Part shown: positions 1-49,246 of the stretch, piece by piece
Position numbering within the stretch: position 1 is the first letter of the stretch
Layout: each line of letters opens with the position of its first letter
Assembly (NCBI GenBank): GCA_937139415.1
Contig: CAKZPS010000074.1
Coordinates: 1-49,246, forward strand
Length of the DNA: 49,246 nt
Direction of reading: 5' to 3'
Source of the DNA: an uncultured bacterium
Lineage (GTDB): Bacteria > Atribacterota > Atribacteria > Atribacterales > Caldatribacteriaceae
The notes under the pieces: model-generated
Seen by the model: the letters and a program-made list of their open reading frames with translations, nothing else
What the model was told of the DNA's origin: nothing
Database searches by the model: none
Position numbers and translations under genes: made by a program

Positions 1-167
1 GAGGTTTTTCCCATCTTCCCTCTTCTCATCCAAAGAAGGGAATGAGGAATATACCGAGAGAGTGCTTCCTCCCTTTGATCTCCTAAGAGAGGAATCTTGG
101 CTTTGAGGAGAGAAAAATACGAGAAGGGAGAGGAGTGAATATGAGTTACACAGAATTGTTGGCACAA
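1..167. repeat. Left copy of a ~167-bp inverted repeat shared by both window ends
   Basis: This stretch reads as the reverse complement of 49066-49233 with roughly 10-12 differences, one of them a single-base indel near position 100. The first 65 or so bases match perfectly. The right copy is the 5' side of a uroporphyrinogen-decarboxylase-like gene. In this left copy the matching frame (around RRE, residues like EEYTERV, then SW and a stop) is closed by the indel, so it is a decayed paralogous fragment. The sequence is therefore present at least twice in the genome. That explains a contig break here equally well as a genuine flanking inverted repeat. Confidence 0.85.
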
Positions 168-427
168 CCTTCATCTCCGGATAATATCCGCTGAGTACGT
201 AGCATACTTCTAAATCGAGAGGAACTATGGTATCAAGTGCAGAATATGTAAACACAAATGAAGAACATGTTAGGAAGAAAAGTGCGCATGAACGGATCGG
301 AGGTATTGCACCATCGTGTGAATGATGTCGAGAGAGAATGGAGGAAAAACGACGAACGTTTAAAAGCCAGCTTGACAAGAATTCAAATGGTCCGATGACT
401 CGGAGCAGGCATTTCTTTTTCTCCGAG
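168..427. other. Gene-free left flank
   Basis: I see no credible coding region here on either strand. The sequence continues from the decayed repeat copy (a short frame with residues YTELLAQ stops soon after the repeat ends) and runs to the 3' end of the SorC-type gene. The only structured element is the hairpin at its right edge, listed separately. Confidence 0.5.
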
Positions 428-432
428 TCATC
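394..432 (-). other. 3'-end hairpin overlapping the SorC-regulator stop codon
   Basis: A perfect 12-bp stem (394-405 with 421-432) encloses a 15-nt A/U-rich loop and includes the TGA stop codon of the regulator gene. On the minus strand no U-run follows the stem, so it does not look like a classical intrinsic terminator. It is more likely a 3' mRNA-stabilising structure or part of a Rho-dependent end for the long sugar operon. Confidence 0.5.
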
Positions 433-1402
433 CCCTTCGAGGAACACTCAAGAGCCACTTTCCCACCTGCGCATCGGTGACGAGATCCGTTAACCATTTC
501 CCGCGTAGCGCTCCCAAGATAGCTTCTTTCTTTTCCATGCCCCCTGCCATAGCAATCACCCGGGATCCCCGACTTCGAATACGTTTTACATCTACTGCTA
601 TTCTCTTTTGATCAAGACCACCACGGATTACTTCCCCATCCTTATCAAAGAAGGTCCCGCATATGGCTCCCACTGCTCCTCTTCTTACCAGCGCTTCAAT
701 CTCCTCTTCCTCGAAATTACCAGTTTCGATAAGGAGGCTTGTTTCTCTCCGCATCCCTCCGATACCCACCAATGCTACATCAACTTCTTCTGCCATCCGA
801 AGGACTTCTTGAACTTCTTCTTCGCTCAGAAAAGCATTTCGGGTTTCCGAATTTTTGGCAAAAGCAGGAGCGAAAAGATAGATCGGTTCCCCACCCAAAC
901 GAGAGGCAAACTCTTTTACCAGTTCTATCGCCACCGTCTTCCACCGTCTCCCCCCATATCCACCCATCATCTGTACCACTCGTATTCCCTTGAGATCAAG
1001 CCGAGGGAGGTACTCAAGTACTTCGTGGAGCGTCCTCCCGTAGGCTATCCCTACGCTGGTGTAGGGTACAAAATAATCTTTCAAAAAGGAGGCAGCTGCT
1101 TGGGCTACTGCTTTAATGACCCCCTCGGAAACATCGCTATAGGTACGAACTACCAAAGCGTTATGGAGACCAAAGCGCTTTGCAAGGGAATGAGAAAGTT
1201 CCGTATCCACTTCCCCACTCCGTCGAATACGAATCTCTACAACCCCCAATTCTCTCGCTCGTTTGAGCAAGCGGTAGACTTTTTGGGAAGAAATGCCCAA
1301 GAGCTCGGCGATTTTTTTCTGGTTGAGATCTTCAAGGTAATAGAGTTCCGCAATTTTTGCCAAGCGCTCAAAGTCTTCTTCTTTCGCCACCCTTGGTGAC
1401 AA
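428..1402 (-). CDS. SorC/DeoR-type sugar-binding transcriptional regulator
   Basis: A predicted DNA-binding regulator of about 324 residues, the usual length of the SorC/CggR family. Residues ~12-60 form an HTH (LNQKKIAELLGISSQKVYRLLKRA), and the rest resembles the SorC sugar-phosphate effector domain (VGIAYGRTL near 116, VQMMGGYGG near 142, DVALVGIGG near 207, VIRGG near 260). A TTG start is chosen because AAAGGAGCG lies about 7 nt upstream. It is the last gene of the long minus-strand sugar operon, 25 nt after the aldolase, so it is probably co-transcribed and controls its own operon in response to a sugar phosphate. The effector is unknown. The palindrome TGTTAA-AA-TTAACA upstream of the first gene is a candidate operator. 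Confidence 0.85.
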   Translation of the reverse strand: MSPRVAKEEDFERLAKIAELYYLEDLNQKKIAELLGISSQKVYRLLKRARELGVVEIRIRRSGEVDTELSHSLAKRFGLHNALVVRTYSDVSEGVIKAVAQAAASFLKDYFVPYTSVGIAYGRTLHEVLEYLPRLDLKGIRVVQMMGGYGGRRWKTVAIELVKEFASRLGGEPIYLFAPAFAKNSETRNAFLSEEEVQEVLRMAEEVDVALVGIGGMRRETSLLIETGNFEEEEIEALVRRGAVGAICGTFFDKDGEVIRGGLDQKRIAVDVKRIRSRGSRVIAMAGGMEKKEAILGALRGKWLTDLVTDAQVGKWLLSVPRRG

Positions 1403-1427
1403 TGGGCATCGCTCCTTTTAGCCTTAA

Positions 1428-2351
1428 TTACAGTATTATACCCTCTGGAGCACGGGCAAAGAGTTCTTTTACCTCTTTCTCCATATTTTTTCTCTCTTCT
1501 TCTCCTAAGGCTCCGAGAGGTTTACGTGGGTAACCTCCCTCAAAACCAAAAAGGTCCATGGCGGCTTTTACCCCAGCTACTCCATATTTTCCCGAGACGA
1601 GACTATTGAGTTTCGCTACAAAACGATGAAGCGTGAGACCACGCTCGAGATTCTTCTGCATTCCCAATTCCACAAGGTTACAACAGAGGTCGGGAAAAAC
1701 ATTGGCCAAGGACAAAACCCCACCCACTGCTCCTACGAGGAGTGCAGGAAAAACAAAATCGGCAGACCCGGCCAAAATCCAAAACTCTTTCCCTAAGGAA
1801 GCAGCAATATAGGCATCGTAATTACCCTTCGAGGTGTCCTTAAGCCCAAAAATATTTGGGTGTTCACTCAATCTCTTCACCAAGGCAGGAGAGAGACAAA
1901 GATTATTCGCCACCGCGGGGTTATTATAGAGGAGGACCGGTTTTTCTAACGTTTCCGCGACATCGGCAAAATATCGAAAGAGGGCTTCATCGGTCATTCT
2001 TTTCGCGAAGAAAGAAGGAGGCATAAGACTTACAAAATCTACACCCAACGAAACAAGATCTCGAGCCAATTGAATGGATTCAAAGGTAGATTCATAACTT
2101 GCTCCTCCGATGACCACTTTGCCTCTTTTAACCTGGAGTACCATTTCAACAATCTTAAGTTTCTCAGAGTATGTGAGACTGCGAAATTCCCCATTCGTTC
2201 CTAAGGCAAAATACCCTCGGAGTCCGGTTTGGGAAAGTTTTTCAATGTTTCTTCGGAGAGCTTGAAAATCAACTGTTCCATCTTCTCGAAAAGGGGTCAC
2301 AATGGGAGCAAAAACCCCACAGAGATAATCTTTTATAGATTTTTTCTCCAT
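1428..2351 (-). CDS. DHDPS/N-acetylneuraminate lyase-family aldolase
   Basis: A class I (Schiff-base) TIM-barrel lyase of about 307 residues. Hallmarks visible are the N-terminal GVFAPIVTPFREDGTVD, the Tyr-containing VLLYNNPAV (~145), and the lysine in FGLKDTSKGN (~173), which would form the imine with a 2-oxo acid. DHDPS proper belongs to lysine synthesis, but here the gene sits among sugar dehydrogenases and an FGGY kinase, so a 2-keto-3-deoxy-sugar-acid aldolase or dehydratase is more likely (inference). The start at 2351 is preferred over an ATG three codons upstream because GAGGTG lies 6 nt before it. The gene begins next to the stop of the preceding 2-hydroxyacid dehydrogenase gene, which indicates translational coupling. 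Confidence 0.85.
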   Translation of the reverse strand: MEKKSIKDYLCGVFAPIVTPFREDGTVDFQALRRNIEKLSQTGLRGYFALGTNGEFRSLTYSEKLKIVEMVLQVKRGKVVIGGASYESTFESIQLARDLVSLGVDFVSLMPPSFFAKRMTDEALFRYFADVAETLEKPVLLYNNPAVANNLCLSPALVKRLSEHPNIFGLKDTSKGNYDAYIAASLGKEFWILAGSADFVFPALLVGAVGGVLSLANVFPDLCCNLVELGMQKNLERGLTLHRFVAKLNSLVSGKYGVAGVKAAMDLFGFEGGYPRKPLGALGEEERKNMEKEVKELFARAPEGIIL

Positions 2352-2352
2352 A

Positions 2353-3291
2353 TCATTCACCTCGCTTTTCGACCAAAAATTGGATTACTTTCTCTACGGC
2401 CTGTACAGCCACCCGTTCCACGCTTTCTTTGGTAAGACCGGCAACATGGGGAGTCAAGATAACATTGTCCAAGAGGGAAAGATGATGACCTGGAGGAAGA
2501 GGCTCGTCAACGAATACATCCAAAGCAGCCCCGGCTATTCGCCCTTCTTTGAGGGCTTGAAGTAAAGCCTGTTCATCGATCACTGCTCCTCGGGAAACAT
2601 TGATGAGAAATGCTTCTCCTTTCATAGCTCTCAACTCTTTTTCCCCAATGAGATGACGAGTTTCTTGAGTTAAAGGCACGTGGAGACTGATAAAGTCGCT
2701 CTCGGCAAGAAGCTCGCCAAGCTTTACCTTCTTTGTGACTTGAGGAAACGTTTCTTCACCAACAAAAGGGTCATAGAAGATAACTTGCATACCAAAAGCC
2801 AACGCAAGACGTGCTACCTCCCGACCAATGGTTCCAAAACCTATGAGGCCGAGAACTTTCCCCGCGATTTCTAAAGCCCTGTATGAATATCGAGCGCTCC
2901 ACTCTCCTGCTCGTGTCTTCCGATCATAGAAGAAAATCCCTTTAGCCAGGGTGAGAAGGAGAGTTATGGTGTGCTCGGCAACCGATGAAGCATTCCCTCC
3001 AGGAACGTTGAAGACCTGGATTCCCTTCTTCTTGGCATATTCTACATCAATATTATCGAGCCCTACTCCCGCTCGACATATCACCCGAAGTTTTGACGCC
3101 TGGTCAAGAATTTCCCGATTGACCTTGAAGCCACTCCGAACAATCAAACCATGGGTCTCCCGAAGTAACTCCTTCACTTTTTCCTTTTCTTGAGGAGTGA
3201 GCACCGTAACCGTAAATTCTCTCCTCTCTCTCAACATCTTCAGAGCCTTATCTGCTATCGGTTGAGGAAGTAAGATATTCCATTCAGACAT
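2353..3291 (-). CDS. D-isomer-specific 2-hydroxyacid dehydrogenase (SerA-like)
   Basis: An NAD-dependent oxidoreductase of 312 residues with the D-2-hydroxyacid dehydrogenase fold. The Rossmann motif is GLIGFGTIGREVA (~148). The catalytic Arg lies in NVSRGAVIDE (~232), the Glu in DVFVDEPL (~261) and the His in LTPHVAGLT (~284). It lacks the C-terminal ACT domain of biosynthetic phosphoglycerate dehydrogenase, so a catabolic role on a sugar-derived hydroxyacid such as a glycerate, glyoxylate or tetronate is likely. The gene sits 10 nt downstream of the FGGY kinase in the same operon. The true substrate cannot be read from sequence. Confidence 0.88.
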   Translation of the reverse strand: MSEWNILLPQPIADKALKMLRERREFTVTVLTPQEKEKVKELLRETHGLIVRSGFKVNREILDQASKLRVICRAGVGLDNIDVEYAKKKGIQVFNVPGGNASSVAEHTITLLLTLAKGIFFYDRKTRAGEWSARYSYRALEIAGKVLGLIGFGTIGREVARLALAFGMQVIFYDPFVGEETFPQVTKKVKLGELLAESDFISLHVPLTQETRHLIGEKELRAMKGEAFLINVSRGAVIDEQALLQALKEGRIAGAALDVFVDEPLPPGHHLSLLDNVILTPHVAGLTKESVERVAVQAVEKVIQFLVEKRGE

Positions 3292-3300
3292 AGCAACGCC

Positions 3301-4848
3301 TCATTTCTGGAAACTACTCATCTTTTGAAAGGTTTCTTGGAGCACACTATAAAGGCTCTGATAAACTCTGAAGAACTCTGCATATAACCTTGCGCTCTCT
3401 CCGTTCGGAACGGTTCTCTCTTGCACCTCGAGTTTACTTGTTGCTTCTTGCATAGAAGACCAAAGACCTATACCCACTCCAGCAAGCAATGCTGCACCGT
3501 AGCTCCCACCTTCTTCACCGTAACTTACGGTTAAAACCTCCGAATCAAAGATGTCCGCATGGAGCCTCTGAAAGAGCTTGCTCTTCGCACCTCCTCCGGT
3601 AAGCCGGACCTGAGAGGCGGTAATGCCCAAAGTCTCCATAGCGGCGTAAACATCTCGCAAACTAAAGACAATACCCTCAAAAACACTCCGTACAATATCG
3701 TTGCGAGAATGATGTAAACCGAATCCGATAAGTACTCCCCGCGCGTTGGGATCACTATGCGGACATCGTTCACCGATGAGATAGGGGAGGAAGAGAATGC
3801 CTCGTCCCAAAGGAGAAGAAAGCTCGGCTTCTTCATCCAAAAGGTCATAGGGGGAGCGATTCACCCATCGAGCCACCTCTTTCTCAAGTCCTCCCAAGGT
3901 ATTTTTAAACCAATTCAACGATCCCCCTGCCGCCAGGGTTGTCCCATAAACAATCCATTTTTCGGGAATGGCATTACAAAAAAACTGCAAGGTACTCCCC
4001 GGATTTTCACAAAAACCATCAAGTGACACGGCTACTATCCCTGCCGTACCAAGGGTAATACTGATGATATCCGGATTGATAGCTCCTACTCCTACTGTTT
4101 GAACAACAGCATCTCCTCCCCCTCCAACAACTGGAATGCCCGGTTTGACCCCTATTTCCGTAGCCACTTCCTTTTGAACTACACCGGTAATTTCGGGGGA
4201 CTCACAGACCTCCGGGAAAAGCTCAAAAGGGATTCCCAAACTTTTTATGAGATCCTTTGCCCATTTTCTTTCTCGAACCGAAAACAAACCGGTTCCAGAA
4301 GCATCGGTTACATCGGTTACGTAATCCCCTGTGAGCTCGAGTCTTATGTAATCCTTGGGGCAGAGGAATTTCTTTGCTTTGGAGAAAATCTCAGGCTCTT
4401 GTTCTCGGACCCACAGAATTTTCCCACCGGTATAGCCCGGAAGCATGGGGTTATTAGTAAGGCACAAGAATTCCTTCTTACCTCCCACTAATTCGTGAAT
4501 CTTTTCACAATAAGGGGCACTTCTTTGATCGTTCCACATGATACACGGACGGAGTACATTCCCAAGGTCATCGAAAAGTACAAGACCATGCATTTGACCG
4601 GTGAGACCAATTCCCTCGATAGAATAACCCTTCGCCTCAAGGTCAAACAACAATTCAGAAAGAGTAATCTTGGTTGCCTCCCACCAATCGAGAGGATTTT
4701 GTTCCGACCAACCCGGGAAAGGCGTATATACAGGGTACTCTCGAGTAACCCTCGAGAGTACCCTTCCTTCTTCATCAACTGCTAAGGTTTTACAGCTTGA
4801 AGTTCCAATATCTATTCCTACCACACAGGGTTTCTTTTGGCTTCCCAA
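3301..4848 (-). CDS. FGGY-family carbohydrate kinase (xylulokinase-like)
   Basis: A sugar kinase of about 515 residues, the usual FGGY size. The phosphate-binding N-terminus VVGIDIGTSSCKTLAVD, the segment GLTGQMHGLVLFD (~85) and IMWNDQRS (~105) resemble xylulokinase. The C-terminal lobe has the adenosine-side motif VRLTGGGAKSKLFQ (~425). The TTG start at 4848 is preferred because AAAGGAGG lies 8 nt upstream, directly after the stop of the aldehyde dehydrogenase gene. It presumably phosphorylates the keto-sugar or polyol delivered by the ABC transporter of this operon. With the split transketolase in the same operon, D-xylulose or a branched or shorter keto-sugar such as apulose are candidates (inference). 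Confidence 0.85.
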   Translation of the reverse strand: MGSQKKPCVVGIDIGTSSCKTLAVDEEGRVLSRVTREYPVYTPFPGWSEQNPLDWWEATKITLSELLFDLEAKGYSIEGIGLTGQMHGLVLFDDLGNVLRPCIMWNDQRSAPYCEKIHELVGGKKEFLCLTNNPMLPGYTGGKILWVREQEPEIFSKAKKFLCPKDYIRLELTGDYVTDVTDASGTGLFSVRERKWAKDLIKSLGIPFELFPEVCESPEITGVVQKEVATEIGVKPGIPVVGGGGDAVVQTVGVGAINPDIISITLGTAGIVAVSLDGFCENPGSTLQFFCNAIPEKWIVYGTTLAAGGSLNWFKNTLGGLEKEVARWVNRSPYDLLDEEAELSSPLGRGILFLPYLIGERCPHSDPNARGVLIGFGLHHSRNDIVRSVFEGIVFSLRDVYAAMETLGITASQVRLTGGGAKSKLFQRLHADIFDSEVLTVSYGEEGGSYGAALLAGVGIGLWSSMQEATSKLEVQERTVPNGESARLYAEFFRVYQSLYSVLQETFQKMSSFQK

Positions 4849-4864
4849 TGCCTCGCCCTCCTTT

Positions 4865-6316
4865 CTACTTCTCAAATTCTATCTTTATGTGCTTCACTTC
4901 AAGGTACGACTCTATTCCCTCGGGACCGAGATCCGTTCCAAAGCCACTTTCTTTCCAGCCGGTGTAAGGAGCATAAATCGTTGCTACATCAACGTTATTG
5001 AGTCCAATATTGCCACATTCAAGACCTACGCAAATTTTTTGGGCCTTGTTGAGATTGGAAGTATACACGTAGGCTGCCAACCCGTAGCGAGTCCCATTTG
5101 CCCACGATATCACCTGTGGGATGTCATCGAAAGGCATAATACCTACTGCCGGACCAAAAGTTTCCTCTTTCATGATTAACATCTCATGATTCACATCTAC
5201 AACCACGGTGGGTTGGAAGAAATACCCTTTCTCGTATTCTCTTCCTTCCGGTCTTTGGCCACCATGCAATACCTTTGCTCCTTTTTGCAAAGCATCATGG
5301 ATATGTTCTCTGACTTTCTCGAGGGCTTCAAGGCTCACCATCGGCCCCAGATCGACGTCCGGATCCACCAATCCATTGCCAATCCGAAGTTGCTTTGTTT
5401 CAGCTACAAACTGTTCCACAAATGCTTCATAGATAGATCTCTCAACATAAATGCGATTGATAGAATTGCACACTTGACCCATGTTTCTGAATGAGCGGCG
5501 CACCCCACTCTTCACCGCTTTTTCCAAATCAGCATCAGCACAAACAATCAATGGACATTGTCCCCCGAGCTCAAGGGTTACTCTTTTCACCCCTTGTGCG
5601 CAATACTCCATAACCTTTTTTCCTGCCTCGGTAGAACCGGTAAAACTCACCTTTCTCGCCAAGGGATGGAGAATAAGTCCCTTTCCTACTACCGATCCTG
5701 CACCGGTTACGCCATTCACTACTCCCTCTGGAAAACCTGCATCAAGAAAACACTCCAAAAACTTTAAAGGAGAAAGGGGAGTTTCTGAAGGAGGTTTGGC
5801 AACCACCGTGCAACCCGCAGCCAAAGTAGCCGCCACCTTCCAAGCTAAAAGTTGAACCGGGTAATTCCAAGGAGTAATGGCCACCACCACACCCAGTGGC
5901 TGACGAATGGCGACGCTTTGTAAATAGGTTTTATCGAGAGGAATAATTTCACCGAAAACTCGCTTGCCCCCCTCGGCAAAATAGCGTAACACCTCAGCCG
6001 AACCCTTCACTTCACTTATTGCTTCCTTGAGGGGTTTCCCCTCTTCAGCGGTAAGAATCTGACCGATCTGATCCGCCCGCTCCTCAACCAAAGAGGCAGC
6101 TTTATAAAGCAAGCGAGCACGCTCAAAAGGACTAAGGTTTGCCCATTTCTCAAAGGCCCGATGGGCCGCTTGTACGGCTTCGTCGACTTCCTTTTCCGAG
6201 GCAACGGGAACCCGCCCCACGACTTCCTCCGTGGCAGGATTGATCACCTCGATGTGTTTTCCTCCCTCACTCTGGTTTACCATTTTCCCGTTGACGATCA
6301 TTCCCTGAGCCTGCAT
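4865..6316 (-). CDS. NAD(P)-dependent aldehyde dehydrogenase
   Basis: A classical ALDH-superfamily enzyme of 483 residues that oxidises an aldehyde to the acid. Seen are the Asn in ITPWNYPV (~155), the general-base Glu in VTLELGGQCPLIV (~252) and the nucleophilic Cys in NMGQVCNSINRIYVE (~286). The closest general type is succinate-semialdehyde, lactaldehyde or glycolaldehyde dehydrogenase. It is not the CoA-acylating type, which is found separately in the BMC operon. It lies between the cupin and the FGGY kinase, so it probably oxidises an aldehyde intermediate of the same sugar pathway. Confidence 0.9.
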   Translation of the reverse strand: MQAQGMIVNGKMVNQSEGGKHIEVINPATEEVVGRVPVASEKEVDEAVQAAHRAFEKWANLSPFERARLLYKAASLVEERADQIGQILTAEEGKPLKEAISEVKGSAEVLRYFAEGGKRVFGEIIPLDKTYLQSVAIRQPLGVVVAITPWNYPVQLLAWKVAATLAAGCTVVAKPPSETPLSPLKFLECFLDAGFPEGVVNGVTGAGSVVGKGLILHPLARKVSFTGSTEAGKKVMEYCAQGVKRVTLELGGQCPLIVCADADLEKAVKSGVRRSFRNMGQVCNSINRIYVERSIYEAFVEQFVAETKQLRIGNGLVDPDVDLGPMVSLEALEKVREHIHDALQKGAKVLHGGQRPEGREYEKGYFFQPTVVVDVNHEMLIMKEETFGPAVGIMPFDDIPQVISWANGTRYGLAAYVYTSNLNKAQKICVGLECGNIGLNNVDVATIYAPYTGWKESGFGTDLGPEGIESYLEVKHIKIEFEK

Positions 6317-6320
6317 CGAT

Positions 6321-6728
6321 CTACTCTCCTCCCTTCTTGGTCTCTTCGGCTTGTTTAACCTTTCCCGTAACCCAAAGAATGGTAAGGGGTAAAATACCCG
6401 TATTGTAGGTTACATGGTATTTTCCTGGTTCCACGTAAAAGGCTTCTCCTTCCTTAATAGGAAAACGCTCTTCCCCAATAACCATCTCTCCTCGCCCGCT
6501 CAATACAAAGTACACTTCCTCTTCATCAGGATGAGCGTGCCCCGTGGTTTTACCATCGGGATAAACAATGGTATATCCAAGCTTAAGCACCTTGGAGGGA
6601 GAAGTAGCCGGATCAATGAGCCAATAGGTATCTCTCAAGGTTTCTCCTCTCTTTTCCTTGGCAAAGTATCGAAACGACCGCTCGCAAGTATCAGGTACAA
6701 CTTCATTAATGTTGACAAGAAATGCCAT
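6321..6728 (-). CDS. Small cupin-domain protein
   Basis: A single-domain cupin of 135 residues. Cupin motif 1 is GHAHPDEEEVYFVLSGRGEM (~72-92), with two His and a Glu as likely metal ligands. Motif 2 is PGKYHVTYN (~109), supplying the last His. Such proteins are often sugar or sugar-phosphate isomerases or epimerases, or sensor-like binding proteins. The reaction here cannot be assigned. It sits between the ABC ATPase and the aldehyde dehydrogenase with close spacing, so it is part of the sugar operon. Confidence 0.8.
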   Translation of the reverse strand: MAFLVNINEVVPDTCERSFRYFAKEKRGETLRDTYWLIDPATSPSKVLKLGYTIVYPDGKTTGHAHPDEEEVYFVLSGRGEMVIGEERFPIKEGEAFYVEPGKYHVTYNTGILPLTILWVTGKVKQAEETKKGGE

Positions 6729-6757
6729 GATATTTCACCCCCAAAAATGTTGAATCC

Positions 6758-7852
6758 TTAGAGAATAAGGACATCACCTGCAAAAATGCGAATAGAGCTC
6801 GGTGCAAAGTATAACCACACCCTATCTCCTTCACGGTAACTCTCCTGTGCCGGAACCACGGCTTTTACCTCTGTTCCCACCTCGTCTTCAAGTTTGATGG
6901 TTAATACGGTCTTGTCGCCTTGAAACTCTATTACCCTTACCACTCCGGCGATAGCGTTATGCTCTTTCTTCTCCCGAAAGACTTCGATATGCTGAGGACG
7001 AACTCCTATGGTTATCTCTACGCCAATGTATTGTGCATCAAGCTTCCCTTCCACATGAAAAACTCTCTTTCCTTCTGGCGTAGCGATGAAAATTGACCTT
7101 TCATGTTCCACAAAACCCGGGATGAAATTCATCGTAGGTTCACCGATGAAATAGGCTACAAACTTATTGGCAGGGCGATTCCAAACTTCTTCTACTGTTC
7201 CAATCTGTTGAAGTTTCCCTTCATTAATAATAAGAAGACGATCGCAGAGCGAAATGGCCTCTGCCTGATCATGGGTAACATACACAGTGGTCAAACCAAG
7301 TTCATCATGGAGATGGCGAATACGAGCGCGAATTTCATGTCGCACTCGTTGGTCCATGTGAGAAAGAGGCTCGTCTAATAGGGTCACATTGGGTCTGCGA
7401 ACTAAAGCTCTTGCTAAGGATATCCTCTGCTGAACTCCTCCCGCCAGGGAACCGGGATATTTTTTAAGGTAGGAAGTCAATTCTAAAAGCTCAGCAATAG
7501 ATTTTACTTTTCCGTCTACTTCACTCCCCTTCATGCCTCTTGCTCGCAGGGGAAAAGCAATATTCTCGTAAACATTCAATCGATAATAAAGTGCATAAGA
7601 CTCGAAAGCCAAAGCAATGTTTCTCTCTGCCGGGCCCAAATGATTGACCACTTTCCCATCGAAGAGAATCTCACCCTTACTGATTTCTTCAAGACCGGCA
7701 AGCATTCGAAGAGTTGAGCTCTTCCCTCCACCTGAAGGACCAAGAATGGCCAAAAATTCTCTATCATTACAGGTAAAGGTAAAATCCTGAACCGCTACCA
7801 CGTTTCCCCGAGGATAAATCTTCCACACGCCGCGTACATCAATTCTACTCAT
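6758..7852 (-). CDS. CUT1-type sugar/polyol ABC transporter ATPase (second)
   Basis: A MalK/UgpC-like ATPase of 364 residues with an N-terminal nucleotide-binding domain and a C-terminal OB-type regulatory region. Walker A is LGPSGGGKSST (~35), the Q-loop region is AFESYALYYRLNVYENIAFPL, and Walker B is VTLLDEPLSHMD (~158). The signature reads LAGGVQQR in place of the usual LSGGQQQR. The ATG overlaps the stop of the preceding ATPase gene by 4 nt, so the pair is translated together and probably forms a heterodimer. Two different ATPases, two permeases and a DUF2160-like protein match the layout of the GlpSTPQV glycerol importer family. Confidence 0.88.
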   Translation of the reverse strand: MSRIDVRGVWKIYPRGNVVAVQDFTFTCNDREFLAILGPSGGGKSSTLRMLAGLEEISKGEILFDGKVVNHLGPAERNIALAFESYALYYRLNVYENIAFPLRARGMKGSEVDGKVKSIAELLELTSYLKKYPGSLAGGVQQRISLARALVRRPNVTLLDEPLSHMDQRVRHEIRARIRHLHDELGLTTVYVTHDQAEAISLCDRLLIINEGKLQQIGTVEEVWNRPANKFVAYFIGEPTMNFIPGFVEHERSIFIATPEGKRVFHVEGKLDAQYIGVEITIGVRPQHIEVFREKKEHNAIAGVVRVIEFQGDKTVLTIKLEDEVGTEVKAVVPAQESYREGDRVWLYFAPSSIRIFAGDVLIL

Positions 7853-8988
7853 CTTTCAGAGCTCCCCTCTTTAGCAACTTCTACGGTTTTCCGATAGAAG
7901 AAAATCCAATCTGGGTTGAAATCCAGCCAAACTCTTTCCGCTTTCCCGTATTTGCAAAATCCTACCGTGCGTACATAGAGAAAGGTATTATCTCTAAGCC
8001 TGAAGGTCACTACGCTGCTTTCACTTTCATGAATGACAGCGTATATAGGAAGAGCAAAGGAATTCTCCGAGGAGCGCTCCTCTCCAAGGCGAATATGCTC
8101 TGGACGAATACCCAAGCAAACCATTGGTTTTCCATTTCTTTCCTGGATCACTTCTTTGGCTTTCCCGGCAAGCTCTCCCCTCAACCGGAAAACAAAGTCT
8201 TCCCCTTTTCGAAAAGTGACTTCTTCGCCCTGGAATATCACTTCTCCATCGATGAGATTCATCGGAGGATCGCCCACCAACCTTCCCACAAAGTCGGTCC
8301 TCGGGGAATAGTAAACCTCCTCAGGGGTACCCTCTTGTTCCACGACTCCCCTACGCAAAACCACCATCTGATCTGAGAGAGCTAAGGCTTCTCTAAAGTC
8401 ATGGGTCACATAGATTACAGTACTTCCATACTGCTGCGCAAATTCCTTAAGGAGCGTCTGGGTAGAAAACTTGAGCTTTGCGTCAAGATGAGCAATGGGC
8501 TCATCGAGGAGATACACTTCGGCTCTCCGCACCAAAGCTCGAGCCAAAGATACTCTCTGTTTTTGGCCTCCGCTTAAATTTTGAGGGAGACGGTCAAAGA
8601 GTTTCTCGATACCAAGAAACGAAGCGATTTCCTCTACCCGTCTCTTTTCTTCTGCCGGAGTCAATTTCAATCTCCAGCGAGGGGCCCTCAGAGGGAATGC
8701 AATGTTATCGTACACAGTCATGTGAGGATAGAGATTATAGGTTTCAAAGGCCATGGAAACATTGCGTTCCTGAGGAGGAAGATGATGAATCACTCTATCA
8801 TCGAAATAAATCGTACCCGAGGTCACGTTCTCTATCCCTGCAATCATTTTCAAAATAGTGGTTTTTCCTGCGCCGGTGGGACCAAGAATAGAGAAAAATT
8901 CTCCCTCCCGGCAGGTAAAACTCACACCTCGAATGGCCATCTTTTTTCCGTACATTTTTACCACGTTCTCCAACCGTACTTCTGCCAT
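7849..8988 (-). CDS. CUT1-type sugar/polyol ABC transporter ATPase (first)
   Basis: An ABC ATPase of about 379 residues. Walker A is LGPTGAGKTTILK (~36), the signature is the canonical LSGGQKQRVSLARAL (~142), Walker B is VYLLDEPIAHLD (~160), and the switch His is in VIYVTHDFREAL. A C-terminal TOBE-like region follows (IRPEHIRLGEE). The start at 8988 (MAEVRLENVV) is chosen over longer frames because GAGGAG lies just upstream and the homologous domain begins there. It follows the small DUF2160-like gene and overlaps the second ATPase gene, supporting a heterodimeric motor. Confidence 0.88.
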   Translation of the reverse strand: MAEVRLENVVKMYGKKMAIRGVSFTCREGEFFSILGPTGAGKTTILKMIAGIENVTSGTIYFDDRVIHHLPPQERNVSMAFETYNLYPHMTVYDNIAFPLRAPRWRLKLTPAEEKRRVEEIASFLGIEKLFDRLPQNLSGGQKQRVSLARALVRRAEVYLLDEPIAHLDAKLKFSTQTLLKEFAQQYGSTVIYVTHDFREALALSDQMVVLRRGVVEQEGTPEEVYYSPRTDFVGRLVGDPPMNLIDGEVIFQGEEVTFRKGEDFVFRLRGELAGKAKEVIQERNGKPMVCLGIRPEHIRLGEERSSENSFALPIYAVIHESESSVVTFRLRDNTFLYVRTVGFCKYGKAERVWLDFNPDWIFFYRKTVEVAKEGSSER

Positions 8989-8992
8989 AAAA

Positions 8993-9202
8993 TTACTCCT
9001 CTCCTTCCTCTTCTTCCTCCTCTTTGGGACGAGGACCAAACCGGAGCAGAAACAAAGCAAAAACCGTTGCTACAATGATCCCAACCCAAAAAGGTACAAA
9101 CCGTTCCACAAACTTGAGCCACAGAAGATTCACAAAAATCCAGGAGAGAATCGACCAGAAAATCCAATCCCCAGTTGTCATACGAGGAAACATCATTTTC
9201 AC
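8993..9202 (-). CDS. Small DUF2160-like membrane protein of the transporter operon
   Basis: A 69-residue protein with two predicted membrane segments (~13-28 and ~38-55) and a highly acidic C-terminus (KEEEEEEGEE). The segment TTGDWIFWSILSWIFVNLLWL and the trailing LLRFG resemble the DUF2160 family, which accompanies the GlpSTPQV-type glycerol ABC importers. It is shorter than the usual ~90 residues, lacking an N-terminal part. It lies between the second permease and the first ATPase, so it is likely an accessory subunit of this importer. The family assignment is from recognition only. Confidence 0.7.
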   Translation of the reverse strand: MKMMFPRMTTGDWIFWSILSWIFVNLLWLKFVERFVPFWVGIIVATVFALFLLRFGPRPKEEEEEEGEE

Positions 9203-9228
9203 CTAACCTCTTTCAAACATTTTTTACC

Positions 9229-10050
9229 TCAACCTTTTACCGCACCAAAGGTAAGGCCACGGATGATATACCGTTGCATAAACCACGACACAAGAAGCGT
9301 AGGAAGAATTGCAATCGCCGCTCCTGCTGCCATCGGGCCATACTGGACTTCAATGGAACCCCAAAACGATGAAATGAGAACCGTTACCGGGCGAGCCGCC
9401 ATGCGCGTGAAAAGAAAACTAAACAGGAATTCATTCCACGACCATACCAGACAAAAGACTGCAGTCACGGCAATTCCCGGGCGGACTAATGGCAAGACCA
9501 CTCTCCGAAAGATGTCAGCTCGACTGTATCCATCGATCATTGCTGCTTGTTCAAGCTCTTCGGGAATCTCTTTAAAAAATCCATACAAAAGGAAGGTCGC
9601 AAAAGAAACGTTAAAGTAAATATGCAAAAGAGTGAGACCGAAGCGGGTATCGAGAAGACCGAGGTTCCGATACATCACAAAAAACGGTATAGCCGCTACA
9701 ACCCCAGGAAACATACGCGTGGAAATGGTGTTAAAAAGGAGATGACCTTTCCCCGTATTCCAGCGAGCGAAACTATATGCTGCAAGAGAAGCGATAACCA
9801 AAACAACAACCGTGCTCGATACACTAATAATCACGGTATTTAAAAAATTATCCCAAAACGGGAATTCTCTGAAAAGACGATGAAAATTCTCCGTAGTGGG
9901 TTGAAAGAAAATCAGTTTTTTAGCCTCGGTGGCGAAAATGTCGTTCGGTGCCTTGAAGGCGGTAAGATATATCCAGGCCAGGGGAGCTACAATCACAAAG
10001 AGCACAAAAAACGTAATGATCCAAAAAAACACATTACCTACGCCATTCAT
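9229..10050 (-). CDS. CUT1 ABC transporter permease (MalG/GlpQ-like)
   Basis: An inner-membrane permease of about 273 residues with six predicted transmembrane segments. The cytoplasmic coupling (EAA) loop reads EELEQAAMIDGYSRADIFRRVVLPLVRPG (~170-198), as expected of the second permease of a carbohydrate uptake-1 system. The start at 10050 (MNGVGNVFFW) is preferred because purine-rich GGGGTGAAGGAG precedes it. A longer GTG-started form from 10083 would overlap the previous gene. It pairs with the upstream permease to form the channel. Confidence 0.88.
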   Translation of the reverse strand: MNGVGNVFFWIITFFVLFVIVAPLAWIYLTAFKAPNDIFATEAKKLIFFQPTTENFHRLFREFPFWDNFLNTVIISVSSTVVVLVIASLAAYSFARWNTGKGHLLFNTISTRMFPGVVAAIPFFVMYRNLGLLDTRFGLTLLHIYFNVSFATFLLYGFFKEIPEELEQAAMIDGYSRADIFRRVVLPLVRPGIAVTAVFCLVWSWNEFLFSFLFTRMAARPVTVLISSFWGSIEVQYGPMAAGAAIAILPTLLVSWFMQRYIIRGLTFGAVKG

Positions 10051-10066
10051 CTCTCCTTCACCCCTT

Positions 10067-10999
10067 TCAATGAGCTCCACCAAGAGCTTTCATGAGAATC
10101 TTAAACATAACGGCACAAACCGCAATCGTAAGAACTAACGAAAAAATGGCCATAGTTGACCCATAACCAATATCGAAATAAACGAAAGCGGTACGATACA
10201 CAATCCAATCTAAAAGTTCCGTTTGTACACCCCCCCGAGTGGTCCCGTAGAGGGGGTCAAAAAGACGAATAAGCCACATGGTGCGCAGAACCACAATAAT
10301 CATAATGAGAGGACTGAGCATTGGGAGAGTCAATCTCCGAAAAGTATACCACGGCGAAGCTCCATCCACCCGCGCCGCTTCAAAAACATCCTTGGGGAGA
10401 CTACGTAAGCCTGCTACCAATACAAAAGTAGCAAAAGGGAACCACTGCCAAATGGTGATAAAACAGATGGTGTACAAGGCTCGTTCTGGAGACCACCAGT
10501 ATACCTTATTAAGCCCAAGAGCTTGTAAAACTAAATTCACTGCTCCAAAATCATACTCAAACATAAAATTCCAAAGGAGCGAAAGAATGAGTGGAGCGAC
10601 CAGCAAAGGAAAAAGAGCAAGACCGCGAACCACGTTCTCTCCGGGAAAATTTCGACTCCAAAGTAACGCCAAACCGAGTCCAATCAAAAGTTCACAGGAA
10701 ACACAGATAACGAGAACCTTAAGAGTCCGATAAAGTGCCTCCAAAAAAGCTTTATCATTGAGGAGCTGGCGATAATTTTGCGCCCCAACGTAAATAGCCT
10801 CCCCCCTCATACCCCATTGATGAAAAGAATAATAGGCACAGTAAAGGAGTGGATAGAGCATGAAGATAGCCAAAACCACAAGAAGCGGAATAAGGAGTGT
10901 CCATTTAAAATATTTCTCGCTGGTAAGAATTTCCCAAACAGTGGATCTTCTCACCACTGCGAAATCTGTCCGGGTTTCCCAAGGCGTTTCTGCTTTCAT
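10067..10999 (-). CDS. CUT1 ABC transporter permease (MalF/GlpP-like)
   Basis: A permease of about 310 residues with six predicted membrane segments after a hydrophilic N-terminus. The EAA loop is KDVFEAARVDGASPWYTFRRLTLPMLSP (~205-232). The start at 10999 (MKAETPWE) is chosen because GTGGAGGG lies 6 nt upstream. A longer frame would run into the intercistronic hairpin. It is the first membrane subunit after the binding protein. Confidence 0.88.
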   Translation of the reverse strand: MKAETPWETRTDFAVVRRSTVWEILTSEKYFKWTLLIPLLVVLAIFMLYPLLYCAYYSFHQWGMRGEAIYVGAQNYRQLLNDKAFLEALYRTLKVLVICVSCELLIGLGLALLWSRNFPGENVVRGLALFPLLVAPLILSLLWNFMFEYDFGAVNLVLQALGLNKVYWWSPERALYTICFITIWQWFPFATFVLVAGLRSLPKDVFEAARVDGASPWYTFRRLTLPMLSPLIMIIVVLRTMWLIRLFDPLYGTTRGGVQTELLDWIVYRTAFVYFDIGYGSTMAIFSLVLTIAVCAVMFKILMKALGGAH

Positions 11000-11015
11000 T
11001 CTTTTCCCTCCACTT

Positions 11016-11046
11016 TTCTCGGGGTGGGCGCGATCCACCCCGAGAA
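11016..11046 (-). other. Intercistronic hairpin between binding protein and permease genes
   Basis: A 12-bp perfect stem (11016-11027 with 11035-11046) with a 7-nt loop, placed after the binding-protein stop and before the permease ribosome binding site. No U-run follows on the minus strand. Such structures typically protect the upstream message from 3' exonucleases and let the binding protein be made in excess over the membrane subunits. The second ABC operon in this window has an equivalent element. Confidence 0.75.
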
Positions 11047-11063
11047 GTATTTAGAATCAACCG

Positions 11064-12515
11064 TCACTCTTCTCTGATTGGAACGGTGTCAAATTTCGAA
11101 GTCAGTTCAATGGTTTTATCCACGAGTTCCCGAATACACTCATCAATGGTGCTCGCATCCGCCATGGGCTTGTGAAGAACGTTCATCTGCATCTCGTAGA
11201 CTTTGCCACCGGCTTTGGTGTTGAAGTACCAGTAATTATCTACATAAGGCGCCTGTGCTTTCCAGATATCTACGAGATAACTACAGGTGAGACCCAAGGG
11301 GTACTCGGTTTCGGCAGAGTGGAATTCCGGATCAAGGAGAAGGTCCATGCGGGCAGAGAATTGACCACCCTCTTTCATGAGAACCTTTTGACAGTCATAA
11401 GAAGCAATGTATCGCACAAGCCAGTAAGCGGCTTCGGGGTTTTTGCTTGCCTTAGCTACACCAAGCGACCATGCACCGGTGTAAGGTTGTCCACCGATGG
11501 TTGGGTAAATACCCAAGCGTCCATCAGGAACTTTTTCTTTGAGGAGATCGGCAGTCCAGGTGAAAAGACTGGCAAACTGATGTGGTTGTATGATGGCAAA
11601 ACCCTCTCCTTGTTGAGCACAAGCAAAGTCGAAGTTAGCAGTAAGACAACCGGCAGGAGCAAATTTGAGAAGGTCTTTATACTGAGTAAGGGCTTGCTTC
11701 AAAGCATCTTTGTCCTTCCCAGTGATCACAAACTCCTTAATGGTTCCATCAGGATTCTTCACCACCGTTGCGTAATCTCCACCCATACCCCATATCCAGC
11801 AGCTGATTTCATCGTTAATCTGATAGGCACCAGCCATCATAGCTACACCATACAAATCGTGATCAAGGGGTTGTCCTTTGAGTGCATCTCCTTTTTTACG
11901 GGTAAAGAACTCCGCTTGGTCGTAAAGCTCTTTGTAACTCGTAGGTGGCTTTAAATCGTAACCATATTTTGCTTTAAATGCTGCTTGTTCGGTTGGATCA
12001 TCGTACACGTCTTGGCGAAGGAACATACCCATATGATAGGTGTAGAAGGGCAATACCATCTGTTTCCCATAAGCTTGACCACATCGCAAAAGTACCGGAG
12101 AGATATTTTGTATATCCTCCTGAAAACCTTCGACTCCCTTTGGATCGTACTGAGCAGCAAGTTCTTCAAGGCTCCAAAGATAATCCGACCATTCGCATGT
12201 CCATGAAGTTTCAACGTAAACTACATCGTAGTACCCAGTTCCGGCCATGAGCTCTACATTCTCCTTAGAATAGACCACTGGTGAGGCCACTCGTTCAATA
12301 TTTACCTTAACCCCAGTTGCTGTTTCAAACTGCTTGATATACTCTATGACTTTGTCCCATGCCGCACCTGTTTCTACTATCATATTAATGGCTTTTTTGT
12401 TTTTAATCTCGGGGATGTCCTTTAAGCCAAACTTTTCCTGGGCCAGGACCATACAAGCAAAACCCAAAACTAAGATTGCCACCATTCCTATACTGACCCA
12501 CGCACGATACTTCAC
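11064..12515 (-). CDS. CUT1 extracellular sugar/polyol-binding protein
   Basis: A secreted solute-binding protein of 483 residues. Residues ~1-26 form a signal peptide (KYRAWVSIGMVAILVLGFACMVLAQ) with likely signal peptidase I cleavage after VLA. The body has the family-1 binding-protein character: GVKVNIERVASPV near 69, GTGYYDVVYVETSW near 91, and AWSLGVAKASKNPEAAYWLVRYI near 355. GTG is taken as the start because AAAGGAGG lies 9 nt upstream. It delivers the substrate to the two permeases encoded downstream. Ligand unknown. The DUF2160-like protein and paired ATPases favour a polyol or small sugar. Confidence 0.88.
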   Translation of the reverse strand: MKYRAWVSIGMVAILVLGFACMVLAQEKFGLKDIPEIKNKKAINMIVETGAAWDKVIEYIKQFETATGVKVNIERVASPVVYSKENVELMAGTGYYDVVYVETSWTCEWSDYLWSLEELAAQYDPKGVEGFQEDIQNISPVLLRCGQAYGKQMVLPFYTYHMGMFLRQDVYDDPTEQAAFKAKYGYDLKPPTSYKELYDQAEFFTRKKGDALKGQPLDHDLYGVAMMAGAYQINDEISCWIWGMGGDYATVVKNPDGTIKEFVITGKDKDALKQALTQYKDLLKFAPAGCLTANFDFACAQQGEGFAIIQPHQFASLFTWTADLLKEKVPDGRLGIYPTIGGQPYTGAWSLGVAKASKNPEAAYWLVRYIASYDCQKVLMKEGGQFSARMDLLLDPEFHSAETEYPLGLTCSYLVDIWKAQAPYVDNYWYFNTKAGGKVYEMQMNVLHKPMADASTIDECIRELVDKTIELTSKFDTVPIREE

Positions 12516-12561
12516 CTTTCATTTCCTCCTTTCTCTCCCAAAAGGCATTCACGTCTCATAC

Positions 12562-13557
12562 TCAATGATTCCCACTTCTGTGCTCCCATTCCAAAATGTT
12601 CCTCCCTCTATCACCTCCCTTTTCTATCGTTTGAAGTATTTTCGTCACAATTGAGGAAGCATCAAGACCGTGTTTCTGCAAGAGATAATCTCTTTTCCCC
12701 GAAGAACCAAAGTTTCCAGAAACAGCACACTTCACAAAACCAGGAATACAACCTACCTCGTGAAAAGCCAAAAGAAGGTTATCACCCAACCCTCCCTTCC
12801 CAGAATGTTCCTCAATGGTCACTACAACTTTCACCCGACGGGCAATTTTAGCTACAAATTCCAAAGAAATGGGCTTAACAAAGCGAGCATTGAAAAGAAA
12901 GGCCTGGTATCCCCGTTTTTCCAAACCATTTACCACTTCTGCACCCACCTTTGCGAGTTGCCCCAGAGTCACTACGACGATATCGGCTCCCGTAAACGCA
13001 TCCCCCGAAAGGGGCTCAAAACATCCCACCTCTACCGGTTGACGGTGTTCCGAAAAATTCTCTTCCCCTTCTCGAGCCCCGAAACGCACATAAACAGGAC
13101 CATGAATCTCCCCAAAAAGAACCCGGCCCAAGAGCAAGGTATCCTGCCAATCACAAGGCTCACAGACAATGAGATTATCCAAGGAAGAGAGAATGGCTAT
13201 ATCTTCGAAAGCTTGATGGGTAAATCCCGCATACTGGGCAGCAAAACCCACATCGGTACCACAAATTTTCACATTGAGAGACCATCGACAAATGTCGGTA
13301 CGAATCTGTTCCAAGGCTCTCATAGTGAGAAAAGTAGCATAACCCGAGATGACGGGAATAAAACCTTGGAGCGCCAACCCTGCACTGACTCCCATTCCCG
13401 TCTGTTCACAGATACCACATTCGATAACCCTTTGAGGGTATGTATCCTTCACCTTCTTAAAACGGGAAGCCGAGTCCACCGAAACACAAACGATTTCCTT
13501 CCCCTCTTCGATAAGCTCTACAAGCACTTCTTGGAGTGCGCTTCTCCGGTCTTTCAT
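12562..13557 (-). CDS. Transketolase, C-terminal (pyrimidine-binding) subunit
   Basis: A 331-residue protein equivalent to the second half of transketolase. The Glu that activates thiamine diphosphate lies in ECGICEQTGMGVSAGLALQG (~46), followed by the aromatic-rich pyrimidine domain and the C-terminal transketolase domain (VVTIEEHSGKGGLGDNLL near 247). It overlaps the N-terminal subunit gene by 4 nt, so the two chains are coupled in translation. Split transketolases of this kind are common in thermophiles and in catabolic clusters, for example in D-apiose degradation. Confidence 0.9.
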   Translation of the reverse strand: MKDRRSALQEVLVELIEEGKEIVCVSVDSASRFKKVKDTYPQRVIECGICEQTGMGVSAGLALQGFIPVISGYATFLTMRALEQIRTDICRWSLNVKICGTDVGFAAQYAGFTHQAFEDIAILSSLDNLIVCEPCDWQDTLLLGRVLFGEIHGPVYVRFGAREGEENFSEHRQPVEVGCFEPLSGDAFTGADIVVVTLGQLAKVGAEVVNGLEKRGYQAFLFNARFVKPISLEFVAKIARRVKVVVTIEEHSGKGGLGDNLLLAFHEVGCIPGFVKCAVSGNFGSSGKRDYLLQKHGLDASSIVTKILQTIEKGGDRGRNILEWEHRSGNH

Positions 13558-14396
13558 TGTCTCAACCCCGCTTCTCCGTAAAGAGCAGCACCGAGGTATT
13601 TCTCAGCGATCTTTTGAGGAATGCCACAATAGTGTGACTCCACCTTATTCTCTATTTCTTCAATCCCTTTTCCCTTCACTGTGTGAGCAATCACCGCAAG
13701 TGGTATACGATCATTACGTATCTTTGCTTGAGAAAGGGCATCCCAAACCATCCTCAGATTATGACCATTCACTTCCTGCACATTCCAGCGAAAAGCGATG
13801 AACTTCTCCTGAAGAGGGTCAAGAGGATGCATATCCTCGGTATATCCTGAAAGCTGTAAACCGTTTCGATCGATAATGAGGGTAAGATTATCGAGTTTAT
13901 ACCGCACGGCAAGGGGGAGACATTCCCAGTTCGTCCCTTCGTTGAGCTCTCCATCTCCAATCAGGACAAAAACATGAAAGGGCTTTTTTTGCATGGAAAA
14001 GGCCAAAGCAAAACCGATACCTAAAGCCAGGCCATGACCTAAAGAACCCGTCGCTGCATCAATTCCTGGAATTCCCAGTTCCGGATGAATGCCCAATGGA
14101 GTTTCCTTTTCCCATCCATACTCCCAGAAAAGTTCTTCCCCAAGATACCCCTTTTCTGCCAAGGTGGCATAGAGAGCTAAGCCTGCATGACCTTTCGAAA
14201 GAACGAATTGATCTCGTGTTCGAGAAGAAAGATTTTCACCATCAATTCCCAGAATTCCGTTGAAAAGGCAAGTCAAAATTTCAACAATGGAGAGAGAGCC
14301 CCCTATATGACTCACCCCTGCTCGAAGAGTAGCTTTGATAATCCTTTTTCGTACCAAAGAAGCAAATTCCATGAGATATTTTTCGTCGCAGATCAT
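13554..14396 (-). CDS. Transketolase, N-terminal (thiamine-diphosphate-binding) subunit
   Basis: A 280-residue protein equivalent to the first half of transketolase. It has the diphosphate/Mg-binding motif GDGELNEGTNWE (~144-155), preceded by GSLGHGLALGIGFA (~116) and KGHAGLALYATLAEKG (~68). With its partner it would transfer two-carbon ketol units between sugar phosphates. The stop of the transaldolase-like gene is only a few bases upstream, so all three are co-expressed. Together they can interconvert pentose and hexose phosphates made from the transported sugar. Confidence 0.9.
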   Translation of the reverse strand: MICDEKYLMEFASLVRKRIIKATLRAGVSHIGGSLSIVEILTCLFNGILGIDGENLSSRTRDQFVLSKGHAGLALYATLAEKGYLGEELFWEYGWEKETPLGIHPELGIPGIDAATGSLGHGLALGIGFALAFSMQKKPFHVFVLIGDGELNEGTNWECLPLAVRYKLDNLTLIIDRNGLQLSGYTEDMHPLDPLQEKFIAFRWNVQEVNGHNLRMVWDALSQAKIRNDRIPLAVIAHTVKGKGIEEIENKVESHYCGIPQKIAEKYLGAALYGEAGLRQ

Positions 14397-14402
14397 AGAA
14401 TC

Positions 14403-15569
14403 TCACGAAAAGAATTTTTCAATCTTGGTCATGGCTTCGGAAAATTCCTGTAAGTTATGCTTTTGTGCACCGGAATCCTCAATCTCATCCATAGAGAAAC
14501 CATCTGCCACGAGACTTTTTTGGGCAAAATTGACTTCAGCGAGTTTCTGCAGAACAGACGTCGGCGCTTCGAAGGGCGCTCGCACACGTTCCTCTCGAAG
14601 AAACGTGACACCCCATTCGATGGCCTCAGGATTCATAGTAATAACTACCGGGAGTTTGGCAATTTCTTCAAGATGGAGATATCCACCGCCAGGTCCTTTC
14701 CGAGTAGAACACACCAAAACTTTGGTAGGAGACTTTAATTTTTTCACTTCTTCCGTAGCCTTGTGAGCCATGAGTACACCAAACCACCGCAGGTCTTCCT
14801 CTTCCAAAACGATATTCTTTCTTTTCGCTTCTTCTTCAAGCTCTGGAGAGGCTTCCCAACGACCGATCATCATGGTAATGACCGATCTCCACCCACTGTA
14901 ATCTACGCCTCGCACTCTCCCCTTCTCGAAACCTCTCTGCACCGCTCGAGCCACTTCTACAACTTGAGGCACACAGAAACAAGAAGTGGCATTGGTGGAT
15001 ACTCCGAGACTGGTAAGTTCTTCAATGACCAGAAGCCCAGACTTTGTGGCAGGTATCTTTATCATCATATTCGGGTTGATGCGAGAGAGTTTCAAAGCCT
15101 CGAAAAGCATCCGCTCTGTGTTCTTACTATGACGAGGGTCCACTTGAGCACAAACGAAACCAAATTGCCTCCCTCTTCGGTAAAAATTAGAAAGGAATTT
15201 ATCCGAACCAATTTTCCCTACCATCCAATAAAAATCAAACCAGGCGTGATTTTCGCTTGAGGCAGTATAAAATGTTGCACCGAGTTCCTTTACTCTCTCC
15301 ACAACTTGAGGATAAGAATTCAGGAGTTTCCACACGAGTGGTGGATTGGTGGTTACGCCGTCAAAGAAGAAGAATCCCCCCTCATTGTGTGACATCCATT
15401 TTCTCAGGATAATTAAGTCCTTTTCTTCTGCCCCTTTCTCTTTTAGCTGAGCAAGAAAAATCCGATAAAAACTCGGGTGAGAATCCCACCAAATTTCAAG
15501 TTCTGGATTACGAGCCTTGAGGTCTTCGAGAAGCCGGGGGTTGATCTTCATGGTATTTGAGGAATTCAT
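14403..15569 (-). CDS. Transaldolase-like protein, long form
   Basis: A Schiff-base aldolase-fold protein of about 388 residues. It has the transaldolase beta-strand motif FDGVTTNPPLV (~73) and the lysine in MMIKIPATKSGLLVIEEL (~172), then STNATSCFCVPQVVEVA (~196). It is longer than the classic 220- or 315-residue transaldolases, with an N-terminal region starting near MNSSNTMKINPRLL and an extended C-terminus. The start is fixed by GGGAGG 7 nt upstream. It is the first gene of the operon and is followed by the split transketolase. Its exact donor and acceptor are unknown. Confidence 0.82.
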   Translation of the reverse strand: MNSSNTMKINPRLLEDLKARNPELEIWWDSHPSFYRIFLAQLKEKGAEEKDLIILRKWMSHNEGGFFFFDGVTTNPPLVWKLLNSYPQVVERVKELGATFYTASSENHAWFDFYWMVGKIGSDKFLSNFYRRGRQFGFVCAQVDPRHSKNTERMLFEALKLSRINPNMMIKIPATKSGLLVIEELTSLGVSTNATSCFCVPQVVEVARAVQRGFEKGRVRGVDYSGWRSVITMMIGRWEASPELEEEAKRKNIVLEEEDLRWFGVLMAHKATEEVKKLKSPTKVLVCSTRKGPGGGYLHLEEIAKLPVVITMNPEAIEWGVTFLREERVRAPFEAPTSVLQKLAEVNFAQKSLVADGFSMDEIEDSGAQKHNLQEFSEAMTKIEKFFS

Positions 15570-15586
15570 TGGGAAACCTCCCATTA

Positions 15587-15649
15587 TGTTAAAATTAACA
15601 TGAAATTTATATCAGCTTCCATTATATAATGGACCCTCTTTCTTGTCAA
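15587..15649 (-). promoter_or_regulatory. Sigma-A promoter with palindromic operators for the sugar operon
   Basis: On the minus strand TTGACA (15649-15644) and TATAAT (15626-15621) are separated by 17 bp, a consensus promoter. A perfect 14-bp palindrome CCATTATATAATGG (15619-15632) overlaps the -10 box. A second site, TGTTAA-AA-TTAACA (15587-15600), lies in the leader before the ribosome binding site. Either could be the operator for the SorC-type regulator at the end of the operon (inference). No other convincing promoter was seen inside the ~15-kb gene set. Confidence 0.82.
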
Positions 15650-16162
15650 TTATTTCTTCAACTCTCGCGATCTCTATCCTGAAAGCTCCTCGAAATCGTA
15701 CCTTGTAAAACTTTCTCTCTTGGGAGAGCGAATACCAACATCCCCCCATATCTACAAAGAAATGCACGGTCTTTCATCTCGAAAAGACTTCTTAAAAGGT
15801 TGATGAGGAAAAGCATCGGTCACTTCTCATCACTATCCAGGTTTTGGTCAGATAGGCGCGAAGGAAACAAGATAAAACGACGAGGTAAGGTGGTGTAATT
15901 GGAGGCGAGTGCGAAAGAGAGGTAAAGGATTGAAGACCCTCACTATAATACTCGCTTAGGAACAAACTCTATCCAAAAAGAACGTGTGAGAAGCGTATGA
16001 CTCCCAAGGAATGAAAATGATTCTTTCCCAATGGAACCGTGTTTGGAGATGGTCTCATGCTATTTGATTACCAGCGTGATCCCCATTATTTACCCACCAT
16101 GACCCTCAAGCGTTTTCCATGGAGCGGAGAGCATCTCTCCAAAAACCTATTTTTCTCCTCCA
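15650..16162. other. Intergenic region between the two sugar operons
   Basis: About 510 bp without a credible gene on either strand. It lies upstream of the transaldolase-like operon promoter and downstream of the GH1 gene. A small hairpin (GGAGAG / CTCTCC around 16126-16140) follows the GH1 stop, but it lacks a U-run on the minus strand, so a terminator is not proven. I see no repeat or RNA gene. Confidence 0.5.
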
Positions 16163-17509
16163 TTAAGTCATAATGGTTTTTTTTCGGGTACAGAATTCTC
16201 TATACCAGAAAAAGCTCTCCTTAGGAATGCGGCGGAGTGTATGGTAATCAACGTATGCCAAACCAAAGCGCTTGGAGAAACCGGCGTTCCATTCGAAATT
16301 GTCCATAATGCTCCAAACGAAATATCCCCGCACCGGATATCCTTGTTCCATGGCTTGCGTGAGCTCTCGAAGATGTTGACTCAGATAGACAATCCTCTTT
16401 GCGTCTCTTATCCTTCCATCGTCCTCAAGTACATCAGGGTAAGCGAATCCGTTTTCGGTAATATAAATGGCAAAAGGTGCATAATCTTGGGTTAGACGCA
16501 CGATAAGCTCTCGCAACCCCTCAGGGTAAACCTCCCATCCGGTATCACTGTATTCCCTATTGGACAAACGTACTCCCTCACTCTCCAGAAGAGATTGTGA
16601 CCCTCTCTTTATAATATGACGGGTATAGTAGTTAATGCCCAGAAAATCGATGGGTTGGGAAATCAAGCGGCTTTCTTCTTCTTGGAGAGGAAGAACGGCA
16701 AATCCTTTCTGTGCATACCAATCGAGCATATCCTGTGGGAACTGACCCCGAAAGAGAGGGTCTAAAAACCAACGATTGAGATACCCATCGAAGCGGTAGG
16801 CAGCTTCCCGATCCTCTTGATCATGGGAGAAAGGGTGAATCGGAGAGAGATTCAAGGCAATACCAATCGGTGTTTTCAGGTTTTCCCCTCGGAAAATTTT
16901 GACCGCGTGACCGTGGGAAAGGAGGAGATGGCGCGAAACACAAAGGGCGGTGGCAAAATCTCTCTCCCCCGGGGGGTGCCTTCCTTCATAGTGTCCTACA
17001 AAAGCAACTACCCAAGGTTCGTTATGGGTAATCCACAAATCCACGTCTTGCCCAAAACGGGAAAAGACAAGATGAGCGTACTCTTGAAAGGCGAAGACAC
17101 TTTCAGGATTTTTCCACCCACCTGTGTCCTGAAGCGCCTGGGGTAAATCCCAATGGTAGAGAGTTACCACCGCGTGGATGTGGTTTTCCTTCAATTTGTC
17201 AAGAAGACGCCGATAGAAGTCAACACCCTTTTCGTTCACTTTCCCTCTCCCCTGAGGGAGCACCCGAGGCCAAGAAATGGAAAAGCGATAAGCATTCACT
17301 CCCAATTCTTTGAGGAGTGCTACATCTTCCTCCATACGATGATAGTGGTCACAAGCAATGTCGCCGGTAGTCCCATCGGCAACATTGCCCGGGGTATGGA
17401 CAAATCGATCCCAGATACTCTCATCTTTTCCATCTTCATTCCACGCACCCTCAATTTGATACGCAGCCGTAGCCACGCCCCACAAGAATTCCTCTCTCTT
17501 GGAGTACAT
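16163..17509 (-). CDS. GH1 beta-glucosidase/beta-glycosidase
   Basis: A cytoplasmic family-1 glycoside hydrolase of 448 residues, the normal length, with no signal peptide. It begins with FLWGVATAAYQIEGAWNEDGK. The acid/base Glu is in WITHNEPWVV (~160-168) and the nucleophile Glu in YITENGFAY (~350). It would release glucose (or galactose/fucose) from imported beta-linked di- and oligosaccharides. It is the last gene of the operon that starts at the dpp-like transporter and lies about 35 nt behind the LacI regulator. Confidence 0.93.
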   Translation of the reverse strand: MYSKREEFLWGVATAAYQIEGAWNEDGKDESIWDRFVHTPGNVADGTTGDIACDHYHRMEEDVALLKELGVNAYRFSISWPRVLPQGRGKVNEKGVDFYRRLLDKLKENHIHAVVTLYHWDLPQALQDTGGWKNPESVFAFQEYAHLVFSRFGQDVDLWITHNEPWVVAFVGHYEGRHPPGERDFATALCVSRHLLLSHGHAVKIFRGENLKTPIGIALNLSPIHPFSHDQEDREAAYRFDGYLNRWFLDPLFRGQFPQDMLDWYAQKGFAVLPLQEEESRLISQPIDFLGINYYTRHIIKRGSQSLLESEGVRLSNREYSDTGWEVYPEGLRELIVRLTQDYAPFAIYITENGFAYPDVLEDDGRIRDAKRIVYLSQHLRELTQAMEQGYPVRGYFVWSIMDNFEWNAGFSKRFGLAYVDYHTLRRIPKESFFWYREFCTRKKTIMT

Positions 17510-17545
17510 CGCTTTTTCCCCCTTCAGAAAGTCATCCTTATCTCC

Positions 17546-18571
17546 TCACAGACGTATTTCCCGCAGAGAACTTTGGTGCAAGAAAGTGGGTAAAACCAAT
17601 TTCTGGGTTGGTGGTGTCGAATCACCACGCAGGCGCTCCAAAAGCAGCTCTGCAGCCATCTTCCCCATCTCATAGTTGGGAATAACCATGGTCGTCAATT
17701 TCGGAAAAGTACAGAACGCATATGCACCATCAAAGCCGACTACGGAAACATCATCAGGAACCCGCAAACCAACCTCATCGAGGGCCTCCATTGCTCCCAG
17801 GGCCAGTGAATCACTATGTGCAAACACTGCGGTAAAGGAGACCAAGGCGTGTAAGGCGTTACGAGTCGCTCGCAAAGCATCGTGAGAGGAAAAACTGGCG
17901 GCTTCTACCAAAAAACGCTCATCCACAGCCCCGAAAGCTTCCATCATCGCCTGACGATACCCCTCCTTGCGCAAAGAACTGGTGACACTCTTTCGCACTC
18001 CCAGAGAGAGAATGTGACGATGACCAAATTGAATCAAGTTTTTGACCGCTTCATAACTTCCCTTACAATCATCGACCACAATGGCGTCTACCTTGGGAAC
18101 ATCGCGTGGAGCATGGACAACCACTACTGGGAAACCTAAATTTCTAAAAAGCAGAATCGTTTCCTTCACTCTCTTGCTGTGCCACGCACTGATGATAACG
18201 CCGCGTGGACGGTTCTCAAGAAGACTCACGAGTTGATGCAACAACCGTTTGTCGGAAAAACCGGTGTTATACAAAAAAAGATCGTAAGAAACCGATTCCA
18301 AAACGTCTTGAATGCCTCGAACAACCTTGGCGAAAATGGGATTATCGATATCAGGCAAAAGATAAGCAATGGCAAAGCTTTCTCGTTTTTTCAGGCTCTG
18401 CGCGATCCGGTTGGGGACATATCCTAAATCTTCCATAACTCGCAACACTCTGCTCCGTAAGGGCTCACTGACAAAGCCACTGTTGTTAATGACTCGTGAG
18501 ACGGTAGCCGTAGAAACGCCTGCTTGCTGTGCCACATCCTTAATGGTCACTTTTTGCTTTTCTGGGTTCAT
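17546..18571 (-). CDS. LacI-family transcriptional repressor
   Basis: A 341-residue regulator. The N-terminal HTH and hinge are textbook: VTIKDVAQQAGVSTATVSRVINNSG (~8-32), then GYVPNRIAQSLKKR. The rest is a periplasmic-binding-protein-like effector domain. It is encoded between the two glycosidases, so the likely inducer is a beta-linked disaccharide or its breakdown product (inference). The palindrome GTAAACGTTTAC next to the operon promoter at ~26.75 kb is a typical LacI-family operator, which would make the operon autoregulated. Confidence 0.9.
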   Translation of the reverse strand: MNPEKQKVTIKDVAQQAGVSTATVSRVINNSGFVSEPLRSRVLRVMEDLGYVPNRIAQSLKKRESFAIAYLLPDIDNPIFAKVVRGIQDVLESVSYDLFLYNTGFSDKRLLHQLVSLLENRPRGVIISAWHSKRVKETILLFRNLGFPVVVVHAPRDVPKVDAIVVDDCKGSYEAVKNLIQFGHRHILSLGVRKSVTSSLRKEGYRQAMMEAFGAVDERFLVEAASFSSHDALRATRNALHALVSFTAVFAHSDSLALGAMEALDEVGLRVPDDVSVVGFDGAYAFCTFPKLTTMVIPNYEMGKMAAELLLERLRGDSTPPTQKLVLPTFLHQSSLREIRL

Positions 18572-18613
18572 ACCATTGCTTGACCCCCCAAAGGCCCAAT
18601 AGTCCTTTCCTAC

Positions 18614-20554
18614 TTACAATCTCTCTTCTTTCCAAACAGCAACTTCGCAGGGAGGAAGCATCTTCTCTCCAATGATGAATGATACTTCTTTCGATACCGG
18701 TGCTTCAAGTGCTTGAGAACCAAAATTAAAGGCAAAAATCAAATTTCCTCTCCTCCGGATACGAAGCTCATCCGGCAAACGCACCGGGCACAAACCGAGC
18801 TCTTGAGTAATCCGCTCAAAGAAATCGACTAGTAACTCAACCTCTGGCCAAAAAGCCAAATAGTAATAATTCCCCTTACGGAAGGCTGCTCCTTTCCCAT
18901 CACCAAAAACCATTTCCGGTTGAAGAGAAGTATAAACCCACTCTCTCCAGATTCCCGCGGGGTATTCCTTCCCCCGCCAATATACTTTTTCTATAAGCGG
19001 TGGAAGACTCTCTACTCCAGTCACACGCAGGGGGAGTATCGCCTGTAATAAACCGGGAGGGAGGGAAGAAGGGATGTGGAAGTTTTCGGTTTTACTCCCA
19101 CTCCGGGGACCAAAGACGACCATTCCCTTGACGCCCTGCAAGGAAGAGAGGACCCGCTCGCTCACAATGGGTAAACTGGGAACCACCACGAGCTTATATT
19201 CCTTAAGCGACGCCCCTTGGGGGAGAATATCAATATCAAAACCGAGCCTCCGCAAGGCGGTATAGAAGCGAAACACGAGATCGGAGTAGAATACTCTCTC
19301 ACCGTGAGGCTGGACTCCAAATACCCATGCTGCTTCATAATCAAAAAGAAGCGCGATCGGACCCCGCTCGGTAGGAGGGAGAGACACCCGTTGTAATTCT
19401 TCGCTCACCTTCTTCACTTCTTCAAAACTGGCGCAAGGAGTGGAATCAGGACAGAGCAATCCGGAATGCATTTGTTCTTGAGCAAAGGGAACTTGACGCC
19501 ACCGGAAATAGGAAACCAGTTCTGCACCATGAGCAATCGCTTCCCAAGTCCAGAGTCTCACCATTCCCTGTCGAGGAGAAGTATTGTAAGGTGCCCAGTT
19601 GACCGGCCCTACTTGTTGCTCCATGACTCCAAATCGTCCTCTTCCCACCCCTCGATAGAGGTCATGAACCAATGCTACGAGATCAGGGTGACCCACACGA
19701 CAATCAATCATTCCGAGCTCAACCTCTCGAGAAAGCTCGAGAGCATGCCCTAAGGGATAGCTATCCCAGGTGATAAAATCCAAATCTTCGCTCAAAGCAA
19801 AATGGTCAAAATCGGTGAATCCTCCCACACAATTATGAGTGATAAATCTTCCCGGTGACAGCTTACGTAGGATTTCCACTTGCGAACGATTGAAAAGAAC
19901 CACTTGGTGAGAGGCAAAACGAAAGTAATCAAGGAGATGAGAGGGATTAGGCTCTGTTACTATCAGGTTGGGAAGCTCGATTTCGTCAAAGGAATTGTAC
20001 CGCTGACTCCAAAAAACTGTACCCCAAGCCTGGTTGAGAGTATCTATATCTCCGTAGCGCTCTTTGAGCCACTCTCGAAAGGCCATTTTACACCGATCAC
20101 AATAGCACCGTACGGTATCATGGCAACCATACTCATTATCCGTCTGCCAGCCCACCAAAGCAGGGCGTTCTCCATATCGCTCTCCTAAGAGAGTTACTAT
20201 CCGGCGGACCTCCTCGCGATAACCGGGATGAGAGAAACAGTAGTGTCTGCGAGAGCCAAACTTCCTCACCCGCCCCCCCTTATCGAGAGGCAGAATAGTG
20301 GGATCACGATCGATAAGCCAGCGAGGAGGAGTAGCCGTAGGCGTGCCAAAGATGACTTGGAGCCCTTCTTCTTGCGCCAATTGGAAAAAAGTATCGAATC
20401 TCTGCCAGCGAAACTCACCTGGGCGAGGCTCAAAGTAACTCCATGCAAATTCCCCGACTCTTACCTTCTCGATACCCAAATCCCGCATCCTGAGCACATC
20501 TTCACGTATTTTTTCTTCTCTCCAGTGCTCAGGATAGTAACAAACACCCAACAT
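18614..20554 (-). CDS. GH42 beta-galactosidase
   Basis: A family-42 glycoside hydrolase of about 646 residues. It starts [11 protein letters not shown], with GGAGGG 6 nt upstream, which decides the start against a frame 30 nt longer. The acid/base Glu lies in [13 protein letters not shown] (~145) and the nucleophile in [13 protein letters not shown] (~310). The Cys cluster typical of zinc-binding GH42 enzymes is visible ([14 protein letters not shown]). A trimerisation-like and a C-terminal beta domain follow. No signal peptide is seen, so it acts on imported galactosides. It lies between the ABC ATPase and the LacI gene. Confidence 0.93.
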
Positions 20555-20602
20555 ATCATTCCCTCCAAACTCGTTTTTATTCATCTCCAGCGCAACATCA
20601 TT

Positions 20603-21568
20603 TCAGTTATACCGGTGACATCTCACCAAAACACCGTCAACCAGCGTCTCTTGAGGAAAATCAACGCGACATCGCTCTTCTGCCAAGGAGCATCGGCCTG
20701 CAAATTTACAGCCCTTCTGGAGGTACTCCTCTTCTTCAACATTAGCCACTCGAACACTCCCTTTCCATTTTCTGTGAGGGTTAGCCTCAGGAATCGAATC
20801 ACGAAGAAGTTGAGTATAGGGATGTCGCGGGTTTAACAAAACTTCCTCCACTGGTCCCATCTCTACGATATTACCGCGAAACATTACTGCAATACGATCA
20901 CTTACGTAATAAGCTGTGGCGAGATCATGGGTGATATAGAGGACACTTAAATTCATTTCCTCCCGCAAGCGGGCAAAGAGATTGACAATCGACATCCGCA
21001 AAGAAGCATCCACCATGGAGACAGGCTCATCAGCAACCAGCAAAGAGGGATTGGTCAACAGAGCTCGGGCAATAGAAGCCCGCTGGAGCTGTCCTCCCGA
21101 GAGTTCACTGGGGTAACGACTATGAATTTCGCTGAATGAGAGACCTACAGCCTTTAATCTCTCATCAATGAACGGTATCGCCTCCTTTTCGTTTTGAACA
21201 AGGTGGAAGTTATACACCGTTTCGAAGAAAATGTCATCCACCGCACATAAGGGATTAAAACTTTCGAAGGGATTCTGAAATACTGCTTGTACTTTCTGGA
21301 TAAAAAGCTGCCGCTTCTCTCTCCAGTGTGCAATGGACTCGTTCTCAAACACAATTTCCCCTGCAGTTTTTTCTTCAAAACCCAAGATAATTTTGGCAAT
21401 GGTACTCTTCCCACAACCGCTTTCCCCAGCCAAAGTAAAAATCTCTGCCGGTTTTATACCAAAGGAAACGTTTTCCACAGCATTAATTCTGGTTTTAAAG
21501 AAGAATGATCCTACAGTAAAGACCTTGGTCACCCTCTCAATCTGGAGTAATTCCTCTGTCGCGGTCAT
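20603..21568 (-). CDS. Oligopeptide/oligosaccharide ABC transporter ATPase (DppF-like)
   Basis: An ATPase of 321 residues. Walker A is GESGCGKSTIAK (~48), the signature LSGGQLQRASIARAL (~155) and Walker B LLVADEPVSMVD (~178). The C-terminus has the Cys-containing tail of the Opp/Dpp family (GCKFAGRCSLAEERC). The DEPVSMVDASLR form resembles ATPases that serve beta-glucoside or oligosaccharide importers in thermophiles. Neighbouring glycosidases support a sugar role rather than a peptide role (inference). Confidence 0.88.
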   Translation of the reverse strand: MTATEELLQIERVTKVFTVGSFFFKTRINAVENVSFGIKPAEIFTLAGESGCGKSTIAKIILGFEEKTAGEIVFENESIAHWREKRQLFIQKVQAVFQNPFESFNPLCAVDDIFFETVYNFHLVQNEKEAIPFIDERLKAVGLSFSEIHSRYPSELSGGQLQRASIARALLTNPSLLVADEPVSMVDASLRMSIVNLFARLREEMNLSVLYITHDLATAYYVSDRIAVMFRGNIVEMGPVEEVLLNPRHPYTQLLRDSIPEANPHRKWKGSVRVANVEEEEYLQKGCKFAGRCSLAEERCRVDFPQETLVDGVLVRCHRYN

Positions 21569-21597
21569 TTACTCACCTTCCACTTTCCCCATTTTTT

Positions 21598-22473
21598 CTA
21601 TCTTCCCAACCCAACTCGCTGGAAACGGGCCCGTGGATCTAAATATTCACTCACACTCACCGAAAGCCAATAAAGGGCGATAAAGAGCAGAATAGCTGCC
21701 ACAATTGGAGTAAGGAGCCACCACCACAAACCTAAAAAGAGAGCTTGTCGATAGATCGCCGCTTGCAGCATGGTCCCAATAGTGGGTACGGTGGGATCGA
21801 TGCCCAAACCCAAATAAGCCAAGGTAATCTCCATACCTATTGCCCAGGACATGTTATTGATAAACGTAGTTAGCGCAATCGGCAGAATATGAGGTAAATA
21901 TTGTTTCCACACCAGCCTCATAGTTCGCATTCCCGAAAGCACAGCTACAAAAGTGAATTCCCGCTCCCGCAAACTTAAAATTTGTGAGCGGATGACCCGC
22001 GCATCCCATGCCCACGAGAAAAAGGCCAAAAGAAGCCCCAAATTGGAAAGATACCTTAGCCATTCACGCAAAATGGTGGAAATAACAACCAAAACTACAA
22101 GGAGCGGCAAAACCATGGTAGTATCCCCAATGGTCATTAAAACACGATCTGGGGTTCCTCCTCGGTATCCTGCTCCCATACCTACGAAAAGGGCAATAAC
22201 TCGAGAAATAGCCGAGGTGACAAAAGCAACAATGAGCGAATTCCTCACTGCAAAGGTCAACTGCCAGAAGACATCTTGACCCAACCAGCTGGTTCCTAAA
22301 ATATGTTCCCAAGAAGGAGGACATCCTCTTGCCACCTGATACATCCGTTGAGGATGGTAAGGAGAAAAGAAGGATAAGAGGGCGAGAAAAAGTAAACTGA
22401 GCAACACCACAATAGCAACAGCAAAACGATGATCGCGAAACAAATCGTAAAAGAGACCTCGAGCTTTTCTCAT
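21598..22473 (-). CDS. Oligopeptide/oligosaccharide ABC permease (DppC-like)
   Basis: An inner-membrane permease of 291 residues with about six transmembrane segments and the short N-terminal cytoplasmic stretch of DppC/OppC proteins. The segment HILGTSWLGQDVFWQL (~57) corresponds to the conserved HxLGTDxxGRD region. The coupling loop is near EFTFVAVLSGMRTMRLVWKQYLPHILP. The start overlaps the end of the DppB-like gene by 4 nt. Confidence 0.88.
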   Translation of the reverse strand: MRKARGLFYDLFRDHRFAVAIVVLLSLLFLALLSFFSPYHPQRMYQVARGCPPSWEHILGTSWLGQDVFWQLTFAVRNSLIVAFVTSAISRVIALFVGMGAGYRGGTPDRVLMTIGDTTMVLPLLVVLVVISTILREWLRYLSNLGLLLAFFSWAWDARVIRSQILSLREREFTFVAVLSGMRTMRLVWKQYLPHILPIALTTFINNMSWAIGMEITLAYLGLGIDPTVPTIGTMLQAAIYRQALFLGLWWWLLTPIVAAILLFIALYWLSVSVSEYLDPRARFQRVGLGR

Positions 22474-23474
22474 CGGTATCGTACCCGCGGGTCAAAAATG
22501 GGATAAACGAGATCGAGAAATAAAATAGAGGTCGTCACCGCTACTACGGAAATACACATGATCCCCATGATGAGATTGTAATCTCCTTTCATGACTGCAT
22601 CATAGAGAATCCAACCTACGCCAGGGTAAGCAAAAACCATTTCGGTAACCAAAGCACCGCTAAATATGGTTCCTAGTTGGAGCCCCAACTGGGTAATCAT
22701 GGGCAACATTGCATTTCGAATCACATAATGAAAAATGATTTTTCGTTCCCTCACTCCTCCTGCCCTGGCATACCACACGTAACTCTCAGAACGAACTCCT
22801 TGAACGATAAGCTTCATACTTTGAAATTGCCAGGCAATCCCGACGACAAGGAGAGTCAAAGCCGGAAGCGCCCCGTGCTTTACAATGCTCACAATCGTGT
22901 CGAAACCAAATGAGACCTCCCTCCCAATACCAACACCGCCGCTCAATGGAAAAATGGGGAAAATATAAGCGAACACGATAAGACAAAGAAGCGCCATGAT
23001 GTAATAAGGTATCGGACGCATCACCATAACGATACCATCGAGGATTTCCGTCCATCGATTCCGAAAGTATCCAGCAACTCCACCCATTAAAATTGCTACC
23101 ACCCAGGCGAAGAGAGTGGTCAAAAGGAGAAGTCCTATCGTCCAAGGGATAGATTGAACAATGAGTTGTATGACAGGCGTAGGATAACGAGCTAAAGAGG
23201 GACCAAAATCTCCCATAAACAATCGCCGCCAAAATATTCCATACTGTTCCCATAAGGTTCCTTGAAGGCCGTAAAGCTGTCGCAATGTGTTCATAATCTC
23301 TTCAAGCTGTTCTGGAGGGATGTACACTCCAAAGGCTTGGTACTGAGCAATACGCTGCTCAACAGGGTCAAGAGGTAAAAAGCGGGGTAGAAAAAAGGCG
23401 GTAGTCAACCCCAAGAAGGTAACGAGGAAGTACTGTATCAGTCTGGGGACAAGGCATTTTTTTACAAAACTCAT
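22470..23474 (-). CDS. Oligopeptide/oligosaccharide ABC permease (DppB-like)
   Basis: A permease of about 334 residues with six predicted transmembrane segments. The N-terminal RLIQYFLVTFLGLTTAFFLPRFLP and the later YVWYARAGGVRERKIIFHYVIRNAMLP (coupling loop, ~235-262) are typical of DppB/OppB. The start at 23474 (MSFVKKCLV) is chosen because GGAGG lies 8 nt upstream, immediately downstream of the intercistronic hairpin. Confidence 0.88.
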   Translation of the reverse strand: MSFVKKCLVPRLIQYFLVTFLGLTTAFFLPRFLPLDPVEQRIAQYQAFGVYIPPEQLEEIMNTLRQLYGLQGTLWEQYGIFWRRLFMGDFGPSLARYPTPVIQLIVQSIPWTIGLLLLTTLFAWVVAILMGGVAGYFRNRWTEILDGIVMVMRPIPYYIMALLCLIVFAYIFPIFPLSGGVGIGREVSFGFDTIVSIVKHGALPALTLLVVGIAWQFQSMKLIVQGVRSESYVWYARAGGVRERKIIFHYVIRNAMLPMITQLGLQLGTIFSGALVTEMVFAYPGVGWILYDAVMKGDYNLIMGIMCISVVAVTTSILFLDLVYPIFDPRVRYR

Positions 23475-23493
23475 TCTCTCATCCTCCACGTGA

Positions 23494-23524
23494 GAGACCC
23501 TGGATAGAATTTATCCAGGGTCTC
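23494..23524 (-). other. Intercistronic hairpin between binding protein and DppB-like gene
   Basis: A perfect 13-bp stem (23494-23506 with 23512-23524) with a 5-nt loop, located just after the binding-protein stop. There is no U-run after it, so processing or exonuclease protection is likelier than termination. It has the same position and role as the hairpin at 11016-11046 in the other ABC operon. Confidence 0.78.
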
Positions 23525-23532
23525 CAGTATAA

Positions 23533-25452
23533 CTACTTTTGGCCTGTTGGTTGAATTTGATGCAAAATGTACTTGAGTTGTGGCCAGGTGGTAAAATTAT
23601 CACAACGAGCATAGTCATTTTCCGGGCTCGGCCAATTGGTCCAATAATATTGGTCAAAGACGATGGCAATGGGACAGTTAAACACCGGAATGGCAATCAT
23701 TTCTTCAATGGTTACTTTTAACCCTTCAAGGCCTAATTCGATAATAGCCTGTTCATTTTCCCAGGGCGTTAGCTCTAATTTTCTGACTACCTCATCCACT
23801 TTGGGATTGCTCCAGCGTCCGACCCACCCAAGAGTCGGTTCTCCCACCGGTCGAACAAAGTCACTGCGTAGCGCATTAAAACACCTATAGAGGTCAGGAT
23901 GCAACCCCCACGGTTCCCCGGCAAACTCGCCATGACTTACGGCGTTTACTTCATGCTCACCATTTAAGGCGAGTGCAGAACTTTGAGCGGATGGGTTAAA
24001 GACTACATCGATACCAAACTTCTTCCATTGCTCTGCTATTCCCAAAGCCACAATATAACCCATGTCGGTTGGATCAACACCACTCAAAATGGTTACTCTC
24101 CAAGGTGTTCCATCAGGTAAACGCCACTTTCCATCTCTTCCACGGGAAAAACCTTGCTTTTGCAAGAGCGCCTCAGCGATGTCGGGAGCGTACTTCCACC
24201 ATCCATATCCTAAGGTCAAACGCACCTCTTCTTCATTATTAGGATCGATGTTGACCTTGTGAGCCTTTTTGGCCCATTCTAAGAGCCGCCAAGGCGCTTC
24301 TGAATCCCAAGGCTTGAAGGTCCGACCATCACCAAGATCTAAGGAGAATTCCCTAAGCCACGGTTCTAAGGGTTTGAAATACCAATCATAGAAATTTTTA
24401 CCTACCACAAGTGGCAATCCTGGAGTCATCGCCACCATTCCATCGTAGGTAGAAATAGCCAACTCCACGATATCGATGCATAAAGCTAAAGCCCAACGAA
24501 CCTCTTTGGTGTTATATGGAAACACCAAGTGGTTAAATCCAGGACCTCGAGTAGATATATCCCGAGGGTCAATGAACGGCCAAGTATCACGATAGCTGCG
24601 GGTAGTCTTCCCTTGTTGAAGTAAGGTCAACATTTGTTCTGCTGTCCCCTGTACCACATCAAGCTCGTGACGCAACATCGCCATGATTTGTTTTTCAGGG
24701 GGTCCATAGTTGATAAAGAGCACGTACTCAGGCTTTGGCTCTCCAAAGAGTTTTCCCGTAACTGTCCTCTGCCAATCTTCTCGCTTCTTCCACAACACCC
24801 AGTGCCCAGCCGGATCATGGCTCACATAGACATACGGACCAAGGCTCACCGGCGGATGAAAGGTAAAAGTGACAAGATCTTCAGCTTTTTCAAAAATATG
24901 TTTCGGCATCGGTCGAATTGCGCTCCATCGTTCCAAAAAAGCGGTATGGAAACGGCTGTTCGACTTCTTCAACTTTACTATTACCGTCAAATCATCAGGC
25001 GCAGAAACTTCTGCCACATCTTGCACCAAACCGTGGTACTCAAGACCAGGGGTATCCCGAACCGCCAGAATGGTAAAAACCAGGTCTTGCGCGGTAAAAG
25101 GAACCCCATCACTCCAATAAATGCTCTCACGAAGCTTGATGGTCAGTTGGGTGAAATCCTGGTTATAAATAGGGGATTCGGAAGCCAAGGCATTAATAAC
25201 TCCACCTTCGACTACGTTGGGATTAATGGTCCATAATGGTTCAGTAATGAATTGGTGAATACCATTATTCTGAGTTCTCCATCCTGCCCAGACATTCCAA
25301 TTTCCCGGTGAAGGATGAGGCGCAAAGAGATAGGGAAGAATCAGGGTATTTTCCCGCGAAACCCCCGGGGGAAGAACCTGTGCGTTTCCCAAAGAGTTCA
25401 TCAAAATCACGATTCCGAAAACCGTCACTAACGTTACTAAATATTTTCGCAT
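23533..25452 (-). CDS. Family-5 solute-binding protein (DppA-like, probable oligosaccharide binder)
   Basis: An extracytoplasmic binding protein of about 639 residues. The signal peptide is MRKYLVTLVTVFGIVILMNSLGNAQ. The start at 25452 follows GGAGGG by 6 nt, and a longer frame is less likely. The family-5 layout is visible: NPNVVEGGVINALASESPIYNQD (~60), SIYWSDGVPFTAQDLVFTILAV (~108), and DPRDISTRGPGFNHLVF (~295). Family-5 proteins of this length in thermophiles often bind beta-linked oligosaccharides, and the operon encodes two beta-glycosidases, so sugar is favoured over peptide (inference). Confidence 0.88.
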   Translation of the reverse strand: MRKYLVTLVTVFGIVILMNSLGNAQVLPPGVSRENTLILPYLFAPHPSPGNWNVWAGWRTQNNGIHQFITEPLWTINPNVVEGGVINALASESPIYNQDFTQLTIKLRESIYWSDGVPFTAQDLVFTILAVRDTPGLEYHGLVQDVAEVSAPDDLTVIVKLKKSNSRFHTAFLERWSAIRPMPKHIFEKAEDLVTFTFHPPVSLGPYVYVSHDPAGHWVLWKKREDWQRTVTGKLFGEPKPEYVLFINYGPPEKQIMAMLRHELDVVQGTAEQMLTLLQQGKTTRSYRDTWPFIDPRDISTRGPGFNHLVFPYNTKEVRWALALCIDIVELAISTYDGMVAMTPGLPLVVGKNFYDWYFKPLEPWLREFSLDLGDGRTFKPWDSEAPWRLLEWAKKAHKVNIDPNNEEEVRLTLGYGWWKYAPDIAEALLQKQGFSRGRDGKWRLPDGTPWRVTILSGVDPTDMGYIVALGIAEQWKKFGIDVVFNPSAQSSALALNGEHEVNAVSHGEFAGEPWGLHPDLYRCFNALRSDFVRPVGEPTLGWVGRWSNPKVDEVVRKLELTPWENEQAIIELGLEGLKVTIEEMIAIPVFNCPIAIVFDQYYWTNWPSPENDYARCDNFTTWPQLKYILHQIQPTGQK

Positions 25453-25543
25453 TCCTATCCCTCCTTCGATATCCAAATTCTCACTTTTCTCCGTCTTCCA
25501 CCAAGTCCTTCAAATCAAGTTTCGGTTTAGCAATCGTTCCATC

Positions 25544-26602
25544 TCACCCCCTTTCTCTATAGTCATCCATGTTCTTCGATTCGTACCTCCTCATTTTCTC
25601 TCCCTCAAAGACACACTCACCCCTTTGACGTGAAAAGCAAGCAACTTTATGTTGAGGAACAAATTCCTCCAAAGAAGGAACTTTTTCCCGACAGAGCGAA
25701 AAAGCGAAAACACATCGAGGGTGGAAAGGACAACCAAGAGGTGGAGAAAGGAGAGACGGAGGACTTCCCGGAATGCCTTCCTTGGGTTTCTTTTCGCCGA
25801 TATGAGGAAGCGCTTGAATGAGGTATTGAGTATAGGGATGTAGGGGGGAGGCAAAAATCGCCTTTGTAGGTCCTTCTTCAACCACTCTTCCCGCATACAT
25901 GATGGCCATGCGAGTGGTAATTTGGGCATGGATACCCATATCATGGGTTACCAGCACAATGGTATTCCCAAGCTCATGGTGTACTTCCCGCAACAGTTCA
26001 AGCACCGCTCGCTGTGCCACCACGTCTAAAGCAGTGGTGGGTTCATCTGCCAGAATAACTGTCGGGCGTAAGAGTGTAGCCAAGGCAATTGCTACTCGCT
26101 GACGCATCCCTCCTGAAAGCTGATGGGGGTAGACATCGAGAACGTTAGGAGGAAGACCTACTCTCCGAAGGTGCTCGACCGAAAGAGATAAGAGATTTTC
26201 TCTGACTTTTCCACGAACATGGTCCTCTAAAAAATCTAGGAAAGTACTCTTTATCCGTTTTACCGGATTAAAGACACTCATAGAACCCTGAGGAATATAA
26301 GAAATATAAGTCCAGCGGAGCTTCCTCTTTTCTGCGGATTTTAAGGATAACACGTCTATATCGTGGTCATCAACCCGGTAGTGTATCCTCCCACTAAAGA
26401 CGTACAAAGGAGGCTCAATATCGGCAAAGAGAGTTCGAAGAAGAGTACTCTTCCCGCAACCGCTTTCCCCGGCAATACCGTAAACCTCGTTGGAGGGGAT
26501 CTCCAGGGTAACGTTGTTCACCGCTTGGATAACTTTCTTCTCCCCCCACGCTTCAAGAACATAAAACGCCTTTAAGTTTTCAAGCCTTAAGACCCTGCTC
26601 AC
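25544..26602 (-). CDS. Oligopeptide/oligosaccharide ABC transporter ATPase (DppD-like)
   Basis: An ATPase of about 352 residues. Walker A is GESGCGKSTLLRTL (~46), the signature LSGGMRQRVAIALATLL (~160) and Walker B VILADEPTTALD (~182). The Cys-rich C-terminal motif is CPFHPRCVFAFSLCREK. The frame is open up to 26674, but the homologous part starts at VSRVLRLENLKAFYV, where a GTG at 26602 follows a G-rich stretch about 8 nt upstream, so that start is preferred with moderate certainty. It is the first gene of the beta-glycoside operon, with a ~150-nt leader behind the promoter. Confidence 0.85.
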   Translation of the reverse strand: MSRVLRLENLKAFYVLEAWGEKKVIQAVNNVTLEIPSNEVYGIAGESGCGKSTLLRTLFADIEPPLYVFSGRIHYRVDDHDIDVLSLKSAEKRKLRWTYISYIPQGSMSVFNPVKRIKSTFLDFLEDHVRGKVRENLLSLSVEHLRRVGLPPNVLDVYPHQLSGGMRQRVAIALATLLRPTVILADEPTTALDVVAQRAVLELLREVHHELGNTIVLVTHDMGIHAQITTRMAIMYAGRVVEEGPTKAIFASPLHPYTQYLIQALPHIGEKKPKEGIPGSPPSLLSPPLGCPFHPRCVFAFSLCREKVPSLEEFVPQHKVACFSRQRGECVFEGEKMRRYESKNMDDYRERG

Positions 26603-26674
26603 CGATAAAACCCCAAGAACAATTGGTTCGTTCCAGTGATACCCCTTGTGTCGTGCGCAAACCAAACCGCTCAA

Positions 26675-26731
26675 AAAGAGGAATCAAAAACACCAAAGAC
26701 TTCCAAAGAAAGTTACACTCTATTCCCCTCT
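26675..26731 (-). terminator. Terminator-like hairpin in the leader of the beta-glycoside operon
   Basis: On the minus strand AGAGGGGAAT (26731-26722) pairs with ATTCCTCTTT (26684-26675), including G-U pairs. The long loop can itself form a small inner hairpin, and U residues continue past the 3' arm. It starts about 20 nt after the predicted transcription start and precedes the GTG start by ~70 nt. It is weaker and longer-looped than the other leader terminators in the window, so its function is uncertain. Confidence 0.45.
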
Positions 26732-26741
26732 CACTTTCTAT

Positions 26742-26787
26742 GTAAACGTTTACTTCATTATTATAACCAATGGAACAGGAAATGCAA
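26742..26787 (-). promoter_or_regulatory. Promoter and LacI-type operator of the beta-glycoside operon
   Basis: On the minus strand TTGCAT (26787-26782) and TATAAT (26765-26760) are 16 bp apart. Immediately downstream lies the perfect 12-bp palindrome GTAAACGTTTAC (26742-26753), a typical LacI-family operator core centred close to the predicted transcription start. Binding there would block initiation. The obvious candidate ligand is the LacI-family protein encoded within this operon. Confidence 0.82.
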
Positions 26788-26830
26788 CCCTTTCATAAGA
26801 AATTAACAAGGTGCTTTCCCCATCGCACTT

Positions 26831-26859
26831 TTGACGAGAGGAAAAACCCATGATATAAT
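26831..26859 (+). promoter_or_regulatory. Sigma-A promoter of the chemoreceptor/EAL operon
   Basis: TTGACG (26831-26836) and a consensus TATAAT (26854-26859) are separated by exactly 17 bp. The start site would fall near 26866, only about 11 nt before the leader hairpin. It is divergent from the beta-glycoside operon promoter about 65 bp away. Confidence 0.85.
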
Positions 26860-26876
26860 TGGAGAACATGGCGGAG

Positions 26877-26917
26877 AAGCCCTTATTGTGCTAAAGAAGG
26901 CGCAATAAGGGCTTTTT
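26877..26917 (+). terminator. Intrinsic terminator in the 5' leader of the chemoreceptor gene
   Basis: A 12-bp perfect stem (26877-26888 with 26903-26914), extendable by two pairs including a G-U pair, encloses a short loop and is followed by a T5 run (26913-26917). It lies between the promoter and the ribosome binding site (AAGGAGG at about 26930). Transcripts from the promoter should therefore often stop before the gene. The leader before the hairpin is too short for a known riboswitch aptamer. Confidence 0.8.
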
Positions 26918-26943
26918 CATTGGGAGAAAAGGAGGAAGATAAG

Positions 26944-28333
26944 ATGACACGGAATACACTTCGTCAAATAGGTAGGATGGCGGGAGAATTTTTGTGGCCG
27001 TCTCGACCGGTCGCCTGGGCATGTCCTTTCTCATCAGAGTACAATGTTCACCGTACCATCTCTCCATCATCGAGAGGGATTACCCGTCCGTCCACCGATG
27101 AGCATAAACCTATTTACGAAGACACTCAAGAACAACTCCATCGCTTCATGAAAGACTATGAGGTCATCACCGTACAAGTTCTCTCCGCCGTGGAACAAAT
27201 GAACACGGTTCAGAAGAATGCTTTCTCCGCTTTGGACACCTTCCGCTACTTACAGGATGCTTCCCAACTCCTTCACCATTTGAGTAATCTTCTCACCACC
27301 CGGATGAAGGAGGTCGAAGAGGCTGCAAAACAGTCTCGTCATTCGCTTGAAACTACTTTCTCCACCATTCACCACCTCTGTCAGGGTATCCTCGATACCT
27401 CCCAGGAGTTAGCTACCTTCAAAAAAGCCGTGGACCAAGTGGACACCATCACGATGAATGTGGGAGAAATCGCCGAATACACAAGAATTTTAGCCCTTAA
27501 CGCCGCTATCGAAGCAGCACGAGCAGGAGAAAAAGGGAGAGGATTTTCAGTGGTAGCCCAAGAGGTAAAAAAAACTCTCCGAACAAACCCAACAGGCAGT
27601 GGAAAAAACAAGCGTCATCCTCAACGAAATCAAAAGGAATATGAAAGAGATGGAAGAACACGTTCATCGCGATCAAAAGAATACCGACCGAGGGAGAGAA
27701 GCTATCAATCAAGTGGGAAAGACACTTACCCTCCTCGAACAGGAAATTGAGCACATGAGTCAAAAAATTCACGAAACCCAGCAGAACATACAAGAATACT
27801 TCGACCAGTTAGAGGAAGCTGCAAGGGCTTTGCAACAAAATTTTGCGGGCATTCAAGAAGCAGAAAGGATTCTCAAAAACCTGGTGGCACTCTTAGAAAA
27901 AAATACCCAGGCCTTCCGTCCGTATTTAGGAAATACCAATTCTGGAAAGGTAGAGTACACTCCGAAATTAGAGACCATTCGCAAAGATCTCCGAACCCTT
28001 GCCCTCCATCCGGACCTCGAAAAGTTAATTCCGGAAGTCCACGGTCCTATCCTCCTCGAATGGCTCAAAACCCGTAGAGAGGTGGAAGCTATCTATACCA
28101 ACCGAAAAGACGGGACCTTCATTTTCTCTCACCCTCCCGCTGCCTTGGCGAACGCCAAAGTACGTCCTTGGTGGCAAAGAGCTATAGCCGGAGAAGAATG
28201 CCTCTCTGAAATTTACATCTCGGCCATTACCCGACAACCCTGTTGCACCATAGCTTTGCCCCTCCGTAACCACGAAAAGCACATTATTGGTGTCCTTGCC
28301 ATTGATATCGCCCTCTCTCACCTTGAGAGTTGA
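26944..28333 (+). CDS. Soluble chemoreceptor-like protein with C-terminal Cache-like sensor (frameshifted)
   Basis: Two overlapping frames together encode about 463 residues. The first (from ATG 26944, with AAGGAGG 7 nt upstream) carries coiled coil and the conserved receptor hairpin tip [38 protein letters not shown]. The second continues with [15 protein letters not shown], more coiled coil and a C-terminal Cache/PDC-like sensor ([29 protein letters not shown]). The frames join perfectly if one A is removed from the A8 run at about 27567-27574, restoring [15 protein letters not shown]. No membrane segment is seen. The frameshift could be a sequencing error, polymerase slippage or a true mutation. 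The following EAL gene is probably co-transcribed. Confidence 0.8.
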
Positions 28334-28344
28334 GGTGAGTAAAA

Positions 28345-29562
28345 ATGGCTATAAGCGATGGGGGAAGAGTGATACCCTTTTTCCAACCGATCCTTGAGAT
28401 TGATACCTGTCGAGTATATGGCTTTGAAGTCTTGGGAAGAAAAGAAACAACCCAGGGAATCGAGAGCTTAGGAGGTTTTTTCCATGACCCTTCTCTTCCC
28501 GAGGATATGAAGCTCGCTATCGACCGCTTGATTCGTCGCCAAGCCTTAAAGATTTTCCGAGAGTATCAAGAGGATTTTTACCTCTTTCTGAATATCCAAC
28601 CCCAATGGTTACTCACTGCCCACGAAGAAAAACGTTCCCTCTCTACTCTTCTCTATCTCGAAGAATTCCATATCGATCCAGGTCGGATCGTCATCGAGAT
28701 CAGCGAAACCGAGTTTGAAGCCCATCCACACCTCCTCCCTTCTCTCGTCAATCAGTATCGTGCAGTCGGGTGCAAAGTGGCTATTGATGATGTAGGAAGA
28801 GGATTTAACAATTTTGAAAGACTGATCACCCTGGAACCAGACTTTATCAAAGTAGATCTCCATCCTGTGAATATGTTTGATTACTGTGAAACCTTTCAGT
28901 ACCTCTTAGAAGGCTTCGGGGGTTTTGCGCAAAGAGCGGGCATCAATTTGGTCTTAGAAGGAGTAGAAAATCCAAGCCTCTTTCAATTAGGATTGCATGC
29001 CGGTTTTCGCTACTACCAAGGTTTCTTGATTGGCTATCCTCAACCTACACCTCAATATCATCTCCCTTCTCTCCTTACCCAGAGAGAAATGGAAGTATAC
29101 TGGCAAAAAGAAAACACCAAATATCTGAACCAATATGCGTTCATCCACGCTCTCAAAAAAATGGTCGAAACCCTCTCGCCTCCGACCACTATTCAGACCT
29201 TGGTAGAAAACATTCAATCCCTCCTACCCAAATTACCTTCGCAGTGTTTCCGAGTATATGGTTGTAATCGAGAAGGGTATCAAGTCACACCCAACTTTGT
29301 CCGCGTTCAGGAAGGAAGTTGGACTTCTCTTCCCCAATACGTTGGTCGTAATTGGAGCTGGCGTCCTTACTTTTTCCCCAATACCTTTTTATCTCTCTAC
29401 TTCGAGAGCGGAATTGCCTCCGAGGTATATATCGATTTAGAAACACGGCGTAAGGTTTGGACGACGTGTTTCAGCTTACATAACGAATTCTTGCTCTTTT
29501 TTGACCTGGTTGCCCAAAACGAAGAATCTCTCCCCTCGAGGCTCACTCCTCCCAGAGATTGA
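28345..29562 (+). CDS. YkuI-like EAL-domain protein (c-di-GMP phosphodiesterase or receptor)
   Basis: A 405-residue protein. Residues ~10-235 form an EAL domain: the signature reads FEVLGRK (EVL for EAL), followed by LNIQPQW, IEISETEFE, AIDDVGRGFNNFERL, FIKVDLH and LEGVENP with YYQGFLIGYPQP. Metal- and base-forming acidic residues therefore appear present. Residues ~255-400 form a PAS/Cache-like C-terminal domain (YVGRNWSWRPYFFP, SEVYIDLETRRKVWTTCFSL) as in Bacillus YkuI, which has the same length. It begins 11 nt after the chemoreceptor gene, so the two likely link a sensed ligand to c-di-GMP turnover (inference). Confidence 0.85.
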   Translation: MAISDGGRVIPFFQPILEIDTCRVYGFEVLGRKETTQGIESLGGFFHDPSLPEDMKLAIDRLIRRQALKIFREYQEDFYLFLNIQPQWLLTAHEEKRSLSTLLYLEEFHIDPGRIVIEISETEFEAHPHLLPSLVNQYRAVGCKVAIDDVGRGFNNFERLITLEPDFIKVDLHPVNMFDYCETFQYLLEGFGGFAQRAGINLVLEGVENPSLFQLGLHAGFRYYQGFLIGYPQPTPQYHLPSLLTQREMEVYWQKENTKYLNQYAFIHALKKMVETLSPPTTIQTLVENIQSLLPKLPSQCFRVYGCNREGYQVTPNFVRVQEGSWTSLPQYVGRNWSWRPYFFPNTFLSLYFESGIASEVYIDLETRRKVWTTCFSLHNEFLLFFDLVAQNEESLPSRLTPPRD

Positions 29563-29575
29563 GAAATTCCCCCTC

Positions 29576-29628
29576 TTGACAAAACTACCTTTTTCTCTAT
29601 AATGAATTTAATGATAATAATTATCATT
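29576..29628 (+). promoter_or_regulatory. Feo-operon promoter with a Fur-box-like palindrome
   Basis: TTGACA (29576-29581) and TATAAT (29598-29603) lie 16 bp apart. Just downstream is AATGATAATAATTATCATT (29610-29628), a perfect 9-1-9 inverted repeat with the geometry and sequence of a classical Fur box (GATAATGATAATCATTATC). It covers the predicted start site, so an iron-loaded Fur-type repressor would block transcription. No fur gene lies in this window. Confidence 0.85.
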
Positions 29629-29635
29629 ATTAGTG

Positions 29636-29649
29636 TAAGGACATCCTAA
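29636..29649 (+). promoter_or_regulatory. DtxR-like half-palindrome before the dtxR-feoA gene
   Basis: TAAGG-ACAT-CCTAA lies 12 nt before the start codon and resembles the palindrome GTTAGG-ACAG-CCTAAC in front of feoB (same spacer length, one arm mismatch). Both resemble DtxR/IdeR/MntR-family operators (TTAGG...CCTAA). The likely binder is the DtxR-type protein encoded directly downstream (inference). Confidence 0.6.
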
Positions 29650-29661
29650 AAGAGGATAGAC

Positions 29662-30336
29662 ATGGGTGAATCGATATCTCTTTCTCCGGCTTTGGAAAAT
29701 TATCTCGAGGCCATATTGAATCTCAGCGAGAAAAACGGAACAGTACACATCACCGATCTTGCCGAATATATGCAGGTAGCAAAAGCAAGTGTCAGCCAAG
29801 CTATAAACACGCTTGTCTCTCTCCATATGATCAAACACGAGAAGTACGGGCCTATCGAGTTTACCCTTCTCGGAAAACGGGAAGCAGAAAAAATCCGCGA
29901 AAAACATTGCATCCTCAAGCGCTTCTTAGTAGAGATTTTGCAAGTGAATCCCCATGTCGCCGAAAAGGATGCCTGTCTCATGGAACACGTGGTGAGCGAA
30001 GGCACGCTGGAAAAATTGATCACCTTTTTGCAATCTCAACTCCAAGAACCTTTGCATAGAGAAAGGGGGATAGAGAAAATGTCCAAAGCTCAAGTTCAAT
30101 CATTGAACGAGCTCCGTCCTGGAACAAAAGGAAAAGTGATACGTGTCGCAGCACAGGGATTCATTCGCCGACGCATCTTAGATATGGGTCTTGTACCGGG
30201 TACGGAGGTATCGGTAGAAGGAGTTGCCCCTCTTGGAGATCCCATGGAGATTAAAGTTCGAGGATACATGCTCACTCTGCGAAAAAGTGAGGCTTCCCAT
30301 GTTTTCGTGGAGGTGACAGAATATGCGCGCTCCTGA
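29662..30336 (+). CDS. DtxR/MntR-family metal-dependent regulator fused to a FeoA domain
   Basis: A 224-residue regulator. Residues ~8-70 form the winged HTH (ALENYLEAILNLSEKNGTVHITDLAEYMQVAKASVSQAI). Residues ~70-140 form the metal-binding/dimerisation domain, with ligands in CILKRFLVEILQV, EKDACLMEHVVSE and the nearby acidic residues. Residues ~148-222 form an SH3-like FeoA domain (LNELRPGTKGKVIRVAAQGFIRRRILDMGLVPGTEV). It heads the ferrous-iron operon and overlaps the separate feoA gene, so it presumably represses iron uptake when Fe(II) or Mn(II) is sufficient. The Fur-like box and two TTAGG/CCTAA palindromes are its plausible targets. Confidence 0.88.
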   Translation: MGESISLSPALENYLEAILNLSEKNGTVHITDLAEYMQVAKASVSQAINTLVSLHMIKHEKYGPIEFTLLGKREAEKIREKHCILKRFLVEILQVNPHVAEKDACLMEHVVSEGTLEKLITFLQSQLQEPLHRERGIEKMSKAQVQSLNELRPGTKGKVIRVAAQGFIRRRILDMGLVPGTEVSVEGVAPLGDPMEIKVRGYMLTLRKSEASHVFVEVTEYARS

Positions 30337-30565
30337 GAGAACACTTCTCCCTTTAAGTTTCGTTCCCGCGGGGAAAGAAGTAACGATAAGAGAAATCACC
30401 AGTGGAGAGCGGTGGCGTCATAGACTCCTTGAAATGGGATTCAATCGGGGCACAACCGTGAGAGTTATTTCCAATCATCATGGACCACTCATCGTCGCCC
30501 TCTATGAAAACCGGATTGCCCTCAGTCGAGGAGTAGCTCACAAAATCTTGGTTCAAGAAGAGTGA
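30323..30565 (+). CDS. feoA: FeoA-domain protein of ferrous iron transport
   Basis: An 80-residue single SH3-like FeoA protein: [41 protein letters not shown], ending [14 protein letters not shown]. FeoA acts at the cytoplasmic face with FeoB and is needed for efficient Fe(II) uptake. The start overlaps the end of the DtxR-FeoA fusion gene, indicating coupled translation. The two FeoA domains encoded side by side (one fused, one free) resemble each other and may have arisen by duplication. Confidence 0.88.
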
Positions 30566-30580
30566 TTTTTTTCCACTTGT

Positions 30581-30596
30581 GTTAGGACAGCCTAAC
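30581..30596 (+). promoter_or_regulatory. DtxR-like operator palindrome before feoB
   Basis: GTTAGG-ACAG-CCTAAC is a perfect 6-4-6 inverted repeat 18 nt before the feoB start codon. Its core TTAGG-N4-CCTAA matches the type of site bound by DtxR/IdeR/MntR-family regulators. It suggests a second control point inside the operon, perhaps for an internal promoter, though I see no clear -35/-10 pair in front of it. Confidence 0.65.
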
Positions 30597-30614
30597 TACA
30601 GAGGAGGAAATTCA

Positions 30615-32654
30615 ATGAAAATCTTAGAGGCGAAAGAAACGGTTATCGCCTTAGCGGGTAACCCCAACTCGGGAAAGAGTAGTCTCTTCAATGCCCTGAC
30701 TGGCTCACGACAACACGTAGGGAATTGGCCAGGGGTGACGGTAGAAAAAAAGGAGGGGAGGTTCTCTTACCGAGGTCTCACTTTTCGGGTGGTCGATTTA
30801 CCGGGAACATACAGTCTCGGTGCTCACACCGAGGATGAAATCATTGCTCGTGATTTTCTCTTCAGTCACCCTGACATAGTCGTTAATGTCGTTGACTCTA
30901 CGAATTTAGAGCGTAATCTCTACCTCACCCTGCAACTACTCGAGATGGGGGCGAGCTTGGTTCTCGTTCTCAACATGTCCGATGAAGCAAAAGCCAAACA
31001 CATCGAAATCGACCAAGGACGACTGTCAACGCTTCTCGGTACACCGGTGGTGATGACCGTGGCTCCCCGCAAGGAAGGTATACCGGAACTTCTCGAAAGA
31101 ATTGTCACTCTCCGAGGAAGAGAACCCCGGGAAACTTTTCGCATCAAATACCGCGAGGACATTGAGGAAGAAATTGCCAAAATCGAAGCACTCCTCACCT
31201 TGTACCCCGAACTCACCCATCGATACCCATCTCGATGGTTAGCAATAAAGCTTTTAGAAGGTGAAAAGAGAATTCTCCAAGAAATGAATCGCCAAAGCTT
31301 CATGAAACACGTTTTCCCTCAAGTGGAAGAGAGCAAGAAACGGCTCATCGATCGCTACGGCGAAGATTTAGAAACCATCTTCGCCAATCAACGGTACCAT
31401 TTCATCACCCGTTTAGTCCAAGAGTGCATGCGAAGAAAAGGAGAAGAAAAAGGTACATACACTCTCTCCGATAGAATCGACCGGGTGGTTACGCACCGCT
31501 TCTTCGGTATTCCCCTCTTTCTCTTCACCATGTGGCTCGTTTTCCAATGCACCTTCGCTCTCAGCGAACCCTTAGTTGGTTGGATCGAAACACTTTTTAC
31601 CTTTCTCCAAGAGAAAGCTACTTTTATCCTTGAGAATCTCGGAGTGGCGGATTTCTTCATCTCCTTTCTCGTCGACGGGGTCATAAACGGGGTAGGCTCA
31701 GTTCTCGTATTCGTTCCTCCTATTTTCCTCCTCTTTCTGGCCATATCTCTTTTGGAAGACAGCGGTTACATAGCTCGCGCTGCCTACGTCATGGATCGAC
31801 TCATGCATATTTTGGGACTTCACGGGAAATCCTTCATCCCTCTCCTCTTGGGTTTTGGGTGCAACGTTCCGGGAATCATGGCCACGAGAACCTTAGAAAA
31901 TAGAGAAGACCGAATGATCACTATGCTCGTCAATCCCTTTATCTCTTGTGCGGCACGCCTACCGGTATATGTCCTCTTTACCGGCGTGTTCTTTGCCCGA
32001 CATCAGGGTTGGATCATTTTCTCTCTGTATCTCTTAGGGATAGTGGTTGCCATTCTCACCGCCAAATGGTTCAAACGGTACCTTTTCAAGGGGGAAACCT
32101 CCCACTTCGTGATGGAGCTCCCACCGTACCGTATCCCCACTGTCAAGGGATTGTTCATCCACATGTGGGAACGAGGGAGCTCATTCATCAAAAAAGCGGG
32201 GACCATCATCATCGCCATGGTAGTCCTCATTTGGATCTTGGCCAATCTCCCCTTCGGTGTAGAGTATGCCAGTAACGAAAGCATAATAGGGAAGCTGGGA
32301 ACGGCGATGGCACCACTCCTCGCTCCTGCAGGTTTTGGAACGTGGCAGACAGCCGTATCTTTGATATTCGGTATCGTGGCCAAAGAAGTAGTAGTGGGAA
32401 CTCTGGCCGTGGTCTACGGAGTGGGTGAAGAAGGAGTAGGAGAAATGGTTCGCCAACACTTTACTCCCCTTTCCGCGTACGCTTTCATGGTTATGACCCT
32501 TCTCTATATTCCCTGTGTAGCCACTATTGGAGCGATCCGCAGGGAGAGCAACTCCTGGGGGATCACCATTTTCGCCTTAGGGTACAGTCTCATAGTAGGA
32601 TGGACTATGGCGGTACTCATCTTCCAGGTTGGTCAACTGCTGGGATTTCATTAA
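30615..32654 (+). CDS. feoB: Ferrous iron transporter FeoB
   Basis: A 679-residue Fe(II) permease. The N-terminal GTPase has G1 [14 protein letters not shown] (~14), G3 DLPGTYSLG (~60) and G4 LNMSDEAK (~128), followed by the helical switch region. The membrane domain (from ~295) has the duplicated gate motifs, including [37 protein letters not shown] and [13 protein letters not shown]. The ATG at 30615 follows GAGGAGG, and the upstream frame start at 30579 would lie over the DtxR-like operator. It is the uptake pore of the operon. Confidence 0.96.
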
Positions 32655-32677
32655 TTCTTTCCTCAAGGAGGAAAAGG

Positions 32678-32818
32678 ATGAAAATAGCTTTTTTTGCAGT
32701 TCTCATAGGTATCACAATATTTTTGATCTTACGGTTTGTGGGCAAGAACACTTCTTCAGGATGTCCGGGATGTGAAAAATGCCAAGGAGGATGTAGAGAC
32801 GCTTCTGCGGAAAAATAA
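32678..32818 (+). CDS. FeoB-associated Cys-rich small membrane protein
   Basis: A 46-residue protein with one N-terminal membrane segment (IAFFAVLIGITIFLILRFVG) and a Cys cluster CPGCEKCQGGC, the hallmark of the small FeoB-associated Cys-rich family. AAGGAGG lies 6 nt before the ATG at 32678. It starts 23 nt after feoB. The Cys cluster may hold iron or another metal near the FeoB exit; the exact role is not established. Confidence 0.82.
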   Translation: MKIAFFAVLIGITIFLILRFVGKNTSSGCPGCEKCQGGCRDASAEK

Positions 32819-32843
32819 CGGAGCAATTCTCCTCCCCCAAAGA

Positions 32844-32868
32844 CGTGGGAATGGTCTCCATTCCCACG
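32844..32868. terminator. Hairpin between the convergent Feo and BMC operons
   Basis: A perfect 11-bp stem (CGTGGGAATGG, 32844-32854, with 32858-32868) and a 3-nt loop sit in the 57-bp gap between the two convergent operons. The following bases are only moderately T-rich on either strand (CATTTT on plus, CTTT on minus), so it is probably a weak bidirectional terminator or transcript-end protector. Confidence 0.65.
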
Positions 32869-32875
32869 GTCATTT

Positions 32876-33559
32876 TCACGTCCACGAGCACCGAACAATC
32901 CGACCGAAAGTAGTCCCCTTCACTCCTGCCGCGTTGGCTTCGTCAGTATCGATGTGGCAAGCGAGCTTAGAACGCGGGGAAACCCGGACAATGACCCCTC
33001 GCAAGATCAATCCATTCACACCCGGTAGTTCGATATCTACTCGCTCTCCGTTCCGCATACCCCACTTTTCCGCATCCTCTGGCAACATATGGAGGTGTCG
33101 GGCGGCACGAATAGCACCCTCCTTTAAAGTTACAGCACTTCGCGGACCGATTAAGGTAATTGACGGGGTATCAGCAATGTCACCACTCAAACGAGTGGGA
33201 AGATCTTCAAAACCAAGATAAAAAGCATCGGTAAAGGAAAGCTCGACCTGGTCGTGTTCTCGAAAAGGCCCTACAATTCTTACTCGTTCCAAAGCCCGCA
33301 TCCCGGGACCAACAACGGCAACTGTCTCTTGAGCAGCGAATTCTCCTGGTTGTGAAAGCCAACGAATAGGAGTTAATTCTCGTCCTTTCCCATAGAGTGC
33401 TTCAAAAGTTGACTTTGTCAAGTGGCAGTGACGGTTTGACACCTCCACCAGTATTGAGGGAGAAGAAATGGAGGAAGTGATAACGGTATCGAGTTCCCGA
33501 CTCACCGCTTCCGCCACAAGTTTAATAACCTCTTCCAATCTATTTTCCGATACACTCAT
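32876..33559 (-). CDS. pduL: PduL-type phosphotransacylase of the microcompartment
   Basis: A 227-residue phosphate acyltransferase that converts acyl-CoA and phosphate to acyl phosphate and CoA. The zinc-binding motifs of the PduL fold are visible: VEVSNRHCHLT (~52), IRAARHLHMLP (~150) and ACHIDTDEANAAG (~205). The N-terminus (ENRLEEVIKLVAEAVSREL) is an amphipathic helix joined by a Ser/Thr-rich linker to the enzyme, which fits an encapsulation peptide for targeting into the shell. It is the last gene of the BMC operon and would recycle CoA inside the compartment. Confidence 0.92.
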   Translation of the reverse strand: MSVSENRLEEVIKLVAEAVSRELDTVITSSISSPSILVEVSNRHCHLTKSTFEALYGKGRELTPIRWLSQPGEFAAQETVAVVGPGMRALERVRIVGPFREHDQVELSFTDAFYLGFEDLPTRLSGDIADTPSITLIGPRSAVTLKEGAIRAARHLHMLPEDAEKWGMRNGERVDIELPGVNGLILRGVIVRVSPRSKLACHIDTDEANAAGVKGTTFGRIVRCSWT

Positions 33560-33573
33560 CTCGGTTCCCTTCT

Positions 33574-34350
33574 TTAACCACTCACGATTTTCACCGAAGC
33601 GCTGGTTCCCAAACGGGTAGCTCCGGAGAGAATCATGAGACGAGCATCCTCAAAAGTACGAATGCCTCCTGAAGCTTTCACGCCCATCTTAGGCCCCACC
33701 GTGCGGCGAAGCAGAGCAACATCATGGGCAGTAGCGCCCCCAGTAGAGAAACCGGTAGAAGTTTTCACAAAATCATATCCTGTTTTCTTGACTAACTCTG
33801 CCGCTATGATCTTCTCTTCGTCCGACAAGAGACAGGTCTCGATGATCGCCTTGGTCACCGTGGTTGAGCGACAGGCTCTCTTGACCGCCAAAAGATCTTC
33901 CTCAACCGTTTTCAAATCCCGTGACTTCAAGGCACCGATATTAATGACCATGTCCACCTCATCAGCACCATTTTCAATAGCATTGCGAGCCTCAAAAGCT
34001 TTGGTTCGACTCTCACAAGCCCCTAAGGGAAAACCCACTACGGTACACACTTTCACCCCGGTTCCACGGAGCTTACGAGCACATAATGGAACCCAATAAG
34101 GATTGACACATACCGCACAGAAATGGTACTGGATTGCCTCTTCACACAGCTTCTCAATCATAGAACGACAGACATCGGGACGCAGTAAAGTATGGTCAAT
34201 ATAGGGAGGGAGGTCTTTTGGAGTAATAGTCGAACCTTCTCTCGCTGGGGTTTCAATAACACTCTTTTTCTCCTCCCCGGTCACCGGGATATTCCGAAGC
34301 CTATTGAGCACTTCCTTGGTAATCCGTTCGATAAGTTCTTCCTGATTCAT
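33574..34350 (-). CDS. deoC: Deoxyribose-phosphate aldolase of the microcompartment
   Basis: A 258-residue aldolase that splits 2-deoxyribose 5-phosphate into acetaldehyde and glyceraldehyde 3-phosphate. Visible are DHTLLRPDV (~52), [12 protein letters not shown] (~98), [14 protein letters not shown] (~132), the lysine in [12 protein letters not shown], and the Schiff-base lysine in [15 protein letters not shown] (~200). An extra N-terminal helix ([20 protein letters not shown]) and a linker are absent in ordinary DeoC and look like an encapsulation peptide. It is probably the signature enzyme generating the aldehyde inside the shell. Confidence 0.94.
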
Positions 34351-34393
34351 AGTTCACAACCTCGACTTGGAAAAATTTCTCTATTCATGGGAG

Positions 34394-34954
34394 TTATCCA
34401 TTCCTCCTCTCTACTGCCATCATCTTGTTAATACGAATCCAATGACGACCCCCAGCAAAACGGGTTTCCAACCACAACTTCACCAATTCACAGAGTTCTT
34501 CGGGTGGGTGCAAAGGTCCACCCAGAGTCAACACATTGGCATTATTGTGTTCCCGACTATTGATAATAGTCTTTCGGTCGTAACAGAGGGCAGCGCGAAT
34601 GCCGCGAACTTTGTTACAGACCATACAGGAACCAATTCCCGCACCGTCGATCATGATCCCCCGCTCACATTCTCCTGAAACTACTTTCTGTGCTACCTTC
34701 ACCGCGAAATCCGGGTAATCAACACTCTCCTTACTAAAAGTACCGACGTCATACACTCGATAACCCAATTTGATAAGGTATTCTTTCAAGATCTCCTTGG
34801 CTTCAAATCCTCCATGGTCCGCTCCGATCGCTACCCTCACCACATGGTCGCGCCCATTCACGGTGTCAGAAGGAACCTCTTTGGGAGACACGTCCACAGT
34901 ATGGAGCCCGCTCACTACATTCCGAACGATCCGAGGAAAACTGGCGTCTGACAT
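34394..34954 (-). CDS. rpiB: RpiB/LacAB-family sugar-phosphate isomerase of the microcompartment
   Basis: A 186-residue isomerase, predicted to interconvert ribose 5-phosphate and ribulose 5-phosphate or a related pair. IGADHGGFEAKEILKEYL (~43) holds the conserved Asp and His. The active-site loop reads IMIDGAGIGSCMVCNKVRGIRAAL: the position of the catalytic Cys in E. coli RpiB (ICGTGIG) is Asp here. Residues 1-40 are an extension not found in ordinary RpiB (SFPRIVRNVVSGLH then linker), possibly an encapsulation peptide. The altered loop makes the exact substrate uncertain. Confidence 0.88.
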   Translation of the reverse strand: MSDASFPRIVRNVVSGLHTVDVSPKEVPSDTVNGRDHVVRVAIGADHGGFEAKEILKEYLIKLGYRVYDVGTFSKESVDYPDFAVKVAQKVVSGECERGIMIDGAGIGSCMVCNKVRGIRAALCYDRKTIINSREHNNANVLTLGGPLHPPEELCELVKLWLETRFAGGRHWIRINKMMAVERRNG

Positions 34955-34973
34955 AATCCTCTACCCTCTCACT

Positions 34974-35240
34974 TTATCCTTCAACGTTGTCGACAATGCC
35001 CACAATGAGTGTACGAATAGGCGCTTGTGAATTACCCAATATTGAACGAGCCGAATTCCCCTCATCAATGACGAGGACGAAATCACCTATTCCTGCTTGT
35101 ACCGTATCTAAAGCCAACAAAGTCTGCCCACGAGGTTTGCGCTCTCTATCGACCGGTTGAACAACCAAGATCTTAAAACCCTGAAATACCGGGAGTTTCA
35201 TGGTAGAAACTACATTTCCAACCACTTGCGCCAGGATCAT
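34974..35240 (-). CDS. EutN/CcmL-type microcompartment pentamer (vertex) protein 1
   Basis: An 88-residue BMC-P protein that caps icosahedral vertices of the shell. Family features include MILAQVVGNVVSTMKLPVFQGFKILVVQPVD at the N-terminus, LALDTVQAGIGDFVLVIDEGNSARSIL, and a C-terminal IVGIVDNV. Its ATG overlaps the stop of the preceding pentamer gene by 4 nt. It is one of four such genes in this operon. Confidence 0.93.
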   Translation of the reverse strand: MILAQVVGNVVSTMKLPVFQGFKILVVQPVDRERKPRGQTLLALDTVQAGIGDFVLVIDEGNSARSILGNSQAPIRTLIVGIVDNVEG

Positions 35241-35518
35241 GACTTTCGCTCCCCTTGTACCGTTACTTGGTCAATAATTCCCATAATGGTACAATCTGAA
35301 GGATTAAACCAATTGGAAAGAGCTAACGCTGCTTCTCTCCCTCCCTCATAAAACACAACGTCACCATAACCGGCTTGAACGGTATCACAAGCCACTACCG
35401 GAGATCCCACTTCTTTCAAATTCTCATCCAAGGGTTGCACCAAGAGGAGCTTAATTCCTTCCAAGGAATCTACTTTCTGGGTTGCCACCACACTCCCAAT
35501 GACCTTACCAATCTTCAT
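35237..35518 (-). CDS. EutN/CcmL-type microcompartment pentamer (vertex) protein 2
   Basis: A 93-residue BMC-P protein: KIGKVIGSVVATQKVDSLEGIKLLLVQPLD, then VACDTVQAGYGDVVFYEGGREAALAL and CTIMGIIDQVTVQ. The start at 35518 is preferred because GAGGGG lies 6 nt upstream; the frame is open 11 codons further. It lies 10 nt downstream of the aldehyde dehydrogenase gene. Confidence 0.92.
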   Translation of the reverse strand: MKIGKVIGSVVATQKVDSLEGIKLLLVQPLDENLKEVGSPVVACDTVQAGYGDVVFYEGGREAALALSNWFNPSDCTIMGIIDQVTVQGERKS

Positions 35519-35528
35519 AGTTTCCCCC

Positions 35529-36968
35529 TCACACAATACGGAAATAGTCAACCAAGGTGCATCGTCTCTCTCGGGTAAATGTCCGAGCCCGCGTCAGTCC
35601 CTCTCCCGTGGGGGTAGCAATGGTGAAGCTCGTAAATCCTGCTCCTCCCATACCTAAGCCACTGTATGCCGGGCCATTCTTCACAAAAATACTACAATTC
35701 ATCATCTTGGCCATCTTCGAAAGATGAGCAATATTCCGCGAGTGCATCGTGGCAGTATGACGGAATCCATGTTCACACTCTACTGCAAACTGCATGGCTT
35801 CTTCCGCATTGGCAAAACGCACCATGGGGATAACCGGTAACAGTTGTTCCGTCCACACCAAGGGATGACTCCGATCTACTTCACCAAAAAGAATACGTGT
35901 GTCTCGGGGAACGTCAAGACCAACCTCCCGAGCGATGAGATAGGCATCTTTTCCAACCCATTCTTTGCGCGGCTTTCCCTCTTTCCCCGGGCCTCCCGGT
36001 TCTTCAATTACCAAGCGAGTTACTTCAAGCATCTGCTTTTCATTGAGTTCAAAAGCACCGTTACGCTTCATCTCCTCTTTAAGAAGGTCGGCAACCTGAG
36101 CAACCACCAAAATCTCTTTTTCGCAAACACACACAATGTTGTTATCGAAACCAGCTCCACGGACGATATCTGCCCCGGCTTTGGCGAGATCTGCTGTCTC
36201 ATCGACTACACAGGGTGGATTCCCCGGACCGGCAGCGATAACCTTTTTTCCACTTCCCATCGCTACCCGGACCACGGCCGGACCACCGGTAACAACTAAC
36301 AACCGCACCCCGGGGTGTTTCATGAGTTCTTGTGCCGACTCTAAGGTAGGATTCGCTACCGCGCAAATGAGATTTTCTGGTCCTCCTTCTTCCATGATCG
36401 CGCGGTTGAGGAGAGTAATCGTCTCACAGGAAGAGCGTTTTGCTCCCGGATGAGGATGGAACACCACCGCATTTCCCGCCGAAACCATGCTAATAGTGTT
36501 ATTGATCACCGTACTCGTGGGATTAGTAGAAGGGATAATAGAACCAATAACTCCATAGGGGGCACGTTCTACCAAGGTCATCCCGTGCTCATCGGTAAAT
36601 ACCGACGGTTCTACATCCTCTACCCCCGGAGTCTTCAAAGCAGCAAGACGATTCTTGGCCACCTTATCTTCAAATCGTCCAAAGCCGGTCTCTTCCACCG
36701 CCATACGAGCAAGATTTTCTGCTTCGCGAATCGCCACGCGACGAATGGCCCGAATCATGTTCCGGCGCCGGTCGAGCGGTATCTCCATGAAAGTTTCATG
36801 AGCTCTCTGCGCCGCCTTTACCGCTTCTTCAACATTGGTAAAGATACCTTCTCGCCGAGGAACGGTTTCGGACGCCTTTGGCTTTTCCTCCTGCAAAAGG
36901 TCCCCTAAACGGTTGATGACCTTCTCCACAATGGAACGAATATCAGATTCTCTTATCTCCACGCTCAC
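35529..36968 (-). CDS. CoA-acylating aldehyde dehydrogenase of the microcompartment (PduP/EutE-like)
   Basis: A 479-residue enzyme that would oxidise acetaldehyde (or another short aldehyde) to acyl-CoA with NAD+ reduction. The nucleophilic Cys lies in GAGFDNNIVCVCEKEILVV (~275). The pattern IGSIIPSTNPTSTVINNTISM (~136) and GLGMGGAGFTSFTIATPTGEG near the C-terminus are typical of PduP/EutE. The N-terminus (VEIRESDIRSIVEKVINRLGDLL) is an amphipathic helix with a linker, the expected encapsulation peptide. A GTG start is used; a second GTG two codons later is also possible. It is the central aldehyde-consuming enzyme of the compartment. Confidence 0.94.
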   Translation of the reverse strand: MSVEIRESDIRSIVEKVINRLGDLLQEEKPKASETVPRREGIFTNVEEAVKAAQRAHETFMEIPLDRRRNMIRAIRRVAIREAENLARMAVEETGFGRFEDKVAKNRLAALKTPGVEDVEPSVFTDEHGMTLVERAPYGVIGSIIPSTNPTSTVINNTISMVSAGNAVVFHPHPGAKRSSCETITLLNRAIMEEGGPENLICAVANPTLESAQELMKHPGVRLLVVTGGPAVVRVAMGSGKKVIAAGPGNPPCVVDETADLAKAGADIVRGAGFDNNIVCVCEKEILVVAQVADLLKEEMKRNGAFELNEKQMLEVTRLVIEEPGGPGKEGKPRKEWVGKDAYLIAREVGLDVPRDTRILFGEVDRSHPLVWTEQLLPVIPMVRFANAEEAMQFAVECEHGFRHTATMHSRNIAHLSKMAKMMNCSIFVKNGPAYSGLGMGGAGFTSFTIATPTGEGLTRARTFTRERRCTLVDYFRIV

Positions 36969-37029
36969 TCCTCACCTTTTCATCTCCACTTTGGGGAAAT
37001 CCTGGTCTCCTCATCAAAGACTCCCTGTT

Positions 37030-37584
37030 TCAGAATAAGAAATAAGGACGAATATCAGGATGCGGATTAGGAATAACGATTTCTTTACACAGGAGTCCCT
37101 TACGAGAAATCACTTCCTTTGCTGCACTCACCGCGGCTTCCACTTCATGGACTTCCCCCATTAATTTGAGATATGATTTTCCACCCATTCCCACAGCGAG
37201 GCGAACTTCGGTCACCAAAATCTGAGCCATTTTGGCTGCAACATCCGCCGCTTCTACACTGGCCAACACCGAAAACGCCTCCACTACCGCTACCGCGTCC
37301 CAAGTGTCACAGGTCACCGCACCTAACATTGCCGGAACAACTTGGGGGTGGAGATTGGGAATGAATAATTCATCTACAAGATATCCTTCCCCTGTTTTCT
37401 TACCTGCAGTTAGAGAAGCATCCACTTCGGCAACCTCTCCGCCTACTACGATATAGAATTTACCTGGACAAATTGTTTTGGCATCGATAATCCTCACCGG
37501 TGCAGCTTTAACCATCTCATCCAGAGCCTTGATCCCGACGGCGATAGAATTAAACTCCAATGCTCCTAAAACTCTTATTTCCAT
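37030..37584 (-). CDS. Tandem-domain microcompartment shell protein (BMC-T)
   Basis: A 184-residue shell protein with two BMC domains in tandem: residues ~5-90 (ALEFNSIAVGIKALDEMVKAAPVRII) and ~95-180 (DAVAVVEAFSVLASVEAADVAAKM, EVHEVEAAVSAAKEV). Such proteins form pseudohexameric trimers, often with larger or gated pores for cofactors or electrons. It lies 17 nt downstream of the PduS-like gene, and PduT-type BMC-T proteins are known partners of PduS, so electron or cofactor transfer across the shell is a reasonable inference. Confidence 0.93.
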   Translation of the reverse strand: MEIRVLGALEFNSIAVGIKALDEMVKAAPVRIIDAKTICPGKFYIVVGGEVAEVDASLTAGKKTGEGYLVDELFIPNLHPQVVPAMLGAVTCDTWDAVAVVEAFSVLASVEAADVAAKMAQILVTEVRLAVGMGGKSYLKLMGEVHEVEAAVSAAKEVISRKGLLCKEIVIPNPHPDIRPYFLF

Positions 37585-37601
37585 TAGGCACTCCCCACAT
37601 T

Positions 37602-38918
37602 TTATCGAGCAATAACCACTCTCTCATCATTAACAAAAACGACTTTCCCACCGATACTGGCATGGACTCGGGCACTGATCTCCCCGGAACTCTCCCCTAC
37701 TACATCCCCTTCTTGAACCATTTCACCAACTCTTACCACCGGTCGAGCCGGCGCCCCGGCATGTTGTTTCATCAAGAGTTCTACCGTGCTTGCACCCACA
37801 TCCTTCCCTCTCTCAAGCTCACGCTTTTCATACTGATACAGTTGTAAACGATGCTTCAAGACCGTCACCGGTATTTTTCGGTACGGTAAGCTCTCACGAA
37901 TGTGAACATCCCGCGACGGGAAAGTTGGTCGATAATTCACAGCCATAAAACGGGCTTTAATTTCTCGATTGATAACTCGCGGCGAAAGCTCCATAGGACA
38001 GGCATATACCTCACACAACCCGCACTCGCTACACAGGAAAGCATTTTCAACGACCTGCGGAGGGACATCCAATCCTAAGTTAATTTGTCTCATAATTTTA
38101 TGCGGAGCTAAGTCATGCCCCAAAAGGTAACGAGGACAGAGTTCGGTACAATAAGTGCACTGACAACAAGCAGCCTTACTCTGCTTTACAATAAAAGGAA
38201 GCGGAAGGGTTTTTTTGCGCACGAGAACATGGTCGCGCGGAAGGACTAAAAGACCACTCGTTGTTTTCGTAACCGGCATGAGTGGATCTGTCACCACCGA
38301 ACCCATCATAGGGCCACCAACCACAATCGCATAGTCAGGTACGGTAACCCCGCCACAAGCATTGAGCACCTCTTGGAAAGGAGTCCCTACCCGAACACGG
38401 AGTACTGCCGGTCTCTCTACTTCTCCGTGGCAAGTAAGTGTTCGATATATGACCGGTTGTCCTTGTACTGCCCGGGAAATATTCTTCAACGTCTCCACAT
38501 TGAGGACCACTACTCCCACCGAGAGAGGAATAGCTCCCTCGGGGATAATTTTTCCGGTGATCTCCTGAACCAGAAGGAATTCATCTCCTGCCGGATAGTA
38601 ATCACCCAGATTCACAATCCGCATATTTTTCTTGTTTTTCATTACCTGCAAGAGCGACTCTTCTCCTAAGGACCCCTTCCCTTTGAGAGCAATGATGCCC
38701 TCCCGGGCTCTGGTAGCTGCCATAACTAAGCGTAAACCTTCGATAACTGCTTCGCTTTCTTCTTCCATAGTCCACTTGTCGTGGAACAGTAACGGTTCAC
38801 ATTCTGCACCATTGGCAATGACCACTTGGCAAGGGCGAGCAATTTTGACATGGGTGGGAAATCCCCCTCCCCCTGCTCCTACCACTCCCATTTCTCTAAC
38901 CCGTTCAACCGCATCCAT
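37602..38918 (-). CDS. PduS/RnfC-like iron-sulfur flavoprotein of the microcompartment
   Basis: A 438-residue soluble protein resembling PduS and the RnfC/NuoF family. The N-terminal nucleotide/flavin region begins VGAGGGGFPTHVKIA (~13), followed by an SLBB-like segment (~155-230). Two ferredoxin-type [4Fe-4S] motifs follow: CQCTYCTELCP (~253) and CSECGLCEVYACP (~293). A C-terminal barrel-sandwich domain ends the chain (GEMVQEGDVVGESSGEISARVHASIGG). It is well placed to re-oxidise NADH made by the aldehyde dehydrogenase and pass electrons out of the shell via the BMC-T protein (inference). Confidence 0.88.
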   Translation of the reverse strand: MDAVERVREMGVVGAGGGGFPTHVKIARPCQVVIANGAECEPLLFHDKWTMEEESEAVIEGLRLVMAATRAREGIIALKGKGSLGEESLLQVMKNKKNMRIVNLGDYYPAGDEFLLVQEITGKIIPEGAIPLSVGVVVLNVETLKNISRAVQGQPVIYRTLTCHGEVERPAVLRVRVGTPFQEVLNACGGVTVPDYAIVVGGPMMGSVVTDPLMPVTKTTSGLLVLPRDHVLVRKKTLPLPFIVKQSKAACCQCTYCTELCPRYLLGHDLAPHKIMRQINLGLDVPPQVVENAFLCSECGLCEVYACPMELSPRVINREIKARFMAVNYRPTFPSRDVHIRESLPYRKIPVTVLKHRLQLYQYEKRELERGKDVGASTVELLMKQHAGAPARPVVRVGEMVQEGDVVGESSGEISARVHASIGGKVVFVNDERVVIAR

Positions 38919-38945
38919 ATCTTCTTCTCCTACCGACTCACACCT

Positions 38946-39233
38946 CTATTTTCGAAAAACAACCTGACCATGTTCTTCGATCAGATCGACAATACCTACG
39001 ATGACACAATCCACAGCCCTTTGTTTGGTGATTTCCGCTTGACGAGCTGAACTCCCCTGCGAGAGAAGCACAACTTCTCCGACTCCACAACCCACTAAAT
39101 CCACCGCGATCAGATATTCACCTTTGGCTTGTCCTTTGGTATCGCAGGAACGAACGATAAGGTATTTCGATCCGGTCACCCCGTCCACCTTCTGTGTCGC
39201 CACTACTGTTCCTACTACTCTTCCCAAATTCAT
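38946..39233 (-). CDS. EutN/CcmL-type microcompartment pentamer (vertex) protein 3
   Basis: A 95-residue BMC-P protein: NLGRVVGTVVATQKVDGVTGSKYLIVRSCD, IAVDLVGCGVGEVVLLSQGSSARQA, CVIVGIVDLIEE. It sits between the fourth pentamer gene and the PduS-like gene and is closely related in pattern to its neighbour. Confidence 0.93.
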   Translation of the reverse strand: MNLGRVVGTVVATQKVDGVTGSKYLIVRSCDTKGQAKGEYLIAVDLVGCGVGEVVLLSQGSSARQAEITKQRAVDCVIVGIVDLIEEHGQVVFRK

Positions 39234-39261
39234 CGGCCTCTACCCGCTCTCTCCAAAGTCT

Positions 39262-39570
39262 TTACAGAGGTTTTACCGTGTCTTTCTGATACACCAGTTT
39301 CCCGTCAAGCTCAATTTGATCAACAATAGCCACTATCGCCGCATCACTTGGCCTTCCCTCGGTTACCGCGGTCATCCGTGCGCTACTCCCACTCACATAG
39401 AAAACAATCTCTCCTTTGCCCGCACCAACGCAATCCATTGCTACCAAATAATCCTTTTTCCCTTCTAAGGTGGTAGGATCAATTTTCTCTAAGAGCAGAA
39501 ATTTAATGCCTTCGATTTTATCTTCTTTGCGAGTGGAAACTACTGTCCCCACTACCCGGGCAAGAATCAT
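39262..39570 (-). CDS. EutN/CcmL-type microcompartment pentamer (vertex) protein 4
   Basis: A 102-residue BMC-P protein: ILARVVGTVVSTRKEDKIEGIKFLLLEKID, VAMDCVGAGKGEIVFYVSGSSARM, AAIVAIVDQIELDGKLVYQ. It is the second gene of the operon. Four different pentamer genes in one locus point to specialised vertices or mixed pentamers. Confidence 0.93.
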   Translation of the reverse strand: MILARVVGTVVSTRKEDKIEGIKFLLLEKIDPTTLEGKKDYLVAMDCVGAGKGEIVFYVSGSSARMTAVTEGRPSDAAIVAIVDQIELDGKLVYQKDTVKPL

Positions 39571-39618
39571 ACTGAATACCCCCTTTCGGGAGTCAAGGGT
39601 TTGTTTCCTTGCACTTTC

Positions 39619-39957
39619 TTAGTCTTTACCAGCATTAAATTGCCCCTCAGAGGGTTTTCCTTTCTTTCCCCGACCCAGAGGAAGAACTTCATCCACATTA
39701 CTATGAGGCCGCGGGATAATATGGACCGAAACGACTTCTCCTACCTTGGCCGCTGCTGCTTGCCCAGCATCGAGTGCCGCTCGCACCGCTGCAACGTCTC
39801 CTCGAATGATAGCGGTCACGTATCCTCCACCAATCTTCTCGTATCCGGTGAGTTCTACCCGCGCCGCCTTTACCATAGCATCAGAAGCCTCCACCATAGC
39901 AACAAAACCCCGTGTTTCAATCATCCCTAAAGCATCAGTATAAATATGGTCATCCAT
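39619..39957 (-). CDS. Hexameric microcompartment shell protein (BMC-H)
   Basis: A 112-residue single BMC-domain protein, the main facet tile of the shell: [57 protein letters not shown], then [21 protein letters not shown]-terminal tail (~20 residues, Gly/Lys-rich) follows the domain. The start at 39957 ([11 protein letters not shown]) is chosen because AAGGAG lies about 10 nt upstream; the open frame extends 7 codons further. It is the first gene of the BMC operon and the only BMC-H gene here. Confidence 0.94.
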
Positions 39958-39985
39958 GTTCTCCATTCTCCTTCCCATCGTTTTT

Positions 39986-40015
39986 TAAAAAGAAGGGGTG
40001 ATTTTTTCACCCCTT
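39986..40015 (-). terminator. Intrinsic terminator in the 5' leader of the BMC operon
   Basis: On the minus strand a 9-bp stem AAGGGGTGA (40015-40007) pairs with TCACCCCTT (40001-39993) over an A5 loop and is followed by C and T5. It lies between the promoter and the BMC-H ribosome binding site, starting about 23 nt after the predicted transcription start. On the plus strand the same hairpin is followed by TTTTGTT, so it may work both ways. Confidence 0.8.
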
Positions 40016-40044
40016 TTGTTACTAAAAACACATATTTTGTAATG

Positions 40045-40074
40045 ATTATAACATAGAGAATTGGAAACTGTCAA
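40045..40074 (-). promoter_or_regulatory. Sigma-A promoter of the BMC operon
   Basis: On the minus strand consensus TTGACA (40074-40069) and TATAAT (40050-40045) are separated by 18 bp. The start site would lie near 40038. No other promoter was seen before the 11-gene set down to pduL, so this single promoter probably serves the whole compartment operon, subject to the leader terminator directly downstream. Confidence 0.85.
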
Positions 40075-40831
40075 CCCGGTCATAGAAATTTCTTGCATTT
40101 TTCATAAGGAGAATCTTGCCCGTCTTTGAGAATCGTCATGACCTTAAGATTTCTCTCCCTCGTATTCAGGATACCATCACATTCTCCCCGCATCGCCTGA
40201 AGACGGAGGAAATCACCAAACCGAAAACAATCTTTTTCAAGCATTCCTTCTACCTTTTTCTCCAGAGAATAACGAGATGTTGTTTTTTACCATCAATATG
40301 TTAATGTTAATACATCTTGAGTCTTTTCTACCAAAACATCTCATTTGAACGACTATCTCTTTTCGCTCCACATTTTCAACACTACCTTACTCTCCTCAAA
40401 CTTCTCAAAAGAAAAAACAAACTCTCCACCGGTCCTCCCTATAACTCCCGTACAGAACATGCAATTGAGGTATTTCTCTTCACTTTCCTCACCCATTCTT
40501 CGGAGAAACCCTACCCCCTTTAAGCGATTAAATTCACAAAAAACGGCATTATTATAACACGAGGGTGACAAATTTTTGCCATGTGAGGAAATATCAAAAC
40601 ACTCGGTCTTCAGATTCTCTCGAGTCATATCGGACTTTCTACCCAAGCACCCACGGCGGCGGCGTACAAGTTGCTCCTTTTACCCTCGAAAACACACAAC
40701 TTTCGGGAATTGAGAGGCAATCGAGAAGAACAAAAAGGTGGCAATGATCTCAAAGCGATTCCGCTGTGGAAGCGATAAAGCTTTGAGAACATGCTTCTCA
40801 AGAATCGAAGAAAAATTGTCGAACATCCCTT
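40075..40831. other. Gene-poor region between the ROK kinase and the BMC operon
   Basis: About 750 bp without a convincing gene. Short open frames on both strands lack ribosome binding sites and family features. A direct repeat TGTTAA-TGTTAA (40299-40310) recalls the TGTTAA half-site of the sugar-operon leader but is not palindromic. A weak 7-bp inverted repeat occurs around 40793-40811. I see no RNA gene. Confidence 0.45.
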
Positions 40832-41758
40832 TTATAGGAACTTCGCTTTCTTCAGCCAAGGTAATCCAGCAGCACCCACCACGCTTGCCTTCCCTAAAAA
40901 CCGACTCAAGAGAAGTGGGGGTAAAGGGAAAGACCAAAATTGATGAACTTGATAATGCCTGTACACCTGCTCAAGCCAGAAATCACCTGCCTCGGCTACT
41001 CCTCCTCCGATAATGATTACTTCGGGGTCGAAAATCTGGGCAATGTTGGCCAAACCAATACCCAAGAAGTGAGCGGCGCGATCAACGATCCGAGAAAAAG
41101 GTTCTACCCCTTCTTTTGCCCGTTGCATGATCGTCGTGCCATCCACCACTTGCCGCAGCACATGATAGGCTTCTCGTTCCATGGCGCCTCCTGAAGCAAG
41201 TGTTTCAAGGCACCCCACGTTTCCACAGCGACACAAAGGGCCTCCAGGATTTATGACCACATGCCCAAACTCGGCAGAAATTCCCCGTACTCCCCGGATA
41301 ATGTGGCGTTCCCACACCAATGTTCCCGCAATTCCCGTCCCCACGCTCAAGTAAACGAGATTACGGTACTCCCTCCCCACCCCAAAGAAAACCTCAGCAA
41401 TAGCACCACTTCGAACATCATGCTCAATGAAGAGGGGAAAGTCAAAGTGAGGATCTAAAAAGGAGGCCACTTCCACATTGCGCCAATTGAGATTCTCCGA
41501 ATACACCATCACTCCTCGCTCGACATCCACTAAACCCGGGCAAGCAATTCCGAGACCTAAAAGTTTCTCTTCTTTTCCCAATTTTCCAAGGAGCGAATAT
41601 ACAAGTTCGGAGATGTCATTGAACACCCGCTCAACTCGTCGTTGCCCATCCACGGCAATCTTTTCGTAAACCAGAACCTCCGCCTCTTCTCCGGTAAAAG
41701 AAACAAGCGCCCCCGCGATTTTTGTTCCTCCCAAATCAATGCCAATGGAATAAGCCAT
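40832..41758 (-). CDS. ROK-family sugar kinase
   Basis: A 308-residue sugar kinase, glucokinase-like. The ATP phosphate-binding motif is GIDLGGTKIAGALV (~6). The catalytic Asp lies in FIEHDVRSGAIAE (~113), with His instead of the usual Asn before it. The ROK signature with zinc ligands is GHVVINPGGPLCRCGNVGCLE (~168-188). No N-terminal HTH is present, so it is an enzyme rather than a repressor. It may phosphorylate the glucose set free by the GH1 and GH42 enzymes. It follows the PilX-like gene by about 25 nt. Confidence 0.9.
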   Translation of the reverse strand: MAYSIGIDLGGTKIAGALVSFTGEEAEVLVYEKIAVDGQRRVERVFNDISELVYSLLGKLGKEEKLLGLGIACPGLVDVERGVMVYSENLNWRNVEVASFLDPHFDFPLFIEHDVRSGAIAEVFFGVGREYRNLVYLSVGTGIAGTLVWERHIIRGVRGISAEFGHVVINPGGPLCRCGNVGCLETLASGGAMEREAYHVLRQVVDGTTIMQRAKEGVEPFSRIVDRAAHFLGIGLANIAQIFDPEVIIIGGGVAEAGDFWLEQVYRHYQVHQFWSFPLPPLLLSRFLGKASVVGAAGLPWLKKAKFL

Positions 41759-41782
41759 GTCGATACGCTCCTATTTTTCAAT

Positions 41783-43165
41783 TTACCTTAGTCTTGTGCC
41801 TCCCCCTTCCTCCCATTTCTTAATCTTTATATCCTCGGCCATGAGAGAATCAAAGGAAAAAGGGAAATGATCCACAAAGGCAGTGTCAAAGACCACCCGC
41901 GGATCGGTCACACTCCCTCCTCCTGTGATCTCGAGGATTCGGGCAACAATGGTACCTCGGAGACTCCCACTCCCTGAGAGAGTGACTTGAGCATTAGGGG
42001 CGTAGAGGGCTCGGACAAAAGCGCGCGAATCACCACTAATAGTGACGGTGTTTCCCCCAGTCACAATATTGCCACGGACCATACCACTATTATCGATCCT
42101 CACGTTGGCCGTCATGGCGTAAATTGAACCTGCAAAACGGACGTTTCCTGGAAAACTCAGTTCTCCCCTTCCTTGGTAAAAGAAGAGGAGTTGGGAGGGA
42201 TCGAGAGGGTTGTTTCTACTATCCACGTTGATTCCCCCACCGTTAGCGAGGGTAAAAGTGTTATCCACGTAGAGCTCGAGCTTCCCCGTCCCCTGGAGGA
42301 TGATTTTTCCGCTCCCGGTCACCCGCAAGTTACGCACGCGAATCCGCCTCACCTCGTTTCCTACGTCGATGATCAGAGTACTTTGAACATCGATGGTTCC
42401 ATAGGAACCATCGGCAGTGATATAGTAGGGAGGAGCAGGCCACCAACCGGCGGTAAAATCACCTCGCGAGGGAAGATGGGAAGGAAATTCGGGAAAAACA
42501 GGGAGAGGAGTTAGGTATTCCTCGGCAAGAGAAAGCTTACTCCCCTGCACCGTACCGGGACCGGTGATTACCTGATTGGGATCTCCTCTCGGACCGACAC
42601 TCACCGACCCCTGGATCCCAGTAGTCCAGTCGAGAAAAATAGCCCCTGGCTGGGTACTATTAGTATTAACCGGCCCTCGAATCCAGGGACTTCCGGAAAG
42701 GGAGATTCGCTCTCGGGCAAAAATACCGTCCTCTAACACCCGAGGGAAAGAGACTGAAGGACGATATAGCTCGACTCTCACGTGAGCTCTTTCCTCCCCC
42801 CTCACTATGCCCCATGCACGAATAACTCTCGTATCTTGCGAAGAGCCTCCCGAAGAAATGGTGTATCTGTACTCTCCCAAAGGGGTAGGAGAAGGAGGAA
42901 AAGGTTGAAGCGGAGAAGAATAAGAGGAAATATCCCAATCATCACGCAACTTCTGAATCGCCTCTTCCACCCCCGCCTCGGCAAGGTAAAAAGCCTGTAA
43001 TTCCTCGATAGCACTCACGGCCCGCCTCTGCCCCCCCGCCACAATCAACGCGGCAGTAATAAGAAGGAGCGACAGAATACTGATAACTATCAAAGTAATC
43101 ACCAGCACCGAACCACGCTGTCCGGTCAGAAGAATTACTCCTTTCCTCCTCCCTTTCACGCTCAT
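41783..43165 (-). CDS. PilX-like type IV pilus accessory protein with beta-rich C-terminal domain
   Basis: A 460-residue membrane-anchored protein. Residues ~16-75 resemble the PilX N-terminal region: a hydrophobic helix (GSVLVITLIVISILSLLLITAALIV) followed by ELQAFYLAEAGVEEAIQKL. The C-terminal half is repetitive, Gly- and beta-rich (LRVTGSGKIILQGTGKLELYV, GNIVTGGNTVTISGDS, LSGSGSLRGTIVARILEITGGG), as in the DUF7305-type domain found on such proteins. GGAGG lies 6 nt before the ATG at 43165. No other pilus gene is in the window, so its partner machinery lies elsewhere. Confidence 0.8.
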   Translation of the reverse strand: MSVKGRRKGVILLTGQRGSVLVITLIVISILSLLLITAALIVAGGQRRAVSAIEELQAFYLAEAGVEEAIQKLRDDWDISSYSSPLQPFPPSPTPLGEYRYTISSGGSSQDTRVIRAWGIVRGEERAHVRVELYRPSVSFPRVLEDGIFARERISLSGSPWIRGPVNTNSTQPGAIFLDWTTGIQGSVSVGPRGDPNQVITGPGTVQGSKLSLAEEYLTPLPVFPEFPSHLPSRGDFTAGWWPAPPYYITADGSYGTIDVQSTLIIDVGNEVRRIRVRNLRVTGSGKIILQGTGKLELYVDNTFTLANGGGINVDSRNNPLDPSQLLFFYQGRGELSFPGNVRFAGSIYAMTANVRIDNSGMVRGNIVTGGNTVTISGDSRAFVRALYAPNAQVTLSGSGSLRGTIVARILEITGGGSVTDPRVVFDTAFVDHFPFSFDSLMAEDIKIKKWEEGGGTRLR

Positions 43166-43267
43166 CACTCTCCTCCCCTCGATGGCGAAGGAAGTCCCTA
43201 TGTGATATATTGTAACATTACTAAGCTATGGAGGATCTACTCTAACTAAGAGGTTTTCACAATCGGA

Positions 43268-45307
43268 TTACTCCTCCCCTCTTCCCCTCTCAAGTCCCCC
43301 ACTCATTGGGCTCCAAACGGTAGTGATATCGACCATGATTTCCTCTAACCTCTTTCGAATCGCCTCTCGAACATCCTCTTGGAGGCGTCCTTTCAAGTGT
43401 TTGGCAAAAAATTGTTCCATAGCGGTCACCATGGCCAAGCGGTTGAGCTCATTCAAAAAACCATGCCCTTCATCGGGGGCCACCATATATTCTACCTCTC
43501 TCCCTAAATCTCGGAGAGCGGTGACAATCTGATCGGATTCTTGCTTTTTCACCCGAGGATCATTGGCTCCTTGGACCACGAAAAGCGGTGCCTTGATGTT
43601 GGTGGCCGAAAAGAGGGGCGACTGGGCCTCAAGCATTTTACGCTCTTCAGGGTCGTGGAGATTCCCTACTCTCTTCTCGAAAATCTTCTGTATGGGTTTC
43701 CAGTAGGGAGGAATAGATTGAAGGAGGGTGATGAGATTAGAAGGACCGACGATGTCAAAACCACAGGCATAAAGGTCGGGAGTAAAGGCTAAACCTGCCA
43801 GAGTCGCATACCCACCATAAGAACCACCGGCAATGGCTACCCTTTGGGGATCGGCAATACCTTCCTCGATGAGAAAGTGCACCGCATCGGTGATGTCGTG
43901 CTGCATGGCGCCGGTACCCCATTGTTTATTCCCGGCATTGAGGTATCTTTTCCCGTATCCGGCAGAACCCCGGAAATTGGGTTGAAAGACCGCATAGCCA
44001 CGGTTGGCCAAAAATTGAACCATGGCGTCGTATCCCCACACATCCCTTGCCCAAGGTCCTCCGTGAATCCACATCACCACCGGAAGGTTTTTCGGTTCTA
44101 AGCCCTTGGGAACGGTGAGATACCCATAAATGGTCATCCCGTCCCGGGCTCGATAGTGCACCGGCTGCATGGGGGAGAGGTATTCGGTGGGAAGTTGAGG
44201 GCGAGATTTATAGAGAAACTGAATCTCTTTGGTGGTGCGGTCAAAGAGGTAAACCGAACCTGGGTCCACATCTCGGGAAACCGAAACCATCCACATGTTT
44301 CCATCAGCAGTCGCCGACATGAGCCCTATTTCTCCATCGGGAAGGAGTTTACGGAGAGTTTCATAGTCTTCTTGAAACTTCCGCTCTTTCGGATACACCC
44401 GTACCCGGTCCCCCACGTAAAAGGTAGCCAAAAGTTCGTCGGTAACTTCAGAGAAAAGCGCTCCACCAAAATCTACTTGATCCTGAGGGTCCCGATCGAC
44501 AAGCTCGGTTTCCCCCGTGGTGAGATCGAAGAGGAGAAGCTCGGTTTTATCCCGTTCTCCTTGATTGGAAACCAAATAAAAGGCCCGCCCATCTTTGGTG
44601 AAACGAATGGGATAGGCCTCCTCTTCAGAGCTTACCCGATACAAAGAACGCAAGTTCTCTCCCATCACCTCCAAAATTTCGATACCTCCCTCTTCGGTCT
44701 GGCGCAGAGCCAAACGCACGTTTCCCTCGAGATCGGTCATCCAACCGGCAATGTTCTCTCGGTTCTCCCGGATCAAAGTGAGTTCTCCGGTAACGATATG
44801 CAGGCGATATACATCATGGAGCGCGGGATCGCGCTGATTGAGACCGATTACGATCTCCTGCGGGGTTTTGCGAGGTACATCAATGATGATGGCAAGGACA
44901 TTCTGAAAAGGGGTGAGATCTCGTGCCGGAGGAACCGAATCGCAAGAAGCGAAGGGGTCAACGGCGTAAATCCGGTAATTCTCGTCCCCAGCTTTGTCCT
45001 GAGCGTAGAGCACGTATCGCCCATCCCGTGACCAAAAATAAGCGATGACCGGACGCTTGGTGTCCGCGGTAATCGGACGGGCTTCTTCCCAAGGAGCATC
45101 TTTCTCTTTGATCCAAATATTCATGATTCCGTTATACTGCTTGAGGAAAGTAATCCACTTCCCATCAGGAGAAATCTGCGCTTCGGCAATCTCCGGATCA
45201 CCGAAAAAAAGCTCTCGATCAATAATTGGCGGTTGCTGCGCTAAAAGATTTGTCGCCATAAAAAGCATCACCCATCCCAATAATACAAGGAAAACGAACT
45301 TTTTCAT
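43268..45307 (-). CDS. Secreted S9-family prolyl oligopeptidase-like peptidase
   Basis: An exported serine peptidase of about 679 residues. The signal peptide is KKFVFLVLLGWVMLFMATNLLAQ. A beta-propeller region follows (EAQISPDGKWITFLKQYNG, YFWSRDGRYVLYAQDKAGDENYRIY). The alpha/beta-hydrolase domain has the nucleophile in AIAGGSYGGYATLAGL (~500), the Asp in VVQGANDPRVKKQESD (~590) and the His in APDEGHGFLNE (~622). The start at 45307 is chosen for the signal peptide and a GAGGGGTG about 6 nt upstream; the frame is open back to 45448. It probably degrades external peptides. Confidence 0.9.
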   Translation of the reverse strand: MKKFVFLVLLGWVMLFMATNLLAQQPPIIDRELFFGDPEIAEAQISPDGKWITFLKQYNGIMNIWIKEKDAPWEEARPITADTKRPVIAYFWSRDGRYVLYAQDKAGDENYRIYAVDPFASCDSVPPARDLTPFQNVLAIIIDVPRKTPQEIVIGLNQRDPALHDVYRLHIVTGELTLIRENRENIAGWMTDLEGNVRLALRQTEEGGIEILEVMGENLRSLYRVSSEEEAYPIRFTKDGRAFYLVSNQGERDKTELLLFDLTTGETELVDRDPQDQVDFGGALFSEVTDELLATFYVGDRVRVYPKERKFQEDYETLRKLLPDGEIGLMSATADGNMWMVSVSRDVDPGSVYLFDRTTKEIQFLYKSRPQLPTEYLSPMQPVHYRARDGMTIYGYLTVPKGLEPKNLPVVMWIHGGPWARDVWGYDAMVQFLANRGYAVFQPNFRGSAGYGKRYLNAGNKQWGTGAMQHDITDAVHFLIEEGIADPQRVAIAGGSYGGYATLAGLAFTPDLYACGFDIVGPSNLITLLQSIPPYWKPIQKIFEKRVGNLHDPEERKMLEAQSPLFSATNIKAPLFVVQGANDPRVKKQESDQIVTALRDLGREVEYMVAPDEGHGFLNELNRLAMVTAMEQFFAKHLKGRLQEDVREAIRKRLEEIMVDITTVWSPMSGGLERGRGEE

Positions 45308-45344
45308 GGGGATCACCCCTCGCTTTTCTTTTTCCAGAGCTGAT

Positions 45345-45381
45345 AAAAAGGGAGGATCATCCCCTGGAGAGATCTCCTCCC
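45345..45381 (-). terminator. Terminator-like hairpin in front of the S9 peptidase gene
   Basis: On the minus strand GGGAGGA (45381-45375) pairs with TCCTCCC (45356-45350) and is followed by T5. The 3' end lies only ~38 nt before the peptidase ATG, leaving no room for a promoter between them. It may end transcripts of the broken upstream gene, or attenuate the peptidase gene. The reading frame of the peptidase stays open through it from an ATG at 45448. Confidence 0.6.
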
Positions 45382-45470
45382 ATTGGAACACTTTTCCCAT
45401 TCTACCACTCACCGATACGAATTCAAAGTTCCTCTTTAAGAATTCCATCCCTCGGCGCGGATATCTCCTT

Positions 45471-47933
45471 CTACGGCAAGCCTACGACTTCAATCCACTG
45501 CACTTGTCCCCATACCATGACAAAGGCGGAACCGTTCACCAAAGCTGAGGCATTCCCCCGTAGGCCTATAGAAATCTTATTCCATCCTGGACGGGTGCGA
45601 AAGGTAAAACTCAGCGTTCCACCTTAAGATTACCAGCAGTTTCAAGTTGATGTAAGGCGTTATTGAGCTCGCGGAAATTATAGACAATCCCGATGAGGCT
45701 GACGATCTCCTGTGCTTTCTGTGGTGCTATCCCTCCAGCAGCAAGAAGGGCGAGAGAGAGTATCTTATCCAAAACCACCGGTCCGCTAAAAGCAGGAGAA
45801 ATGCTCCGACGCGAGAGATTCTCATTTGTCTCCCAAAAGAGCTCTAACTCAGAAAAAGAGGGAAATCCAAAGTTCACTGTTCCCCCTACGTAACGCACCA
45901 GAGCGTTCACCGTAAGGTTCATCGCCCTTGGGGTATACACCCAGATGGTTTGTCCTGCCGTGGTTGTACCACCACCGGCCAAGGAGTCCACATAAAAGGC
46001 GATACCCCCGGTTCCTGGTTAGCCTGTGCCTCGGTTTCTGCACTTCCCATTTCGTGGGTCCATACCCTCGTCCCTGCATACGGAGGCTCAAAGCGCTGTA
46101 CCGGTGCGAGGATACGATCTTCGTAACCCCTAATACTCCCATCACCCTCATCGCGAGCGAAAGAGCAGTTGAAAACAAAGGTATACTCCTGTCCAGTAGA
46201 GCGATTGACTATCGTCACCGAAACCACAAACCATCCCGGGCGATTGCCCGAATTATCATGACGCAGACAAATGCGATTGATCACTCCGAGGTCCGGTGCT
46301 TCCTGGTGAGAAAGGATAAATTCGTCAGTCTGGCCTCGTTCAAAATCATCACGGTCGGGATTATCCAAGAAAATTTCCTGTGAACTCCCTTGGGTACCAT
46401 ACAGAGTGAGGTAGACATTGGCGTCAGTCCCTGCACTATCTACATCTTGAGTAGTGACGATGACCTTGCACCCACAAAGGGTGGTGGCGTGGAAAGATTA
46501 GGTGGAGGAGTAGAAGTCACGAGGGGTGAAGGTGATGGGGTGATAAGAGGTGTTGCAGTGGGCTGAAGTGAGGGCGAAGGTGAAGGATTCAGAAAAGGAG
46601 AGGGAGAAGGCCTTAACGTAGGCTGAGGAGAGGATATAGCCGTGGTTCACCTCCTACTCGGAGCCTCACCGTATATTCTCCCCATCCACTATTTCGGCTT
46701 ACCCGCAAATACCAACAACCAGCATTGTTGGAAACACAGTGAAGGAACGTTCGTTCTCTACTGAGGTGACATTTCCCACACTATTTCCCGAATGTGGAGG
46801 ATAGAGAGCCATAGAGAAAGAAGCCCCTTGCGGCATGCTAAGATAGATATCAATGCCTTGCTCTGCCTGGATTGGAAAAGCGTACCAATCGGTGTCATCG
46901 GCAGTCCGTAAAAACCCGGTCCAAGTACCCGAAAGGACCGAGAGTGCTTTCCAGCGCACATTTCCCACATCTTGGCCACTTCCGGCTTCATTCTAATGAG
47001 GAAGAGAAACGGCGAAAGCATAGTCGCCGCTCCTGCCGATACGCCTTACTTATGCGTACCAATCACCACTTCTCCGGCCACATATTGTAAGAAGCGCATG
47101 TTTCCCTCCGCCTCAACGGTCCCTACGCTACTATGCGAATAGGGAGGATATAAACTCAAGGAAAAATGAGCATTCTGTGGCATAGACAAGGTAAGGTCGA
47201 TGATTTGTCCTATCTCGACTGGGAAAAAGTACCAATCTTCGGAATCGAGGGAACCGTCGGGGCGTGCTCCGCCAAGGCTTCCCAAAAACTCCCCTCACCA
47301 ATCCCTATTACTTCCCACCGCCAGTTAGCATCGAGTGCCTCTTGAATAGTCCCTTCACTCCCCCCACCAGCGGTAGTCGTCGTCTCTTCGACAAGGAGGG
47401 CAAGACTCCTCTCATTGAAGGCAACGTGTATGGTCGAAGGTGTCCCCCTTTGAGGATTTTCAGGATAGGGAGTTCGATGAGCACGTATTCATATTGAGGA
47501 AGCACGCTCACGATGGTGGCGAGGTATGGTTACCTTTCCCCGACACAGATACCCCACCGGATCATGGGGCGGGGAAACATTGGGGAGAAAGACTTCCTGA
47601 CTCCTACGATGAGTCTTCCTCGACCCTGAGAAGGGGGAATACCATAGGAAATGAAAAAATGTGCGTCCACTCTCCGTGGACCATTCATCCGATCTGTGGC
47701 TAATACTTCCCATTCTAAGACCAGATTCCCACTTCCCGGAGAAAGGTTTTCAAAAACCCATTCACTGATGTGGGTAAACTCTGGATCACGCAGCCAATAC
47801 CATCCTTGGATAAAATCTCCGGTAGAGGTGAAGTTCTCGGCAAAAAGATGCGCTTCTTGAGCGTAAAGGTAGGAAGTACCAAGAGTAAAAACGACAAAAC
47901 CCACAAGGATAAGTCAAAACAATGAGAACACAT
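45471..47933 (-). pseudogene. Secreted multidomain protein gene (two PPC-like domains, Pro-rich linker, PLAT), frame-broken
   Basis: One coherent protein of about 800 residues can be followed only by changing frame at least eight times. It begins with GGAGG and ATG 47933, a signal-peptide-like stretch (LILVGFVVFTLGTSYLYAQ), then a beta-rich region (HLFAENFTSTGDFIQGWYWL). Next come two similar PPC-like units (DSEDWYFFPVEIGQIIDLTL and DDTDWYAFPIQAEQGIDIYL), a Pro/Ser/Thr linker, a PLAT/LH2 domain (DSAGTDANVYLTLYGTQG, DDFERGQTDEF, HDNSGNRPGWFV) and a C-terminal region ending WIEVVGLP with TAG at 45471. Several breaks sit in short homopolymers; one is an in-frame TAG (around 46992). It was probably a surface or secreted adhesion protein. 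Confidence 0.75.
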
Positions 47934-48191
47934 GCTCTCCCCTCCTCGCTTCGTTTTGCTTTATTATAACAAAATGTACCAAAAAACCTCTTATCACCGA
48001 TTTCTCTGCCCACGAAGCCCCTCACGGCACCCAAATTGCAGAAAAAAAGATGCCTCCAGGAATACGTCTCCCTTGAGTTGATTTCTCCCAAGGCGTATAC
48101 GACCTAACCCCTTACCCAACTGGTCTATGAAAACCCAAGAATAGTTTTCGGTCTCCCAGAACCTTGGCGTCTCTCAGTGAGGAAGGGTATT

Positions 48192-49098
48192 TCATCGTCT
48201 TCCTAATTCTTCGCAAACGGAGAAGTAGTAGAAGATTTTTTTCTGTAGGGATGGTGTGGGTAAGGTGATTTGAAACACAGTAGAAGTACCCCGGACAATC
48301 CTTACCCAAGCGGGTACAACGTTCTACCTCTTTTCTTATATCTTCCTCGGTTCCCTCTTCCAGTATTCTCCCATCGATGTTGCCGACTATCACTTTTTCT
48401 TGTCCATACCTCTGACTTAAGGATTCAAGATCAGTGTAGCTCTCGGCAAAAAATCCATCCGCTCCGCAGGCAAGTACGTCATCAATGACGCCGTCAATCT
48501 TCCCGTCAGAGATAAAAATCACCTTTTTTCCCTTTTTTTCAGGGGTTCCCATATCATTTCATAGTAAGGATAGAGATTCTTCCGATACCATTCCGGGTTG
48601 AAAATGGGACCTTTCGTCGTGCACAAGTCATCGTGGCTCGTGAATACTTCGATATCCGTCAAGGCAAAGGCCGAGGTAACCTTAAGAGAAATCTCCCCAA
48701 ACCCTCTCCAGATTCGCTCAAACTCTCGAGGGTAAAGGTATACGATCTCGGCGAAAAATTCCCATCCAAAGAGTATGAGCGGCCACATGAGAAGTGTCCG
48801 GTAATAGTGTCCAGGAACAAGCGCCTTTTCCCCAACGAGATTCTGGAGATAATGGAAATCTTCGTTCAATTTACGAGCCGTCTCTTCAAGGGGGAGGTGG
48901 GAAAACCGCTGGAGGGGTTCCAAATCGTCGAATATTTCTTCCAATTCCCGCGCCAAAAACACCGAAACCGGATCGAAACGTAATACTTCTTCGAACCTTC
49001 CCCACTCAAGAACTTTGGACCGTGGAGATACTGACCCCTGTCCTCTCTGCTATGTCCCTGAGAGATTGTGCCAACAATTCCGTGTAACGCCTATTCAA
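48192..49098 (-). pseudogene. Uroporphyrinogen-decarboxylase-family protein gene, frame-broken
   Basis: A URO-D/MtaA-type TIM-barrel protein recovered in at least three frames. The N-terminal part (VLEWGRFEEVLRFDPVSVFLARELEEIF ... WEPLKK) joins the central part (GKKVIFISDGKIDGVIDDVLACGADGFF) if one A is added to the A7 run at ~48532-48538. The true C-terminus (YYFSVCEELGRR, TGA at 48192) is reached by removing one A from the A7 run at ~48236-48242. A further extra A near 49015 separates the start. Members of this family act as decarboxylases or methyltransferases; in sugar-utilising anaerobes many are of unknown function. The 5' end overlaps the inverted repeat and may continue beyond the window. 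Confidence 0.7.
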
Positions 49099-49233
49099 TC
49101 CTCTCCCTTCCCGTATTTTTCTCTCCTCAAAGCCCAGAGTTCCTCTCTTACGAGATTAAAGGGAGGAAACACTCTCTCGGTATATTCCTCATTCCCTTCT
49201 TTGGATGAGAAGAGGGAAGATGGGAAAAACCTC
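49066..49233. repeat. Right copy of the ~167-bp inverted repeat
   Basis: This is the reverse complement of 1-167 with about 10-12 differences. On the minus strand it carries the 5' part of the URO-D-like gene and the sequence just before it, with residues EEYTERV and REELWALRREKYGKGED readable. It appears less decayed than the left copy. Confidence 0.85.
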
Positions 49234-49246
49234 AATGACCTTGGTT

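Follow-up and report, generated by a model that had tools for sequence, protein, structure and literature searches.

A putative DeoR-type operator pair and a leader hairpin at the promoter of a sugar-phosphate microcompartment operon in an Atribacterota genome

The first description of the SPU (sugar phosphate utilizing) microcompartment gene set came from Atribacteria and further candidate phyla (Axen et al. 2014, PMC4207490), and the part of that account used here mentions no SPU regulator. Three better-understood systems offer models for how such an operon could be controlled. Escherichia coli DeoR binds TGTTAGAA-TTCTAACA and is released by deoxyribose 5-phosphate (PMC5326754). The eut operons, which also encode a microcompartment (BMC), provide a precedent for regulated attenuation through EutV and its ANTAR domain (PMC5821096). 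Finally, the 5' leaders of ompA, papA and aprE carry stabilising hairpins, and the classic examples of this type sit at the very 5' end of the transcript (reviewed in PMC3997798). Here, we compare these systems with the promoter and leader of a BMC operon in a 49,246-nucleotide stretch of DNA, hereafter the window, which is contig C74 of a 2.32-Mb Atribacterota draft genome; among named public records, those of Candidatus Atribacteria are its closest relatives.

The minus strand carries the operon, which begins with BMC-H and ends with PduL. Its first gene encodes the BMC-H shell protein (39619-39957; PF00936, E 2.4e-30) and is followed, between 39570 and 32876, by genes for four EutN/CcmL-type BMC-P proteins, a PduS/RnfC-like protein, BMC-T, aldehyde dehydrogenase, RpiB, DERA and PduL; the BMC-P at 34974-35240 was assigned by comparison with the gene order of relatives, which it matches. 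DERA, a sugar-phosphate isomerase, aldehyde dehydrogenase, PduL and shell genes thus stand together, and the operon is a sugar-phosphate (SPU; DERA/RpiB) microcompartment operon. As far as the part of the Axen et al. description used here extends (PMC4207490), the window has DERA, RpiB, aldehyde dehydrogenase, PduL, PduS and shell genes in common with those SPU loci, and its operator pair and leader hairpin are additions to it. In the cultured Atribacterota isolate RT761, too, a DERA gene lies within a BMC cluster (PMC7736352). Comparison with the leaders of relatives places the start of BMC-H at ATG 39957 rather than at the open reading frame start at 39978, and the leader is therefore about 81 nt long. 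A Shine-Dalgarno sequence, AAGGAG, was read at 39968-39973 on the same strand and compared with those of relatives. Between the promoter and a ROK kinase gene, about 750 bp (40080-40831) hold no convincing gene. The same genome contains a partial second BMC gene set (G000:C56:1-4765) in which BMC-H and PduS are broken over frames, and the operator described below is absent from the 113 bases upstream of it.

The first-pass annotation of this DNA had claimed a TTGACA-N18-TATAAT promoter ahead of BMC-H, and it is indeed present, matching the sigma-70-type consensus at 12 of 12 positions (40074-40045, minus strand) and kept in relatives. Its -35 box, TTGACA, occupies 40069-40074 and its -10 box, TATAAT, occupies 40045-40050 and is extended by a preceding TGT; the spacing predicts a transcription start near 40038. 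TTGACA-N16-18-TATAAT occurs three times in the window as compared with 0.01 expected from shuffled sequence, and TTGACA or TTGACT precedes the operators in 20 of 22 BMC-H leaders compared from the phylum, the window's included.

Two 16-bp palindromes, 21 bp apart, are superimposed on this promoter. Site 1, TGTTATAATCATTACA (40038-40053, minus strand; 16.4 bits), overlaps the -10 box, and site 2, TGTGTTTTTAGTAACA (40017-40032, minus strand; 12.6 bits), spans approximately +7 to +22. The scoring matrix was trained on relatives with the window excluded, so the relatives' own operator scores are not independent evidence but those of the window are. Of the 49,231 positions that the window offers, this matrix ranks the two sites highest; when 471 kb of the genome are scanned, site 1 is again the best match and the two sites form the only pair spaced by 20-22 bp. 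The next-best two sites (15.1 bits each) lie 4 to 5 kb from DeoR genes on contigs of 6.5 and 6.9 kb that carry DeoR paralogs, and these contigs entered the scan for that reason alone. An earlier regulon search with a simple palindrome pattern was uninformative, finding no genome-wide enrichment (49 occurrences as compared with 73 for the control), and was replaced by the matrix scan. The pattern shared among the 22 leaders consists of TTGACA, a palindrome TGTTAT-N4-ATAACA over the -10 box and a second palindrome 21 bp further on, a spacing ahead of BMC-H that recurs in relatives across the phylum; two of the 22 leaders (G019 and G043) contain no operator. Both sites in the window follow the 16-bp TGTTA-N6-TAACA form of a DeoR-type operator, site 2 as a degenerate match. 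The conserved control element of the leader, which the first-pass annotation did not include, is this pair of predicted DeoR-type operators.

The resemblance to the E. coli system extends beyond the palindrome. The deoCABD operators and those of the window have in common the 16-bp TGTTA-N6-TAACA palindrome with identical ends, and both systems pair a DeoR-family regulator carrying a DeoRC sensor domain with an operon for deoxyribose 5-phosphate use. They differ in architecture: the two sites in the window lie at a single promoter, 21 bp from each other, and those in E. coli are distant and looped. A DeoR-family gene (HTH_DeoR plus DeoRC, about 258 aa) adjoins the BMC operon in eight relatives (G004, G010, G012, G013, G019, G021, G030 and G045). 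The window encodes no such regulator, next to the operon or anywhere else within it; the genome does encode two orthologs (C42:169-939 and C58:1416-2189) that share about 70% identity with the regulator adjoining the G004 operon. Among 50 genomes of the phylum, DeoR is present in 21 of 24 with BMC-H and in 4 of 26 without it (p 5e-7, uncorrected for kinship); the three BMC genomes in which no DeoR ortholog was found are drafts and may lack genes. Similar palindromes near the starts of several relatives' DeoR-family genes suggest that these regulators could be autoregulated. For the four relatives' regulators tested, DeoR is the closest NCBIfam model, yet they score 162-188 bits against a cut-off of 244 and are therefore not filed as DeoR itself. 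In this respect these putative regulators of BMC operons are unlike E. coli DeoR.

Two further observations concern these regulators. On each paralog's contig, a promoter carrying a 15.1-bit site precedes a small hairpin that lacks a U-tail, and a ribosome-site-like sequence comes next (L175:6198-6290, p 0.004, and L174:5860-5970, p 0.026, both on the minus strand), and both of these leaders appear to lead into short reading frames. In G010, a member of the window's own family, the DeoR gene and BMC leader (L139, L188) group with those of G012 (L130) from another family, which suggests that the BMC locus of these two genomes may have been transferred horizontally.

Altogether, we favor a model in which the SPU operon has its repressible promoter and its leader in this stretch, the promoter probably served by a DeoR-type repressor and the leader containing a hairpin with a structural role. 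Control of the operon most likely lies with the repressor rather than with termination, because relatives retain the repressor sites, and frequently a hairpin too, but in no case a stop signal. We envision that a DeoR-family protein, encoded elsewhere in the genome, which has two paralogs, binds both palindromes and blocks initiation, site 1 covering the -10 box and site 2 lying just past the start. Release of the repressor would then come from a sugar phosphate that the pathway produces or consumes; deoxyribose 5-phosphate, which DERA splits, is the obvious candidate. We infer that the hairpin, whose role is the weakest part of this account, most likely exerts its effect in the mRNA, where it could for instance impede 5'-end-dependent decay by RNase E/G. 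Slowed decay of this kind is possible since the genome encodes RNase E/G; no RNase J, the alternative route, scored above cut-off there. In the window's species, the U-rich tail may add fixed, partial termination. The model provides a concrete candidate regulator and operator for the microcompartment of a largely uncultivated phylum and would tie its expression to the sensing of deoxy-sugars.

The hairpin itself was described in the first-pass annotation as a 9-bp stem with a T5 tail, beginning about 23 nt after the predicted start and ahead of the BMC-H ribosome site, and we find it at 40015-39987. Its arms, AAGGGGTGA-AAAAA-TCACCCCTT (39993-40015, minus strand; -13.7 kcal/mol), enclose a loop of five A, and only five of the nine pairs are G-C. 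The tail that follows, CTTTTT (39987-39992, minus strand), consists of a C and then TTTTT and occurs in the window's genome only. This leader segment is more stable than shuffled sequence (z -2.9, p 0.01). By sequence criteria, a G-C-rich stem followed by a U-tract, the hairpin qualifies in its own genome as the intrinsic terminator it had been called, with d = +20.1 by the d'Aubenton-Carafa formula. The survey from which this score can be judged covered 444 kb on both strands (L190-L209 of the genome plus the window, with crude gene calls) and returned 119 positive sites. An equal score arises about once per 18 kb of strand, so a chance origin within an 81-nt leader is unlikely. In the same 444 kb, U-tailed hairpins near gene ends seem scarce, with three within 80 nt past a stop codon under a strict scan and crude gene calls; Rho is encoded.

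Comparison with relatives separates the hairpin from its tail. In eight relatives, the segment between operator 2 and the ribosome site also forms a significant hairpin (p 0.003 to 0.023), and the stems fall into unrelated sequences, those of G004, of G007/G009/G011, of G010/G012/G022, of G016 and of the window's genome. What the window and its relatives have in common is therefore the position of the hairpin and not its sequence. Within G007/G009/G011, two pairs are compensatory, a number that is not significant against shuffles with three rows, and slid pairings are 33-58% paired as compared with 97% for the actual register. Three genomes with an insert at this place (G013, G015 and G021) have no significant hairpin, and the hairpin is absent from six JS1-type genomes of one family (f7), in which only TTA separates operator from ribosome site. 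None of the eight hairpin-bearing relatives has a U-tract, and their terminator scores range from -4.6 to -45 as compared with the positive score of the window; across all nine relatives' leaders scored, there is no U-tract and every score is negative (-4.6 to -59.9). Terminator character is thus not conserved among relatives that have the hairpin. Since the relatives' hairpins differ in sequence and lack a U-tract, what part of the order has conserved, judged on this comparison, is the hairpin's structure, and the terminator tail is unique to the window's genome. These findings run against the annotation's expectation that most transcripts should stop unless antiterminated, as do the six genomes without a hairpin and a leader without alternative pairing. 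They also counsel caution, as relatives should be compared before the name attenuator is given to a lone leader hairpin with a short U-run.

The same annotation had remarked that the hairpin might serve to stabilise the 5' end. This idea fits the comparison with relatives, in which, as in ompA, papA and aprE, the 5' leader preserves a structure, and not a sequence, ahead of the ribosome site. It fits less well with position, since about 23 nt separate the hairpin of the window from the predicted 5' end, and those of ompA, papA and aprE are at the end itself; by this analogy, a stabilising role is a candidate. Two other roles were considered and rejected. With the hairpin removed or shuffled, the predicted openness of the ribosome site stays nearly the same, which argues against a device that holds this site open or closed. 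The sole candidate for a leader peptide is ATG-TGT-TTT-TAG, which lies inside operator 2 and has no ribosome site.

The strongest competing explanation, which we regard as a serious though less probable one, is that in the window's species the hairpin functions as an intrinsic terminator that is not regulated, so that a fixed share of transcripts ends after about 50 nt and basal expression is lowered on top of repressor control. The rarity of so high a score together with a CUUUUU tail speaks for this explanation, and operator 2 is weaker than its counterparts in relatives (12.6 as compared with 14 to 23.6 bits), so leakage might be limited in another way. On the other hand, the tail occurs in no relative, a C interrupts it and leaves only five U thereafter, and 48 sites in the 444 kb score higher, placing the hairpin 49th. 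A broader and rather speculative proposal, which we think improbable, is that the phylum's DeoR-type promoters share a composite leader (operator pair, hairpin free of sequence constraint, ribosome site) and that the hairpin is a 5'-UTR module that would have turned into a terminator in one species, an intermediate in the birth of an attenuator.

It is quite unlikely that the hairpin serves instead as a palindrome recognised by a protein in the DNA, or as a terminator that works in both directions and protects against antisense transcription. The inverted repeat is perfect and scores higher, +30.3, as a terminator on the plus strand; however, the stems at this place in relatives are unrelated, a variation one would hardly expect if a DNA-binding protein recognised them, and no convincing plus-strand gene points into the hairpin.

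Least probable of all is regulated attenuation, in which a protein or RNA signal would block terminator formation in the presence of substrate, in the manner of EutV at eut operons: both are BMC operons with a terminator-like leader hairpin and the genome encodes one ANTAR protein (C40), but the window, unlike the eut leaders, lacks a dual-hairpin target (none with A1/G4 hexaloops in 40110-39901), has its hairpin only 23 nt past the predicted start and has a U-tail conserved in no relative. Nor was an antiterminator structure found in the leader, where the best fold without the hairpin reaches -3.6 kcal/mol and pairing of an arm with the upstream leader at most -1.7. For the protein antiterminator that had been raised as one possibility, there is no ANTAR or LicT-type target or partner, and CAT_RBD is absent. 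A riboswitch or other known leader element was likewise rejected, in agreement with the annotation, as no Rfam family matches at gathering score; the best weak match, the ylbH leader at 22.9 bits, falls well short of the 50 bits required.

A second promoter followed by a hairpin occurs elsewhere in the window. At 26831-26914 on the plus strand, TTGACG-17-TATAAT precedes a long hairpin whose tail is T-rich (score +36.5), which begins about 11 nt past the predicted start and lies directly before the ribosome site of a chemotaxis-like gene, for which there was no close ortholog for comparison. This gene (26944-28333, plus strand) is split over two frames, an MCP signal part and then a Cache-domain part, and is therefore either frameshifted or misassembled.
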